46,927 nucleotides of DNA, taken from positions 1 through 46,927 of IMG/VR virus record IMGVR_UViG_3300018082_000002, one strand, 5' to 3'. Numbering within the stretch: position 1 is the first letter of the stretch; each line of letters starts with the position of its first letter. The translations under genes and the position numbers were made by a program. Under the pieces are notes generated by a model, which was given only the letters and a program-made list of their open reading frames with translations, was not told the DNA's origin and did no database searches. Positions 1 through 46,927 of the stretch are shown in pieces. Origin of the DNA: a virus.

Positions 1-123
1 CCGAGAAAGCACTCGGAATAGGAGGAATTAGATTTGTTAGAGCGTGTAACGGTGGAAATGAACCAAAATGGGATGAGAATTATGAATTGGCGAATGGGGT
101 AGGTAAAGTCATAAAGGTTCACG
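1..123. repeat. Left copy of 123-bp terminal direct repeat
   Basis: These bases are identical to the last 123 bases of the window (46805-46927). The open reading frame entering here continues in frame from the right end. The simplest reading is a circular or circularly permuted genome whose assembly overlaps itself. A short physical terminal repeat is possible but less likely, because the repeat lies inside a gene. Confidence 0.95.
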
Positions 124-209
124 TTTCTAACTCACTTTACAATGGTAGAGTGAAGAACGAGGTTGATGATTATGATACCCCTGACCCAAGTTTCAAAATA
201 CAAGATTAG
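1..209 (+). CDS. C-terminal part of putative ssDNA-binding protein (gene crosses the joint)
   Basis: The frame enters at base 3 and ends at TAG 207-209. Joined to the N-terminal part at 46615, with the repeat counted once, it gives a protein of about 132 residues. The C-terminal part contains NSLYNGRVKNEVDDYDTPDP, which resembles the conserved 'YNGR..NEV..Y' tail segment of small phage proteins often annotated as DUF669/SSB-like. It follows a Sak4-like recombinase gene, and Sak4 annealing proteins commonly sit beside their SSB. The SSB role is inferred from context and this weak motif; no OB-fold signature was confirmed. Confidence 0.6.
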   Translation, partial: EKALGIGGIRFVRACNGGNEPKWDENYELANGVGKVIKVHVSNSLYNGRVKNEVDDYDTPDPSFKIQD

Positions 210-227
210 AAGCTAAAAATTACTGTT

Positions 228-683
228 ATGAACGTCGATATTCTAAACAGACTCAATTCTAAAACCATTAAATCAGAAAGTGGATGTTGGCTATGGCAAG
301 GTTCAATTGGTGGAGGAAATTACGGATACATCCGTTTTGATGGCATTGGTGAACTTGTTCACAGAATATCGGCGTTCTTATTTCTAGGGTATGATTTGGG
401 AAACCAAGCAAGGCAGGTAAATCATCAAACTTTTTGTCCAAACAAGCACTGCTGGAATCCTGAACATTTATATGTAGGAACTCAAAAAAGCAACATAGGA
501 GATATTTCAGTCAGGAAACCCAGGTCTAAACTACCACCCAAAACACATTGTAAGTTTGGGCACGAATATACAATGGAGAACATAATCGTAAATAGAGATA
601 AATCTAAAAACTGTAGATTGTGCCAAGCAGAGAGAAATAGAAAGTATAGGAAAAGATTAAAGTTAGGTAGAAAATCCGTGTAA
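228..683 (+). CDS. HNH endonuclease
   Basis: The 151-residue protein has the phage HNH/NUMOD-type pattern. CWLWQGSIGGGNYGYI is near residues 20-35, a VHR histidine near 44, and VNHQTFCPNKHCWNPEHLYVG near 64-84, where the Asn-His core, paired cysteines and final Asn-Pro-Glu-His form the metal-bound active site. A C-terminal Cys-rich KTHCKFGH...CRLCQ element and a basic tail (RKYRKRLK) probably bind DNA. Free-standing genes of this family are usually homing endonucleases. It lies 18 bases after the SSB candidate and could be a mobile insertion in the replication operon. It could alternatively be a packaging-associated HNH protein, but it is far from the terminase. Confidence 0.85.
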   Translation: MNVDILNRLNSKTIKSESGCWLWQGSIGGGNYGYIRFDGIGELVHRISAFLFLGYDLGNQARQVNHQTFCPNKHCWNPEHLYVGTQKSNIGDISVRKPRSKLPPKTHCKFGHEYTMENIIVNRDKSKNCRLCQAERNRKYRKRLKLGRKSV

Positions 684-718
684 ATCTCTTCTAAGTTAAA
701 ATATATCGGCGTAATTTT

Positions 719-937
719 ATGCCTGAGAATAGATTACAAAAGTGTAGAGAATCATATCCAGAACTACACTGCAAGCACGTTTTCATATTCAAGATGCAAT
801 CTGATATAGCCCCATTTATAAACGCAGATGGCACAAGAACTACTATCAAAATCTGTATAGACTGTGGACTAGTAGAATCTTACACCAGAACGCAAGAAAA
901 ATTTAAGGAAGAACTTGCTAAATCTTTTGGAAGTTAA
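719..937 (+). CDS. Small protein of unknown function, partial zinc-ribbon character
   Basis: This 72-residue protein was not matched to a family. It has two single cysteines early (KCRES and LHCKH) and an ICIDCGLV CxxC near residue 47, consistent with one zinc site. The C-terminus is a charged helix. Its end overlaps the next gene by 23 bases in another frame. No strong Shine-Dalgarno precedes the ATG. Confidence 0.6.
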   Translation: MPENRLQKCRESYPELHCKHVFIFKMQSDIAPFINADGTRTTIKICIDCGLVESYTRTQEKFKEELAKSFGS

Positions 938-1178
938 GAAAAGAATTAAATCAGATAAGCATTGGGCGGCGCGTGTCGTAGACGTGGACATTTTTCATAG
1001 ACATTTCCTATTGACTCGAAATGATTGGTCAATAAGGAAAACTGCAAAACTATTAAAAATGTGTGCTAGCACGATATGTGAAGATTTAATGCTTGCCGAA
1101 TATCTTACCTCAGACCAATCGTTGGAAAGATTCAAGAGTAGGACTGAAGCCTTGCGATATGTGAGGAATGATGGCTAA
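915..1178 (+). CDS. Helix-turn-helix protein, ParB-core-like
   Basis: Translation probably begins at the TTG at 915, which has AAGGAAG five bases upstream; the next possible start is TTG 927. The 87-residue product contains WSIRKTAKLLKMCASTICED (about residues 38-57), a plausible helix-turn-helix. It is followed by a SDQSLERFKSRTEALRYVR segment of the kind found in small phage HTH proteins. Likely a DNA-binding regulator or partition-like protein; its target is unknown. It overlaps the genes on both sides, so it is part of the same transcript. Confidence 0.55.
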   Translation: MLNLLEVKKRIKSDKHWAARVVDVDIFHRHFLLTRNDWSIRKTAKLLKMCASTICEDLMLAEYLTSDQSLERFKSRTEALRYVRNDG

Positions 1179-1560
1179 ATGGAAGGTGTTATGTTGCGGA
1201 GATAGGAACTGGAATGATTGGAAACCAATTAATTCAGTATTAGAAGAATTAAAATCACCAACTAGAGATATAGTAGTAATTCATGGTAAAGCGCGCGGCG
1301 CTGATTCAATGTGCGGATTTATTGCAAATAAGCTAGGTTATGAGGTTAAGGAGTACAAAGCAGATTGGGAACAATATGGCAAAGCCGCTGGTCCAATTCG
1401 TAATAGACAAATGTTGCAAGAGCATAAGACAGATGAACCAATTCAAGAGGTAATTGCTTTTCACGACGACATTGAACAAAGTAAAGGCACTAAGAATATG
1501 ATTGAGCAGGCTCAAAAACATGGGATTAGAGTTAGACTAATTACTTCGGATTCATACTGA
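1168..1560 (+). CDS. SLOG-superfamily protein (YspA / DUF2493)
   Basis: The 130-residue protein carries the DUF2493/YspA signature: CGDRNWNDW near residue 10, VIHGKARGADSM near 37-48, and AGPIRNRQML near 73-82. This Rossmann-like fold belongs to the SLOG superfamily, whose members bind nucleotides or NAD-derived ligands, for example in bacterial immune systems. The ATG at 1171 is an alternative start. It is directly followed by a NADAR-domain gene one base after its stop. The pair suggests a function in NAD/ADP-ribose chemistry, possibly counter-defence. Family assignment is strong; the ligand is unknown. Confidence 0.85.
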   Translation: MMAKWKVLCCGDRNWNDWKPINSVLEELKSPTRDIVVIHGKARGADSMCGFIANKLGYEVKEYKADWEQYGKAAGPIRNRQMLQEHKTDEPIQEVIAFHDDIEQSKGTKNMIEQAQKHGIRVRLITSDSY

Positions 1561-1561
1561 T

Positions 1562-1981
1562 ATGAAGCAAGTAGAACAATTTACCAACGATTATGAATGG
1601 TTAAGCAATTTTTATCCAGTGTTAATCTGGTTGGACCATATATCATATGGAAGTGTAGAACATGCTTATCAAGCTGCAAAGAGTTTAGATGCAGTGTATA
1701 GGGATTTAATCAAAAGTTGCCAGACAGCTAATTTAGCTAAGCAGTTAGGGAAGAAAATTAGATTAAGACCTAACTGGGACTCAATTAAGCTAGAAATAAT
1801 GTTCGGGTTGTTAAGACAGAAATTTAGTAATCCGGAATTAAAACAAAAATTACTTGGAACTAAAGGTATAGAACTTATAGAGGGTAATTGGTGGAATGAT
1901 ACATATTGGGGAGTGTGTAATGGTCATGGAGAAAATAAACTTGGCAAGCTAATAATGAAAGTTAGAGAGGAATTAGAATGA
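1562..1981 (+). CDS. NADAR-domain protein (YbiA-like ADP-ribose/N-glycosidase family)
   Basis: The 139-residue protein shows the full NADAR/YbiA pattern: YEWLSNFYPV near residue 11, SVEHAYQAAKSLD near 30-42, and WWNDTYWGVCNGHGENKLGK near 113-131. The domain cleaves N-glycosidic bonds to ribose phosphate or ADP-ribose. Members paired with DarT-type toxins remove ADP-ribose from guanine in DNA. In a phage this could reverse host ADP-ribosylation of its DNA or degrade a signalling nucleotide; that role is inference. It is coupled to the SLOG gene upstream and overlaps the next small gene by ATGA. Confidence 0.9.
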   Translation: MKQVEQFTNDYEWLSNFYPVLIWLDHISYGSVEHAYQAAKSLDAVYRDLIKSCQTANLAKQLGKKIRLRPNWDSIKLEIMFGLLRQKFSNPELKQKLLGTKGIELIEGNWWNDTYWGVCNGHGENKLGKLIMKVREELE

Positions 1982-2073
1982 TAGATAAACCTTGGCTCTG
2001 CTATTGTGGAACTAAGAATCATCCAAAGAATGATAAGTGTGTAATGTGTGGAAGAAAGTTAGGTGAGAAATGA
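1978..2073 (+). CDS. 31-residue zinc-ribbon microprotein
   Basis: The ATG overlaps the NADAR stop (ATGA) and its own stop overlaps the next start (ATGA), a strong sign that it is translated. The 31-residue product has CYCG near residue 8 and CVMCGRKLG near residue 21. These two closely spaced cysteine pairs form a minimal zinc ribbon. The role is unknown. Confidence 0.65.
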   Translation: MIDKPWLCYCGTKNHPKNDKCVMCGRKLGEK

Positions 2074-2276
2074 ATATAATACCAGACAATGGAATAACAA
2101 TATTAGACCCAACAATGGAAAAAAATGAAATAAGGATTATAAAATCTCACGCAGAGGTCTTGGGATTTGAAATAAAAAATGAAACAGGCAAACATTTATA
2201 TGTTGAAGTTGAATGGGATTATTCCTCGAAAGCTTCTGAGATTTACTCAATCAAGAAATTAATAATTAGGCAATGA
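2070..2276 (+). CDS. Small protein of unknown function
   Basis: The 68-residue acidic-to-neutral protein (starts MNIIPDNGITILD) has no recognised motif. It is locked between the zinc microprotein and the polymerase by ATGA overlaps on both sides. Alternating hydrophobic residues (IRIIKSHAEVLGFEI, LYVEVEW) suggest a small beta-rich fold. Confidence 0.6.
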   Translation: MNIIPDNGITILDPTMEKNEIRIIKSHAEVLGFEIKNETGKHLYVEVEWDYSSKASEIYSIKKLIIRQ

Positions 2277-4723
2277 TAGACGATAGACACAAAATATTAG
2301 TCCCAGGTAGGGGTTCAGTTTCTTCTAAGATAATTGTAGTTGGAGAAGCGCCGGCACAAAGAGAAATTGAAGAAGGAAAGTGTTTTGTTGGTCCATCAGG
2401 TCACCTATTAGATGAAATGTTAGATACTGTTGGAATAGATAAAAATGAAGTCTACTTCACAAATGCTATCAAATATATGCTAGGCCCATCAGAGGACCAA
2501 TATGGAAGAAAATATTCTCCACAATCAAGATGTGAACATATTGGACAAGACTGGAATGAGCAAATAGAATTTCTAGGAAATGAAATATCAGCACTAGACC
2601 CTAACATTATTATAGCACTTGGTGGCACAGCACTACAGGCATTATGCAATAAGCCTTTTAATAGTATTAGGAAGTGGCGTGGCTCCGTAATATTGGGAAT
2701 GGGACACAAAGTAATACCTACATTCCATCCTGCTGGATTATTTCATCAGAAAGACTCAGAAGAAAATAAGTATTGGATTAAGAATATAATTGAATTTGAC
2801 TTAGCAAGAGCACTTAAACAGTCCCAATTCAGAGAATTTAGGTATCCAGAAAGACTACTCCAAATCTGCTCTTCAACTGTGGATTTAACTAGATTTTTAG
2901 ATGACCATAGGTCAGAAGAATATCTAAGTATAGATATTGAAGCAATTAAATGCGTTCCAGTTTGTATAGGTTTAGCGTTTACTTCATGGCGTGGCATATC
3001 AGTTCCACTATGGGGAAAGACTGATATTTGTAAGATTTCAGATATGTCAGAAGCTGAACTGGTTAACATTTGGATGATTCTAGATAAACTACTGCGAGAC
3101 GAACGGTTTAAGAAAGTCGGTCAGAATTTCAAGTATGACCAAGATAAGATTAGAAGGTTAGGATTTAAGGTCAATAATTTCTATGCAGATACCATCCTAA
3201 TGAGTTCTTGTGTTAATCCAGAATTCCCAAAATCACTTGAATTTAACACTTCAATATACACCGAAGAACCTTATTACAAGGACGAGGGTGATGAGTTTAA
3301 TTATTCTAAGCATCCTATTTCTAACTTGTTCTACTATAACGCTCGTGATGCTTGCGTTACTGAGGAAGTTAGAGTTGGTCTCGATAAAGATTTATCTGAG
3401 CTTAACCTTAATAATTTCTATTATGACTTCTATCACAATTCTCACAGCCTTTTTCTTGATATCGAAAATTACGGAATAGCTATTGATGAGCAGGCGCGAG
3501 CAGATTTACTTCTGAAATACACACAATGGGAATTGAGACTTAAGTCAGACCTATACAAACTGACTGGAGTAGTAGTCAATCCCAATAGTCCTCAACAAGT
3601 AGCCAAACTTCTCTATGAAGTTTTTAGGTTGCCACTAAGAAAAGGAACTGGTGAGGAAGTTCTTACTGCAATATTAGCAAATACTGCTAAGAAACCAGAA
3701 CATATTCATGCGTTGAATATAATCCTAGAAGCGCGGCGCGTTAGAAAACAAAAAGGGACTTACATTTTAGCAAGGCCAGATTACGATGGTAGGATGAGAA
3801 CGTCTTATTTCATATGTGGTACTGAAACTGGCCGCCGTTCTACTCAAATGTTGAAACCACCCGTTCGTCCAGAAAAATGTGGTATTTCGTGGCATACCTT
3901 ATCTAAGCATGGTGATATAGGAAGTGACATTAGAAAGATGTATGTGCCTGATTCTAGCCTTATCTTTCTTAATTTAGACCAGAGTCAGGCCGAGGCGCGC
4001 ATCGTAGCACTGCTCTGTAACGACACCGAATTACTATCTCAGTTTGATAAAATTGACGTTCATGCTCTAATGGCTTCATATATATTCGGCGGTACTTGGT
4101 TTGACCACTCAAAGCAAAAACATGGACATGAAACTCCTGAGAGATTTATTGGTAAAACTGGAAAGCACATGACGAATTATGATGCTGGAAAGCATAAAGT
4201 AATGGAAACAATTAATACTGATGCTAGAAAATATGGTATTCCAATTAATATAAGTGAGTGGAAAGCTGGAAAAATCCTTGATACTTTGCATGAGAAGAAT
4301 CCAAAAATTAGGCAGATATTCCATACTGAAATACAAGCAATTGCTGGAAAAAGAATTTTGGAGAATCCTTTTGGGAGAAAAAGAATTTTTTACGAAAGAT
4401 ATGGAGATGATTTATTCAAGGAAATGTACGCTCATATTCCGCAAGCAACTGTTGCAGATAATACATTAAGGGCCATGCTAGATGTAAGAAAAGAATTTAG
4501 GAAACATGTTATTATAGTAGGAGAATCCCATGATGCTTTCTTGTGTCAAGTTGACAAACAGGAAATAGATGACTTAGCGCCGCAGATTAAATCTATAGTG
4601 GAAAAAGAAATAGATTTTAGTCAGTGCAGTTTACCACGAGGAAAGCTATTAATTCCTTGGGACCTCGAAATTGGTGAAAACTATAAAGATTTAAGCAAGT
4701 TGAAAATGGAGATAGCTGCATGA
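2273..4723 (+). CDS. Fusion of UDG-like domain and family A DNA polymerase with 3'-5' exonuclease
   Basis: The 816-residue replicative polymerase has three parts. Residues about 8-165 are a uracil-DNA-glycosylase-like domain (VVGEAPAQREIEEGKCFVGP near 22; TFHPAG near 150), but without the N-terminal CxxC of iron-sulphur family 4 enzymes. Residues about 215-365 hold the proofreading exonuclease, with all motifs present: SIDIEA (about 219), GQNFKYDQD (about 283), YNARDACV (about 356). Residues about 400-816 are the polymerase: motif A LNLDQSQAEAR (about 566), the motif B region around GKHMTNYDAGKHKV, and motif C GESHDAF (about 751). Motif C has HDA where HDE is usual, so the second carboxylate is missing. 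N-terminal UDG-like fusions are known in phage polymerases, e.g. SPO1. ATGA overlaps join it to both neighbours. Confidence 0.95.
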   Translation: MIDDRHKILVPGRGSVSSKIIVVGEAPAQREIEEGKCFVGPSGHLLDEMLDTVGIDKNEVYFTNAIKYMLGPSEDQYGRKYSPQSRCEHIGQDWNEQIEFLGNEISALDPNIIIALGGTALQALCNKPFNSIRKWRGSVILGMGHKVIPTFHPAGLFHQKDSEENKYWIKNIIEFDLARALKQSQFREFRYPERLLQICSSTVDLTRFLDDHRSEEYLSIDIEAIKCVPVCIGLAFTSWRGISVPLWGKTDICKISDMSEAELVNIWMILDKLLRDERFKKVGQNFKYDQDKIRRLGFKVNNFYADTILMSSCVNPEFPKSLEFNTSIYTEEPYYKDEGDEFNYSKHPISNLFYYNARDACVTEEVRVGLDKDLSELNLNNFYYDFYHNSHSLFLDIENYGIAIDEQARADLLLKYTQWELRLKSDLYKLTGVVVNPNSPQQVAKLLYEVFRLPLRKGTGEEVLTAILANTAKKPEHIHALNIILEARRVRKQKGTYILARPDYDGRMRTSYFICGTETGRRSTQMLKPPVRPEKCGISWHTLSKHGDIGSDIRKMYVPDSSLIFLNLDQSQAEARIVALLCNDTELLSQFDKIDVHALMASYIFGGTWFDHSKQKHGHETPERFIGKTGKHMTNYDAGKHKVMETINTDARKYGIPINISEWKAGKILDTLHEKNPKIRQIFHTEIQAIAGKRILENPFGRKRIFYERYGDDLFKEMYAHIPQATVADNTLRAMLDVRKEFRKHVIIVGESHDAFLCQVDKQEIDDLAPQIKSIVEKEIDFSQCSLPRGKLLIPWDLEIGENYKDLSKLKMEIAA

Positions 4724-4950
4724 TTCAATCAATATGTATAGAGTATAAGCAGATTGGAGCTGAATTTGAAAGATGGAAATTGTATAAATATGTTTCTATT
4801 CACGAGGAAGAATCTGGAACTTCCGAAATTCTTCTATTGAGAAAAGCTTTTGGAATTTTCTATGAATTTAGGGCTGTTGTATTTATAACTGAGCCAATAG
4901 CAATTAAGATATATAACAGAAAAATTCAAGATTGGGTAGAACAAAAATGA
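4720..4950 (+). CDS. Small protein of unknown function
   Basis: The 76-residue product overlaps the polymerase stop by ATGA, so it is probably translated from the same message. It is rich in alternating hydrophobic and charged residues (EILLLRKAFGIFYEFRAVVF), consistent with a small alpha/beta protein. No family was recognised. Confidence 0.6.
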   Translation: MIQSICIEYKQIGAEFERWKLYKYVSIHEEESGTSEILLLRKAFGIFYEFRAVVFITEPIAIKIYNRKIQDWVEQK

Positions 4951-5204
4951 ATCCACAAGATTTAATAGAACTTAGAGAACTATTAAGAAAGAAATTTAGA
5001 GAACATGATTTTTGTATTGGCGAAGAAGAAGTAGAAAAAGTATTTAGAGAACTTCTTAGTGAACCAGAACCAATTGAATCATCTAATCCAGGACCTGGTC
5101 TATCACCAGAAGAATTTTCTAGTTTAATGGAAACTCACATAAAAGATATTAAGAATGTATTTGATAAAGACAGCACTTTTTATAGATATATGACAAAGAA
5201 ATGA
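4947..5204 (+). CDS. Small acidic helical protein of unknown function
   Basis: The start at ATG 4947 overlaps the preceding stop (ATGA) and is preferred over the upstream in-frame ATG at 4932. The 85-residue protein is acidic and probably helical (LIELRELLRKKFREHDF, EEVEKVFRELL), with a Pro/Ser linker (PEPIESSNPGPGLSPEE). No family was recognised. Confidence 0.6.
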   Translation: MNPQDLIELRELLRKKFREHDFCIGEEEVEKVFRELLSEPEPIESSNPGPGLSPEEFSSLMETHIKDIKNVFDKDSTFYRYMTKK

Positions 5205-5207
5205 AAT

Positions 5208-5396
5208 ATGATTTCATTAGATGCAAAGACTAAAAATCTAAAAGTAACTTTGGAATTGAGATATGATGGAGTAACTAAACAAGTATTCACTACTCCAAAA
5301 TATGCTCTAGAAAAGCGGCTTCAAGCAGTAATGGTAGGATTACGTTCCGAGTTGGTAATGTTTCTAACAGAAGTGGAGAAAGAAATTGGAGATTAG
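5208..5396 (+). CDS. Small protein of unknown function
   Basis: The 62-residue product starts three bases after the preceding stop. It has a beta-hairpin-like N-half (KNLKVTLELRYDGVTKQVF) and a helical C-half (ALEKRLQAVMVGLRSELVMF). No family was recognised. Its 3' end overlaps the next small TTG-started gene by 11 bases. Confidence 0.55.
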   Translation: MISLDAKTKNLKVTLELRYDGVTKQVFTTPKYALEKRLQAVMVGLRSELVMFLTEVEKEIGD

Positions 5397-5550
5397 ATGC
5401 CCATTTTGCAAAAATGATAGAGAAGATTTAATAGAGAAAGTAAGTGAATATAAACCATTTGAACTAGACAAGGGAAAGAAAGTTAGAATCATAACATATC
5501 TATGTGTGGTTTGTAGTAGGGAATTTGATATAGACCATGAGACAGAATAA
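5386..5550 (+). CDS. Zinc-ribbon small protein with TTG start
   Basis: The frame 5386-5550 encodes 54 residues with CPFCKND near residue 5 and CVVCSREFD near residue 41, a two-knuckle zinc ribbon. The TTG at 5386 has GGAG seven bases upstream; no in-frame ATG precedes the first cysteine pair, so TTG is inferred as the start. The stop overlaps the next ATG (TAATG), supporting coupled translation. Confidence 0.6.
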   Translation: MEIRCPFCKNDREDLIEKVSEYKPFELDKGKKVRIITYLCVVCSREFDIDHETE

Positions 5551-6740
5551 TGTCGTGGTTAAGCTTGCTTTTGGAACAAGTAAAGGAATATGAAAGTCCT
5601 ACTCCATTCTGGTATTGGTCGGGTCTTTCCACCTTAAGCGCCATCGCAAAAGATAGAGTATGGGTTGAAAGAAGTGGAAACCTTCAGGTATACCTTAACA
5701 TATATGTCCTACTTTTTGGACGTAGTGGAATTAGGAAAGGCCCACCAATAAACCTAGCAAAAGAGTTAGTAAAGAAGATTGGAAATACAAGAGTAATTTC
5801 AGGTAGGAGTTCAGTTGAAGCAATCGTAGAAGATTTAAAAGAAGTTCAGACTGACCAAGCTAGAAAAACAATTTTAACGGATTCATGCGGATTCATAGTA
5901 TCATCAGAATTTTCCAGTGGAATAGTCAGAAGTGAACAAGCCCTTACGACTTTGACAAATCTGTATGATAGACGATACAATGAAGGAGCATTTGATATTA
6001 GATTAATAAGAACAGGAAAGCAGACCTTAAAAAGTCCGACTATAACCATGTTAGGTGGTATAAATGAAGCACATTTTCAAAGTTTTATGGAAGACAAGGA
6101 TATAACAGGTGGATTCCTTGGTAGAACATTTGTAATCCATGCCAATGAAAAGAACAGAATTAATTCATTAATGTTTGAAATGGAGAATAAGATTGATGAG
6201 GAAAAACTGCTAGAGCACTTAAAGCTAGTCGAGAAGTTAAAGGGTCCATTGATAATTAGTGATGCTGGAAAAGTAACATATAATGCGTGGTATAATGACT
6301 TTTATAATGCTAATGTTGAGGACAAAACCGGAACACATGAAAGAATTGGAGATAGTGCCCTTAAAATCGCGGGTCTACTAAGTCTATCAAATGGAATCTC
6401 AATGGAAGTAACTCAGAAAGAAATAATGACTGGAATTGAGATGGCTGAGAAGTTAATTAATTCTGCGCGGCACGTAACTTTTACTTTACATGAAGAGGAA
6501 AGTCTATCCACTTTAAAAAAGAAGATATTGAAAATTCTGGTCAAGCGGCAAGACCACAAAATTACTGCAAGAAAGTTACTAGCAGAAATGCACGGAGTGA
6601 TGAACGCAGATGATTTAGTCAAGATTGGAGAGACACTTCAGCAAGGAGGATTAATCGACATCTATATGTTTGGAGATAATGTTATATATGAGATGAAAGA
6701 GGAAATAGTTAAAAAGCTTCAACACGCTATAGGAGAATAA
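5550..6740 (+). CDS. DUF3987-like ATPase, putative helicase/primase
   Basis: The 396-residue protein has the general plan of phage DUF3987 proteins. An N-terminal ESPTPFWYWSGLSTLSAIAK segment is followed by FGRSGIRKGPP near residue 58, where a P-loop is expected. Later come SSEFSSG near 118, TLTNLYDRRYNEGAF near 135, TMLGGINEAHF near 165 and GGFLGRTFV near 183. The P-loop is unusual (GRSGIRKGPP rather than GxxGxGKS/T). A C-terminal winged-helix-like region (residues about 320-390) may bind DNA. No other replicative helicase or primase was found, so it is the best candidate; this is inference. Confidence 0.65.
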   Translation: MSWLSLLLEQVKEYESPTPFWYWSGLSTLSAIAKDRVWVERSGNLQVYLNIYVLLFGRSGIRKGPPINLAKELVKKIGNTRVISGRSSVEAIVEDLKEVQTDQARKTILTDSCGFIVSSEFSSGIVRSEQALTTLTNLYDRRYNEGAFDIRLIRTGKQTLKSPTITMLGGINEAHFQSFMEDKDITGGFLGRTFVIHANEKNRINSLMFEMENKIDEEKLLEHLKLVEKLKGPLIISDAGKVTYNAWYNDFYNANVEDKTGTHERIGDSALKIAGLLSLSNGISMEVTQKEIMTGIEMAEKLINSARHVTFTLHEEESLSTLKKKILKILVKRQDHKITARKLLAEMHGVMNADDLVKIGETLQQGGLIDIYMFGDNVIYEMKEEIVKKLQHAIGE

Positions 6741-6741
6741 T

Positions 6742-6975
6742 ATGTTTGATAAGTACATACTAGAACAAGTTAGAAAAGACGCAGCAGAATATTTGGATGA
6801 ATCAATATACCCTAAAGTAGAGGTATTAGTTACAAACTATTTAGAGAAGATAATAGAAGATAGAGTTAGAGATGTTGCAAAGCAATTTTTTAAGGATAGG
6901 AATGAAGAGCTAGCTAAGACTCTCATTAAAATAATTGAATTATTAGCCATTGATAGGCTAAATAAAGGAGAATGA
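6742..6975 (+). CDS. Small helical protein of unknown function
   Basis: A good AGGAGAATAAT ribosome binding site precedes the ATG, and that leader recurs ahead of several genes here. The 77-residue protein is highly charged and predicted helical throughout (YLEKIIEDRVRDVAKQFFKD), possibly a coiled coil. No family was recognised. Confidence 0.6.
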   Translation: MFDKYILEQVRKDAAEYLDESIYPKVEVLVTNYLEKIIEDRVRDVAKQFFKDRNEELAKTLIKIIELLAIDRLNKGE

Positions 6976-6976
6976 T

Positions 6977-7207
6977 ATGCGCTGCAAGTTAACGCTGAAG
7001 AATAGTGAAACAGTTTTTACTTATGACTTAGATAAATTAGAATACGTAAAAAATGATGGCGAAGGAAATGAATATCTAATGGTATCTGGTATGCCCTTGA
7101 AACAAGTGACTAATAATGAATTTCCATTATCCAGAGGCAAAGTATTTGATAAATTCATATTTGGGTCCAAAACTGGCACTCCACCAAATACAATAGAATT
7201 TTATTAG
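6977..7207 (+). CDS. Small protein of unknown function
   Basis: The 76-residue product (MRCKLTLKNSETVFTYDLDK...) begins just after the preceding stop, with AGGAGAATGAT upstream. It looks beta-rich. No family was recognised. It shares the operon with the capsid-like mini gene that follows. Confidence 0.6.
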   Translation: MRCKLTLKNSETVFTYDLDKLEYVKNDGEGNEYLMVSGMPLKQVTNNEFPLSRGKVFDKFIFGSKTGTPPNTIEFY

Positions 7208-7216
7208 GAGAATAAT

Positions 7217-7552
7217 ATGAACTACCAAATAAACTTTGACCCAAATGGTGGAGATTTAGGTAGGGCAGAAATAAAGCCTATTTCACCACTGGAATTTCAG
7301 TTACTAGTGCCACACATAGCACACATACTAGAATGTTTACACATAGCTGGATTATCAAGATTACCATTCAAATATGCATTTGAGTTTCCTCTACATGTGA
7401 GAGACCAAGTATTTCTATCAATGTTAACTATGAAATTACCATCACACGTAAAATTTTATGAATGTGATGGAAAGAAGTTATTTGAAATGCGAGGTGCTAG
7501 TGGGGGAGTAGTTAGTGGTTTAGTCTGTTATCTAATAACAACAGGAGAATAA
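7217..7552 (+). CDS. Miniature paralogue of the phage's major capsid protein (early-arm gene)
   Basis: The 111-residue protein carries two segments also present in the major capsid protein encoded at 22913-24160. FDPNGGDLGR at residues 7-16 matches capsid FDANGGDLGR in 9 of 10 positions. FYECDGKKLFEMRGASGGV at about residues 80-98 matches capsid FYTTDGRKIFEIRGASGGV in 14 of 19. Codons differ at many synonymous sites, so this is an old, selectively maintained similarity, not a recent copy. The middle (about residues 20-78) is unrelated by eye. It has a good AGGAGAATAAT site and sits in the early arm on the opposite strand to the capsid gene. A capsid-assembly modulator, decoy or relic are all possible. 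Confidence 0.65.
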   Translation: MNYQINFDPNGGDLGRAEIKPISPLEFQLLVPHIAHILECLHIAGLSRLPFKYAFEFPLHVRDQVFLSMLTMKLPSHVKFYECDGKKLFEMRGASGGVVSGLVCYLITTGE

Positions 7553-7553
7553 T

Positions 7554-7733
7554 ATGGCAGATGATAAAGGACACATCAATTTAATTATTGATTTAGGAAA
7601 TTTATTGGAGGAGGCCAGAGAATATCAATTCCATGATTTCAAAAATAGAGACTAAGCTACTCCAAAAGTAGAGTTACACAGGAAGTTACTAGAAATTGAT
7701 AGGAAAATGCAGGAAGGAAAGTATGACAACTAA
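7554..7733 (+). pseudogene. Small gene interrupted by an in-frame TAA
   Basis: From ATG 7554 the frame encodes 33 residues ending ...YQFHDFKNRD at TAA 7653-7655. The same frame then stays open for 25 codons (ATPKVELHRKLLEIDRK...YDN) to TAA 7731-7733. Together they read as one 59-residue phage protein of the 'HDF...YATPK...L...DYDN' type, in which a Tyr codon (TAT/TAC) would stand where TAA now lies. A point nonsense change, a sequencing error, or an active 33-residue short form are possible. Other genes here use all three stop codons, so recoding is unlikely. Confidence 0.6.
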
Positions 7734-7947
7734 TATGAATCCACTAAAGATTACTTGGAGAGATAAATTACGGAATTGGATTGGTATGTTCTTCTATAAA
7801 AGATTGGGAGTCAAAGCAGGTCCATTTATGTTTCATTCTAGAGGAGAATGGTGGTTCATAGACCATATTGGTAATATCTGGATTATCAGATATACTGGAC
7901 GCGTAGAAAACTGCCCTCTGCAAATAACACTATTTCACAAAATATAG
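7723..7947 (+). CDS. Small basic Trp-rich protein of unknown function
   Basis: ATG 7723 follows AGGAAGG at ideal spacing and is preferred over the longer in-frame start at 7696. The 74-residue product is basic and rich in aromatics (RNWIGMFFYKRLGV, GEWWFIDHIGNIWIIRYTG), suggesting a small beta or membrane-surface protein. It overlaps the end of the interrupted gene by 11 bases. Confidence 0.55.
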   Translation: MTTNMNPLKITWRDKLRNWIGMFFYKRLGVKAGPFMFHSRGEWWFIDHIGNIWIIRYTGRVENCPLQITLFHKI

Positions 7948-7956
7948 GAAATTAAT

Positions 7957-8340
7957 ATGAATGATGAATGGAAACTCCCTAATGGTTCCATTATAAAATT
8001 TGGGGACAAGAAAGATGAAGATTATAAAGGGCAGGAGATTGACTTTTCTTTTCTAGAACCAGAACAATTTGAAATTTCAGAAGAAGGATATAAGAAAATG
8101 ACATATCCACCAGACCCATCAACTTCTAGTATGAGGAAAAACATGAAAACAGCTATTCCAATTACAGCTATTTGGTTAAGAAGGATTAAGAGTAAAGTAG
8201 AAGTCCTTGCGGAAATTAACAATAAATTTTATATGGTAATTAGAGAAAACATTGACGCCAACTTTAGTCATATTGCGGAAGGAAATGGCAGAGAAAATTG
8301 GAGTGAAGATTATCTATACCCATACAAGGAAGGAGAATAA
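7957..8340 (+). CDS. Protein of unknown function
   Basis: The 127-residue acidic protein is preceded by AGGAAATTAAT. No family was recognised. It opens with a short beta hairpin (WKLPNGSIIKFGDKKD), has a proline-rich loop (YPPDPSTSS) and ends with an aromatic segment (NWSEDYLYPYKEGE). Confidence 0.6.
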   Translation: MNDEWKLPNGSIIKFGDKKDEDYKGQEIDFSFLEPEQFEISEEGYKKMTYPPDPSTSSMRKNMKTAIPITAIWLRRIKSKVEVLAEINNKFYMVIRENIDANFSHIAEGNGRENWSEDYLYPYKEGE

Positions 8341-8345
8341 ACTAC

Positions 8346-8486
8346 ATGAAATTAACTTCATTGCAAGACAAGTTTTATAAAGGACACCAGTGGGCATTTT
8401 GGAAGAAATATAAATGGTATCAATTAAGATGGTGGAAGGCTCTATTCAGAGGAGAATCAAGAGGAGATTGGACTACTAAGAAATGA
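8346..8486 (+). CDS. 46-residue Trp-rich basic protein, last gene of the rightward arm
   Basis: ATG 8346 lies five bases after the preceding stop, with AAGGAGAATAAAC upstream. The product is very basic and rich in Trp (HQWAFWKKYKWYQLRWWKAL). Such composition suits nucleic-acid or membrane binding. It ends at 8486, only two bases from the end of the converging late operon, with no terminator between. Confidence 0.55.
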   Translation: MKLTSLQDKFYKGHQWAFWKKYKWYQLRWWKALFRGESRGDWTTKK

Positions 8487-8488
8487 AA

Positions 8489-11029
8489 TTATCTAGCCCT
8501 TTCAGCTTCCTGCATTTCTCTAGCAATAGGCGGCCCGATAAATGGAACAAATCTAGTGCCTTTAGTAGTAGCTTTTTGAAAGTCTCCTTTAACTACGTCT
8601 TTACCAATATCAACAACTCTCATTAAATCATTCAATGCACTTCCAGCTAAACTTCTAAGTACTTCACCGCCACCACCAGCTAGAGATTCTATTACATCGG
8701 CATATATTCCTAGCGCAAAGGATTGGGCCATATTCTCTGCAAATCTAGCTATTAATGGGTCTTCTATTCCAAGTCTTTTTTGAATAAACTCTTGCCTACC
8801 TGCTATTTCCTCACTAACCTTTTCTTCACCAGTAACTCCAGTCCTGACCAATCCTCTAATTAGAGCTTTAGCATCGCCAGTCATTTCACCAGCAATTTGT
8901 GATGCTCCAAGTAACATTGGAATACTCCTAACAGGATTTGACATGACTAAATCTTTGATAATCTTAGTCTGAGCGAATTGATATTTATGGAATAAAGTCA
9001 GTAGATTAGCAAGTCCGGAACCAGTCCAATATTGAGGCATATTCTGTGGTTCAGCTAAACCTTGAGTTAGTTCAGCAGTTCTGAACGCCGCTCGCTTGAT
9101 TTGCATAGGATTTAATTCAGTTTGTTTCATTAATTCAGTAGGATTAGTTAGAGTTAAATCTTGTAATTTCTTAAGATTTAATGGATTAGCATTGCCAGCC
9201 TTTACTTCATTGAATAATTGCTTAGCGTATGAACGGCCAGCAGAGGATGAAATAGTTCTCATGAATTTCTCACCCTCGTCTAGACCATATAGTTTAGTGG
9301 GTGAGAATTTAGAATCTTTTATAGCGGCGGCGAATATTTCCCTGAAAATGTTTTGCAACGCGCCGCTTTCCTTTGCAAACTCACCAGATTCTTGACTCCT
9401 AAATATTGTATCCGTTAAACCTTTAACAAACGATTTAGTATTAGTCTGAATAGGAATCATTGCAGTCGTATTCAAATTACTAATACCAGAAGTAGATAAG
9501 TGTAACCAAGCCTGCATTGCTGTAGCTTTACGGGAAATATCAATAGAATCATAATCTCCTACTTGGCCCCTATTTAATAGCTTCTTCATCATCTCAGTAG
9601 AATATTCTGGATTCTTTGTTCTTCTAATCAAATCCATTAGTGGACTTTCATTATCAGCTAAATCCATAGGACCATAGTTATTTGATTCTGTAATACGCCT
9701 AGACATTTCAGTTATATGTTGTCTATATACATCCTTATCAACCCTATATCCTGGAAGGTTAGTTTCTCTAGCATGTTGTGCATCAATCAATCTTTCTCCG
9801 AATCTCTTGGCATTATTTAAGAGTGCATCAATTTCAGCTGGAGCCATTCCCTTTTCAGTTAATCTAGCTCGTATATCAGTCGGGTCTCTTTTAAGAGTAT
9901 CAAAGAAATCCTCAGTATACATATGAGGCCAGTAGTTTTCTCTAGGCTGCCAAGGAACTTGTTTTGTTCCATCTTTACTTCTTAATCCAGCACCAGAATT
10001 AGTCATTTCATTGCTAATTTCAGAATCTAATAACTTGTATCTCCTAACTGATTCAGCAATCTTCTCACTATCTGGCCTAGCTTTTCCTTCAATAGAATCT
10101 ACAAAGTTGGTAAACTCTTTGTCATTAAGTTTATCAATGACATTATCATATCTACTAATCCAAGTTCCTGACTTAATATGAGAGTCTACTTGAGTTTGTT
10201 TAACTAATTCTCCTAATTGCGGATGTTGAGTAGACAATTCAGTATCAATTGATGAAGTCATCTTTCCAACAAATCTACTGGTTGGAGTCTCTCTATGGAG
10301 AAATCTCTGAACAAATGAAGGGTCATTAATAGCTTGAGATAGTTCAGGATTCTTAAATGCAACTTCAGCAGCAGTATTTGCAAGATTACTTGGGGCGCCG
10401 GCAGATTCCAAGTTCCTAGCTTGCATGACAATCTGTGGACTTCTAGTAACTTCTCTTCTAAATTCAGTAGCAGGCTTAATAAAAGCCTTTTCAGGTTCTC
10501 TAAGCAAGCTCATTGTTAATTCTTTTTGTTCAGCAGTTGGAATATTTGGTGCTCTTAAATACCCAGTTCTTGCCGCCGCTACTTCCCCAGTGGGACCACC
10601 ATAATATGTAGGTTCTTGCAAGGATAAAGCACGTTCAGGTAGTAATGCTCTAGGAGTAACTTCAGGAGTGGCAACCTCACCAGCAATTTTAGGTAATGCT
10701 CCTCTTGCTGCTCCAATAGCACCTAAAGCTGGAGTTTCAGGTTGACCTAAAATTCCTGATAATACTTCACCAGCATAGGCAGGTATAGAACCTAATGCAC
10801 CACCCCACCATTGAAGTGGCTCTGGTAACTTAGAAGCTACATCGGAAATCTTATGATATAATGGGTCAAAATCAAGTGAGAATATTGATTCATCTGGTCT
10901 AGGTCTAAAGACTTTTGGCTTAATTTCAGGTTTAATTTCAGGTTCTACTTTAGTAATAGGCTCAGCTTCAAACTGCTTGAAGTAATCGTCCTTTTCAGGC
11001 TCAAATTGAGAGAACCAATCTTGAGGCAT
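8489..11029 (-). CDS. Large putative internal virion / ejection protein
   Basis: This 846-residue protein is last in the late operon. Its N-terminus has a short duplicated motif (DWFSQFEPEKDDYFKQFEAE) followed by Glu/Pro repeats. Small-residue-rich segments (ALGAIGAARGALPKIAGEV near 105; LAGGGGEVLRSLAG near 790) could insert in membrane, and the long middle is helical. Placement with two other Gln/Ala-rich proteins after the fibres and endolysin matches podovirus ejection proteins. No lytic transglycosylase or peptidase motif was seen. It is not a tape measure: it lacks long coiled coil, and no tail-tube genes exist. Confidence 0.55.
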   Translation of the reverse strand: MPQDWFSQFEPEKDDYFKQFEAEPITKVEPEIKPEIKPKVFRPRPDESIFSLDFDPLYHKISDVASKLPEPLQWWGGALGSIPAYAGEVLSGILGQPETPALGAIGAARGALPKIAGEVATPEVTPRALLPERALSLQEPTYYGGPTGEVAAARTGYLRAPNIPTAEQKELTMSLLREPEKAFIKPATEFRREVTRSPQIVMQARNLESAGAPSNLANTAAEVAFKNPELSQAINDPSFVQRFLHRETPTSRFVGKMTSSIDTELSTQHPQLGELVKQTQVDSHIKSGTWISRYDNVIDKLNDKEFTNFVDSIEGKARPDSEKIAESVRRYKLLDSEISNEMTNSGAGLRSKDGTKQVPWQPRENYWPHMYTEDFFDTLKRDPTDIRARLTEKGMAPAEIDALLNNAKRFGERLIDAQHARETNLPGYRVDKDVYRQHITEMSRRITESNNYGPMDLADNESPLMDLIRRTKNPEYSTEMMKKLLNRGQVGDYDSIDISRKATAMQAWLHLSTSGISNLNTTAMIPIQTNTKSFVKGLTDTIFRSQESGEFAKESGALQNIFREIFAAAIKDSKFSPTKLYGLDEGEKFMRTISSSAGRSYAKQLFNEVKAGNANPLNLKKLQDLTLTNPTELMKQTELNPMQIKRAAFRTAELTQGLAEPQNMPQYWTGSGLANLLTLFHKYQFAQTKIIKDLVMSNPVRSIPMLLGASQIAGEMTGDAKALIRGLVRTGVTGEEKVSEEIAGRQEFIQKRLGIEDPLIARFAENMAQSFALGIYADVIESLAGGGGEVLRSLAGSALNDLMRVVDIGKDVVKGDFQKATTKGTRFVPFIGPPIAREMQEAERAR

Positions 11030-12120
11030 TATTTCACCATTCTAGCGCCGCGTTGTGTAGCCTGTGTAACCATACCTTTTGGAACTGATACTACTCTACC
11101 ATCTGGAGTTCTCATTCTGACTGTATCAGTAGTTGGCTTAACTTCTGGTTTAGCAACCTCAGTAGTAGGTTTAGTCTCAACAGATTTAGCAGCGGGGCCA
11201 CCTTCATATATGAATTTTCTCATTTCTTCATACGCCTTTTCACTTGGACCAAATATGTATCCTGGAGAAGTTATACTAAATCCTCCACCAGGAACTACCT
11301 TAATATGCTTGGCCCACTCTGGATGAGTATTTCTAGCTTCTTCTGCTCTCCTCAAAACATCTGCTCTTTGTTGAGTTGGTAGTTTAGGTTCACCAGCTTT
11401 TTGTGCTTCTAACTCACTTTTATGCCTAGCTTGAATATCTTCTAATGATTCCCTTCCAGTTTGTCTTTGGGTTTCTAATGCAGTTCCAGTAGTTCTAGCT
11501 TCTTCCCCACCAGCTCTTACTCTTTCCATTGCTTGCCTACCAGTTACATCAGCAGTCTTTCTAGCTTCTTCTCCAGTTGCACCAATTCTTGCTAACGCCC
11601 CAGTCTGCATTATCTCTAATTTTTCTCTTTCATTTAATTTTCTTCCCAATTCTCTTTCAGCAATGCTAATTCTTTGATTTGCTTCTCGTTTCTTTTCTTC
11701 TAACTGTTCATATGAAAATCCTATTCTTTCTTCAGATGCTCTTCTTCTTTCTCCTAATTCAGCCGCTCTCAAGTTAAGTTGAGCTGTTCTATATCCACTA
11801 GTAGGGTCTGCTAAATTTATATCATGTAGTTGTTTACCAGTAGCAATTTCTCTAGCTATATCACCAAGAGAAGGTTGATAAACTACATTTGGTGGTTTAG
11901 ATTCTTGTCTTAATCTTTCTTGCTGTGGTAATTCTCTTGCTCTTGTAGATTCTTCCCGAAACATTATATCTTGGGCACGTTCTTTCTGTCTCATCATTGG
12001 CTCTATCTGAGACATAAAAGTACCAAATACATCATCCTCACTACTCCTTCTAGGAGCACCAAACTGTGTAGCTGGAGGATAAATATTATTCATTCTTAAT
12101 TTTTCAAGAAAAGAAGCCAT
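11029..12120 (-). CDS. Putative internal virion protein, coiled-coil
   Basis: The 363-residue protein has a long charged helical centre (residues about 95-245, rich in Arg, Glu, Gln and Ala, with repeated TGxEARxTxxxxGRQ-like units). The C-terminus has PDGRVVSVPKGMVTQA near 335-350, a short beta motif seen in other phage virion proteins. It overlaps the 846-residue gene by one base and has AGGAGAATAAT upstream. An ejection-complex role is inferred from position and composition. Confidence 0.55.
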   Translation of the reverse strand: MASFLEKLRMNNIYPPATQFGAPRRSSEDDVFGTFMSQIEPMMRQKERAQDIMFREESTRARELPQQERLRQESKPPNVVYQPSLGDIAREIATGKQLHDINLADPTSGYRTAQLNLRAAELGERRRASEERIGFSYEQLEEKKREANQRISIAERELGRKLNEREKLEIMQTGALARIGATGEEARKTADVTGRQAMERVRAGGEEARTTGTALETQRQTGRESLEDIQARHKSELEAQKAGEPKLPTQQRADVLRRAEEARNTHPEWAKHIKVVPGGGFSITSPGYIFGPSEKAYEEMRKFIYEGGPAAKSVETKPTTEVAKPEVKPTTDTVRMRTPDGRVVSVPKGMVTQATQRGARMVK

Positions 12121-12129
12121 ATTATTCTC

Positions 12130-13110
12130 CTAACCAAATGCTGGCCTGCTAGGTCTATAAGCAGTTGGCATACCTCTTTGATAGGCATTAATTAACATTC
12201 CTCCACCAGCTTGTCTCCTAGCTGCCGTTTGTTCTTGTAATTGCTGCTGTTGTGTAGCTTGTTGACCAAATAATTGAGCTAGTGCTGGAGTAGTTCCATA
12301 CAAACCACGCATACCTTCTGTCGCTGCCATCTGTCGTCTTGTATCCTCACTACGTAAAGATTCCATGCCGCGTATAGCTTCTAATCCTAATTGGCCTCTC
12401 TCAAGCCCAGTCCTTTCACCAAATTCTCTTCCTCTCATTTCAGCTTCTAAGTTAGTTCTGTCAATATCTCTTTGTGCTCCAGCTTCTCTCTCAGCAAATT
12501 GAGCAAATTGTGGAGCGGCTTGCATTCTACCCTGAGCCACCATTTGAGCAATTTGAGCATTAACATTAGTTGTTGTTCCAGCTAATTGCTCAGATAAGTC
12601 TCTCGACATTCTAGCCGTAGTGGCACCATAACCAGGACTATAACCACCCTGAAGAGAACGTTGTCTATTAAGATTTTGCATTGCATTAGCATAAACTGAC
12701 CTAATGGGAGATATTCCTCTTTCTCGAATATTAGATATATCTCCAGTAGAATAACCACCAGTAGTTGCTAATTCCCCAAGCGTTCCAAGAGCACCAGAAA
12801 CTTCAGGAGTTCTCTGATAAGCTAAAGTTCTTGGAGTATAAGGAGTCGCTCCACTGGAAGCACCAGAAAGAATACTTTGATATTTTTGCATTAACCCTTG
12901 ACGTTCTGAGTCTGGACCTTTATCCAGCATACTTCTATAACGATTCATTATCTCATCATAATCTTGACCAGTCTGTTCTATAGAAGCAGGATAGGCTTGT
13001 TGTGCAGTAGTAGCTATTGGTTTTTTAGTAGGTGGAGGAATATACTGTTGTGGTCTAGTAGGAAAACCACCAGGAATAGGCTGATTACGTGATACAATAC
13101 CAGCAGGCAT
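12130..13110 (-). CDS. Putative internal virion protein, Gln/Ala-rich
   Basis: The 326-residue protein begins with a proline-rich segment (IPGGFPTRPQQYIPPPTKKP). It continues with Gln/Ala/Arg-rich helices and ends with a Q-tract (QLFGQQATQQQQLQEQTAAR near 285) and a Pro/Arg tail. It lies directly after the endolysin and before two other large helical virion proteins. Assignment rests on context and composition only. Confidence 0.5.
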   Translation of the reverse strand: MPAGIVSRNQPIPGGFPTRPQQYIPPPTKKPIATTAQQAYPASIEQTGQDYDEIMNRYRSMLDKGPDSERQGLMQKYQSILSGASSGATPYTPRTLAYQRTPEVSGALGTLGELATTGGYSTGDISNIRERGISPIRSVYANAMQNLNRQRSLQGGYSPGYGATTARMSRDLSEQLAGTTTNVNAQIAQMVAQGRMQAAPQFAQFAEREAGAQRDIDRTNLEAEMRGREFGERTGLERGQLGLEAIRGMESLRSEDTRRQMAATEGMRGLYGTTPALAQLFGQQATQQQQLQEQTAARRQAGGGMLINAYQRGMPTAYRPSRPAFG

Positions 13111-13457
13111 TATTTTTTACCTTCATGTTCTATACTGTAGTGATTGCCATCCTTAAATCTACCACCCCAAGAACATTTAATATCTCCAAATGATTGCTTT
13201 TCCCACCATTCACCCAACTGCTTATGGTCCTCAGTTTTATCTAGAAATTTTCCATCTCTAAATAAATTTAAGTCAATTGCTAGTTTTAATGTGTGAAGAG
13301 AATTTTTAATCCCTTTTTCTAACTTAGCTAATCTAGCTGCTTCCTCTGGAGAACGCAATAATTCTCCAAGAGTAACTGCATAACCAAATTCCTGTGCTTG
13401 AAATATTAGTTCAGCAACTAAATTAGCAAATATTGATTGCTTCTCTCTTAATGTCAT
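13110..13457 (-). CDS. Endolysin, M15-family zinc peptidase (D-Ala-D-Ala carboxypeptidase type)
   Basis: The 115-residue protein follows the phage M15C peptidase plan. TLGELLRSPEEAARL near residue 29, then NSLHTLKLAIDLNLFRDGKF near 52-71, provide the His and Asp zinc ligands. Near the end, WGGRFKDGNHYSIEHE supplies the final His. It would cut the peptide crossbridge or D-Ala end of peptidoglycan. It is full length for the family and has no signal peptide, so it needs a holin; candidates are at 34515 and 35054. It overlaps the fibre gene upstream by ATGA-type coupling. Confidence 0.93.
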   Translation of the reverse strand: MTLREKQSIFANLVAELIFQAQEFGYAVTLGELLRSPEEAARLAKLEKGIKNSLHTLKLAIDLNLFRDGKFLDKTEDHKQLGEWWEKQSFGDIKCSWGGRFKDGNHYSIEHEGKK

Positions 13458-14473
13458 AGTCCATAGCTCATAAACATTGAACCGACTGAAATAGACTTAT
13501 CATTGGGACCAGCGATAGTCTCGAAAATATCCACATTCCATTTAAGCCTTACTGTAGCCGCCGGAAGGTTAGTTGCTAGACTGACTTCTGTTCCACCATT
13601 AACACTAAAGAAAGCTGTTGTTCCACTAATTCGTATCTTAAGTTTGTAATAAGTGTTAGTAGCAATAGCATCAGAAGCAACAGTAACTTGAGTAACTCCA
13701 TCCCTAGCAACTCCAAACCATTTTGTAGCATCAACTACACTTGAATATCTAAATGCTATACTATTTCCACTGGCCGTATCACTATTGGCAGAACCATTTG
13801 CTTGGTCAGTTAATTCAATCCATATACGAGCGGCCGTTAAATCTGGACCTGTAATAACTTCTATTTCAAATGTAGGTTCCTGTTGAACTTGTACTGTAGC
13901 AGTAGTAGCACCCTCACAAGCACCTCTACCATTTGTTCCATCTCCAGTAACTTTAACATAACTTCCAGTTGTTTTAGGGTCTGCTGCTGCTGCCGCTCCT
14001 AAAGATACTGTTACTGGATTGGTCTGTCCAACACCTACAAAACTCGTACCATTTCCTTGTGGTATACTAGAAATCCATTGTGTTGGAATTGGATTTGCTG
14101 AAGCACCACCGGAGGCATTTAATGTAGTTCCAGTAATTGAAAGGTTAGTTCCTAATGTAATTTCTTCTGGGTCACCAGCACCACTATCGCCCCTACCTAG
14201 TAGTTTAGATGCGGCAGAAATGTGTCTAACTCTATCATTCTGGCCTACAAAGAATCCATCTTCACCATCTAATCCATCTAATGCTATTGGCTGTCCAGCA
14301 GAAGATAAACCACCTCCAGAAGGACTAGAATAAGTTTGCCAAGTAGTTCCATTAGACCTTTCTAATACATTTTCACCAGTAACAAAATATAGAGTTCCAG
14401 CAGCTACAGCAGTAGCTAAAGGCTGATTAGCCCGAGTGTCTCTCTGAATTACGTCTTGTAATCTACTAGCCAA
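13454..14473 (-). CDS. Tail fibre with shared anchor and LamG-like head
   Basis: The start is TTG at 14473; homologues of this anchor begin at the equivalent place. Residues 1-50 (RDTRANQPLATAVAAGTLYF...VLERSNGTTWQTYS) match the N-terminus of the fibre at 14995-15639 in about half of 38 positions, so both are likely held by the same tail component. A short collagen-like DGLDGEDG stretch follows. Residues about 165-335 are beta-rich (IEVITGPDLTAARIWIELTD, TYYKLKIRISGTTAFFSVNG), like a LamG/jelly-roll sugar-binding domain. It is probably a receptor-binding fibre. It is immediately upstream of the endolysin. Confidence 0.7.
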   Translation of the reverse strand: MASRLQDVIQRDTRANQPLATAVAAGTLYFVTGENVLERSNGTTWQTYSSPSGGGLSSAGQPIALDGLDGEDGFFVGQNDRVRHISAASKLLGRGDSGAGDPEEITLGTNLSITGTTLNASGGASANPIPTQWISSIPQGNGTSFVGVGQTNPVTVSLGAAAAADPKTTGSYVKVTGDGTNGRGACEGATTATVQVQQEPTFEIEVITGPDLTAARIWIELTDQANGSANSDTASGNSIAFRYSSVVDATKWFGVARDGVTQVTVASDAIATNTYYKLKIRISGTTAFFSVNGGTEVSLATNLPAATVRLKWNVDIFETIAGPNDKSISVGSMFMSYGL

Positions 14474-14810
14474 GGACTATCTCATCACCAGTAATAACAA
14501 TAACAAGAATATTGTTAGTTCCAGCAGAAAGTGTAAGAATCTCAGCAGCATCCATAATTAGATACATAAAAACATCTCTTATGGAATCAGTTACTCCAGC
14601 GGCCGCGGCTGGAATACTATAAGTAGACCATAATCTAGTTGTGGCTCCATCAGCACCTACTGATAATGTAAATGTGACAGGAGATGCTGAAGGGTTACTA
14701 ATGTGAAGCTGTCTTATAATAGTCTTAGTCAATGCTGGAACAGTATAGACAGTTGCAGGTCCAGTAGCAATCTGAGCAGGTCCATAAAGTCTTTTTGGTA
14801 TTCTAGCCAT
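14466..14810 (-). CDS. Small tail-associated beta-sandwich protein
   Basis: The 114-residue protein begins MARIPKRLYGPAQIATGPATVYTVPALTKTIIRQLHISNP (shown here as family-typical 'PKRLY...YTVP..KT.I....I.NP'), a pattern common in small podovirus and siphovirus tail proteins. It is mostly beta strands with Ala/Thr-rich turns. AGGAGAATGAG precedes the start. It overlaps the fibre gene by eight bases. Role: probably fibre accessory or head-fibre component. Confidence 0.6.
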   Translation of the reverse strand: MARIPKRLYGPAQIATGPATVYTVPALTKTIIRQLHISNPSASPVTFTLSVGADGATTRLWSTYSIPAAAAGVTDSIRDVFMYLIMDAAEILTLSAGTNNILVIVITGDEIVLG

Positions 14811-14994
14811 CTCATTCTCCTTTGTCTACCAACTTCTATAATTTAGTAATTTCAGATTCTAACTCAATAAAAGGATTATTTAGAATATATTGACTTCTTT
14901 AGCCACAAGTAACTGTAAAAGCTCTTGCAAATTCATTTACAACTTCCATCTATACGGCGGTTGTTATTCTGTTGTACCCAGTTCATTGTACTGA

Positions 14995-15639
14995 TTAGAT
15001 ACTGAAACTACCGGACATCTGAAATTGAGAAGTATTGCTTAAATCACCTTGAACCAGTGTAGTCAAGCTCGTCGCAGCCGCTATTGCTGCTGTGGGAATG
15101 ATATTAGCTCCTGACATAAATGAAGTCATAAATACAAATGCGGTCGTCATGGCATCCCATAGTACGGGGAATGACTGATTACTTGTAGATGCCGAAAATG
15201 GTTGACCACCAATAAAGACAAAGCCTGTAATGGTGCCAAGCGTTGACAGTTTGACGGTAATCTCAAATGTCACCAATCGGCCAATTTTTGTGCATAAGCC
15301 AGATTGGGTTGCGTAGACTTGACCAGATTGTCCGCCACTTCCTTGGATGACTGGGGTAAAGTTGACTTCAGTAACCAGCCTATCATTATCAGGAATGTTG
15401 AAAGAGAATTCTTCACCATCAATCCCATCAATCCCTGGTGGACCTATTACTGGAATATTACCAGGATAAATACTATATAATTCCCAAACAATACCAGTTG
15501 ACCTTTCAAGTATTCCTAAATTTGTAGAAAAATATAAAGTTCCTTGCAATACATCACTGGCCAAGGGACGGTCAGCAGCTAAACCTCTCCTATGAGTAAA
15601 TGCCGTTTTACGATAATCTTGTGGAGGACTTAAAGGCAT
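14995..15639 (-). CDS. Tail fibre with shared anchor, second receptor-binding variant
   Basis: ATG 15639 is chosen; a TTG at 15660 would add seven residues. The 214-residue protein has the same anchor as the fibre at 13454 (RPLASDVLQGTLYFSTN, ILERSTGIVWELYS), then GPPGIDGIDGEE collagen-like triplets. Its C-terminal domain of about 100 residues (CTKIGRLVTFEITVKLSTLG, TGFVFIGGQPFSAS) is of a type widespread at phage fibre tips. A 184-base stretch without a convincing gene separates it from 14810. Confidence 0.7.
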   Translation of the reverse strand: MPLSPPQDYRKTAFTHRRGLAADRPLASDVLQGTLYFSTNLGILERSTGIVWELYSIYPGNIPVIGPPGIDGIDGEEFSFNIPDNDRLVTEVNFTPVIQGSGGQSGQVYATQSGLCTKIGRLVTFEITVKLSTLGTITGFVFIGGQPFSASTSNQSFPVLWDAMTTAFVFMTSFMSGANIIPTAAIAAATSLTTLVQGDLSNTSQFQMSGSFSI

Positions 15640-15643
15640 TTTA

Positions 15644-16033
15644 TTAAGGAGTTGGAACAAATACTGCTATTGATTCACCACTTGCAAATATTAAATCAGT
15701 TTCATCTACATTTCCATCAGTTAAAGGAGTCCAGTATCCAGCACCAATTATACTACTAATGCTAGGATTAATTCCATTAATTCCATTAATTCCATCAATC
15801 CCATCTATACCATCTACTCCATCCATTCCGGGCGGACCAGAGCCAATTATAGAAACATTAGAAATATTAGAAATTGAGCTAGAAATTGCAGCTATTTGTG
15901 CTAAAAAAGCATCTTGTAGTTGTTTAACTGCACCAATTAATTGGTTAATAACTTGGAATAAAGGATTATCTTTATTCTGTAATCCTGTTATTAGTAATTG
16001 TGATTTTAATCTTTCTAGTTTAGGTTGCTTCAT
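15644..16033 (-). CDS. Collagen-like trimeric fibre stalk protein
   Basis: The 129-residue protein has an N-terminal coiled coil (residues about 18-55, QVINQLIGAVKQLQDAFLAQ). It is followed by a collagen-like run of Gly-X-Y triplets (GPPGMDGVDGIDGIDGINGI, about 63-88) and a short aromatic tail. This is a typical trimeric stalk between a phage particle and a head domain. It probably works with the neighbouring fibres. Confidence 0.65.
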   Translation of the reverse strand: MKQPKLERLKSQLLITGLQNKDNPLFQVINQLIGAVKQLQDAFLAQIAAISSSISNISNVSIIGSGPPGMDGVDGIDGIDGINGINGINPSISSIIGAGYWTPLTDGNVDETDLIFASGESIAVFVPTP

Positions 16034-16311
16034 TAGCCTGGATACATTGTTGCTACTGGTCTAGCAAATATAATAATTTTGGAAATCTTAAATGTTTCAT
16101 CTATTTCAGTTGTCTTACCTTGCAAAAAGGCACGTTGCTGAGTAAAATTACATAATTTATGCGGTTCGATACTATTAGTTGATGATAAGACCAAATTAGC
16201 TAAGTTCTGAGATTTAACCGAATCAAGACTAAGCAGAGTCATTTTGAAATTTCCTGAGCCTGTTATTCTCAGTCTAATAACGTCAAAATGTAAAATTGCT
16301 TCACCTGGCAT
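16033..16311 (-). CDS. Small virion-associated protein of unknown function
   Basis: The 92-residue protein is flanked by fibre genes. It is beta-rich at the start (ILHFDVIRLRITGSGNFKMTL) and has a C-terminal hydrophobic strand (KISKIIIFARPVATMYPG). No family was recognised; structural role by context. Confidence 0.5.
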   Translation of the reverse strand: MPGEAILHFDVIRLRITGSGNFKMTLLSLDSVKSQNLANLVLSSTNSIEPHKLCNFTQQRAFLQGKTTEIDETFKISKIIIFARPVATMYPG

Positions 16312-16313
16312 TA

Positions 16314-16544
16314 TTACTGCTCACCTATTGGACCAGTCTTAAAAATTGGGTCTGGAATTTTAACATCTACAAAAGTAGTAGCACCGAGCCTCTCGTATAA
16401 GGTATCATGAGTTTTGTTTGGAACTAATGTATATATACCAGAAGGGTCACCAATAAATACAAAATCAGCGGTGCCACCAAAATCAATACTTCCTGAACCA
16501 ACAAGAATTACTTTCGGACCATCTTGTGTTACAGTTAATATCAT
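16314..16544 (-). CDS. Small protein continuing a BACON-like domain in a second frame
   Basis: This 76-residue frame opens MILTVTQDGPKVILVGSGSI. BACON domains end with a strand reading like 'GTITV..-TVTQ', and the preceding gene stops right after RSGTITVVVV. The two overlap by four bases (ATGA). So the last strand of the BACON domain seems to lie at the start of this frame, either because the gene was split by an indel or because two chains complement each other. The remainder (FIGDPSGIYTLVPNKTHDTL) is beta-rich and unassigned. Confidence 0.5.
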   Translation of the reverse strand: MILTVTQDGPKVILVGSGSIDFGGTADFVFIGDPSGIYTLVPNKTHDTLYERLGATTFVDVKIPDPIFKTGPIGEQ

Positions 16545-17512
16545 ACAACAACCACTGTAATAGTGCCAGAACGAAATCCTTCTGTGTTTTCTTCAACAAT
16601 ATAACTAATTTCACCATTACCAATTCCAAAACTACCAGATATTATTACTAGCCAGGGTTCAGAACTAATTGCACTCCATACACAACCAGCTTCTACTGTT
16701 ACTGTAATAATTCCAGAACCACCATCCTTTGGAAAATGATTCGATGTAGGAAAAATATCAATATTACACACCAAAACAGAAAATGTTACACAATCAATAT
16801 TACTAACTAGAGAAATTGCGTTAGGAACATCATATTTATAAGCCTGAATTTCATAACAATATTCACCAACTGCATGAACATAATCCTTGAATAGATAATC
16901 AGTCTGACCATTTACCCAAGGCAAACTACCAACTACATCAAATGGGCCAGCATCTTTTGACCTTCTTATAACTAAACCAGTAGGATTTTCGGCTGATGAA
17001 TTATCGTAGCTGAAAGTAATCTCAACATCACCCTCGTCCGTATCTGGGTCAAATATCTCATTTTGATGATTAACATTATCCGGGGTATCAGTTAATGTAT
17101 CTGGAAAGTCAGTATCAGGGTCTAATCCAATATATTGTAAATGAAATTCCCTTGTTCCCAGAAGACTATTAACTACACCACGAATTTTAGAAGTCCAAAA
17201 GAAATTACCACTTCCATCTGGATAAATAACTTGACCACCACCTGTTATATCAAATGTCTTATCATCTCCTGTATTAACAATAGTTTTTACAATACTTATC
17301 TGTCCTAAACTATCTGTCCCAACCGCACTTGCGCCAGTAGGAAATAATTGAATAGAAATAGTAGGGTCACTTGGTGGTAATCCAACTCCAATAGCAAATA
17401 ATACTATAATACTTGGACCAAGAATAGCTGCATCACCAGGAATCTGAGCAATAGGAAATCCATCATTAGCCTGATTGTGAGTTAATCCAGTTATATCTCT
17501 AAAATTTGGCAT
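16541..17512 (-). CDS. Tail protein with FnIII-like and BACON-like domains
   Basis: The 323-residue protein has an N-terminal unknown beta region. It is followed by an FnIII-like domain (GDVEITFSYDNSSAENPTGL ... GEYCYEIQAYKY, about residues 155-240) and a C-terminal BACON-like domain (CVWSAISSEPWLVI near 281-294; GEISYIVEENTEGFRSGTIT near 302-321). BACON and FnIII domains in phages usually help virions bind glycans. The BACON domain seems truncated at its last strand, which resumes in the next frame. Located among the fibre genes. Confidence 0.65.
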   Translation of the reverse strand: MPNFRDITGLTHNQANDGFPIAQIPGDAAILGPSIIVLFAIGVGLPPSDPTISIQLFPTGASAVGTDSLGQISIVKTIVNTGDDKTFDITGGGQVIYPDGSGNFFWTSKIRGVVNSLLGTREFHLQYIGLDPDTDFPDTLTDTPDNVNHQNEIFDPDTDEGDVEITFSYDNSSAENPTGLVIRRSKDAGPFDVVGSLPWVNGQTDYLFKDYVHAVGEYCYEIQAYKYDVPNAISLVSNIDCVTFSVLVCNIDIFPTSNHFPKDGGSGIITVTVEAGCVWSAISSEPWLVIISGSFGIGNGEISYIVEENTEGFRSGTITVVVV

Positions 17513-17901
17513 TACGTTGCCTGAATCCTTGGAGTAATCCTAATCAAACTTCCATTTACCGGACTGAAGGGTAAAACAGATGCAGGAAATCTTTCGGCCC
17601 ATAGTAATACATTAGAACCATCTACAATATAATATCCGTAAACCGTCCCGGGTGCTCCAGTAACTCCAGTAAAACTAAAATCTTGTGCAGTGTAAGTTGC
17701 AATTCCAGTAGCCGCAATAGACCATGTTCCGAATACTAGAGTCTTATTAGCGTATCCACCACCAGTAACTTCAGTATAAGAAGCGGCCGTATCAGCTTCA
17801 GCAGGAATTTTATTATTGCTATATAGCTTTAGAGTAAGGTTCTGATTTAACCACTTCTGAAGTGCAGCAACTTCACCTACGTCTGGGACTAATAACGACA
17901 T
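17512..17901 (-). CDS. Small virion protein of a widespread phage family, beta-rich
   Basis: The 129-residue protein matches a pattern I recognise in many phages: LVPDVGEVAALQKWLNQ, LKLYSNNKIPAEADTAASYT, VTGGGYANKTL, and VYGYYIVDGSNVLLWAERFP. These genes sit near tail or fibre genes and are annotated as structural without known function. It overlaps its neighbours by a single base at each end. Confidence 0.6.
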   Translation of the reverse strand: MSLLVPDVGEVAALQKWLNQNLTLKLYSNNKIPAEADTAASYTEVTGGGYANKTLVFGTWSIAATGIATYTAQDFSFTGVTGAPGTVYGYYIVDGSNVLLWAERFPASVLPFSPVNGSLIRITPRIQAT

Positions 17902-19415
17902 TATACCAGCCTCGATTCCGCACCAATTATTAAATCATTAATATTTACTAATGCCACCGTATTAACTTTCACATCAAATTTCCAAGGTACCCATCTAATT
18001 CCCTTTGGGTCCAACCCATTTGCATAATTTCCTACTAGTAGTCTATGGTCTGGTAAACTACAGTATAAGATTTGATTCACAGAATCATTTAATACCTGGA
18101 TAAATCTGGTATTGCTTTTACTTTGTCTTAACCAAAAATCACTAATTTTCCAACTCAATTCTGGTAGAGCATATCTACCATTAAAAATTATTATTCCTTT
18201 GAGGGAGGCAATAATAAGAAAATCAACACTAGATGAACCAGAATCAATTACAGTTGCTATTCCATGAACAGGACAACCATTACCTTGGTCAACAACAGTT
18301 AATGGCCAAGTAGAAGGAATGTCTTCATTATCAACGTATGATACCGTTCTATTCCTTTTCATTACATAAAAAACATCTCTTAATTCCTGATGATTTGTAA
18401 TAGGATTACCATCTGGTGGCACTACCAAAATTCCTTCTATTTGATTAATGGCTTCTGGTTCTCCTATTTCAGATACGTAAACAAGAGAAATATCAGTAAA
18501 AGTAGTAGAAAGGCAAAGGCGATTGTGATAAACAGAAAGAGCAGCGCCGGCAGGAATCTCCGAAAAATTATCCAACAAGTGACTAGCATCTTCAAGTAAA
18601 TCTGCGTCAAAGAATGAAATATTTGGTAATGAAGTGCCTACGTTATCAGGAATTGTAGCACCTGGAATGAAAAAGTATTGATAACCAGTAGTATTGCCAT
18701 TGTAACTTGTAATAACTTTCGTGGCAACAATATGTCTCTTTGTAACAAATGATTGCCCTGAGACTGGAACAGTAGTAAATGAGACTGATAAATTAGAATT
18801 AGTAACAAATGTATTAAAAGCAGCTGGGGGAGTCAAATAACCAGTATCAGTTTCAAATACCACGCCAAACAAATGGAATCCAGCATCAGTATTTCCAGCC
18901 GCTCCATTTGCTATTGTAAGAGCACCAGAAGGAGGATTACCAGCCGCTTTTCTTGCTGCACTCCCAGTTCCTAAATATACATATAAAAAATTAGATTGTA
19001 GACCCTTTTCAATATTTATTCCACCAGCAGTAAATGTCTTAAATGGAGTGATATAAGCTCGTCCTGCAACTGGAACAAAAGCAAAATCTTCCATTCCAGC
19101 AATAGTTAAGATGGGACCAAAGACAGTTGCCGAATCTACCACATGATAAATTTTGCCATCGGTCCCATCATAAGTTAATACCAGTAAAGTGTTTTTATCT
19201 TGGGTAACATAATTATAGAGTCTAACTATATTACCCAAGGGAACTACAACATTTTGGTGTTTATCTATTCCATCTCTTGTGCCAAAAGAGTTCACACCAA
19301 TATATTTTACATTTTCACAATCAGAAAAATGGTCTATGGGAGTATTATCTGGGTCTCCCTTATCCCATAGACCATTAAATTCGTTGATTTCAATAGGCTC
19401 GTTTTCGTGAATCAT
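17901..19415 (-). CDS. Putative tail nozzle / stabilisation protein, beta-propeller-like
   Basis: The 504-residue protein begins PIEINEFNGLWDKGDPDNTP and CENVKYIGVNSFGTRDGID, the hallmark N-terminus of podovirus 'stabilisation' or nozzle proteins. It continues with repeated beta units (VLTYDGTDGKIYHV; YCSLPDHRLLVGNY) consistent with a propeller. Position after the adaptor and beta-helix genes supports a role at the distal end of the short tail, comparable to T7 gp12; direct similarity to gp12 was not tested. Confidence 0.65.
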   Translation of the reverse strand: MIHENEPIEINEFNGLWDKGDPDNTPIDHFSDCENVKYIGVNSFGTRDGIDKHQNVVVPLGNIVRLYNYVTQDKNTLLVLTYDGTDGKIYHVVDSATVFGPILTIAGMEDFAFVPVAGRAYITPFKTFTAGGINIEKGLQSNFLYVYLGTGSAARKAAGNPPSGALTIANGAAGNTDAGFHLFGVVFETDTGYLTPPAAFNTFVTNSNLSVSFTTVPVSGQSFVTKRHIVATKVITSYNGNTTGYQYFFIPGATIPDNVGTSLPNISFFDADLLEDASHLLDNFSEIPAGAALSVYHNRLCLSTTFTDISLVYVSEIGEPEAINQIEGILVVPPDGNPITNHQELRDVFYVMKRNRTVSYVDNEDIPSTWPLTVVDQGNGCPVHGIATVIDSGSSSVDFLIIASLKGIIIFNGRYALPELSWKISDFWLRQSKSNTRFIQVLNDSVNQILYCSLPDHRLLVGNYANGLDPKGIRWVPWKFDVKVNTVALVNINDLIIGAESRLV

Positions 19416-20299
19416 TATACTGGTCTAGCAATAGTTTCCCCAGCTTCAGTATGATTCCCTACCCACATAATACCAGCAGCAATTTTCAATCTTGCTGTAA
19501 TATTAGTAGGAACAGCAAATCTACAGTTAGTAATCAAGCCAGTATCACCAGCACGGTCTACCTTAACATAAACAGTTGGTGGAGTTGCATCCTCAAGATT
19601 TGAGAAATCACAATCTTCCACCCATAAATCAACAACGCCTCCATTAGTAGCTTCTCCTATACCAGCAGCAGTGAGATTATGGAATAAACTTCTTTTTACA
19701 CGAACTTGTGATGGGAATCCAAATAGTGAATCATCAAATACTAAACCAGAACCTCCCCAACAAAATTCACAGTCATCAAACAAGGCATCTGCTGCTTGAT
19801 AGTTAGCATCACCATCTAACAATACAACAGTTCCAGTTGGACCCTCAAATTTACATCCATATGCTCTAAATCTCGCACCATTCTTTGTACCAACACCGCC
19901 AGGTCTATTGCCATTGACATTCAGAGCATAATCAGCAGTATCTTCAACTTCAATTCCAACATTAATAAACGTGATATCATTCGCTTTAACCTGAATACCT
20001 TCTTTTCCAACAACAGTAGATTGAACTCCAACTGAACCCCTATTGCCTGCTCCAATTAACGTGAAGTTACTTAGAGAAGCCGGAAGAACTAAATTACCTT
20101 CATTGTAGAATCCAGGTCCAAGAAATGCAATATCACCTGGTTCTGCAATGGCAAATAAATCTTTTATTGTGTCTACTCTCATTCCAAATATTGGTGCTCC
20201 ACTTCCTACATACCAATTACTTTTAGCGTACGGATAACCTCCCGCTAGAACTCCCGCCGCCGCTCCTTGTTTTACTTGTGACCAAAGATTTTGTCCCAT
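19415..20299 (-). CDS. Right-handed beta-helix virion protein
   Basis: The 294-residue protein carries pectate-lyase-like helix rungs: IAEPGDIAFLGPGFYNEGNL near 50-70, NFTLIGAGNRGSVG, GIQVKANDITFINVGIEVED, and FDDCEFCWGGSGLVFDDSLF. This fold is common in tailspikes, but at this length and directly after the adaptor gene it may be a structural tail component. No clear catalytic triad of a glycosidase was seen. Good TGGAGGAAAAAA binding site before ATG 20299. Confidence 0.65.
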   Translation of the reverse strand: MGQNLWSQVKQGAAAGVLAGGYPYAKSNWYVGSGAPIFGMRVDTIKDLFAIAEPGDIAFLGPGFYNEGNLVLPASLSNFTLIGAGNRGSVGVQSTVVGKEGIQVKANDITFINVGIEVEDTADYALNVNGNRPGGVGTKNGARFRAYGCKFEGPTGTVVLLDGDANYQAADALFDDCEFCWGGSGLVFDDSLFGFPSQVRVKRSLFHNLTAAGIGEATNGGVVDLWVEDCDFSNLEDATPPTVYVKVDRAGDTGLITNCRFAVPTNITARLKIAAGIMWVGNHTEAGETIARPV

Positions 20300-20335
20300 T
20301 TTTTCCTCCAGCTCTTAATGAGCCAGTAACTAACG

Positions 20336-21034
20336 TTACCAGAGTCCTCTACTTTTGAATGATGCACGGAATGGTCTATGCCTAGTAGTGATTGCTTGTT
20401 TTGCTTTACTCTCAATTCCAGTTACTCTATCAATTGCCAATAAAGCATTTCCATTTAATTCATCAGCTCTTGCTTTATTCTCCATAATAAACTGAGCTAT
20501 CAAGGCGGCAGTTCTAAAATGGAGAAATGACTCAGCATTGATTACTCCAATAATGGAATTTTGGTCAGTAACAGCAGTAAATAAAGTCTTTATATAATCA
20601 ATTTTTAGGTCATTATCTCCATCAGCAGATAGTAACCTAATTTCATTGGAAATCCATGCCCAAATTAAAAATCTATTGGTTTCTTGGCCTTCTAAATAGT
20701 GTGGCAAATATTCCTTTTTTGTCATTGGAATAAATGGGTCAGAATTTCTTTGTCTTTCCCATAGTTGTTGAATTTCAACTAAATTAGAAGGTAGTCTAGC
20801 TGGAAGAGCCGTATCAAATCCAACAGCAGTTATTCCAGCATCAACAGGAATTACAGCAGAAGTCTCATTAGTCACAGGAGCATTACTAAGCTCAAAAAGT
20901 TCCCTAAGCTCTTTAAGAGCCATTTTGAGATATGGCAATTGAACAGTATAAGTGTATACATCCTTAGCAGTATCATTAAGTAGCGCGGCGGCGCTATCCA
21001 TTATTTCTCCCGCGGTCGTATCTGGAGTGGCCAC
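20336..21034 (-). CDS. Head-tail adaptor candidate
   Basis: The start is GTG at 21034. The 232-residue protein matches the general plan of podovirus adaptor proteins: an N-terminal helix (IMDSAAALLNDTAKDVYTY), YLKMALKELRELFELSN near residue 30, a central beta region (PARLPSNLVEIQQLWERQRN), and LKIDYIKTLFTAVTD near 143, followed by C-terminal helices. The GGAG nine bases before GTG supports the start. It probably binds the portal and passes DNA to the nozzle. Confidence 0.65.
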   Translation of the reverse strand: MATPDTTAGEIMDSAAALLNDTAKDVYTYTVQLPYLKMALKELRELFELSNAPVTNETSAVIPVDAGITAVGFDTALPARLPSNLVEIQQLWERQRNSDPFIPMTKKEYLPHYLEGQETNRFLIWAWISNEIRLLSADGDNDLKIDYIKTLFTAVTDQNSIIGVINAESFLHFRTAALIAQFIMENKARADELNGNALLAIDRVTGIESKAKQAITTRHRPFRASFKSRGLW

Positions 21035-21040
21035 TTAATA

Positions 21041-21736
21041 TTACTCCACAAATTTGAGATTCAATTTCTTAGCAGCTTCAATATCTATTACTGCCTTACA
21101 ATTCGGACAGATTGGGAATAGAGGATTTCTCATTGAACCACAAGCTACACATCGAACAGTTTCCATTGCTTGAAAATCCTGTAACCATTCCTTAGTATTC
21201 AATCCAAGTTCTCTAGCCGAAAGTCTCATATCATCTGAGACTGCTAATGGATTTCCATTACTTCTTGACCAAAGAGTATCAGCCATTCTTACTAAAGTTG
21301 CATACCATCTCTTTTGATTTTCTCTTGCTTTATTAAGGTTACTTACATATTTAGTTTTCAGTTCAATTTCCTTAACCTCACCGGGTATAAAAAACAAACC
21401 TGGCATAACATCTGCCATATCACAAGCAAGTAAACCATTACAATAATCTCTAACAACTGAGTCAGCAATCTGGATTGATGAGACTGGAATCTCTAGTAAA
21501 GGTTGCTCATCATCTAATTCCCTCCACCAACTTGATGGGCCTACTACTAGTATTGACGGTTTCTCATAAGTACCAGCAGGAATAAAAAATCTTCCAGGCT
21601 GAATAGTATGCTTTACCTCATCAATATCTTTTGGATAGATTGAGATGACTGTGCTTTTATCAAGAGGATTAACTTGAGCACGTATAGTACGTCTATGAAT
21701 ATTACCCATTGTTGGGAACGCTCCTACAGTTGACAT
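21041..21736 (-). CDS. Virion protein with C-terminal zinc ribbon
   Basis: The 231-residue protein ends with CVACGSMRNPLFPICPNCKA (about residues 197-216), a clear two-knuckle zinc ribbon. The N-terminal half is beta-rich (VISIYPKDIDEVKHTIQPGR). It lies between head completion and adaptor genes, so a structural or assembly role is likely. I know similar zinc-tailed proteins from phage annotations, but not a function. Confidence 0.55.
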   Translation of the reverse strand: MSTVGAFPTMGNIHRRTIRAQVNPLDKSTVISIYPKDIDEVKHTIQPGRFFIPAGTYEKPSILVVGPSSWWRELDDEQPLLEIPVSSIQIADSVVRDYCNGLLACDMADVMPGLFFIPGEVKEIELKTKYVSNLNKARENQKRWYATLVRMADTLWSRSNGNPLAVSDDMRLSARELGLNTKEWLQDFQAMETVRCVACGSMRNPLFPICPNCKAVIDIEAAKKLNLKFVE

Positions 21737-22299
21737 TAGCTCTCCTTTGTGTAGTTATTGGGCACTACTATTGCTGTCTGACGAGTTAATGCGTCTGATA
21801 TACCAGTCTCATCACCAAAAACTTCCTCATAAATTTCATCAACTCTTTGTTTTTGTAACTCAAGAGCATTTTCATGGTTAGATTCTGGGTCTTTATATTT
21901 TGCTAAACTTTGCTTTCCTTGAGCCGCGTAAACCGTATCAATAACTATCTTACAAACTTCCATTTTTGGTGGTAAAGCATTACCACGTTTATCCTCAAAT
22001 ACGAACATAGGTTCATATGATAATTTCGATATTGGGAGTTCATCTTGATTTATTTCTGGTACTATTACTAATCTCTCCAAGACGAACTTATTTTGAATCC
22101 ACTGACGATATTTTGGAACCTCTCTTACTTCTGTCACTGTTCTAATAAATATTCCAGATTCAGTAAAATCATCATAAGTTCCACGTCTTTTTTCAAACTG
22201 GTCTTCACTGAAGACAATTCTCCAGATTGGTCTTCCAGTCATTGTATCAATTCCGAAAAGGCTTATCAGTTGATTATTAAGAGATTTAATGTTTTCCAT
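21736..22299 (-). CDS. Head-completion region protein of unknown function
   Basis: The 187-residue protein (LNNQLISLFGIDTMTGRPIW; WRIVFSEDQFEKRRGTYDDF) belongs to an uncharacterised family I associate with podovirus head genes. It overlaps the next gene by one base. A hairpin at 22310-22346 precedes it. Acidic C-terminus. No catalytic motif was seen. Confidence 0.55.
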   Translation of the reverse strand: MENIKSLNNQLISLFGIDTMTGRPIWRIVFSEDQFEKRRGTYDDFTESGIFIRTVTEVREVPKYRQWIQNKFVLERLVIVPEINQDELPISKLSYEPMFVFEDKRGNALPPKMEVCKIVIDTVYAAQGKQSLAKYKDPESNHENALELQKQRVDEIYEEVFGDETGISDALTRQTAIVVPNNYTKES

Positions 22300-22309
22300 A
22301 AATTTAAGC

Positions 22310-22346
22310 GCCGATTCCTGTTACTAACATCGCATCCTGAATCGGC
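22310..22346 (-). promoter_or_regulatory. Hairpin between capsid-cluster and downstream late genes
   Basis: GCCGATTC (22310-22317) and GAATCGGC (22339-22346) form a perfect 8-bp stem with a 21-base loop. It lies in the 83-base gap between the 63-residue gene and the 187-residue gene. No T-rich tail follows on the minus strand, so it is not a standard intrinsic terminator. It may be an RNA processing or stability element separating highly expressed capsid messages from the rest. Confidence 0.5.
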
Positions 22347-22382
22347 AAGAGGATACAAGTTAGCCCTTCCCCAAGAGAGACT

Positions 22383-22574
22383 TTACTTATCCTTGATTAC
22401 CTGAATTGCATCAAGTGTAGTAACACCATCAGTATTACCATCAAATCCTTCGTATTTTGAAGTAAGAGCTACAGTTGGCTTAGCAGTTGTTCCTCCCACT
22501 CCTGTCACAACGCATGGAACATTTACAATGTCTCCAACAATAAATTGAGATTGGATTCTATCTGAAGTTGCCAT
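22383..22574 (-). CDS. Small capsid-cluster protein, possible decoration
   Basis: The 63-residue protein (FIVGDIVNVPCVVTGVGGTT...PTVALTSKYEGFDGN) is beta-rich and lies just after the capsid and a second small protein. Such genes often code for head decoration or head-fibre base proteins. A GAAAGGGGGATTAA binding site precedes the start. Confidence 0.5.
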   Translation of the reverse strand: MATSDRIQSQFIVGDIVNVPCVVTGVGGTTAKPTVALTSKYEGFDGNTDGVTTLDAIQVIKDK

Positions 22575-22588
22575 TTAATCCCCCTTTC

Positions 22589-22903
22589 TTATTGAAGTGC
22601 TCCAACCCACCATTTTGCACTTGATGGGTCATAATAAAGCACTACAGGTCTATTTTGAATTGGTGTCAAGGCAGTTTTGATATTGCCAGTTGTCAGAAAT
22701 AGTCCTGGAGCAACATCAGTGAAACACAATACAAGCTCACCATATCCACTTGTAGGTGGAGTAATGGTTTCCAATTGAACAGTTCCAGTCACAAAAGTAA
22801 GTCTAGTTTTAGGTGAAATAGTAGCCGCAGAAGCAATAGTCGGTGGTAATGGTTGCTTATCGCTCTGAGCTACATTTAGGTCTTGATGAAGTAAGTCACT
22901 CAT
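22589..22903 (-). CDS. Putative head decoration protein
   Basis: The 104-residue protein directly follows the capsid gene, with AGGAGGATGAA before its ATG. A sequence of strands (RLTFVTGTVQLETITPP, GELVLCFTDVAPG, RPVVLYYDPSSAKWWVGA) suggests a beta-sandwich of the kind that caps capsomers. Function inferred from position and fold type. Confidence 0.55.
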   Translation of the reverse strand: MSDLLHQDLNVAQSDKQPLPPTIASAATISPKTRLTFVTGTVQLETITPPTSGYGELVLCFTDVAPGLFLTTGNIKTALTPIQNRPVVLYYDPSSAKWWVGALQ

Positions 22904-22912
22904 TTCATCCTC

Positions 22913-24160
22913 CTAGTAGCCAGAAGGCACTTGAAGTGCATCAATATAAGCAGTTGCCGCTGGATTTGATACAAAGGTCTGCATTCCATTGACCATGTAG
23001 AAAATATCAGCAGCAGCCACACCACCACTTGCACCGCGGATTTCAAAAATCTTTCTACCATCAGTTGTATAGAAACCAATTGGAAGAATTTCCGCTCGGC
23101 CCCATACATCAGAAACTACAAAGTCAACCCTCTTCTTGTCCCAGTTATAAGATACATGAACTGGAGCGCCAGCCATTTGCATCTTATCAAAGTACATATC
23201 TAAAGCTTCTTCTTTTGGTTGCTTCCAGATTACGCTTACGAGTTGACCAATTTCCTCATAGGCTTGTTTTTGCGCTGGATGCATCCAAGCATTTGGCTTA
23301 AAGTTATGGTCAATTCCTACACGATTTCCAATCTTATTAATTGCCAGTCTTGGAAGTGGTAGTGTTAGTGCTGAATTACCACCATTTACTCTATTGGACC
23401 TGATTTCTGGTGTTGAACTCCTTGAAAATCCTAACCAAGTTCCACTAGAAGCATTTGAATGATGATATGGCACACCAAACAATGCAGGAAGTGAGGCTGG
23501 AGAGGAAATACCATCAGTTACTAATACATCAGTTGCTACTGCACCAGCAACAGCAGGAGTTACATCAATGGTTTTGTTTTCAACATCCCATTTGGTAATA
23601 GTTCCCTTGCCGCGTAAGGTAGCAAGAGTAGTATCAAATACTTGAACAGTTTGACCAAAGCGCGTTAAACGAGCGCCAAAGCCATCAGATGTTAGAGTAT
23701 AAGTATCTGTCCCAGAAGCAGTTACTACAGTAGTAATAGTTCCAATGACTCCAGTTCCAGATTGCATCATTTGAGCGTCTAATTGACGCCTCAATTCATC
23801 AAGAGCAGTTGCCGTCAATCTACGAACTGCATTAGTGATTGCTTTACGGTCATCATCGGTAGCCCACTGTGTTAATTTCGTGTATTCAATATTCTCTGAA
23901 ACGAATACAGTTGATACCACAGCCTTATCCCAAGTTGGACCACCACCGCGACCTAAGTCACCACCATTAGCATCGAAATACTGAAATGAACCACCAGGAC
24001 GTAATTCAAGAGGAACACGCATTTGACGATTTGAAATTCGTTCCACATCACGTTTTTGAATCGTGGCATAAAACTTATCGTCTCTCTCAAAAAGAACACG
24101 AATTTTAGGAATAACTCTCTCAAGTTCTAAAGCCACAACTTGAGATTCAACTACAGCCAT
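22913..24160 (-). CDS. Major capsid protein (HK97-type)
   Basis: ATG 24160 is preferred over GTG 24169 because AGGTG lies seven bases upstream of it. The 415-residue protein follows the scaffold gene. It has an N-arm (QMRVPLELRPGGSFQYFDAN; FDANGGDLGR at about 62-71), a spine helix region with DDDRKAITNAVRRLTATALD, and a C-terminal A-domain part with FYTTDGRKIFEIRGASGGV (about 363-381). Its two segments FDANGGDLGR and the DG-K-FE-RGASGGV block recur in the 111-residue early gene at 7217. Confidence 0.88.
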   Translation of the reverse strand: MAVVESQVVALELERVIPKIRVLFERDDKFYATIQKRDVERISNRQMRVPLELRPGGSFQYFDANGGDLGRGGGPTWDKAVVSTVFVSENIEYTKLTQWATDDDRKAITNAVRRLTATALDELRRQLDAQMMQSGTGVIGTITTVVTASGTDTYTLTSDGFGARLTRFGQTVQVFDTTLATLRGKGTITKWDVENKTIDVTPAVAGAVATDVLVTDGISSPASLPALFGVPYHHSNASSGTWLGFSRSSTPEIRSNRVNGGNSALTLPLPRLAINKIGNRVGIDHNFKPNAWMHPAQKQAYEEIGQLVSVIWKQPKEEALDMYFDKMQMAGAPVHVSYNWDKKRVDFVVSDVWGRAEILPIGFYTTDGRKIFEIRGASGGVAAADIFYMVNGMQTFVSNPAATAYIDALQVPSGY

Positions 24161-24170
24161 AGTTTTCACC

Positions 24171-25418
24171 TCAATCTTGCATTAGAAAATCTCTTGTACT
24201 CATTTCTCTTGGAATCTCCTTTGCCTTTTCCCTATCAGATTTTCCGCTGCTATTAGATGAGGATGCGGAACGTCCTGCTGGTAATGGTCCCTTCTTTTGT
24301 GATGAGCTTTCCTCATCATTTTTTACGTGCTTTCCTAATCCTTTAAGAGCTTCATTTCGTGCCTTTTTAATGACGTCAGGCAATAACGTTTTTGCTCTTG
24401 AAAGGTAGGATGACTTAATTCTATCAAGAGAACTTTTGGAAAAGTTATCTTCAAATGCTTTTTCCCAAAGTTTATCTAGAACGACCTTAAACCTAGAGTC
24501 TTTTTCCATTAACTTATTCAGTGATTCAATAGACTCTCTTACAGCGTTCTTCCTAACATAATCAGTCATTGACTCTTTAGGGTCAATATTGCCTTCAATT
24601 GTGGCCTTCAAAACATTATCTACCTTAGTGGACAAATCTTCACGGGCGTTATCAAATTGCCTCTGGTTGAATTCTCTCTCTCTTTGTGAAAGTCTCTCCT
24701 CCTTCTCATCTTTCTTATCATCATCAGTAGTTAATCTAGTTGGAGCAGTAAATTCACTGGTTCCAAATACAAATTGATTAAGAATTTGAGCGGCCTCATT
24801 TAGTTCAGAGTTATTAGACCTTTTAGCTTCACCAGCCATAGCAATAATAGTATGCTTCATTACATTTCCAATAACATGATGATATGCTGCATTATCTACT
24901 TTTGCCAAAGTTGGAAGGTAATCATCAACTAATTTATCAAATGCCTTCTGATTAGTTCCCTTCACTGCTTTCAGTATATTCTCAGTGTTTCCAGTATTCA
25001 GGTCTCTTTCAAAACTATCAAGAGTTTCAGATTTTTCAACTGCTTTCTTAGCATCATCAATTGTCGGTAATAGCTCTGTGAACTGTTGTTCTCTATAGTA
25101 TGCGCGCTCAAGATACGGAAACTTCTTGAATAAATCTGGATATGCAGCAAGTATTTCTCTCTTACGAACTGGAGTTACTAGCTCCAGTTTATCTTCATCT
25201 GGTACTTCTAATTCTTCTTCTAGTTCTTTTAATTCATCTACTTCTTCTTTCTCTTCCTCCTCACCTTCCTTCTTAGCTTCTTTTTTCTCTAATTCAAGTG
25301 GCTTTTCCCCATCTTCTTCCCCAAGAAGTTCAATTACATCTTCTTTTGAAAGTTCCTTATCTTCAATTACTGCCGCGCCGCCGCCTTCCTTATCAAATAG
25401 ATTATTGAACTCGAACAT
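24171..25418 (-). CDS. Scaffolding protein
   Basis: The 415-residue protein lies between portal and capsid, the usual place for a scaffold. It is very acidic at the N-terminus (residues about 20-75, runs of Glu/Lys such as KKEGEEEEKEEVDELKELEE), helical through the middle, and ends in a basic, Ser-rich tail (SASSSNSSGKSDREKAKE) likely to contact the capsid. It overlaps the portal gene by 17 bases, with AAGGAGAACAAG upstream of ATG 25418. Confidence 0.75.
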   Translation of the reverse strand: MFEFNNLFDKEGGGAAVIEDKELSKEDVIELLGEEDGEKPLELEKKEAKKEGEEEEKEEVDELKELEEELEVPDEDKLELVTPVRKREILAAYPDLFKKFPYLERAYYREQQFTELLPTIDDAKKAVEKSETLDSFERDLNTGNTENILKAVKGTNQKAFDKLVDDYLPTLAKVDNAAYHHVIGNVMKHTIIAMAGEAKRSNNSELNEAAQILNQFVFGTSEFTAPTRLTTDDDKKDEKEERLSQREREFNQRQFDNAREDLSTKVDNVLKATIEGNIDPKESMTDYVRKNAVRESIESLNKLMEKDSRFKVVLDKLWEKAFEDNFSKSSLDRIKSSYLSRAKTLLPDVIKKARNEALKGLGKHVKNDEESSSQKKGPLPAGRSASSSNSSGKSDREKAKEIPREMSTRDFLMQD

Positions 25419-27705
25419 CTTGTTCTCCTTGTATTGGTACTTCTGTATTTTCTTTTGAACTCTTTAATGGAGCAGCACCCTGAGCAGCCATTTGCTGAGC
25501 CATTTGAGCCTCTATCATAAACTGATGATGTTGTTGAGCATGAAGTAACACATTCCGATACCCATTCTCATTTTCAGTTTTAGCCAATCTTCCAGCTTCA
25601 CTAGTAATCCACTTTTTACAAATTTCAAACTCTATTTGATGTTCATCCATTATTGGGTCAACATCAACTGATGGAAGCTCAGTCTCCTGAGGCATTTGAC
25701 CAGTTTCTAAAGCAGCTTGAACTGCCATTTCATCTGGCGGCTGAATTATTGGTTCTGAATTAAGAAGCTGTTTAATTTCTTCATATTGCTTTTCCCTACT
25801 ATCCTGACCTGGAACATAAAAATCTGTTAAGCCAATTGCTTCATATATGTATTGAAGATTTTCTGGCTGAGCTATCATTGCAAGTATTTGAGGATTATTT
25901 GATTGCATTAATTGCATTATAGTATCTTTAATTTGGTTCCAAGTTATTGGCAAATTTTCATTAGCTTCTAACTCAACTTTGCCAATTTTTCCTTCTAATT
26001 CAGCTTTGCGAATAAAGACATTTATGAAATTTCCGAAATCATCTTTATTCACATCTCTTTCATCTTCTTCAACAGTTTTAATATAAGCAGGAATTACTTT
26101 ACCAAAGATTTCCTTCCACCAGAATGTAAATATCTTCCAAGTATTTTGTAGTCTTTGTAAAGCCTGAGCACGACTCATTGAATATCCAGAGGCAGTTTTA
26201 GTCTGTTCAAGGCCACCACCGAATATCGCTGGCAAAGCTCCTGAAACTAACTGACCATACTCCTGAATTTTTTGGGCGAATGGCAGTGTTTCACCTGATA
26301 ATGTCGCTGTTTTAACTTCATGAAAAGAATCATTTAATGCTTTTCCAGTTCTAGGAGTAGCAGGGAAAATCATTCCTGGAGCAGTTTCAACTTGTCTATA
26401 AGCATCAAAATTTATAACAGTTGGGTCGGCGAATGTTTGCGGTATTCCATGCTCAATAGTTTGCAAAACTAGACTGACCAAATCATTCGTTATCTCCTGA
26501 ATACTAGTTAGAAGCAGCCCAAGAGGGTCATGATGTAAATGGTCAGATAAAGGATTATAAGTTAATGTCCAATGGTCATCTAATGATTCATTTTCAGCTT
26601 CTGCAAATTCTTCATTTATTAGAACAACCTTGGCTCCATCAGGAAACCGCTTTCTCAATAAATCGGTTTCCTCTTCAGTAGATAATACTTCAAATGCTGC
26701 TGGTCTTAACCAGGCATTTCTAACAGTTACATTGTTTAATGGATACTCACCATAATATTGGGGACTCATCCTTCCCCATCTTTCATATGGCTCATAAGCG
26801 CCGCCAGAACCCTGAGTAATTTTATCTCTTAAATCTGGATATCTGTTACGAGCTAAAGCAAAATCTGTTTCATATGAAAAGATTAGATAAGGACAATCTG
26901 GTTGTTTCCTAGCATATGCTGGAATTTTTACATAAGTACCACCATAAATCTCAAGGCATTGCATAGCTTTTGGGTGACTAAATTTTCCAACGAATTTAGT
27001 TATTATTAACTTTTCTTTCCTAATTTCTGGGTCTACCTCTGCCATGCACTCTGGGCAGAGCATTTTACCTTCATTTAATTCACCATGTAATTCAACATCA
27101 TCTTCTCCAGGGTCGAATTCATCTTTTTCTTGGTCAATTAGACTTTTTTCTACTGGACTACCACATTGCGGACAAAAAGCCCTTTCAACTTCTTCAGTTT
27201 CTTCCTTAAATCTATCTTTCTGGTAAGTTCCAAATTTCTCATCCTCTTTCGTGTAATTATAACAAGCCGTCATTCCCTCTGTACAGAAAATAAATAAAGC
27301 ATGAAGCCATAGTAGAGGAGCATTGTTATGACGATATATGAGAGCAGCTATTTTATCTCCAGCCTTGGCTGTCATTAAATCTAAAGGATTATCAGCATCG
27401 TCTGGATAACATTTAACTGGTGGTACTGTAACGCTTAGTGCAGCTATTATAGATTCTAAATATGCACGGAATACATTAACTGGTTTCTCATAATAAGATT
27501 GGTCAGAATCTCCTGTCTTTTGCTCATCCCAAACTCTCCAATCGTGTGCAACTTCACTATACCATATTCTTTGAAATCCATCCCAAAAAAGCTTTAGGCG
27601 CCGCCAGGTTCTAATTTGCCTCTCTCGCACGCTTCTATCCTCTTTATCATAGTGGTCTACGACAGTTTTCAATAAACGTTTATGTTCTTCAGTTAATTCT
27701 TCCAT
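25402..27705 (-). CDS. Portal protein with zinc-ribbon insertion
   Basis: ATG 27705 is preferred over TTG 27708. The 767-residue portal has an N-terminal helix (HKRLLKTVVDHYDKEDRSVR), a core (YYEKPVNVFRAYLESIIAAL; LNNVTVRNAWLRPAAFEVLS), and a crown/barrel region with SGYSMSRAQALQRLQNTWKI near 495. An insertion of about 50 residues carries CPQCGSPVEK (C178) and CPECMAEVD (C217), forming a zinc ribbon. The C-terminus is Gln-rich. It lies between a small Cys-rich gene and the scaffold, in the expected head order. Confidence 0.85.
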   Translation of the reverse strand: MEELTEEHKRLLKTVVDHYDKEDRSVRERQIRTWRRLKLFWDGFQRIWYSEVAHDWRVWDEQKTGDSDQSYYEKPVNVFRAYLESIIAALSVTVPPVKCYPDDADNPLDLMTAKAGDKIAALIYRHNNAPLLWLHALFIFCTEGMTACYNYTKEDEKFGTYQKDRFKEETEEVERAFCPQCGSPVEKSLIDQEKDEFDPGEDDVELHGELNEGKMLCPECMAEVDPEIRKEKLIITKFVGKFSHPKAMQCLEIYGGTYVKIPAYARKQPDCPYLIFSYETDFALARNRYPDLRDKITQGSGGAYEPYERWGRMSPQYYGEYPLNNVTVRNAWLRPAAFEVLSTEEETDLLRKRFPDGAKVVLINEEFAEAENESLDDHWTLTYNPLSDHLHHDPLGLLLTSIQEITNDLVSLVLQTIEHGIPQTFADPTVINFDAYRQVETAPGMIFPATPRTGKALNDSFHEVKTATLSGETLPFAQKIQEYGQLVSGALPAIFGGGLEQTKTASGYSMSRAQALQRLQNTWKIFTFWWKEIFGKVIPAYIKTVEEDERDVNKDDFGNFINVFIRKAELEGKIGKVELEANENLPITWNQIKDTIMQLMQSNNPQILAMIAQPENLQYIYEAIGLTDFYVPGQDSREKQYEEIKQLLNSEPIIQPPDEMAVQAALETGQMPQETELPSVDVDPIMDEHQIEFEICKKWITSEAGRLAKTENENGYRNVLLHAQQHHQFMIEAQMAQQMAAQGAAPLKSSKENTEVPIQGEQDVRVQ

Positions 27706-27944
27706 CAATAGTATCCTGGATTATTATCCTCTTCATCAAAAATGTAGTTACTTTCCTTTTCAGGCTTTTTTACTTCCTCGTCCTTAATGTATAAATTACA
27801 ACACCCATCAAAATCTATATAGCCTTCTACTAAGTCACATGATTCTGGTTTATCAAAATATATACAATTTCCACATTTGAACGGACCATCTTCTGGAGGT
27901 AAATATCCAGAAGTTATCTTAGTTAGCTTAACTTTCTCAGCCAT
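27705..27944 (-). CDS. Cys-rich small protein, HiPIP-like pattern
   Basis: The 79-residue protein contains CGNCIYFDKPESCDLVEGYI followed by CCNLY. This is the Cys pattern C-x2-C...C...C seen in small phage proteins that resemble high-potential iron-sulphur proteins and sit beside portal genes. It may bind a metal or Fe-S cluster. The acidic C-terminus has DEEDNNPGYY. It overlaps the portal start. Confidence 0.6.
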   Translation of the reverse strand: MAEKVKLTKITSGYLPPEDGPFKCGNCIYFDKPESCDLVEGYIDFDGCCNLYIKDEEVKKPEKESNYIFDEEDNNPGYY

Positions 27945-28103
27945 TTACTTGACGCCATGTTTCTTTTTAGTTTTCTCTGACGGTTCTAAGCCTTTTTTCT
28001 TGGCAGTTCTATAAAATACTTCCTCTCCCCTTTCACCATGCTTTTTTTTCATTTGCTTCATTACTTCTTTACCATGCCCACCAAAGTATTTTCCAATTGG
28101 CAT
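27945..28103 (-). CDS. 52-residue very basic protein
   Basis: From ATG 28103 to TAA 27945 the product is MPIGKYFGGHGKEVMKQMKK (start) and continues to KKKHGVK. It is rich in Lys, His and Gly with a central helix (EEVFYRTAKKKG). AAAGGAGAAAGTA precedes the start, and the stop abuts the start of the Cys-rich gene. Similar small 'GKYFGGHG-KEVM' proteins occur near phage portal genes. Probably a minor head protein; function unknown. Confidence 0.6.
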   Translation of the reverse strand: MPIGKYFGGHGKEVMKQMKKKHGERGEEVFYRTAKKKGLEPSEKTKKKHGVK

Positions 28104-28693
28104 TACTTTCTCCTTTGACTAGGCAAATATATATCACCACGCATATTGAAATATCTACTTGGGTCATCTTCTGTTTTAGTAACATCAGGTTCAAATAATG
28201 GCATACCCACCATTGGTGGTCTATTTTGACTTGCAGCACGGTCGCGCATAGCCTGAAATGCTTCAGCTTCTAATGGCTGTTGACTATATGGCATATTTCT
28301 TTCTCTAGCCATTTGACGATACATTCCAAATGGTCCTAATTTTTCTCTTTGCTCTCTATGAGTTTGTTCATGCCTTAATAAATCTCCAATATCTTCATTT
28401 CTTTTCCCTGCCATTTCTGGATGAACCATGATATTTCCACTATATGGACTAGTTTCTGCCATAGTAGTCCCAGGGCCACCTGCTTGTAATAGAGATAAAA
28501 ACTTATCCATTATTCCAGGTTCACTAATTCTAGCTTGGGCAAAATCTGGAACTTCTCCACCTAATCTAGCTATTTCTCGCTTTACATTTAATGGTAGGCT
28601 ATAAGTTTCAGGTCTAGATAGTTGAGTAGTAATTGGACTCTGTTCAAATCTTCTTTTCATCATCGAAGCAGTAGGAGTAATACTACGAGGCAC
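28103..28693 (-). CDS. Putative zinc metallopeptidase (HExxH), virion-associated
   Basis: The start is GTG at 28693 with GAGAAAGAGAGAAA upstream. The 196-residue protein has LRHEQTHREQ near residue 114, a HExxH zinc motif, and a later acidic helix (PLEAEAFQAMRDRA) that may supply the third ligand. The N-terminus is proline-rich. It lies among head genes between terminase and portal. It could process a head protein or act on the host wall. Family resembles DUF4157-like phage peptidases. Confidence 0.7.
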   Translation of the reverse strand: MPRSITPTASMMKRRFEQSPITTQLSRPETYSLPLNVKREIARLGGEVPDFAQARISEPGIMDKFLSLLQAGGPGTTMAETSPYSGNIMVHPEMAGKRNEDIGDLLRHEQTHREQREKLGPFGMYRQMARERNMPYSQQPLEAEAFQAMRDRAASQNRPPMVGMPLFEPDVTKTEDDPSRYFNMRGDIYLPSQRRK

Positions 28694-29039
28694 TTTCTCT
28701 CTCTTTCTCAGCTTTCAAGACTTCTTTCTCTAAATCTTCAGTTGAAGTCTTTTGCTCTCGCAAAATCCTGGCTTTCTGTCTATCTTCCTGCTCTAACATT
28801 TGTTGCTGAACTTTCCAGGGAATATATTTTGGTGCTATAGGTTTCAGTTCAGTAGTACTCTGAACTGCTTCTGGTTTACTCTTCTCCATTATCATATTAA
28901 GTAGTTGTCTTTTTTCAGCATTTGATTGGTCTAGCATTATCCTTAGTGTCTCACATGATTTACAGAATTTAGATTCTTCATATTCTTCTTTACAAAATTC
29001 ACAATGCGGATTTAATAGGTGATGAATCCATTTTATCAT
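28683..29039 (-). CDS. Small Cys-rich coiled-coil protein
   Basis: The 118-residue protein starts with two Cys pairs (HCEFCKEEY and CKSCETLRIM, residues about 13-38), a zinc-binding head. It is followed by a coiled coil rich in Glu, Lys and Gln (residues 40-118). It is between the terminase and the peptidase and overlaps the latter by 11 bases. Possibly a packaging or assembly chaperone; function unknown. Confidence 0.5.
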   Translation of the reverse strand: MIKWIHHLLNPHCEFCKEEYEESKFCKSCETLRIMLDQSNAEKRQLLNMIMEKSKPEAVQSTTELKPIAPKYIPWKVQQQMLEQEDRQKARILREQKTSTEDLEKEVLKAEKERESAS

Positions 29040-29057
29040 TTTTTATACTCTAATTCT

Positions 29058-30656
29058 CTAATGATAGCGGCGCACAGGTTGAACTCCAGTAGAGCCTTCA
29101 ACTTGCCTCATATTCCTATAGAACGCAGTCCAGTCCTGATTCTGTTGTAATTTCTGTACTAATTCTTCCCGCTGTTGTATTTTTTCAAATTCACTTCTTG
29201 ATTCATCGAAGTATCTATCAACGCTATCTATCAAATATCTAAAGCCATCAAGGGGGTCATCGCCAGGAAACTCTGCAATATCTTGAGGATTGGTCTTATC
29301 ATAAACTGCAGATTTAATTGCATTGATTAGTAATGGACAACTCCTATCCGGACTAGTTTCAGAAAAGAAAATTTGAACTTTTGGTAAGTTTGCTTCAGGC
29401 TCACTAGGGACGAAAGATTTCAAATAATCTTCATATTCCTTGGTTGGTCTGTTTCTCAAAAGCCATTGAGAATGTTCATCGTTATATTGTCCGATTTCTT
29501 TAGGTGGAATATATTTTTGTCTCCACCTAAAATATTCATGTAATAGCATTTTCCCAGCAATTCTGGAACCATGAGAGTTATCACTGAGTTCAACTTCTTT
29601 TCCAATAGCTGAATTAATTTGTTCTTGAATAGTATGTTCCTGTCCGCGGTCTTGACTAGCACTACGACATAATCTAATTACTCTAGGATTTTCCTTTTCT
29701 ATGTAGAATCTTACATAACCAGCCCACTCTTCAATCTTAACTTTCTGCCAAGACTGTTCTCTATAAATGTATATACGTTTTTGTGGTGAAATTGCACCAT
29801 AACCAACCCAAGTCATAGCAGGCGGCGCGAATCCCCAATCCATTCCGATTATCTTAGGCCAAAATTCTGGAATTTCAAATGGTTCAATTGTATGAATCGC
29901 ATTGTCTGGTTCATCAGGATATTTTCTATCTCTAAATTCCTCAAACACTTGGCCTTCATATGCTGACCAATTACCGAACTTCTTGGCTTGTCTTTCTGCC
30001 TCTGGCAGAGCATCAAGTTCACGTTTATATTGTTCATCAGCATGGGGATTATCATTGACATTAGCGGGAATGAAGATTCTTTTTAATCCACCCTTACCTT
30101 GAATGATTGAATTTCCTTCAGGACATGGGTCAATGAATCTTCTCTTTACCCATAAATGGCCTATATTACCTGGATTTGATGCGGAGCGCACAACAGCGGG
30201 AATCGTGCTGTACTTAGTGGCGCGCCTTGTTCTTTCTATTGTGATATAAAGATATTGCCATTCAGTGAATGATGTAAGCTCATCAAATGCAACGTAATTC
30301 CATTGAACTGTGTCATATTTATGAACATCATCTTCATGTTCACAATGACCAAAGAAAATTAGAGCACCAGAGGGAAATTCCCAAACTGCATCATTTTTAT
30401 TGAAGACTCCACCAAAGGGTCTATAATAATTCTTTGAGCGTGGAATAATTTCCTCCTTATGTTCTGTCATTGTACGGCGAAGAAATAGGCCCTTAAAATC
30501 TGAATCTTTAATCCATTCATGGACAATCGGATACATTAATAAAACGTCAGATTTACCAGCATACATAGCACCGGCAAAAAAGGCTTCCTTAACAGAAAAA
30601 GGTATAGAAAGAAAACGTTCCTGCTTGAGCGTTGGCTTCCAGGTAAAGTCTTCCAT
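29058..30656 (-). CDS. terL: Terminase large subunit
   Basis: The 532-residue DNA-packaging motor has a Walker A variant FFAGAMYAGKSDVLL (residues about 26-40), a Walker B with catalytic Glu in NYVAFDELTSF (about 115-125), and a nuclease domain. The nuclease begins with KIIGMDWGFAPPAM (about 267-280) and ends with DPLDGFRYLID (about 470-480), the acidic residues needed for cutting. ATPase and nuclease are in one chain, as usual. The putative small subunit is six kb upstream in the same operon. Confidence 0.93.
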   Translation of the reverse strand: MEDFTWKPTLKQERFLSIPFSVKEAFFAGAMYAGKSDVLLMYPIVHEWIKDSDFKGLFLRRTMTEHKEEIIPRSKNYYRPFGGVFNKNDAVWEFPSGALIFFGHCEHEDDVHKYDTVQWNYVAFDELTSFTEWQYLYITIERTRRATKYSTIPAVVRSASNPGNIGHLWVKRRFIDPCPEGNSIIQGKGGLKRIFIPANVNDNPHADEQYKRELDALPEAERQAKKFGNWSAYEGQVFEEFRDRKYPDEPDNAIHTIEPFEIPEFWPKIIGMDWGFAPPAMTWVGYGAISPQKRIYIYREQSWQKVKIEEWAGYVRFYIEKENPRVIRLCRSASQDRGQEHTIQEQINSAIGKEVELSDNSHGSRIAGKMLLHEYFRWRQKYIPPKEIGQYNDEHSQWLLRNRPTKEYEDYLKSFVPSEPEANLPKVQIFFSETSPDRSCPLLINAIKSAVYDKTNPQDIAEFPGDDPLDGFRYLIDSVDRYFDESRSEFEKIQQREELVQKLQQNQDWTAFYRNMRQVEGSTGVQPVRRYH

Positions 30657-30659
30657 CTT

Positions 30660-31049
30660 TTATGACCAATTAACAGAAATATCTGATACTCCCAAACTTG
30701 AAATGCTTTTAACCACTAAGTCTCTTAGAGGACGTTGTAATGCAAACTCAGATAATTTCCACATATCAGTAACATTAAATGTCATGGAAGGCTCACCACC
30801 ACCAGATGGAAATGTGAGAGTTTGATGCCATTGACGTCCATCTTTTAGTTTAATAAAATAAGTAAAAGATAATCCAGACCCACCTATTGGTTCAATTGTG
30901 AATATATCCACCGGAGCAACATCATTAAGTTTTTGTAGATAACGAACTAGAAAAATAGCCAATTCAGAATCTGATGTTACCAACAAAGTGCTAGTAATAG
31001 AAATAGTTTTTTCACCATCATGTGAGTCATAGTTCAAAGCTGGAGGCAT
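30660..31049 (-). CDS. Virion-associated protein of unknown function
   Basis: The 129-residue protein is beta-rich (GEKTISITSTLLVTSDSELA; KLKDGRQWHQTLTFPSGGGE). It ends a run of fibre-like genes just before the terminase. No family was recognised. Confidence 0.5.
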   Translation of the reverse strand: MPPALNYDSHDGEKTISITSTLLVTSDSELAIFLVRYLQKLNDVAPVDIFTIEPIGGSGLSFTYFIKLKDGRQWHQTLTFPSGGGEPSMTFNVTDMWKLSEFALQRPLRDLVVKSISSLGVSDISVNWS

Positions 31050-31058
31050 GATTTTATC

Positions 31059-31385
31059 CTATTGAACAAATAGTGAACCACTTATAGTGCCAATGATTGC
31101 TCCAATTAGTACTAACCTAATACGCTCATTTACATTAACAAAAAACTCGTTAGTTAGAGGAATAGATTGTGAGGTACCTGCTAATACAAAAATTGGTAAT
31201 GATTTAAGTGTTATAGTATTTGTTGAATCTCTTAGTTCTAAGTCTACTCTTGCTGCAATAGATGTGCTAACAAATGCTGTAAGTCTATGTTGATTGTTAT
31301 CATCTGCTGGCCCTGTATCTGCGAGCAACACATTATTCAATGGATTAGATTGTGGACCTTCCGTATTCCAGTCAGTAAATGGCAT
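31059..31385 (-). CDS. Virion-associated small beta-rich protein
   Basis: The 108-residue protein has strands such as RVDLELRDSTNTITLKSLPI and INEF-like segment FFVNVNERIRLVLIG. It contains GTISGSLFVQ at the end. It sits between a fibre-like gene and 30660. Likely a minor structural protein. Confidence 0.5.
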   Translation of the reverse strand: MPFTDWNTEGPQSNPLNNVLLADTGPADDNNQHRLTAFVSTSIAARVDLELRDSTNTITLKSLPIFVLAGTSQSIPLTNEFFVNVNERIRLVLIGAIIGTISGSLFVQ

Positions 31386-31393
31386 ATAATAAT

Positions 31394-33409
31394 CTACATG
31401 GTAAATTCGATTGTGACAGTAACTAATCCTGCTGGAGCAACAGCATTTGAAGTACGAATCATAATGCCTTGACCTTCTCTCAATGTTACAGGTTGACCAC
31501 CACTGTTTTCAAATCTATAACATTCTGCTGGTCCACGTAATACAGCAGCTTCATCAGTATTTAATTGACAAGCTGCCCATTCAAAAGTAACAACTGGGTC
31601 AGTTGTGCAAGTATGACTGGAAGTTACCTGAGCTGGCACAGCAGCATTATTTGAATCTGCTAATCTAATAGTAATAGCAGTGCATGTAGTTCCTACAGTA
31701 GATGTGACATTTAATTCAGCAGTCCATCCAAGACCCGTTACTGCCGCTGTATTATCACTAGATGCTCTAATACTAACAATTTTTAAAACTTTATTGCTTC
31801 CGGCCGCATTAAATAGATTTAAGTAATCTCTAACTGCCGCTCCAGAAGCACCTCTAATAGCAGTGGCAAAATAAGTTTGTCCTTGTGTTGGAGTTCCACA
31901 TCCACCAGTACAATTGACATCTGCTGAAGTGCCAGTTAATGTTTGATATGTTCCTCTAGTGACTCCTTCTAATCTCATTACTTGGGCACGCGCCGCTGTG
32001 ATACGAGCTGCTGCTATATCATTTTCTGATAGTGTAGTTCCTATAGTATCATCAAATATAAATCCAGAAGGAGCATTAACCTGACTACTTTCTTGAGTAA
32101 ATCCAGCACCACCATCAGTAAATGTAGCTGCACCACCACATCCTGCGGAACATTCAACTTGAAGTGAACCACCACTAGTAGCAGTAACTTGAGCTAAATC
32201 TGTCCCATCAGTAATTTGAACTGGCCATCTATTTGCTGTAGTATTTGGAGTTCCTTGATTTGCTGTTACTGTTCCAGAATCTACTATTACATTTAATGCT
32301 CCTGCACCATCTGTAACAGTTACAGTCCCATCAACAGTAATTGAATTACCACCATCCTGAATATTTACTGCTGAACCAGCACCAGCATTATTTATTGTAA
32401 CATCACCAATATCTACTCCAGGTTGTGTTTGTAATGCCGATGTAGCGGCGCCAGTTGGTAGTGGTAATGATACAGCAGAAATAGGTTGAGTAGCTTGGAA
32501 GAATATTCCAGTAACTCCAACTGAACTACTTCCAGAAACATCAACTTTATCTGTAGCAAATACTAAATTTCTAATATCTAAATCTGTTGCTGTAGCAATT
32601 ATTGATGCATTAGTGAATGTGATAGAGCCTGAATCAACAATAACATGCTGCGGAACGGCGAAGGTTATAGCAGGTAGTGTAATTACGTCTACATCATTAT
32701 CTGTTGTTGTTTGAGAAATTTGAATTGGAATTTTTGATTGATTACTTGAGATGACTACTGGAATTGATGTAGTCATTGTACCTTGGCCACGTTGAGCTTC
32801 TCGAATAACTAAGCCTTCATCACTAGAACTTGGAGTGGTAGATTTTACTCTCGCAACGTCACTACTGCTAAAATCACGTAAACGAAAACTATCTTGGATA
32901 TTCAATCCATTGCCAGCACGGATAGCAATGGTAGCCGCACCAGATGTCCAACTGAAAGCTAATACTCTAAATTTAATGTAGCTACCAACACCAACATGCC
33001 AAACATCATTGATATCAGTTCCATCTATAAACGTCAACCATTGTGTGGATGTCACATCGTAGAAATCAATGAAAGTCCAATTGGTGCCATCCACTGTAAC
33101 TTGTGGCGACATCGAACCAGTCCATGACCCAGTAACTTGCACAGTTATTGATGTTCGTCCTGATAATGTTATTTCAACGGTGTCATTGAGTGAATCAAGA
33201 GTATCACTCACTGTTACATCAGCAGCAGGATTAGCAATAACAGAACTGTCCCATCGCTTCCAGTTAGCACCATCGAAGTAGTAAGTCAATGGAATAGTGA
33301 TGGTCATTTCCTGACCAGTAGCTACTGAACCATCATCAGTATCAAATGATTGAGCTTGTAATGGCAATGCTATCAGAATAAAAAGTAAAGCAAGTAACAA
33401 TTTTTTCAT
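31394..33409 (-). CDS. Fibre-like protein with N-terminal Sec signal peptide
   Basis: The 671-residue protein begins MKKLLLALLFILIALPLQAQ, a clear signal peptide with cleavage likely after LQA. After it come beta-rich repeats, including a TVDGTVTVTDGAGALNVIVD region and a GTPNTTANRWPVQITDG motif found in phage fibres. The C-terminus (AECYRFENSGGQPVTLREGQ, GLVTVTIEFTM) is a beta sandwich. A secreted signal on a structural protein in the late operon is unusual. It may act in the periplasm or on the cell surface. Similar repeats occur in the next gene upstream. Confidence 0.65.
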   Translation of the reverse strand: MKKLLLALLFILIALPLQAQSFDTDDGSVATGQEMTITIPLTYYFDGANWKRWDSSVIANPAADVTVSDTLDSLNDTVEITLSGRTSITVQVTGSWTGSMSPQVTVDGTNWTFIDFYDVTSTQWLTFIDGTDINDVWHVGVGSYIKFRVLAFSWTSGAATIAIRAGNGLNIQDSFRLRDFSSSDVARVKSTTPSSSDEGLVIREAQRGQGTMTTSIPVVISSNQSKIPIQISQTTTDNDVDVITLPAITFAVPQHVIVDSGSITFTNASIIATATDLDIRNLVFATDKVDVSGSSSVGVTGIFFQATQPISAVSLPLPTGAATSALQTQPGVDIGDVTINNAGAGSAVNIQDGGNSITVDGTVTVTDGAGALNVIVDSGTVTANQGTPNTTANRWPVQITDGTDLAQVTATSGGSLQVECSAGCGGAATFTDGGAGFTQESSQVNAPSGFIFDDTIGTTLSENDIAAARITAARAQVMRLEGVTRGTYQTLTGTSADVNCTGGCGTPTQGQTYFATAIRGASGAAVRDYLNLFNAAGSNKVLKIVSIRASSDNTAAVTGLGWTAELNVTSTVGTTCTAITIRLADSNNAAVPAQVTSSHTCTTDPVVTFEWAACQLNTDEAAVLRGPAECYRFENSGGQPVTLREGQGIMIRTSNAVAPAGLVTVTIEFTM

Positions 33410-33810
33410 ACTGAGAACTCCTGAATACTCACCGTAGCGCCAGCGCCGCTTGCTATTGCATTTATAGCTACAGTAACAAAAGAAAATTCATCCATTCTCC
33501 ACTCATCATTTGGTTTCAACGTAATACCTTTATTCAAAATGGCCGCAGTTCCTAATCCCAATGAGACTGTGAAGTTCGAGATGTTTTTAACTTTAAGTCC
33601 TCTTCTAGAAGCATTTATTGCTTTTAGTAGCCCACTTGCTATTCCAACACTGACTGAATCTGGTGCCTCTGCTGTAAGAACTTTCGGTATAACTTTAACA
33701 GGCCACGCATTAGCATCAGCATTTGGTGCTCCCTGGTCAGCAACTACACCTGGACCACCACTACTGATATCTTCTACTTGTAATAGCCCATCTATAACTA
33801 TTCCACTCAT
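33406..33810 (-). CDS. Fibre-like paralogue of the signal-peptide protein
   Basis: The 134-residue protein contains ADQGAPNADANAWPVKV (residues about 22-38), matching the NQGTPNTTANRWPVQI segment of the 671-residue protein downstream. It then has LKVKNISNFTVSLGLGTAAI and NDEWRMDEFSFVTVAI, typical of phage base or fibre beta domains. It overlaps the 671-residue gene by ATGA. Confidence 0.6.
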   Translation of the reverse strand: MSGIVIDGLLQVEDISSGGPGVVADQGAPNADANAWPVKVIPKVLTAEAPDSVSVGIASGLLKAINASRRGLKVKNISNFTVSLGLGTAAILNKGITLKPNDEWRMDEFSFVTVAINAIASGAGATVSIQEFSV

Positions 33811-34031
33811 TATGCAACTTGTCTTACCCTTCCAGTAGAAGTTCCTGTGAGCTTATCTAATTCAGTTTCTAAAGTAGAACGTAAACCTCTAACCCTTTCT
33901 ACAGCATTAGATAATTCAGCACTAGCAGAACCTTGTTGTGAATTTAGTTTGTTCACTATATCTTGTTTACTAATTACATCAGCGGCGGCAACATCTAACT
34001 GTTTTGCAATCTCTGAAATTGTCATTTTCAA
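33810..34031 (-). CDS. Small coiled-coil protein
   Basis: The 73-residue protein is helical (SEIAKQLDVAAADVISKQDI; VERVRGLRSTLETELDKLTG) with heptad-like spacing. It overlaps both neighbours by a few bases. Perhaps a fibre assembly or trimerisation factor; function unknown. Confidence 0.5.
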   Translation of the reverse strand: MKMTISEIAKQLDVAAADVISKQDIVNKLNSQQGSASAELSNAVERVRGLRSTLETELDKLTGTSTGRVRQVA

Positions 34032-34357
34032 TTCCCCATAATGTAAGAGTCAACTGTCCCACCAACTATTGCCACAGAAATTCTATGACGTATAGCATTA
34101 TGTAGTCCAGTAATTTGAACTTCATGAACTCTACTAGCAGCCGCCCAAGTTACTGTGGCTAAGTTATGCCATGTTCCTGTAAAGTCTTTATCATGAGCAC
34201 TCTCAATAACTACCGCTCCTGCTGAACTTCCAGCGCCAAATACAATATAATTGGTCAACTCCTGAATATTTGCTACTTCAACTGGACCAAGTTTTCCTTC
34301 AGCATTCATGGCTGACTTTCCGTCTAAAAGCTTTTCAAAGAATTTGAATGTTGACAT
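34028..34357 (-). CDS. Small virion protein of a phage fibre-region family
   Basis: The 109-residue protein begins STFKFFEKLLDGKSAMNAEG and has HDKDFTGTWHNLATVTWAAA and RHRISVAIVGGTVDSYIMGN. I recognise such 'WHNL.TV.W' beta domains as minor phage structural proteins. It is ahead of the fibre-like genes. Confidence 0.55.
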   Translation of the reverse strand: MSTFKFFEKLLDGKSAMNAEGKLGPVEVANIQELTNYIVFGAGSSAGAVVIESAHDKDFTGTWHNLATVTWAAASRVHEVQITGLHNAIRHRISVAIVGGTVDSYIMGN

Positions 34358-34360
34358 GAA

Positions 34361-34507
34361 TTACCTCGCGTCTAAACTTTTCTCTATTCTTCCTTCCCAT
34401 TCGGCTTTCTTAATTGCCTTCATGGGACATTCTTTATCATGCTGGTCTAGTCTTTTAAAACTAAAAAATGTTTTTTTACAATATACGCATCTATACTTAA
34501 TTGCCAT
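34361..34507 (-). CDS. 48-residue C2H2-type zinc finger protein
   Basis: The product from ATG 34507 to TAA 34361 has CVYCKKTFFSFKRLDQHDKE followed by C, a C-x2-C...H-x4-C finger with the usual phenylalanine and leucine core. A basic helix follows. It is probably a nucleic-acid-binding microprotein. It sits three bases upstream of the start of the 109-residue gene. Confidence 0.65.
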   Translation of the reverse strand: MAIKYRCVYCKKTFFSFKRLDQHDKECPMKAIKKAEWEGRIEKSLDAR

Positions 34508-34514
34508 ATTATTA

Positions 34515-34685
34515 CTAACTGATAATATGAACTGGTTCTTTAGTTACTAACCTAAGAACCACATTACCAACAGCAATAACAGGAGTTGCAACATTCCCAG
34601 GAATTATACCACCTGATGCAACTGCTACACCAATACCAAGAACATTAAACCAAAACGTCTTTGACTTGAAAATGGATTTGCTCAT
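34515..34685 (-). CDS. 56-residue membrane protein, holin candidate
   Basis: ATG 34685 to TAG 34515 encodes SKSIFKSKTFWFNVLGIGVA followed by a glycine-rich hydrophobic segment and TPVIAVGNVVLRLVTKEPVH. It has two short membrane-like stretches and a basic N-terminus. 'SKTFWFN.L' proteins are common next to phage lysis genes. With no other classical holin, it is a good candidate to release the M15 endolysin; this is inference. Confidence 0.6.
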   Translation of the reverse strand: MSKSIFKSKTFWFNVLGIGVAVASGGIIPGNVATPVIAVGNVVLRLVTKEPVHIIS

Positions 34686-34700
34686 CTTATTTTATCCTTA

Positions 34701-35057
34701 TTATTTGATTCTAATATTAACAGGTACCACGGGAGTTACGACGAAAACGAAAGCGAAAGGGCTTGATTTAATTGATTCCCCTGCAATATTTGAGGCCGTT
34801 AATTGTATGTTATGATTACCTGGAGAAAATGTAGGAATTAATACCGTGCAGACAAACGGTGATACTGCACCAGTGCAAGCAACAGAAATAAAATTAACTC
34901 CAACTAATGAACTATCAATGTAGTATTTGTAAGTGTATGAATTAGCTGCTGATAAGTCGGGCGCGCCTTGGTCAAATACAAAACTATTACTAGATGTTGC
35001 ATTCTGAGCATTTACTATTATTGGAATTAGAAGTAATAGAAGTATTAATTTTTTCAT
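34701..35057 (-). CDS. Secreted beta protein with signal peptide
   Basis: The 118-residue protein starts MKKLILLLLLIPIIVNAQNA, a signal peptide probably cut after VNA. The mature part is an Ig-like beta domain (YKYYIDSSLVGVNFISVACT; SPGNHNIQLTASNIAGESIK) with two Cys that could pair in the periplasm. It overlaps the 80-residue membrane gene upstream by four bases. It could be a surface-modifying or lysis-accessory protein. Confidence 0.6.
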   Translation of the reverse strand: MKKLILLLLLIPIIVNAQNATSSNSFVFDQGAPDLSAANSYTYKYYIDSSLVGVNFISVACTGAVSPFVCTVLIPTFSPGNHNIQLTASNIAGESIKSSPFAFVFVVTPVVPVNIRIK

Positions 35058-35296
35058 CTATCTTTTCCTATTTGGCTATCAGAAGAACGCGTAAATTTAC
35101 TACTTCTATATTGAGGTAATAAAGTTCCTCCAATAACTGCACTAATGGTAGTCCCTACTTGTTTCAACAATGCGGCTATAAATTGTGGAGTAGTTGAATC
35201 ATGCCAATTACTTAAATGATTAACCTCATCACTCATATTTGAAAGTAACATAAGTAATGAAATTACTATTAATCCAATCCCACTATATGTTTTCAT
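35054..35296 (-). CDS. Small membrane protein, alternative holin candidate
   Basis: The 80-residue protein has a hydrophobic segment at about 5-20 (GIGLIVISLLMLLSNM), a second weaker one at about 45-62 (TTISAVIGGTLLPQ), and a basic, hydrophilic C-terminus. Two membrane segments and this tail are compatible with a holin. The other candidate is at 34515. Confidence 0.5.
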   Translation of the reverse strand: MKTYSGIGLIVISLLMLLSNMSDEVNHLSNWHDSTTPQFIAALLKQVGTTISAVIGGTLLPQYRSSKFTRSSDSQIGKDR

Positions 35297-35316
35297 ATTA
35301 CTCTCTACAGGCTTTA

Positions 35317-36375
35317 CTATATCACCATCCTATTAAACCAAGCTCTTGCACATTCTTTTTGCACTGGACCTAATGGCTCTGACCTGATTCCAGATTCAGA
35401 ATGGAAAGTTCCTCCACCATATTTCAAACTGTCGTATGCTAACTCAGCAGCTAATTTTGGGTCATTTGACCTTCTACCTGATATATTTACTTCAGCAAAT
35501 CCAATTGGTTCATCGTGTATAAATGGTTTTGGTAGTCCAGTTACATTATTATCAACATCTATTCCTCTTGCTATAAACACGGCAGGGTCAATTGATGATA
35601 GCAAAACTTTAGGCCAACTCCTTCTACCATGAAACGTATGATAAGTCCAACCAGGACGCGGCCCAACTGCATCTGACAGATTAGAACCTTGTGAACTATT
35701 AATTCCTATTGGCTGAGTAAAATTACCTGGACTTATCCCATTTTTAGGATACTCATTGACTAGTTCTATAAATGTATTATCATGAACTCTCAAAACTTCA
35801 ATTGCTTTAGAGAAATGGTTCTTTTGATTGTTTATATCGTGAATTATATCCTGAGCATCTGCAAAGACCGTAAACTCAAGATATAATTTTGAACCTTTTA
35901 ATATTCCAGCAAATACTTCTAATCCAGTCCAATATCTATTTCCATATGATGCTGGATTAAAATTAGTTATTTTACTACACATTCCTAATACTCTGACAAG
36001 ATTTGCACCAAGTTCTTTACACTCATCAATTAAAGGAATGATATCTTCCCCATCAAGAAATTTCTTAAATAGAAGAAAATTGGTAAACCCCCTCCATATC
36101 CACCTTCTATTTAAGCTATCTCTCCAGCCAATTCCATCTGCACTAATTGACCTAAGAACTGGTTCAGCATAATAAAAAGTATCATTCCACCATTCATTAA
36201 GAAGATTATGTACCTTAAAAAGGGATTCTTCATGAGTAAAGTATTGTTCTCTCCACTGAGCATAATGACATGAGGCATCAGCAAATGCAGAACCAAGGAA
36301 CGTAGACTCATGACGTTTAATAACAGGTTCTAGTAAACTAGCCAATTCAATTTTCTCATCATCTGTTATTATCAT
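35317..36375 (-). CDS. Putative glycoside hydrolase, TIM-barrel clan A-like
   Basis: The 352-residue protein has GFTNFLLFKKFLDGEDIIPL, then ELGANLVRVLGMCSKI near 128-143, FIELVNEYPKNG near 200-211 (the Asn-Glu of clan A acid/base strands), and late acidic positions in FIHDEPIGFAE and TFHSESGIRS that could be the nucleophile. This order is typical of TIM-barrel glycosidases. It probably degrades host capsule or wall sugars or was captured from the host. No signal peptide. It is the second gene of the late operon. Confidence 0.6.
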   Translation of the reverse strand: MIITDDEKIELASLLEPVIKRHESTFLGSAFADASCHYAQWREQYFTHEESLFKVHNLLNEWWNDTFYYAEPVLRSISADGIGWRDSLNRRWIWRGFTNFLLFKKFLDGEDIIPLIDECKELGANLVRVLGMCSKITNFNPASYGNRYWTGLEVFAGILKGSKLYLEFTVFADAQDIIHDINNQKNHFSKAIEVLRVHDNTFIELVNEYPKNGISPGNFTQPIGINSSQGSNLSDAVGPRPGWTYHTFHGRRSWPKVLLSSIDPAVFIARGIDVDNNVTGLPKPFIHDEPIGFAEVNISGRRSNDPKLAAELAYDSLKYGGGTFHSESGIRSEPLGPVQKECARAWFNRMVI

Positions 36376-36377
36376 TT

Positions 36378-36938
36378 TTACTCATTTAGATTAATCACGA
36401 CAAAATCATCTTCTTCTTTAAGTCTTGGTTGGTATACTAATACTTTTCTATTATCAATTAGTGGTCCTTCAGGAGTCATATTTTTTAATACTACGCTCAT
36501 CTCTTTCGCAATTCCAGCAATATCCCTAGCCTTTGCCTGACCTATTTTACTATCGGTCAATAAGTTAATTGCAGTCATTAACTTATTCTGGGCCGCCTCA
36601 CTTATTTGATTTTTGACTTGATTTACGTGGGATTCTAATTCTGGGACTTTCTTGTGGTAGGTAGCTTCTGAAGTGGCACCATGTTTATAGGCTGATACAG
36701 CCTGATGACTCACATCAAATGCTTTTGCTATTTCCTCATTAGTCAATCCTGAAGCTATAGCAGCAGCAGCAATTTCCTTCCTTTCCTCCATTGTCTTATT
36801 AGGATTATCTTGGCCCCTTCCCCTTTCAATAACTTCTACTTCATAATCTATCCTATCAAAATTTCTGATATCATCTTTTAGTAAATTACTACCTTCAGAT
36901 AGTAATCTATTTGCTTCTTCTCTAGTACATACTAACAT
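36378..36938 (-). CDS. Terminase small subunit candidate / HTH protein
   Basis: The 186-residue first gene of the late operon has an HTH (IASGLTNEEIAKAFDVSHQA, about residues 62-81), then helices (QISEAAQNKLMTAINLL) and a C-terminal beta tail. HTH plus oligomerising helix plus tail is the common plan of small terminases. It could alternatively be a transcription regulator of the arm. It is preceded by a structured leader. Large subunit is at 29058. Confidence 0.55.
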   Translation of the reverse strand: MLVCTREEANRLLSEGSNLLKDDIRNFDRIDYEVEVIERGRGQDNPNKTMEERKEIAAAAIASGLTNEEIAKAFDVSHQAVSAYKHGATSEATYHKKVPELESHVNQVKNQISEAAQNKLMTAINLLTDSKIGQAKARDIAGIAKEMSVVLKNMTPEGPLIDNRKVLVYQPRLKEEDDFVVINLNE

Positions 36939-36940
36939 AA

Positions 36941-37023
36941 TGTTCGTCCTATGCCATTAGGAGTTAGAGCTCTCCTAACTCATACTATAGTCCCAAGCCA
37001 TAGTTTTGTAAAGTGGACGAACA
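36941..37023 (-). promoter_or_regulatory. Structured leader that may hide the ribosome binding site of the first late gene
   Basis: On the minus-strand RNA, UGUUCGUCC (37023-37015) can pair perfectly with GGACGAACA (36949-36941), two bases before AUG 36938. The enclosed 65 bases hold two hairpins: ACUAU/AUAGU, and GAGUUAG/CUAACUC with a 7-base loop. The only Shine-Dalgarno-like AGGA lies in the outer stem, so folding would block translation. The same arms could instead be a protein-binding dyad on DNA. Confidence 0.55.
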
Positions 37024-37107
37024 CTATTGCTTGACTGACTACTTATCAAATTGGAATATATTTAACTTTTATTTTAATTTTTTATATTTTGTTTTTGATA
37101 TTTCTAA

Positions 37108-37186
37108 GGCATATATCCAGTCCAATCTCACCCGTGGCTCGGCCTGAATGGAACCATCATAGGATTGGTCTAGTGGGGTATATGCC
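37108..37186. repeat. Imperfect long inverted repeat
   Basis: GGCATATA (37108-37115) pairs with TATATGCC (37179-37186), and CCAATC near 37122 pairs with GATTGG near 37163. The loop includes a GC-rich core (about 37131-37155) that is unlike the AT-rich surroundings and has a small GGC-TCG-GCC hairpin. It could fold as an RNA on either strand or be a cruciform site. Confidence 0.55.
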
Positions 37187-37247
37187 ATAATCTATTAGGT
37201 TGCCTTGAGCCTATTAAACTCACATTATCTGAGTGTACTAGACTAAA

Positions 37248-37260
37248 GACAATAATTGTC
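37248..37260. promoter_or_regulatory. Palindromic operator candidate 1
   Basis: GACAATAATTGTC is a perfect dyad about a central A. A near copy lies 31 bases downstream (37279), about three helical turns away on the same face. TTGACA lies between them. This is a plausible repressor site controlling the rightward early genes. Confidence 0.55.
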
Positions 37261-37278
37261 ACCTTGACAAAAATTGCC

Positions 37279-37291
37279 GACAATAAATGTC
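37279..37291. promoter_or_regulatory. Palindromic operator candidate 2
   Basis: GACAATAAATGTC differs from operator 1 at one base. The 31-base spacing between centres suggests cooperative binding by one protein. Confidence 0.5.
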
Positions 37292-37324
37292 ACATTCTTA
37301 CAAGGTTCAATAGTGTAAGACTAA

Positions 37325-37337
37325 TGTCTCTAATTGT
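37325..37337 (+). repeat. 13-bp direct repeat copy 1 upstream of the first early gene
   Basis: TGTCTCTAATTGT occurs here and again exactly at 38014-38026, each upstream of a rightward gene (37423 and 38062). The TAATTGT part also lies in operator 1. Possibly a shared regulator or promoter element. Confidence 0.5.
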
Positions 37338-37422
37338 AAGGCAATATGACGCGGCCGCATGGAATTGTTAATGATTCTGCCGGCATGGTGATTGCTATTG
37401 TATTAGACTGAAAGGAGAGCAA

Positions 37423-37575
37423 ATGGTAATCAGATTGAGAGTTCCTCAGCCGCGCTGTTTTTGTGGTAGGACTAATCGACTCATACCATATTGTGGATTC
37501 TATATCTGCGTATGGTGTAGAACCGGAATGAAACGCGTTCCTTTTGGTAAACTTTGTTTCAGGAGATTAGCATGA
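37423..37575 (+). CDS. 50-residue zinc-ribbon early protein
   Basis: ATG 37423 has AAAGGAGAGCAA upstream. The basic product has CFCGRTNRL near residue 12 and CVWCRTGMK near 29, forming a zinc ribbon. It is the first gene of the rightward arm, likely expressed soon after infection. Small basic zinc proteins in this position often take over host machinery, but no partner can be named. The stop overlaps the next ATG. Confidence 0.65.
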   Translation: MVIRLRVPQPRCFCGRTNRLIPYCGFYICVWCRTGMKRVPFGKLCFRRLA

Positions 37576-37724
37576 ACATCACAGTCCACAATTTGACTAC
37601 AGGTTTTCACTACACTACTTACGGTATGACTCAACTAGGAGTTAATCATCTTATCACGGCAATATCTGAAGCGAAGATACCTAATCACAACGTTGTTATC
37701 ACAGTAAGGTCTATTAAACAGTAA
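37572..37724 (+). CDS. 50-residue early protein of unknown function
   Basis: ATG 37572 overlaps the preceding stop (ATGA). The product (MNITVHNLTTGFHYTTYGMT...HNVVITVRSIKQ) looks like a small alpha/beta unit: strand, strand, helix, strand. No family was recognised. Confidence 0.55.
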   Translation: MNITVHNLTTGFHYTTYGMTQLGVNHLITAISEAKIPNHNVVITVRSIKQ

Positions 37725-37799
37725 ACAAAAACTAGTGCAGATGGGAGGATTGACCCAAAAAGGAGCAGCCGTAAACTCGTAAAAAGGGAGGATTAGAAA

Positions 37800-37982
37800 A
37801 TGAGTAAAGAAGCGATTCTAATTGAGACGGCAGACGCAAAAAAGGAGTTAGATGGAGCGAAGATGATTCTACTAACTGACTACGGATGGCGAGAATTTTT
37901 AGTCAGTGTAAAAGTCAGAGTCAGTGAGGGAGAAACTACTACCACCGTCAAGGCTGAAGAAATAGGCAGCGCGACTAACTAG
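37800..37982 (+). CDS. 60-residue early protein of unknown function
   Basis: ATG 37800 has AAAGGGAGGATTAGAAA upstream. The protein (DYGWREFLVSVKVRVSEGET) is mostly beta. The short gap before it contains two more purine-rich runs (GGGAGGATTG, AAAAAGGAG) without starts. No family was recognised. Confidence 0.6.
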   Translation: MSKEAILIETADAKKELDGAKMILLTDYGWREFLVSVKVRVSEGETTTTVKAEEIGSATN

Positions 37983-38013
37983 AATTTAGGACATTACGCT
38001 TTTGAAAGTGTAG

Positions 38014-38026
38014 TGTCTCTAATTGT
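38014..38026 (+). repeat. 13-bp direct repeat copy 2
   Basis: This is an exact copy of TGTCTCTAATTGT at 37325, with further weaker identity for about 12 bases upstream of both. It lies 36 bases before ATG 38062, a spacing fitting a promoter element for that gene. Confidence 0.5.
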
Positions 38027-38061
38027 GGTCAGTATACAAACTCTCTCGAAAGGACTATAGT

Positions 38062-38457
38062 ATGAGTAGCAGCAATCAAGCTGCCTCAATCGTGGAGGAT
38101 AGTAAAATGCCAACAGTCGAACTCGTAACGGCGGAACGTGGTCTAAGAGGAAAGGGAAATGAAGGAAAGAAAGTTCAATTTCAGTCGATTTCAGACACGG
38201 CTCCACGTCCTGATAATCCTCTCGAAGCTGCCCTTCAGCTAGTATCAGGTGACTTGCAGGATTTCTGGGAACGTTTCGTCCTTGGTTATAACGAATACAG
38301 CTACAATGCAGTAGCGGACCCGATTGCCGCGTTCCTTGATGCATCATGGGATGCTGACAAGACCAAGAATTTCCGTATGACGGTCAATGCTATGTCGAAG
38401 TTGACTGGCCGAGACAAGGAGGAAGTTGCTTCTGAGCTCCTGAAAGCTATATCTTAA
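38062..38457 (+). CDS. Early protein of unknown function, last before terminator
   Basis: ATG 38062 follows CGAAAGGACTATAGT and is preferred over the TTG at 38023. The 131-residue protein has a disordered N-third and then helices with WERFVLGYNEYSYNAVADPI, AAFLDASWDADKTKNF and GRDKEEVASELLKAI. No family recognised. G+C content is noticeably higher than in its neighbours, suggesting a different origin or strong codon selection. Followed by an intrinsic terminator. Confidence 0.65.
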   Translation: MSSSNQAASIVEDSKMPTVELVTAERGLRGKGNEGKKVQFQSISDTAPRPDNPLEAALQLVSGDLQDFWERFVLGYNEYSYNAVADPIAAFLDASWDADKTKNFRMTVNAMSKLTGRDKEEVASELLKAIS

Positions 38458-38480
38458 TCTTTCCAATCAGGACCAGAATA

Positions 38481-38522
38481 ATAGGCTAGGTGAGATAATA
38501 TCAATCCTAGCCTATATTTTTG
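38481..38522 (+). terminator. Intrinsic transcription terminator
   Basis: A perfect 10-bp stem, ATAGGCTAGG (38481-38490) and CCTAGCCTAT (38506-38515), with a 15-base loop is followed by ATTTTTG. It ends the short early operon before the origin-like region. Confidence 0.8.
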
Positions 38523-38561
38523 TCATTAAAAGGGGACAAAAGTAAAAGTTGCTATTTACGA

Positions 38562-38594
38562 GCGACTACAGAGGGACTACGGAGCGATTCTAGA
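38562..38594 (+). repeat. Three tandem 11-bp iterons
   Basis: GCGACTACAGA, GGGACTACGGA and GCGATTCTAGA follow each other without gaps. The first two differ at two positions; the third is more diverged. An 11-bp period matches one helical turn, as in initiator-binding iterons. They lie beside the nested inverted repeats and the A/T run. Confidence 0.55.
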
Positions 38595-38603
38595 GTGATA
38601 AAA

Positions 38604-38879
38604 AGTGTTCATCCGCCTTTAGAATCAGCAACTTACAGTCTACTAGGGGTATAGAGGGGTAGGCATGTAGGCCCCTGTGTCACCATTCTAGGACAGTATG
38701 GTAGGTAGGAGTATCTTTATATATATATTAATATATATATATATATATTAAATACCCTCTATTCCCCACTGTCATCTATAGGTGACACTTTTCTAGTCCC
38801 ACGGTCCACACGTCTAGTAGGGGGTAGTATACAAAGTGCTAACTACAGCGTATAGTAGGGTTACGGCCGGACGAACACT
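38604..38879. other. Nested inverted repeats around a 39-bp A/T-only run: replication origin candidate
   Basis: Four pairs of inverted arms share nearly one centre (about 38730-38742). AGTGTTCATCC 38604-38614 pairs with GGACGAACACT 38869-38879 (one mismatch). CTACTAG 38640-38646 pairs with CTAGTAG 38814-38820. GTGTCACC 38677-38684 pairs with GGTGACAC 38781-38788. GACAGT 38692-38697 pairs with ACTGTC 38768-38773. In the middle 38716-38754 is only A and T, an easily melted stretch. With iterons at its left and no gene across 38458-39060 apart from one tiny frame, this is a plausible origin. Confidence 0.6.
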
Positions 38880-38966
38880 CCTGCATCACACTACGGCCAC
38901 GCTAAAGTCACGCATAAGTCGTGCCAATTCACAATCGTCCACTTAAAATGACAAAAGGATAATGAA

Positions 38967-39038
38967 ATGGATATACTAAAAGACCAAAATCTACTACAAT
39001 GGGGTAATCCTAGTCTACATTGCAGTTATGGTGACTAG
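38967..39038 (+). CDS. Possible 23-residue leader peptide
   Basis: ATG 38967 follows AAAGGATAATGAA and encodes MDILKDQNLLQWGNPSLHCS (23 residues to TAG). It ends 22 bases before the next gene and could be a leader peptide. Evidence is only a good ribosome site and a short frame. Confidence 0.3.
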   Translation: MDILKDQNLLQWGNPSLHCSYGD

Positions 39039-39060
39039 ACTTAACTTCACAGGTAAGTAA

Positions 39061-39756
39061 ATGCAAACTAAACTTTGTTCAATCTGTCAAAAGGAAGTAG
39101 GAATTAAACTACCTGGTCAATACACAGATATTCTCGAATGCGGCCATATAGTAGTAAAGACTCCAATCTCAAATATCGTAGCAAAGGGTGCTACGGCAGT
39201 AGAAGCAGAGGAAATATCTAAGAAACTAGAGAAAATTTCAGAACTACCAAAGATTGATAGTGCAGACCTAATCAACCGAGCATTATCAACAGTCAATCAA
39301 GTTTATGAAGATTTTTTTAATGCAGAAAATCCACTAATCGAAGAGTTAATAAGGGAACATGGTAGGGACCAAGCTATATTAGTTTTCATAGCAATACATT
39401 CTCACCTAAGTAAAGTCTTATTCTGCGTCAATAGGTTCCGCAATGTATATTACGTCAAGATAGAACAATTGAGAAAAGAGATAGAGGATAAAGCGGTAAA
39501 AGAACTAATACAGAATCACGACTTCTTTTATGAGGCGCCAAAAGCACCAAAAAAGCCTAGAACTATCGGTGGTAAACTAGCTACTGAAATAGATAAGGCT
39601 AAAGTAGCATTAGGTGGGCTAACCGACTCAAAAGGTAATCCGGTTGATGTGACTAAAGTACTAGCAAATTTAATGTGGAAGAAAAAACCTGACGAAGATT
39701 ATAAGGCCGGACTAGATAAGATTAAAGAATCTATTCAATCGAAAGAGCCAAAATGA
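39061..39756 (+). CDS. Unknown protein with N-terminal zinc module shared with the helicase
   Basis: The 231-residue protein begins with a zinc module (LCSICQKEV ... YTDILECGHIV, residues about 5-31) like the start of the following SNF2 helicase (CQTCKTDK ... LVILECGHAV). The rest is helical (EEISKKLEKISELPKIDSAD; FFNAENPLIEELIREHG) with a Lys-rich linker near 158. No enzyme motif was seen. The shared module suggests that this protein and the helicase bind a common partner. Confidence 0.6.
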   Translation: MQTKLCSICQKEVGIKLPGQYTDILECGHIVVKTPISNIVAKGATAVEAEEISKKLEKISELPKIDSADLINRALSTVNQVYEDFFNAENPLIEELIREHGRDQAILVFIAIHSHLSKVLFCVNRFRNVYYVKIEQLRKEIEDKAVKELIQNHDFFYEAPKAPKKPRTIGGKLATEIDKAKVALGGLTDSKGNPVDVTKVLANLMWKKKPDEDYKAGLDKIKESIQSKEPK

Positions 39757-39842
39757 GAAATAGTTTTGAAACAATCTACATCAGAATAAGCTGGGATATT
39801 TTCATTGAGAGAAGGATTATCCGGTTAATCAGGATTAATTAG
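39753..39842 (+). CDS. 29-residue microprotein between two coupled genes
   Basis: ATG 39753 overlaps the preceding stop (ATGA) and the frame ends at TAG 39840-39842, directly before ATG 39843. The product (NSFETIYIRISWDIFIERRI) is hydrophobic and basic. It may serve only to couple translation into the helicase. Confidence 0.4.
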   Translation: MRNSFETIYIRISWDIFIERRIIRLIRIN

Positions 39843-41552
39843 ATGAATTGTCAAACCTGTAAAACTGATAAATCCGAAGTGAGTCGAATGAATTACTCGA
39901 CTCCAATAGGAAAGATGAATCTAGTAATCCTAGAATGCGGCCATGCAGTTAATCTCAATAAACCAGAATTTAAGTCTAATGATGGTAGGACATTATACAA
40001 GTTCCAAGAACTAGGAATAGATTTTCTCAATTCTACTTCTGAAACAGGTAGAGGCAAACTAGTAGCAGATGAACAAGGGTTAGGAAAGACTGTTCAATTC
40101 CTCTGCTGGATTCAGGAAAAACCTGAAAGATTACCCTGTCTAATAGTCACAAAATCAAAAGTCACAAGACAGTGGTTAGGTGAAATTCACAGATGGAATA
40201 ACACTTACGGTTTTTTGATAAGTGGAAAAGGTATCATACCGGGATTTAAGTATTACGTTGTATCAGTTGATTTACTCAGAAATCTAAGTTCGGCAGAACT
40301 AAAACAAATCGGTATTAAGACGATTTGCTTAGATGAGTGTCAATCAATCAAGAATACAGACGCAAAACGAACTCAAGAGGTAATGAATTTAGCTAAGCCT
40401 ACTGGCGAATGCAAATGTGGACACCATGCAAGAGAACATGAGTTCAAGCTAGTAGAAGCGCATGACTCTACTAAATACAGAAAACCAGAAGCGTGCGAAG
40501 TAAAAGATTGTCAGTGTAAGGAATACAAGGATAAGTCAGATTTATTTATAGTAGGATTATCAGGAACTCCAATATTAAATCGTGTCTCAGAGTATTATCC
40601 AATACTCCATTTGATTGATAGTGTAAGATTTCCAAGTGAGTCAATTTTTGAGTATAATTGGGTAGACTCATACTGGGACGGATTTAAGATGAAAAAAGGC
40701 GGCATTAGAAACGTGGCCGCATGGAAAGAATTAACGAAAGACATTATAATCAGACGGGAAAGAACAGAAGTAATGCCCGATTTGCCAGAAATTGATAGGC
40801 AAGTTAGATGGGTAGACTTGACTAAATCTGCACAAGAAGAATACGATAAGCAAGAAAAAGGATTCATAGACGAGTATATCCAAGCTCAACTAGAAGGAAC
40901 TATAGATAAGTCTATGATGCACCTTCTAGCTTATATAGCGAGAATGCGGCACATAATTGGACTAAGTAAGGTTCCTGATTGTATTGATTATGTGACTGAT
41001 TTTCTAATCTCCACCGGACGCAAAATATGTATTTTTGTGCATCATAAAGATGTAGGCGAAATATTAACTAGAGAGTTAAACAAGTGGCTAAAAGATGGTG
41101 CATTCCAACCAGTATTACAAATACGTGGAAGTATGCACCCTGATGAACTAGCAGAAGTTCAGAAAAAGTTTAACACAGATGAATCATATAAAGTTTTAGT
41201 TGCTTCCACACTAGCGGCCGGCGAAGGATTAAATCTTCAAGAGCAATGCGGCGACGTAGTAATGCTAGAAAGACAATGGAATCCGCCTAAAGAAGAGCAG
41301 GCAATATCTAGGTTTGTTAGAATCGGATTTATGAAGTCTTCTAAAATTAAGCTAAATAGCGTAATCGCACAATACATACTAGCAATAGGAACTATTGATG
41401 ACTGGCTGACTAGTCTAATCGAAGAGAAACGAAGCATATTCGACCAAGCTATAAATAACAGAGAAGTGGAAGCCGCTGAGACGCAGTTAATGCAGATGTT
41501 GATGCAGAAAATAGTTAATGAAGGAAGGAAAAGATGGAAACTATCCACGTAA
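39843..41552 (+). CDS. SNF2-family DNA helicase/translocase
   Basis: The 569-residue protein has motif I ADEQGLGKTVQ (about residues 76-86), motif II LDECQS (about 162), motif III GLSGTPILN (about 238), and C-terminal motifs AAGEGLNLQEQC (about 458) and QAISRFVRIG (about 486). N-terminal residues 1-32 carry a Cys module. A second Cys-rich insertion (CKCGHHAREH ... CEVKDCQCKEY, about 196-227) sits between motifs II and III and probably binds zinc. It likely remodels replication forks or strips proteins from DNA. Confidence 0.92.
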   Translation: MNCQTCKTDKSEVSRMNYSTPIGKMNLVILECGHAVNLNKPEFKSNDGRTLYKFQELGIDFLNSTSETGRGKLVADEQGLGKTVQFLCWIQEKPERLPCLIVTKSKVTRQWLGEIHRWNNTYGFLISGKGIIPGFKYYVVSVDLLRNLSSAELKQIGIKTICLDECQSIKNTDAKRTQEVMNLAKPTGECKCGHHAREHEFKLVEAHDSTKYRKPEACEVKDCQCKEYKDKSDLFIVGLSGTPILNRVSEYYPILHLIDSVRFPSESIFEYNWVDSYWDGFKMKKGGIRNVAAWKELTKDIIIRRERTEVMPDLPEIDRQVRWVDLTKSAQEEYDKQEKGFIDEYIQAQLEGTIDKSMMHLLAYIARMRHIIGLSKVPDCIDYVTDFLISTGRKICIFVHHKDVGEILTRELNKWLKDGAFQPVLQIRGSMHPDELAEVQKKFNTDESYKVLVASTLAAGEGLNLQEQCGDVVMLERQWNPPKEEQAISRFVRIGFMKSSKIKLNSVIAQYILAIGTIDDWLTSLIEEKRSIFDQAINNREVEAAETQLMQMLMQKIVNEGRKRWKLST

Positions 41553-41758
41553 AGAATGAGAAAAGAATCAAAGTAATTACAAGCAATGGTGATATTTATG
41601 TAAGTTTTGAGAAAATGGATGAAATGCATATATGGAGAGAACATTATAATTTGTTTGTGCCATTGGCTGAACTAAATCAACTAGGTCAGCTATTCTATAA
41701 CTGGTGTAGTGGACTAGATATAGAACACAGTGAATTAAGAACATCAGAGGATAAATGA
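41534..41758 (+). CDS. Small protein of unknown function
   Basis: ATG 41534 lies inside the helicase end, with AAGGAAGGAAAAG upstream. The 74-residue product (RIKVITSNGDIYVSFEKMDE; VPLAELNQLGQLFYNW) looks like a beta hairpin followed by a helix. No family recognised. Stop overlaps the next start (ATGA). Confidence 0.6.
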   Translation: METIHVKNEKRIKVITSNGDIYVSFEKMDEMHIWREHYNLFVPLAELNQLGQLFYNWCSGLDIEHSELRTSEDK

Positions 41759-41928
41759 CTCTAAGAGAACTAGCAAGAACAATCGAAGATTTACCAGAAG
41801 ATAAGAAAGATTGGAAAGTTGTATTTTGGGATGCTGAAACTGATGAGGAATGTGAAGTAAACGAGATTAACTTTTGTGAAGATAAAAGAGCAGAATTAAT
41901 TCCACTAATTCTAACTGTAAAGAAATGA
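41755..41928 (+). CDS. 57-residue acidic protein of unknown function
   Basis: ATGA overlaps on both sides show it belongs to the operon. The product (LRELARTIEDLPEDKKDWKV...) starts with a helix and ends with strands; it is acidic and has two cysteines. No family recognised. Confidence 0.6.
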   Translation: MTLRELARTIEDLPEDKKDWKVVFWDAETDEECEVNEINFCEDKRAELIPLILTVKK

Positions 41929-42431
41929 ACAAAATGACTGATTCTGAACTAGTAGAACTTGCAAAAGCTGATAGTGAGTCAGCCAAAGAAGAATTAATCC
42001 TTAGATGCAAGGATGTTATTTCCTATAATGTCGTGAAATATAAGAGTATGTATTGGGGTAATCTGAATAGATTTGATATTGAGGATTTAGTTACTGAATG
42101 TCATATAGCGGTGTTAGAAGCAATCAATCTTTATGATTCAAAACGGGGCGCATCATTTGCCACGTTTTCAAAATTCATAATCAGGACTAAATTGCTGGAC
42201 TTTCTAAAAAATAAAATCAAACAGACAAGAAACATATCACAAGATATAAAGCTAGAAAGATTAGCCGCACCAGTAGACATAACTAGGGACCTAACAATTA
42301 CAGTTAAAAATGAGAGAGATAGGGAAATAGTAGACCTACTTTTACAAGGAATGAGAAAGACCGATATTGCCAAGCAATTTGGACTTACTAGAATGGCAAT
42401 TACTCTAATTATAAGGAAATGTATTAAATGA
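41925..42431 (+). CDS. Sigma-70 family RNA polymerase sigma factor
   Basis: The 168-residue protein has sigma region 2 (FDIEDLVTECHIAVLEAINL, then DSKRGASFATFSKFIIRTKL, about residues 46-90) and a C-terminal HTH like region 4 (DLLLQGMRKTDIAKQFGLTR, about 137-156). It would bind host core RNA polymerase and redirect it, most likely to late promoters. It is an unusually small factor lacking region 1. Overlaps both neighbours by ATGA. Confidence 0.85.
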   Translation: MNKMTDSELVELAKADSESAKEELILRCKDVISYNVVKYKSMYWGNLNRFDIEDLVTECHIAVLEAINLYDSKRGASFATFSKFIIRTKLLDFLKNKIKQTRNISQDIKLERLAAPVDITRDLTITVKNERDREIVDLLLQGMRKTDIAKQFGLTRMAITLIIRKCIK

Positions 42432-42670
42432 CTGGCAGAATCAAAGGTAAAATAATTAAGGTTCATCCATCTGGATATGGATTTATTATTAGTGATGAAA
42501 TAAAGTTCGTAAAGTTCTTCTTTCACTGGACTGGTCTATCCCAAAATACAAAATTCCCAGAACTTAAACCAGGAATGAAAGTAGAATTTGTTCCAATTAA
42601 TTTAGACGAGCTTAGGGATGGAAATATTAATAGAGGGCCAAGGGCAATTAAGATAGAAGTTATAACATGA
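42428..42670 (+). CDS. Cold-shock-domain-like small protein
   Basis: The 80-residue protein follows the CSD outline: GRIKGKIIKVHPSGYGFIIS at the start (the GYGFI strand), then FFHWTGLSQ near 31, LKPGMKVEFVP near 46 and GPRAIKIEV at the end. The usual FVH motif is replaced by FFHW. CSD proteins bind single-stranded RNA/DNA and could act in antitermination. It is coupled to the sigma factor gene. Confidence 0.7.
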   Translation: MTGRIKGKIIKVHPSGYGFIISDEIKFVKFFFHWTGLSQNTKFPELKPGMKVEFVPINLDELRDGNINRGPRAIKIEVIT

Positions 42671-42963
42671 TAACCTGTATAGCACTTATCATTGGAGTTA
42701 TAAGCTGTACTAATGTGGACAAAACTAAGTTAGTACCAAGTGAAGCGGCGACTATTCTTTCACCGCGACAGTTTGTGTACGTAACACCTATCACTACACC
42801 ACAACAGCAAGTAATAATATTGAAGACAAAAACTAGAGAAGGACCATTTGGGGAATTTCCACCCATACATAGATTTTATTACCCATATTACTACCCTCAA
42901 TACCAATATCTAGATTGGTACTACTCATCTAATGAAATGAAAAGATATGGACACAAATATTGA
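42667..42963 (+). CDS. Putative lipoprotein, Tyr/Pro-rich
   Basis: The 98-residue product begins MITCIALIIGVISCTNVDKT. VISC fits a lipobox, although the N-terminus lacks the usual positive residues. The C-terminus is rich in Tyr and Pro (FYYPYYYPQYQYLDWYYSS). Early phage lipoproteins often block superinfecting phages. Spanin-like roles are possible, but it is far from the endolysin. Overlaps its neighbours. Confidence 0.45.
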   Translation: MITCIALIIGVISCTNVDKTKLVPSEAATILSPRQFVYVTPITTPQQQVIILKTKTREGPFGEFPPIHRFYYPYYYPQYQYLDWYYSSNEMKRYGHKY

Positions 42964-43849
42964 AGCAATAATTGAAACTAAGAGACAACAGATTAATCTC
43001 TTCTCAGACGCAAGCGTGATGAACGCATTTGAGAAGTGTCCCCAATTAATGAAGTATCAGTACATAGATAATCTAAGACCTAAAGGTGTAGTTAATGTTG
43101 GATTAGAGAAGGGAGATTTAATTCATATCCCACTTAAGCACTACTACAGTCAGAAAAAGGCCGGAGTAGAATGGTCCGATGCTATCCAATTTTCAGTAGG
43201 TAAACTATTGAGGTATGCTCCAAAACTAAATCTAGCAGATAAGGATATTCAGGATGTGATGACATCATTTATGTCTTACTGCGAGTTTTATAGGTTTGAA
43301 AGGTGGGAAGTAGTTGAGGTCGAAAGACCATTTAGATTAGTCATCTATGAAGATGCTGATTTACGAATTATACTTCAGGGCAGAATAGATTTACTGGTAG
43401 ATAATGGCCAAATGATAATGCCAGTAGACCACAAATCAGAATCAAGAAGGTCAGAACCAGTAGAACTTAGTAATCAATTCATGGCATATGCCTATGCCTC
43501 TAAGTCAAACAATATCATAGTAAATAAGATTGGATTTCAAACTTCTCTGAAAGCTGAAGAAAAGTTCTATAGAAAGATGCTATCTTATGAAGATGATAAT
43601 CTTGAAGAGTGGAGAGATGAGTATATTTTCAAGATTAGAGAACTGATAGGATACGCAGAAATAAATCATTTCCCACATCGTTATAGTTCATGTCAAGACA
43701 AATATGGTAAGTGTTCATTTCATGATATTTGTCATACTCACAGAGCGGCGCGGGAAATGAAATTAAAATCTCAATTTCAAATTGTTGAACCATGGAATCC
43801 ATTTGATAATAAGGAGGAAGAAGATGAAAGTAAAAATACTAATGAGTGA
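42947..43849 (+). CDS. Cas4/RecB-like PD-(D/E)XK exonuclease with Fe-S cysteines
   Basis: The 300-residue protein has an N-terminal Cys in NAFEKCPQLMKYQYI (about residue 31), GLEKGDLIHIPLKHYY near 51, GRIDLLVD near 145 and PVDHKSES near 159 (the D...DxK nuclease core). At the C-terminus, SCQDKYGKCSFHDICHTH (about 246-263) supplies three more Cys. One early and three late Cys is the AddB/Cas4-type Fe-S arrangement. It likely resects DNA ends for the Sak4-SSB recombination system in this operon. Confidence 0.85.
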   Translation: MDTNIEAIIETKRQQINLFSDASVMNAFEKCPQLMKYQYIDNLRPKGVVNVGLEKGDLIHIPLKHYYSQKKAGVEWSDAIQFSVGKLLRYAPKLNLADKDIQDVMTSFMSYCEFYRFERWEVVEVERPFRLVIYEDADLRIILQGRIDLLVDNGQMIMPVDHKSESRRSEPVELSNQFMAYAYASKSNNIIVNKIGFQTSLKAEEKFYRKMLSYEDDNLEEWRDEYIFKIRELIGYAEINHFPHRYSSCQDKYGKCSFHDICHTHRAAREMKLKSQFQIVEPWNPFDNKEEEDESKNTNE

Positions 43850-43985
43850 TGATTCTGCCAAAGTAGTTAATTGCAAAATATTCCAGATAAAGGAAGAAGG
43901 AAAGAGTCTTGAAATACTCTATGACAAAGATGCTTTAGGATACGATATCAAAGATGTTTGCATGGTGATTATAAAAGAAAAATGA
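43824..43985 (+). CDS. Small protein of unknown function
   Basis: ATG 43824 has AAGGAGGAAGAAG upstream and is preferred over the in-frame ATG 43782, which lies deeper inside the nuclease gene. The 53-residue product (KVKILMSDDSAKVVNCKIFQ...) is mostly beta strands. No family recognised. Ends in an ATGA overlap with the next gene. Confidence 0.6.
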   Translation: MKVKILMSDDSAKVVNCKIFQIKEEGKSLEILYDKDALGYDIKDVCMVIIKEK

Positions 43986-44146
43986 TTACAGAATGGAAAG
44001 GCCGGATAAGTCCTAATCCTAAGTATAATCCAATAAAGTGGAAATTCTGTACATTTTGTGACAAGCAATATTTAGGAAGAGGAAGAAGTAAATACTGTTC
44101 TGATAGTTGTAAACAAAAATGTGCTTACCAAAAGCGACACAGATGA
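43982..44146 (+). CDS. 54-residue zinc-ribbon / treble-clef protein
   Basis: ATG 43982 overlaps the preceding stop and is preferred over 43958. The product has FCTFCDKQYLGRGRSKYCSD followed by SCKQKC, a C-x2-C...C-x3-C pattern that looks like an MYM/treble-clef zinc module, and is very basic. A nucleic-acid-binding role is plausible. Confidence 0.65.
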   Translation: MITEWKGRISPNPKYNPIKWKFCTFCDKQYLGRGRSKYCSDSCKQKCAYQKRHR

Positions 44147-44174
44147 TAAAGTCAACGCTAATCAAGGTGATAAG

Positions 44175-44534
44175 ATGAGCCATTCTCATGGAGCAGTAAG
44201 ATTTGGGAATGGAGATATATTTTATATAGAGTTCAATGGAACAGTTGATGTTTGTCTTTCTAATCTATATAAATCTCCTGAAGAAGTGCAAGAACATTGG
44301 AGAGAACAAAAGTGGAAGCATTGTAATCACAAGCCAGTAAGACTAGAACCAATAGAAATAGCAGTAGAATATGGTGGTGGATGGTATTGGAATGGGTTTG
44401 CTTGTAAAGAGTGCATGGTAATAACAGATAGATGTGAACCGTTTGACCCTGCCAGTGAAGATAGATGGAAAGCATCAGATGGACTTCCAGAATGGTATCC
44501 TGATAGAGAAAAGATATTAGAATATTTTAAGTAG
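44175..44534 (+). CDS. Unknown protein with paired cysteines
   Basis: ATG 44175 follows AAGGTGATAAG at good spacing and is preferred over 44121. The 119-residue product (AVRFGNGDIFYIEFNGTVDV) starts with beta hairpins, has CNHKPVRLEPIEI and GFACKECMVITDRCEPF (CxxC near residue 77). It may bind zinc. No family recognised. Confidence 0.6.
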   Translation: MSHSHGAVRFGNGDIFYIEFNGTVDVCLSNLYKSPEEVQEHWREQKWKHCNHKPVRLEPIEIAVEYGGGWYWNGFACKECMVITDRCEPFDPASEDRWKASDGLPEWYPDREKILEYFK

Positions 44535-44542
44535 GTGATGAG

Positions 44543-44806
44543 ATGAGTCATATTCATAGATACATCAGAAAGAAATTAGGCAAGTCAGTAATATACAAGT
44601 GTAATCTTAAAGGATGTACACACTTTATTCAAAAGGAATTAGTTGATGGAAGAAACTGCATTTGCAATAGATGTTCTAACCCTTTCATCATAACCAAAGT
44701 GACCTTAAAGAACTGTCCTGCAAAACCCCACTGCGAAAATTGTTATAAGAAGCCAAGTAAAGAAAAGATATTGGATGAGTTAATTGATACTCTAGTAGGT
44801 GAATAA
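44543..44806 (+). CDS. Small multi-zinc-ribbon protein
   Basis: AGGTGATGAG precedes ATG 44543, the same leader as the preceding gene. The 87-residue protein has CNLKGCTHF, CICNRCSNPF and CPAKPHCENC, enough cysteines for two zinc sites. Such proteins are frequent in phages, without assigned functions. Confidence 0.65.
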   Translation: MSHIHRYIRKKLGKSVIYKCNLKGCTHFIQKELVDGRNCICNRCSNPFIITKVTLKNCPAKPHCENCYKKPSKEKILDELIDTLVGE

Positions 44807-45091
44807 ATGACAGACTACAAAGAAATAATAATAAAAGTTGTTAACGAGAATAGTGGAATTAAAGGAGTAGAACTTTCACTTAGAGTCATAACCATAATAA
44901 ATCCGCTAAAATTCAATAAAAATGAATACCTTCAATCTCTTTTAGCGGTAGTAGAAGATGGAGAGATACTAGAACTAGAATTTACATTATCCCATCTGGA
45001 CTACAGAGTAAGGTCAATTTTCTTCCCAAGAGGGACTATTTTATTCCCAAAAGGGACTATGATTAAGAGCTGGAAACAACCAGGAGAATAA
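44807..45091 (+). CDS. Small protein of unknown function
   Basis: The start directly abuts the preceding stop. The 94-residue product has a winged-helix-like outline (KEIIIKVVNENSGIKGVELS, then LLAVVEDGEILELEFTL), which could be a small DNA-binding domain. The C-terminus has a short internal repeat: FFPRGTILFPKGTMI. Confidence 0.55.
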   Translation: MTDYKEIIIKVVNENSGIKGVELSLRVITIINPLKFNKNEYLQSLLAVVEDGEILELEFTLSHLDYRVRSIFFPRGTILFPKGTMIKSWKQPGE

Positions 45092-45214
45092 ATGATTACA
45101 TTAATTTGGAAAGTAATTCGTCATATTGTTTTTGAAATAAGAATTTGGAATGAAGTATATGTGAGTGAATATACCAGACAGCATTATATCCTAAACGATA
45201 AGAGAGTAGAGTGA
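45092..45214 (+). CDS. 40-residue protein of unknown function
   Basis: ATG 45092 directly follows the preceding stop with AGGAGAATAA upstream. The product (ITLIWKVIRHIVFEIRIWNE) has a hydrophobic/basic helix that may touch membrane. Its stop overlaps the next GTG (GTGA). Confidence 0.5.
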   Translation: MITLIWKVIRHIVFEIRIWNEVYVSEYTRQHYILNDKRVE

Positions 45215-45495
45215 ACGGAATGAAACTATGCGCCTGTGGAAAGCCAAACCCATCGCAATTTGCAATGTGTTGGAACTGCGCAAAGTATATATTAAACCAT
45301 TATGCTGGTAAGCTACCACCCTATATAGAAAAGGAGATTAAGGTAGGTAAGACTGACATAGAAAAACTAATTACTATAGTAAAGAAGAAGAAATTAGATT
45401 CTTGGCAACGTAATTTCGTAGAATCCATTGAACAACAATATAAAACAAAAAATAAGCTAAGCGATAAACAACTAACAACATTGAGGAATATATAA
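45211..45495 (+). CDS. Small zinc-ribbon protein
   Basis: The start is either GTG 45211 (GTGA overlap) or ATG 45220. The product has CACGKPNPSQFAMCWNCAKY (C-x-C...C-x2-C, about residues 7-26). A basic helical region follows (KTDIEKLITIVKKKKLDSWQ). It lies directly before the recombinase gene. Confidence 0.6.
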   Translation: MNGMKLCACGKPNPSQFAMCWNCAKYILNHYAGKLPPYIEKEIKVGKTDIEKLITIVKKKKLDSWQRNFVESIEQQYKTKNKLSDKQLTTLRNI

Positions 45496-46368
45496 ATGGA
45501 CCTCACAGACGAACCTTTAGGTAAAAGGTTAATGGCACTACTCGTCGCGGAGCACGGTCTTGGAAAATCGGGATTAGCGGCTTCCTTTTACAAAGGAGGA
45601 CCATTAAAATTTTTCGATTTTGATGGCAGACTAGATGGAGTAAGAAGGTTATTTCCCCATGTTAAGAAAGGAGAGATTCAATATGAAACATATGGCCCAA
45701 TGAGGGAAGGTAAGTTCAAGAGTATAATTGACTTCTCAAAGGATTGGCAGGCACTAGCTAAAAGTTGCCCATTTGAAACTGTAGTATTAGATGGTCTAGC
45801 CAGTATGACTAATACATCTATAGTATTTCAGATGATTAGTCGTGGAGCTGCCCAATATAATCAACTCCCAACCGCATTAGCCGACCCACAACAAAGGGAA
45901 AAGCTCACGAAAGGAGGTATCCCAGTCCCATCTTGGGATGAGTTTAATGGAGAGGCTATGTTTATGTGCGAAGTTTTTGATATTGCTAAGATTCTACCAT
46001 GCAATGTCATATTAACTTCATGGCCTAGAGCAAAAACAAATATCTTGACAAAGGAGGTAAAGGAAAGTCTAGTTACATTCGGTGTGAAAACTCCAGATAT
46101 GGTTCCTGGTTACTTCAATGAAATATGGAGGGTAATTGCTAGAGCAAAATCAATGGAACAAGGCGCCGATGTAGGTCGATATCTACTAACTCAACCTTAT
46201 GGTGATTACATTGCTAAGACTTCATTACCATTACCAGGAGAAATAGAGATTCCAAAGATAGATAAATATGGCTGTGCATGTTGTAGAAAGGATGGGTATT
46301 TCTGGGGAATGTTACAGGAATTAAAGAAGATAGGTCTTGAAAGATTAGCTCAACCAGCGATAGCATAG
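45496..46368 (+). CDS. Sak4-like RecA-fold single-strand annealing ATPase
   Basis: The 290-residue protein has Walker A VAEHGLGKSGLA (about residues 17-28), LKFFDFDGRLDGVRRLF near 36, and Walker B TVVLDGLASM (about 94-103). It has a Cys cluster at the end (YGCACCRKDGY). These match phage Sak4/RecA-like NTPases, which anneal single strands with the help of an SSB. The SSB candidate at 46615 is two genes downstream. Confidence 0.75.
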   Translation: MDLTDEPLGKRLMALLVAEHGLGKSGLAASFYKGGPLKFFDFDGRLDGVRRLFPHVKKGEIQYETYGPMREGKFKSIIDFSKDWQALAKSCPFETVVLDGLASMTNTSIVFQMISRGAAQYNQLPTALADPQQREKLTKGGIPVPSWDEFNGEAMFMCEVFDIAKILPCNVILTSWPRAKTNILTKEVKESLVTFGVKTPDMVPGYFNEIWRVIARAKSMEQGADVGRYLLTQPYGDYIAKTSLPLPGEIEIPKIDKYGCACCRKDGYFWGMLQELKKIGLERLAQPAIA

Positions 46369-46377
46369 GAGGTAAAC

Positions 46378-46596
46378 TTGTCAATATTTAATCAAATGAT
46401 TAGGGGTGGAGGTGGTGATTATCCAAAAGAAGCAGGCCAAAGTATGACTGGACCATACAAACCACGGACATTCAAGGAAACAATTCAGGACCAAATTGCA
46501 TTTCACAAGAATAAAGTAGCTGAATTAGAAGCTGTTCAATATTCACTTACACCGGAAATTGAACAGTTTGTAGAAGCCTTACAAAAACTCGGTTAA
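46378..46596 (+). CDS. Small conserved phage protein between Sak4 and SSB
   Basis: The start is TTG 46378 with a strong AGGAGGTAAAC. The 72-residue product (FNQMIRGGGGDYPKEAGQSM; KVAELEAVQYSLTPEIEQFV) has a disordered head and a coiled-coil helix. I know similar proteins next to phage recombination genes, without known function. Confidence 0.65.
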   Translation: MSIFNQMIRGGGGDYPKEAGQSMTGPYKPRTFKETIQDQIAFHKNKVAELEAVQYSLTPEIEQFVEALQKLG

Positions 46597-46614
46597 CCAC
46601 GAGGAGAGTAAACA

Positions 46615-46927
46615 ATGCCAGTAGTAAGATTCAGTCAAGAAGATTTTCTTCGTTCAAAAGTTTGTAAGCCTGGCTGGTATCACTGCCTAATTAAGGCTAT
46701 ACTAACTAAGGCGGCAAAGACTGATGGTTCAACCAATTATCAACCACAGCTAAAGATAGTTGAACCCGGAGACTATCTTGGTATTCCACTTGATGATAAC
46801 ATTTCCGAGAAAGCACTCGGAATAGGAGGAATTAGATTTGTTAGAGCGTGTAACGGTGGAAATGAACCAAAATGGGATGAGAATTATGAATTGGCGAATG
46901 GGGTAGGTAAAGTCATAAAGGTTCACG
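46615..46927 (+). CDS. N-terminal part of putative ssDNA-binding protein (gene crosses the joint)
   Basis: ATG 46615 follows ACGAGGAGAGTAAACA. The window ends inside the gene; the rest is at 1-209. The N-terminus (MPVVRFSQEDFLRSKVCKPG; WYHCLIKAILTKAAKTDGS) begins with the 'P..WY...I' motif seen in phage DUF669/SSB-like proteins. It includes ISEKALGIGGIRFVRACNGG. It probably binds single-stranded DNA beside the Sak4 protein. Confidence 0.6.
   Translation, partial: MPVVRFSQEDFLRSKVCKPGWYHCLIKAILTKAAKTDGSTNYQPQLKIVEPGDYLGIPLDDNISEKALGIGGIRFVRACNGGNEPKWDENYELANGVGKVIKVH
46805..46927. repeat. Right copy of 123-bp terminal direct repeat
   Basis: Identical to bases 1-123; see the left copy. It implies a 46,804-bp closed genome. 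Confidence 0.95.

Follow-up and report, generated by a model that had tools for sequence, protein, structure and literature searches.

A small gene in a phage replication module carries two segments of the phage's own major capsid protein and might act as a decoy

The window analysed here, a viral DNA stretch of 46,927 nucleotides (IMG/VR record IMGVR_UViG_3300018082_000002, positions 1 to 46,927), contains a gene of 111 codons on the plus strand (7217-7552) whose product, called mini below, carries two blocks of the phage's own major capsid protein (MCP; 22913-24160, minus strand). Judged by sequence comparison, mini belongs to a larger group of MCP-segment genes that had been overlooked in the earlier note in which the gene was first picked out. 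It is fairly probable that tailed phages of different capsid families carry unrecognised early accessory genes displaying contact segments of their own MCP on interchangeable carriers, as decoys or as interface blockers in conflicts that turn on the recognition of MCP. For mini itself the best explanation, put forward tentatively, is that of a decoy for capsid-sensing defences.

Two capsid blocks in a 111-residue protein

The product of 22913-24160 (415 amino acids) has the HK97 fold of a major capsid protein: its AlphaFold model (mean pLDDT 74.7) has 203 PDB matches at E<=0.001, including HK97, cyanophage A-1(L), Mic1 and others, and its sequence matches PHROG 14242 (major head protein) at E=2e-6. 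A profile sequence search of the PDB returned chance matches only and INPHARED gave none; IMG/VR holds 268 relatives, of which the best 80 were kept. Only two relatives fell in genome bins, one a Bacteroidetes MAG and one a Pacearchaeota MAG, too few for a host to be called and possibly the result of binning errors. Predicted strands at MCP residues 47-54 and 76-94, followed by a long helix at 106-130, mark the E-loop, with its tip at residues 55-75, and the C-terminal strand region 353-397 is the expected P-domain with the P-loop; both assignments rest on predicted secondary structure and topology rather than measured contacts. The N-arm covers residues 1 to about 45, and its residues 6-42 (24035-24145, minus strand) are the segment most often copied in relatives.

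Block 1 of mini, FDPNGGDLGR (residues 7-16; 7235-7264, plus strand), agrees at 9 of 10 positions with FDANGGDLGR, MCP residues 62-71 (23948-23977, minus strand), which would place it in the predicted E-loop tip. Block 2, FYECDGKKLFEMRGASGGV (residues 80-98; 7454-7510, plus strand), agrees at 14 of 19 positions with FYTTDGRKIFEIRGASGGV, MCP residues 363-381 (23018-23074, minus strand), which would lie in the predicted P-domain hairpin region, and the similarity runs on to mini residue 107. Both open reading frames and both blocks, with their counts of identities, thus read exactly as they had been described from the sequence. The accompanying remark that synonymous sites differ is also right, because codons are identical at only four of the nine identical residues of block 1 and seven of the 14 of block 2; within the blocks the DNA is no more than 72-73% identical. 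In some relatives the intervening stretch also aligns in part to MCP, weakly and ungapped, and the C-terminal half of mini therefore corresponds, roughly, to MCP 330-396.

That so short a resemblance might be due to chance, or to a general motif, is a natural objection, block 1 on its own being merely 10 residues long, and the earlier note had proposed alignment statistics against shuffled sequences as a check. Mini and MCP align by BLASTP with 40.8 bits (E=1e-9), and in Smith-Waterman alignment they score 90, where the best of 5000 shuffles reached 56; residues 1-20 of mini by themselves score 50, a value matched by none of 5000. Among the window's open reading frames, profiles built from 83 MCPs recover mini with domain E-values of 7.5e-10 (block 2) and 0.0036 (block 1), and the full MCP profile recovers it at E=8e-9 among 33,206 frames, with none of the reversed frames of that set at E<=0.1. 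Shuffles and reversed controls, together with the retention of both blocks in seven family members and the existence of independently copied segments, exclude chance or a general motif, to which we attach practically no credence.

The description of mini as a miniature of the capsid protein stands only in part. The AlphaFold model (pLDDT 79.6) comprises a confident domain, with helices at residues 24-44 and 59-71 and strands at 52-58, 78-80, 89-92 and 99-108, and a disordered tail, residues 1-17, that holds block 1. The order of these elements resembles the C-terminal region of MCP; against this, the folded part has no capsid match, a Foldseek search with the model against solved and viral structures having returned nothing significant, and block 1 is predicted to be disordered. 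Mini lacks the full HK97 fold, with its spine helix, A-domain, P-domain and E-loop; its MCP-like parts correspond only to MCP residues 62-76 and about 330-396.

The mini family, its locus and the wider set of MCP-segment genes

Full-length alignments with mini, at 45-67% identity, were obtained for six homologues from other phages (L001, L099, L227, L100, L087 and L102), all of which keep both blocks. Homologues that pair with a capsid gene, as the earlier note had suggested looking for, were found in four MCP-bearing records: among the contigs of L001, L087, L099, L102 and L100, MCP lies in the same record for L001 (G001), L087 (G027), L099 (G048) and L102 (G050), and none was seen on the short contig of L100. 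Invariant across the family are FxPxGGDxGR, PH, KY, FE and Y-DG...F...GG, which combine the MCP-like blocks with a family-specific core. The residues common to minis and MCP rank among the most conserved of MCP, whose blocks are near-identical across relatives. Selection at the protein level, as first proposed for the blocks, is borne out by a dN/dS of ~0.14-0.34 for the homologue pairs computed, which is purifying. In another protein (L103:5086-5448, record G051) the order is reversed, with block 2 close to the N-terminus and block 1 at the extreme C-terminus, once more at a protein end, so the two blocks occur together whichever comes first. When MCPs were ranked by similarity, the own MCP of the phages compared came 3rd, 36th, 20th, 2nd and 27th of 57 (G050 left out), and minis are closer to one another than to any MCP. 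A recent duplication of the phage's own capsid gene was therefore rejected, similarity to the own MCP not being specially high; that the blocks do not track it is as expected of a copied common conserved feature.

Mini lies on the replication strand opposite MCP, beside the DNA polymerase (2273-4723, plus strand), a marker of the early replication module, and the primase/helicase (DUF3987; 5550-6740, plus strand) that adjoins the MCP-segment genes. The earlier note's placement of the gene on the early strand thus holds, and mini is presumably expressed early. In the near-complete contigs looked at, the MCP-segment genes are likewise mostly on the strand of the polymerase, primase and helicase, opposite MCP, and mostly inside or adjoining the polymerase-primase cluster; the exceptions, on the MCP strand, are the swapped-order gene of G051 and two genes of G072. 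As some contigs were chosen for their matches to the mini profile, prevalence can be read only from those selected by MCP, and six of the 14 near-complete contigs fetched solely for their MCP have a strong MCP-segment gene.

The sister phage G002, with an MCP 99% identical and locus DNA about 87-93% identical, is without mini, and the sequences corresponding to window positions 6729-7219 and 7543-7738 are contiguous in it. The sequence AGGAGAATAATATG, a ribosome-binding site with start, stands at the upstream edge of mini (7206-7219, plus strand) and again at its downstream edge (7543-7556, plus strand), where it also encodes the last codons of mini (GE, stop); in the sister phage the flanking genes are joined at one near-identical site, AGGAGAATAACATG. 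These edges suggest that mini is a single-gene cassette that comes and goes at ribosome-binding sites. The gene after mini (7553-7654) is shortened to 33 amino acids by a TAA, compared with a 59-residue copy in the sister phage (G002 38493-38672). Elsewhere in the early arm the products of two adjacent genes, 1168-1560 and 1562-1981, belong to the YspA/SLOG family and contain a NADAR domain, respectively. NADAR proteins are known from phage counter-defence, and the pair is suggestive of a counter-defence function related to NAD or ADP-ribose.

With the MCP profile, about 20-25 small proteins carrying MCP segments were found in relatives, in the contigs fetched; among short complete open reading frames other than MCPs, 21 reached a domain E<0.05 as against none of the reversed frames. 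The mini family, with MCP 62-76 and about 330-396, forms one class (a). A second (b) carries the N-arm, residues about 6-62, in most cases preceded by a leader of the type MNRRxFLKxL...DIDRLLWVPGxKxIFLP (L192:18886-19188, E=6e-15, is an example), and in two phages (L226, L219) at the C-terminus of a zinc-ribbon-like protein. A third (c) has MCP 222-257 behind a leader of the class b type or a shorter one (L159, L099:6012-6278, L028, L253:5164-5508); in L253 an N-arm gene and a 222-257 gene stand back to back. The carriers, the Tat-like LLWVPG leader and the zinc-ribbon among them, are mutually unrelated. A scan of IMG/VR with the leader gave 28 stretches, mostly with the N-arm segment. The leader (RRxFL then LLWxPGxKxIFLP) is absent from mini and from every open reading frame of the window, and Tat profile scores of the leader class were below the cut-off.

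The same architecture is met outside this capsid family. Phage L228 has a P22-type coat protein as its own MCP (Pfam P22_CoatProtein, E=2e-9) and an LLWVPG-type leader fused to LTIDIITREALRVLENNLQFARVVNRQYEDRW, which matches the N-termini of P22-type coats in public phages (best E=2e-6) and resembles the start of the L228 MCP, TLLTISMITREALRILENNLAFTKRINRQYDDKF. As a control, 18 proteins of the window were used as profiles, and MCP alone clearly yielded short complete open reading frames with its pieces. The idea that all structural proteins are copied likewise was dropped, since the short hits of the 17 others were, two weak matches aside (E 0.004 and 0.002), neighbouring genes or pieces of the real gene truncated at contig ends. 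Segment copying thus seems, at this level of scrutiny, to be specific to MCP.

A further, weaker candidate lies in the window itself. The gene 4947-5204 (plus strand, 85 amino acids), between polymerase and primase, encodes a product whose C-terminus, KDIKNVFDKDSTFYRYMTKK, resembles the MCP N-arm, PKIRVLFERDDKFYATIQKR. After profile iteration it reached E=0.012 among 36,720 open reading frames, where the best reversed value was 1.8, and E=0.005 in the contig set; 18 of 5000 shuffles scored as high against the MCP N-terminus, and the sister phage has a 67% identical copy. It is likely, though not proven, to be a second MCP-segment gene.

In agreement with the earlier note, which knew of no described family, mini had no match above cut-offs in Pfam, PHROGs or NCBIfam, nor any sequence match in the PDB, INPHARED phages, PLSDB plasmids or a pattern-limited genome scan. 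No account of phage-encoded MCP-segment proteins was found in the open-access literature, which misses most subscription journals, so that this absence is not proof of novelty. Decoys and interference with assembly are familiar ideas; the class of genes is, as far as we can tell, new.

Decoy, assembly interference and other possible roles

The earlier note had guessed at regulation of capsid assembly, the blocking of a competing phage or a decoy for host sensors, all of which are possible. Unrelated carriers preserve residues that are conserved in MCP, from which we infer that mini binds a partner of MCP; that this partner is a host immune sensor is the least certain step. As a decoy, mini would be an accessory early mimic of two conserved, predicted contact elements of MCP, in which a flexible tail displays the E-loop tip and a small folded domain the P-domain hairpin, and would be one of several kinds of early gene bearing different MCP segments in this phage group. 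It would bind a host protein that recognises MCP and occupy that sensor before MCP accumulates, giving an anti-defence effect.

MCP has repeatedly been found as the trigger of bacterial immune proteins, and Lit and PifA are among those that recognise it. Likewise CapRel binds MCP, which triggers CapRel (PMC9712102), and escape mutations from Thoeris map to the P-loop and E-loop of MCP, loops of different monomers that associate with one another (PMC11312562). These would be the two elements joined in mini. A recognisable copy of the sensed feature, which a decoy should offer, is found in the blocks conserved in seven minis. The tentative decoy reading is further favoured by an MCP-specific similarity beyond chance with several segments on several unrelated carriers, by the position of the genes, mostly on the replication strand beside polymerase or primase, and by a patchy, cassette-like presence, even relative to a sister with a 99% identical MCP, combined with purifying selection. 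The NADAR and SLOG-family genes of the same arm are consistent with counter-defence cargo, and indifference of the blocks to the own MCP would be expected if a common conserved feature were copied. Against it, Thoeris is reported to sense assembled hexamers, which a 111-residue protein may not imitate, and the Tat-like leader of the sister class would point to membrane association or export, hard to square with a cytosolic sensor. The swapped-order gene of G051 and the genes of G072, on the MCP strand, also count against it, and the copied parts are predicted self-assembly contacts of MCP as well, which fits an assembly competitor equally.

Since the copied parts are predicted to be the E-loop tip, P-domain hairpin and N-arm, regions where capsid subunits touch, mini could cap subunits, blocking competitors or delaying the phage's own assembly. 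The first of these options is the main rival to the decoy, if itself on the unlikely side: mini would enter the contact between E-loop and P-domain and so block the capsids of co-infecting relatives or of capsid-stealing elements. The copied elements would bind neighbouring subunits, to judge from predicted topology and the reported loop association (PMC11312562), mini would hold both sides of one contact, and the gene is accessory, patchy and not tuned to the own MCP; assembly-blocking defence also exists, and the effect would be comparable to that of a prophage blocker of virion assembly (PMC10884400). Yet early production would poison the phage's own assembly too unless its MCP outnumbers mini, and the blocks are so nearly identical across relatives that these residues cannot separate self from non-self. 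The second option, a self-regulator or chaperone that acts as an early inhibitor later titrated out, or that holds scaffold or protease until late, would draw on the same contact elements, the place of the gene in the replication module and purifying selection. A core assembly factor would hardly be expected to be patchy even between phages with 99% identical MCPs, to vary from phage to phage in the segment copied and not to track the own MCP, and gene position makes such a role less likely too; we regard it as improbable. Slightly more improbable still is the reading in which captured MCP fragments serve as generic modules for folding or binding, without any current connection with the capsid. 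The lack of a capsid-like Foldseek match for the folded domain of mini speaks for such reuse, as do the block-2-like DG-turn beta-hairpins of a 74-92 residue gene near MCP in some relatives, whereas the shared residues are among the most conserved of MCP and both blocks survive in the swapped-order protein, a pattern that selection for a generic fold would leave unaccounted for.

If the MCP-segment genes are decoys, each copied segment hints at what a host sensor recognises, and phage genomes would amount to an epitope map of MCP and a route to sensors yet to be found; should they instead block assembly, phages would encode interference factors derived from capsids. In both cases, small early genes of unknown function could be annotated through comparison with the structural proteins of the same phage.

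Related systems and further observations

P4 Sid and other satellite proteins that redirect capsids or alter their size are small, bind MCP and alter assembly; they are encoded by satellites and are not MCP fragments, and no sequence relation to mini was found. A piece of a structural protein is reused against related viruses in animal Fv1 and endogenous Gag fragments, which are host-encoded and retroviral and offer a functional analogy only. A prophage blocker of virion assembly (PMC10884400) is, like mini, a small accessory phage protein, and such a protein could act on assembly. To our knowledge it is no copy of a structural protein. CapRel (PMC9712102), Thoeris ThsB1/B2 (PMC11312562), Lit/Gol and PifA likewise centre on MCP recognition during infection, the Thoeris escape sites falling in the pair of loops that mini would join, but these are host sensors, whereas here it is the phage that encodes MCP-like pieces. 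Also comparable are the Tat-like LLWVPGxKTIFLP small proteins of related phages, which carry the MCP N-arm or 222-257, and from which mini differs in having no leader.

Several genes of the related phages deserve mention in their own right. In L228 two LLWVPG-leader genes stand in tandem (2630-2932 and 3184-3615), the first being that with the P22-type coat N-terminus and the second having a C-terminal part without identification. Two more LLWVPG-leader proteins (L190:19410-19676 and L239:7080-7334) have C-terminal parts that score nothing against this MCP and may copy other proteins or diverged segments. A 152-residue protein (L136:9839-10294), from a phage with a distant MCP (38%), has a block-2-like YECGGKSLFPVYGMSGG followed further on by DGGDMGLQG, which is the arrangement of the swapped-order L103 protein. 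The 74-92 residue gene downstream of MCP in some relatives (L002:13129-13353, L045:11649-11876, L073:11062-11337) ends in a block-2-like hairpin, VRWYQTDGRQLFEIRDSNG; it resembles block 2 only, weakly at first pass, and is inserted in the sister phage and absent from the window.
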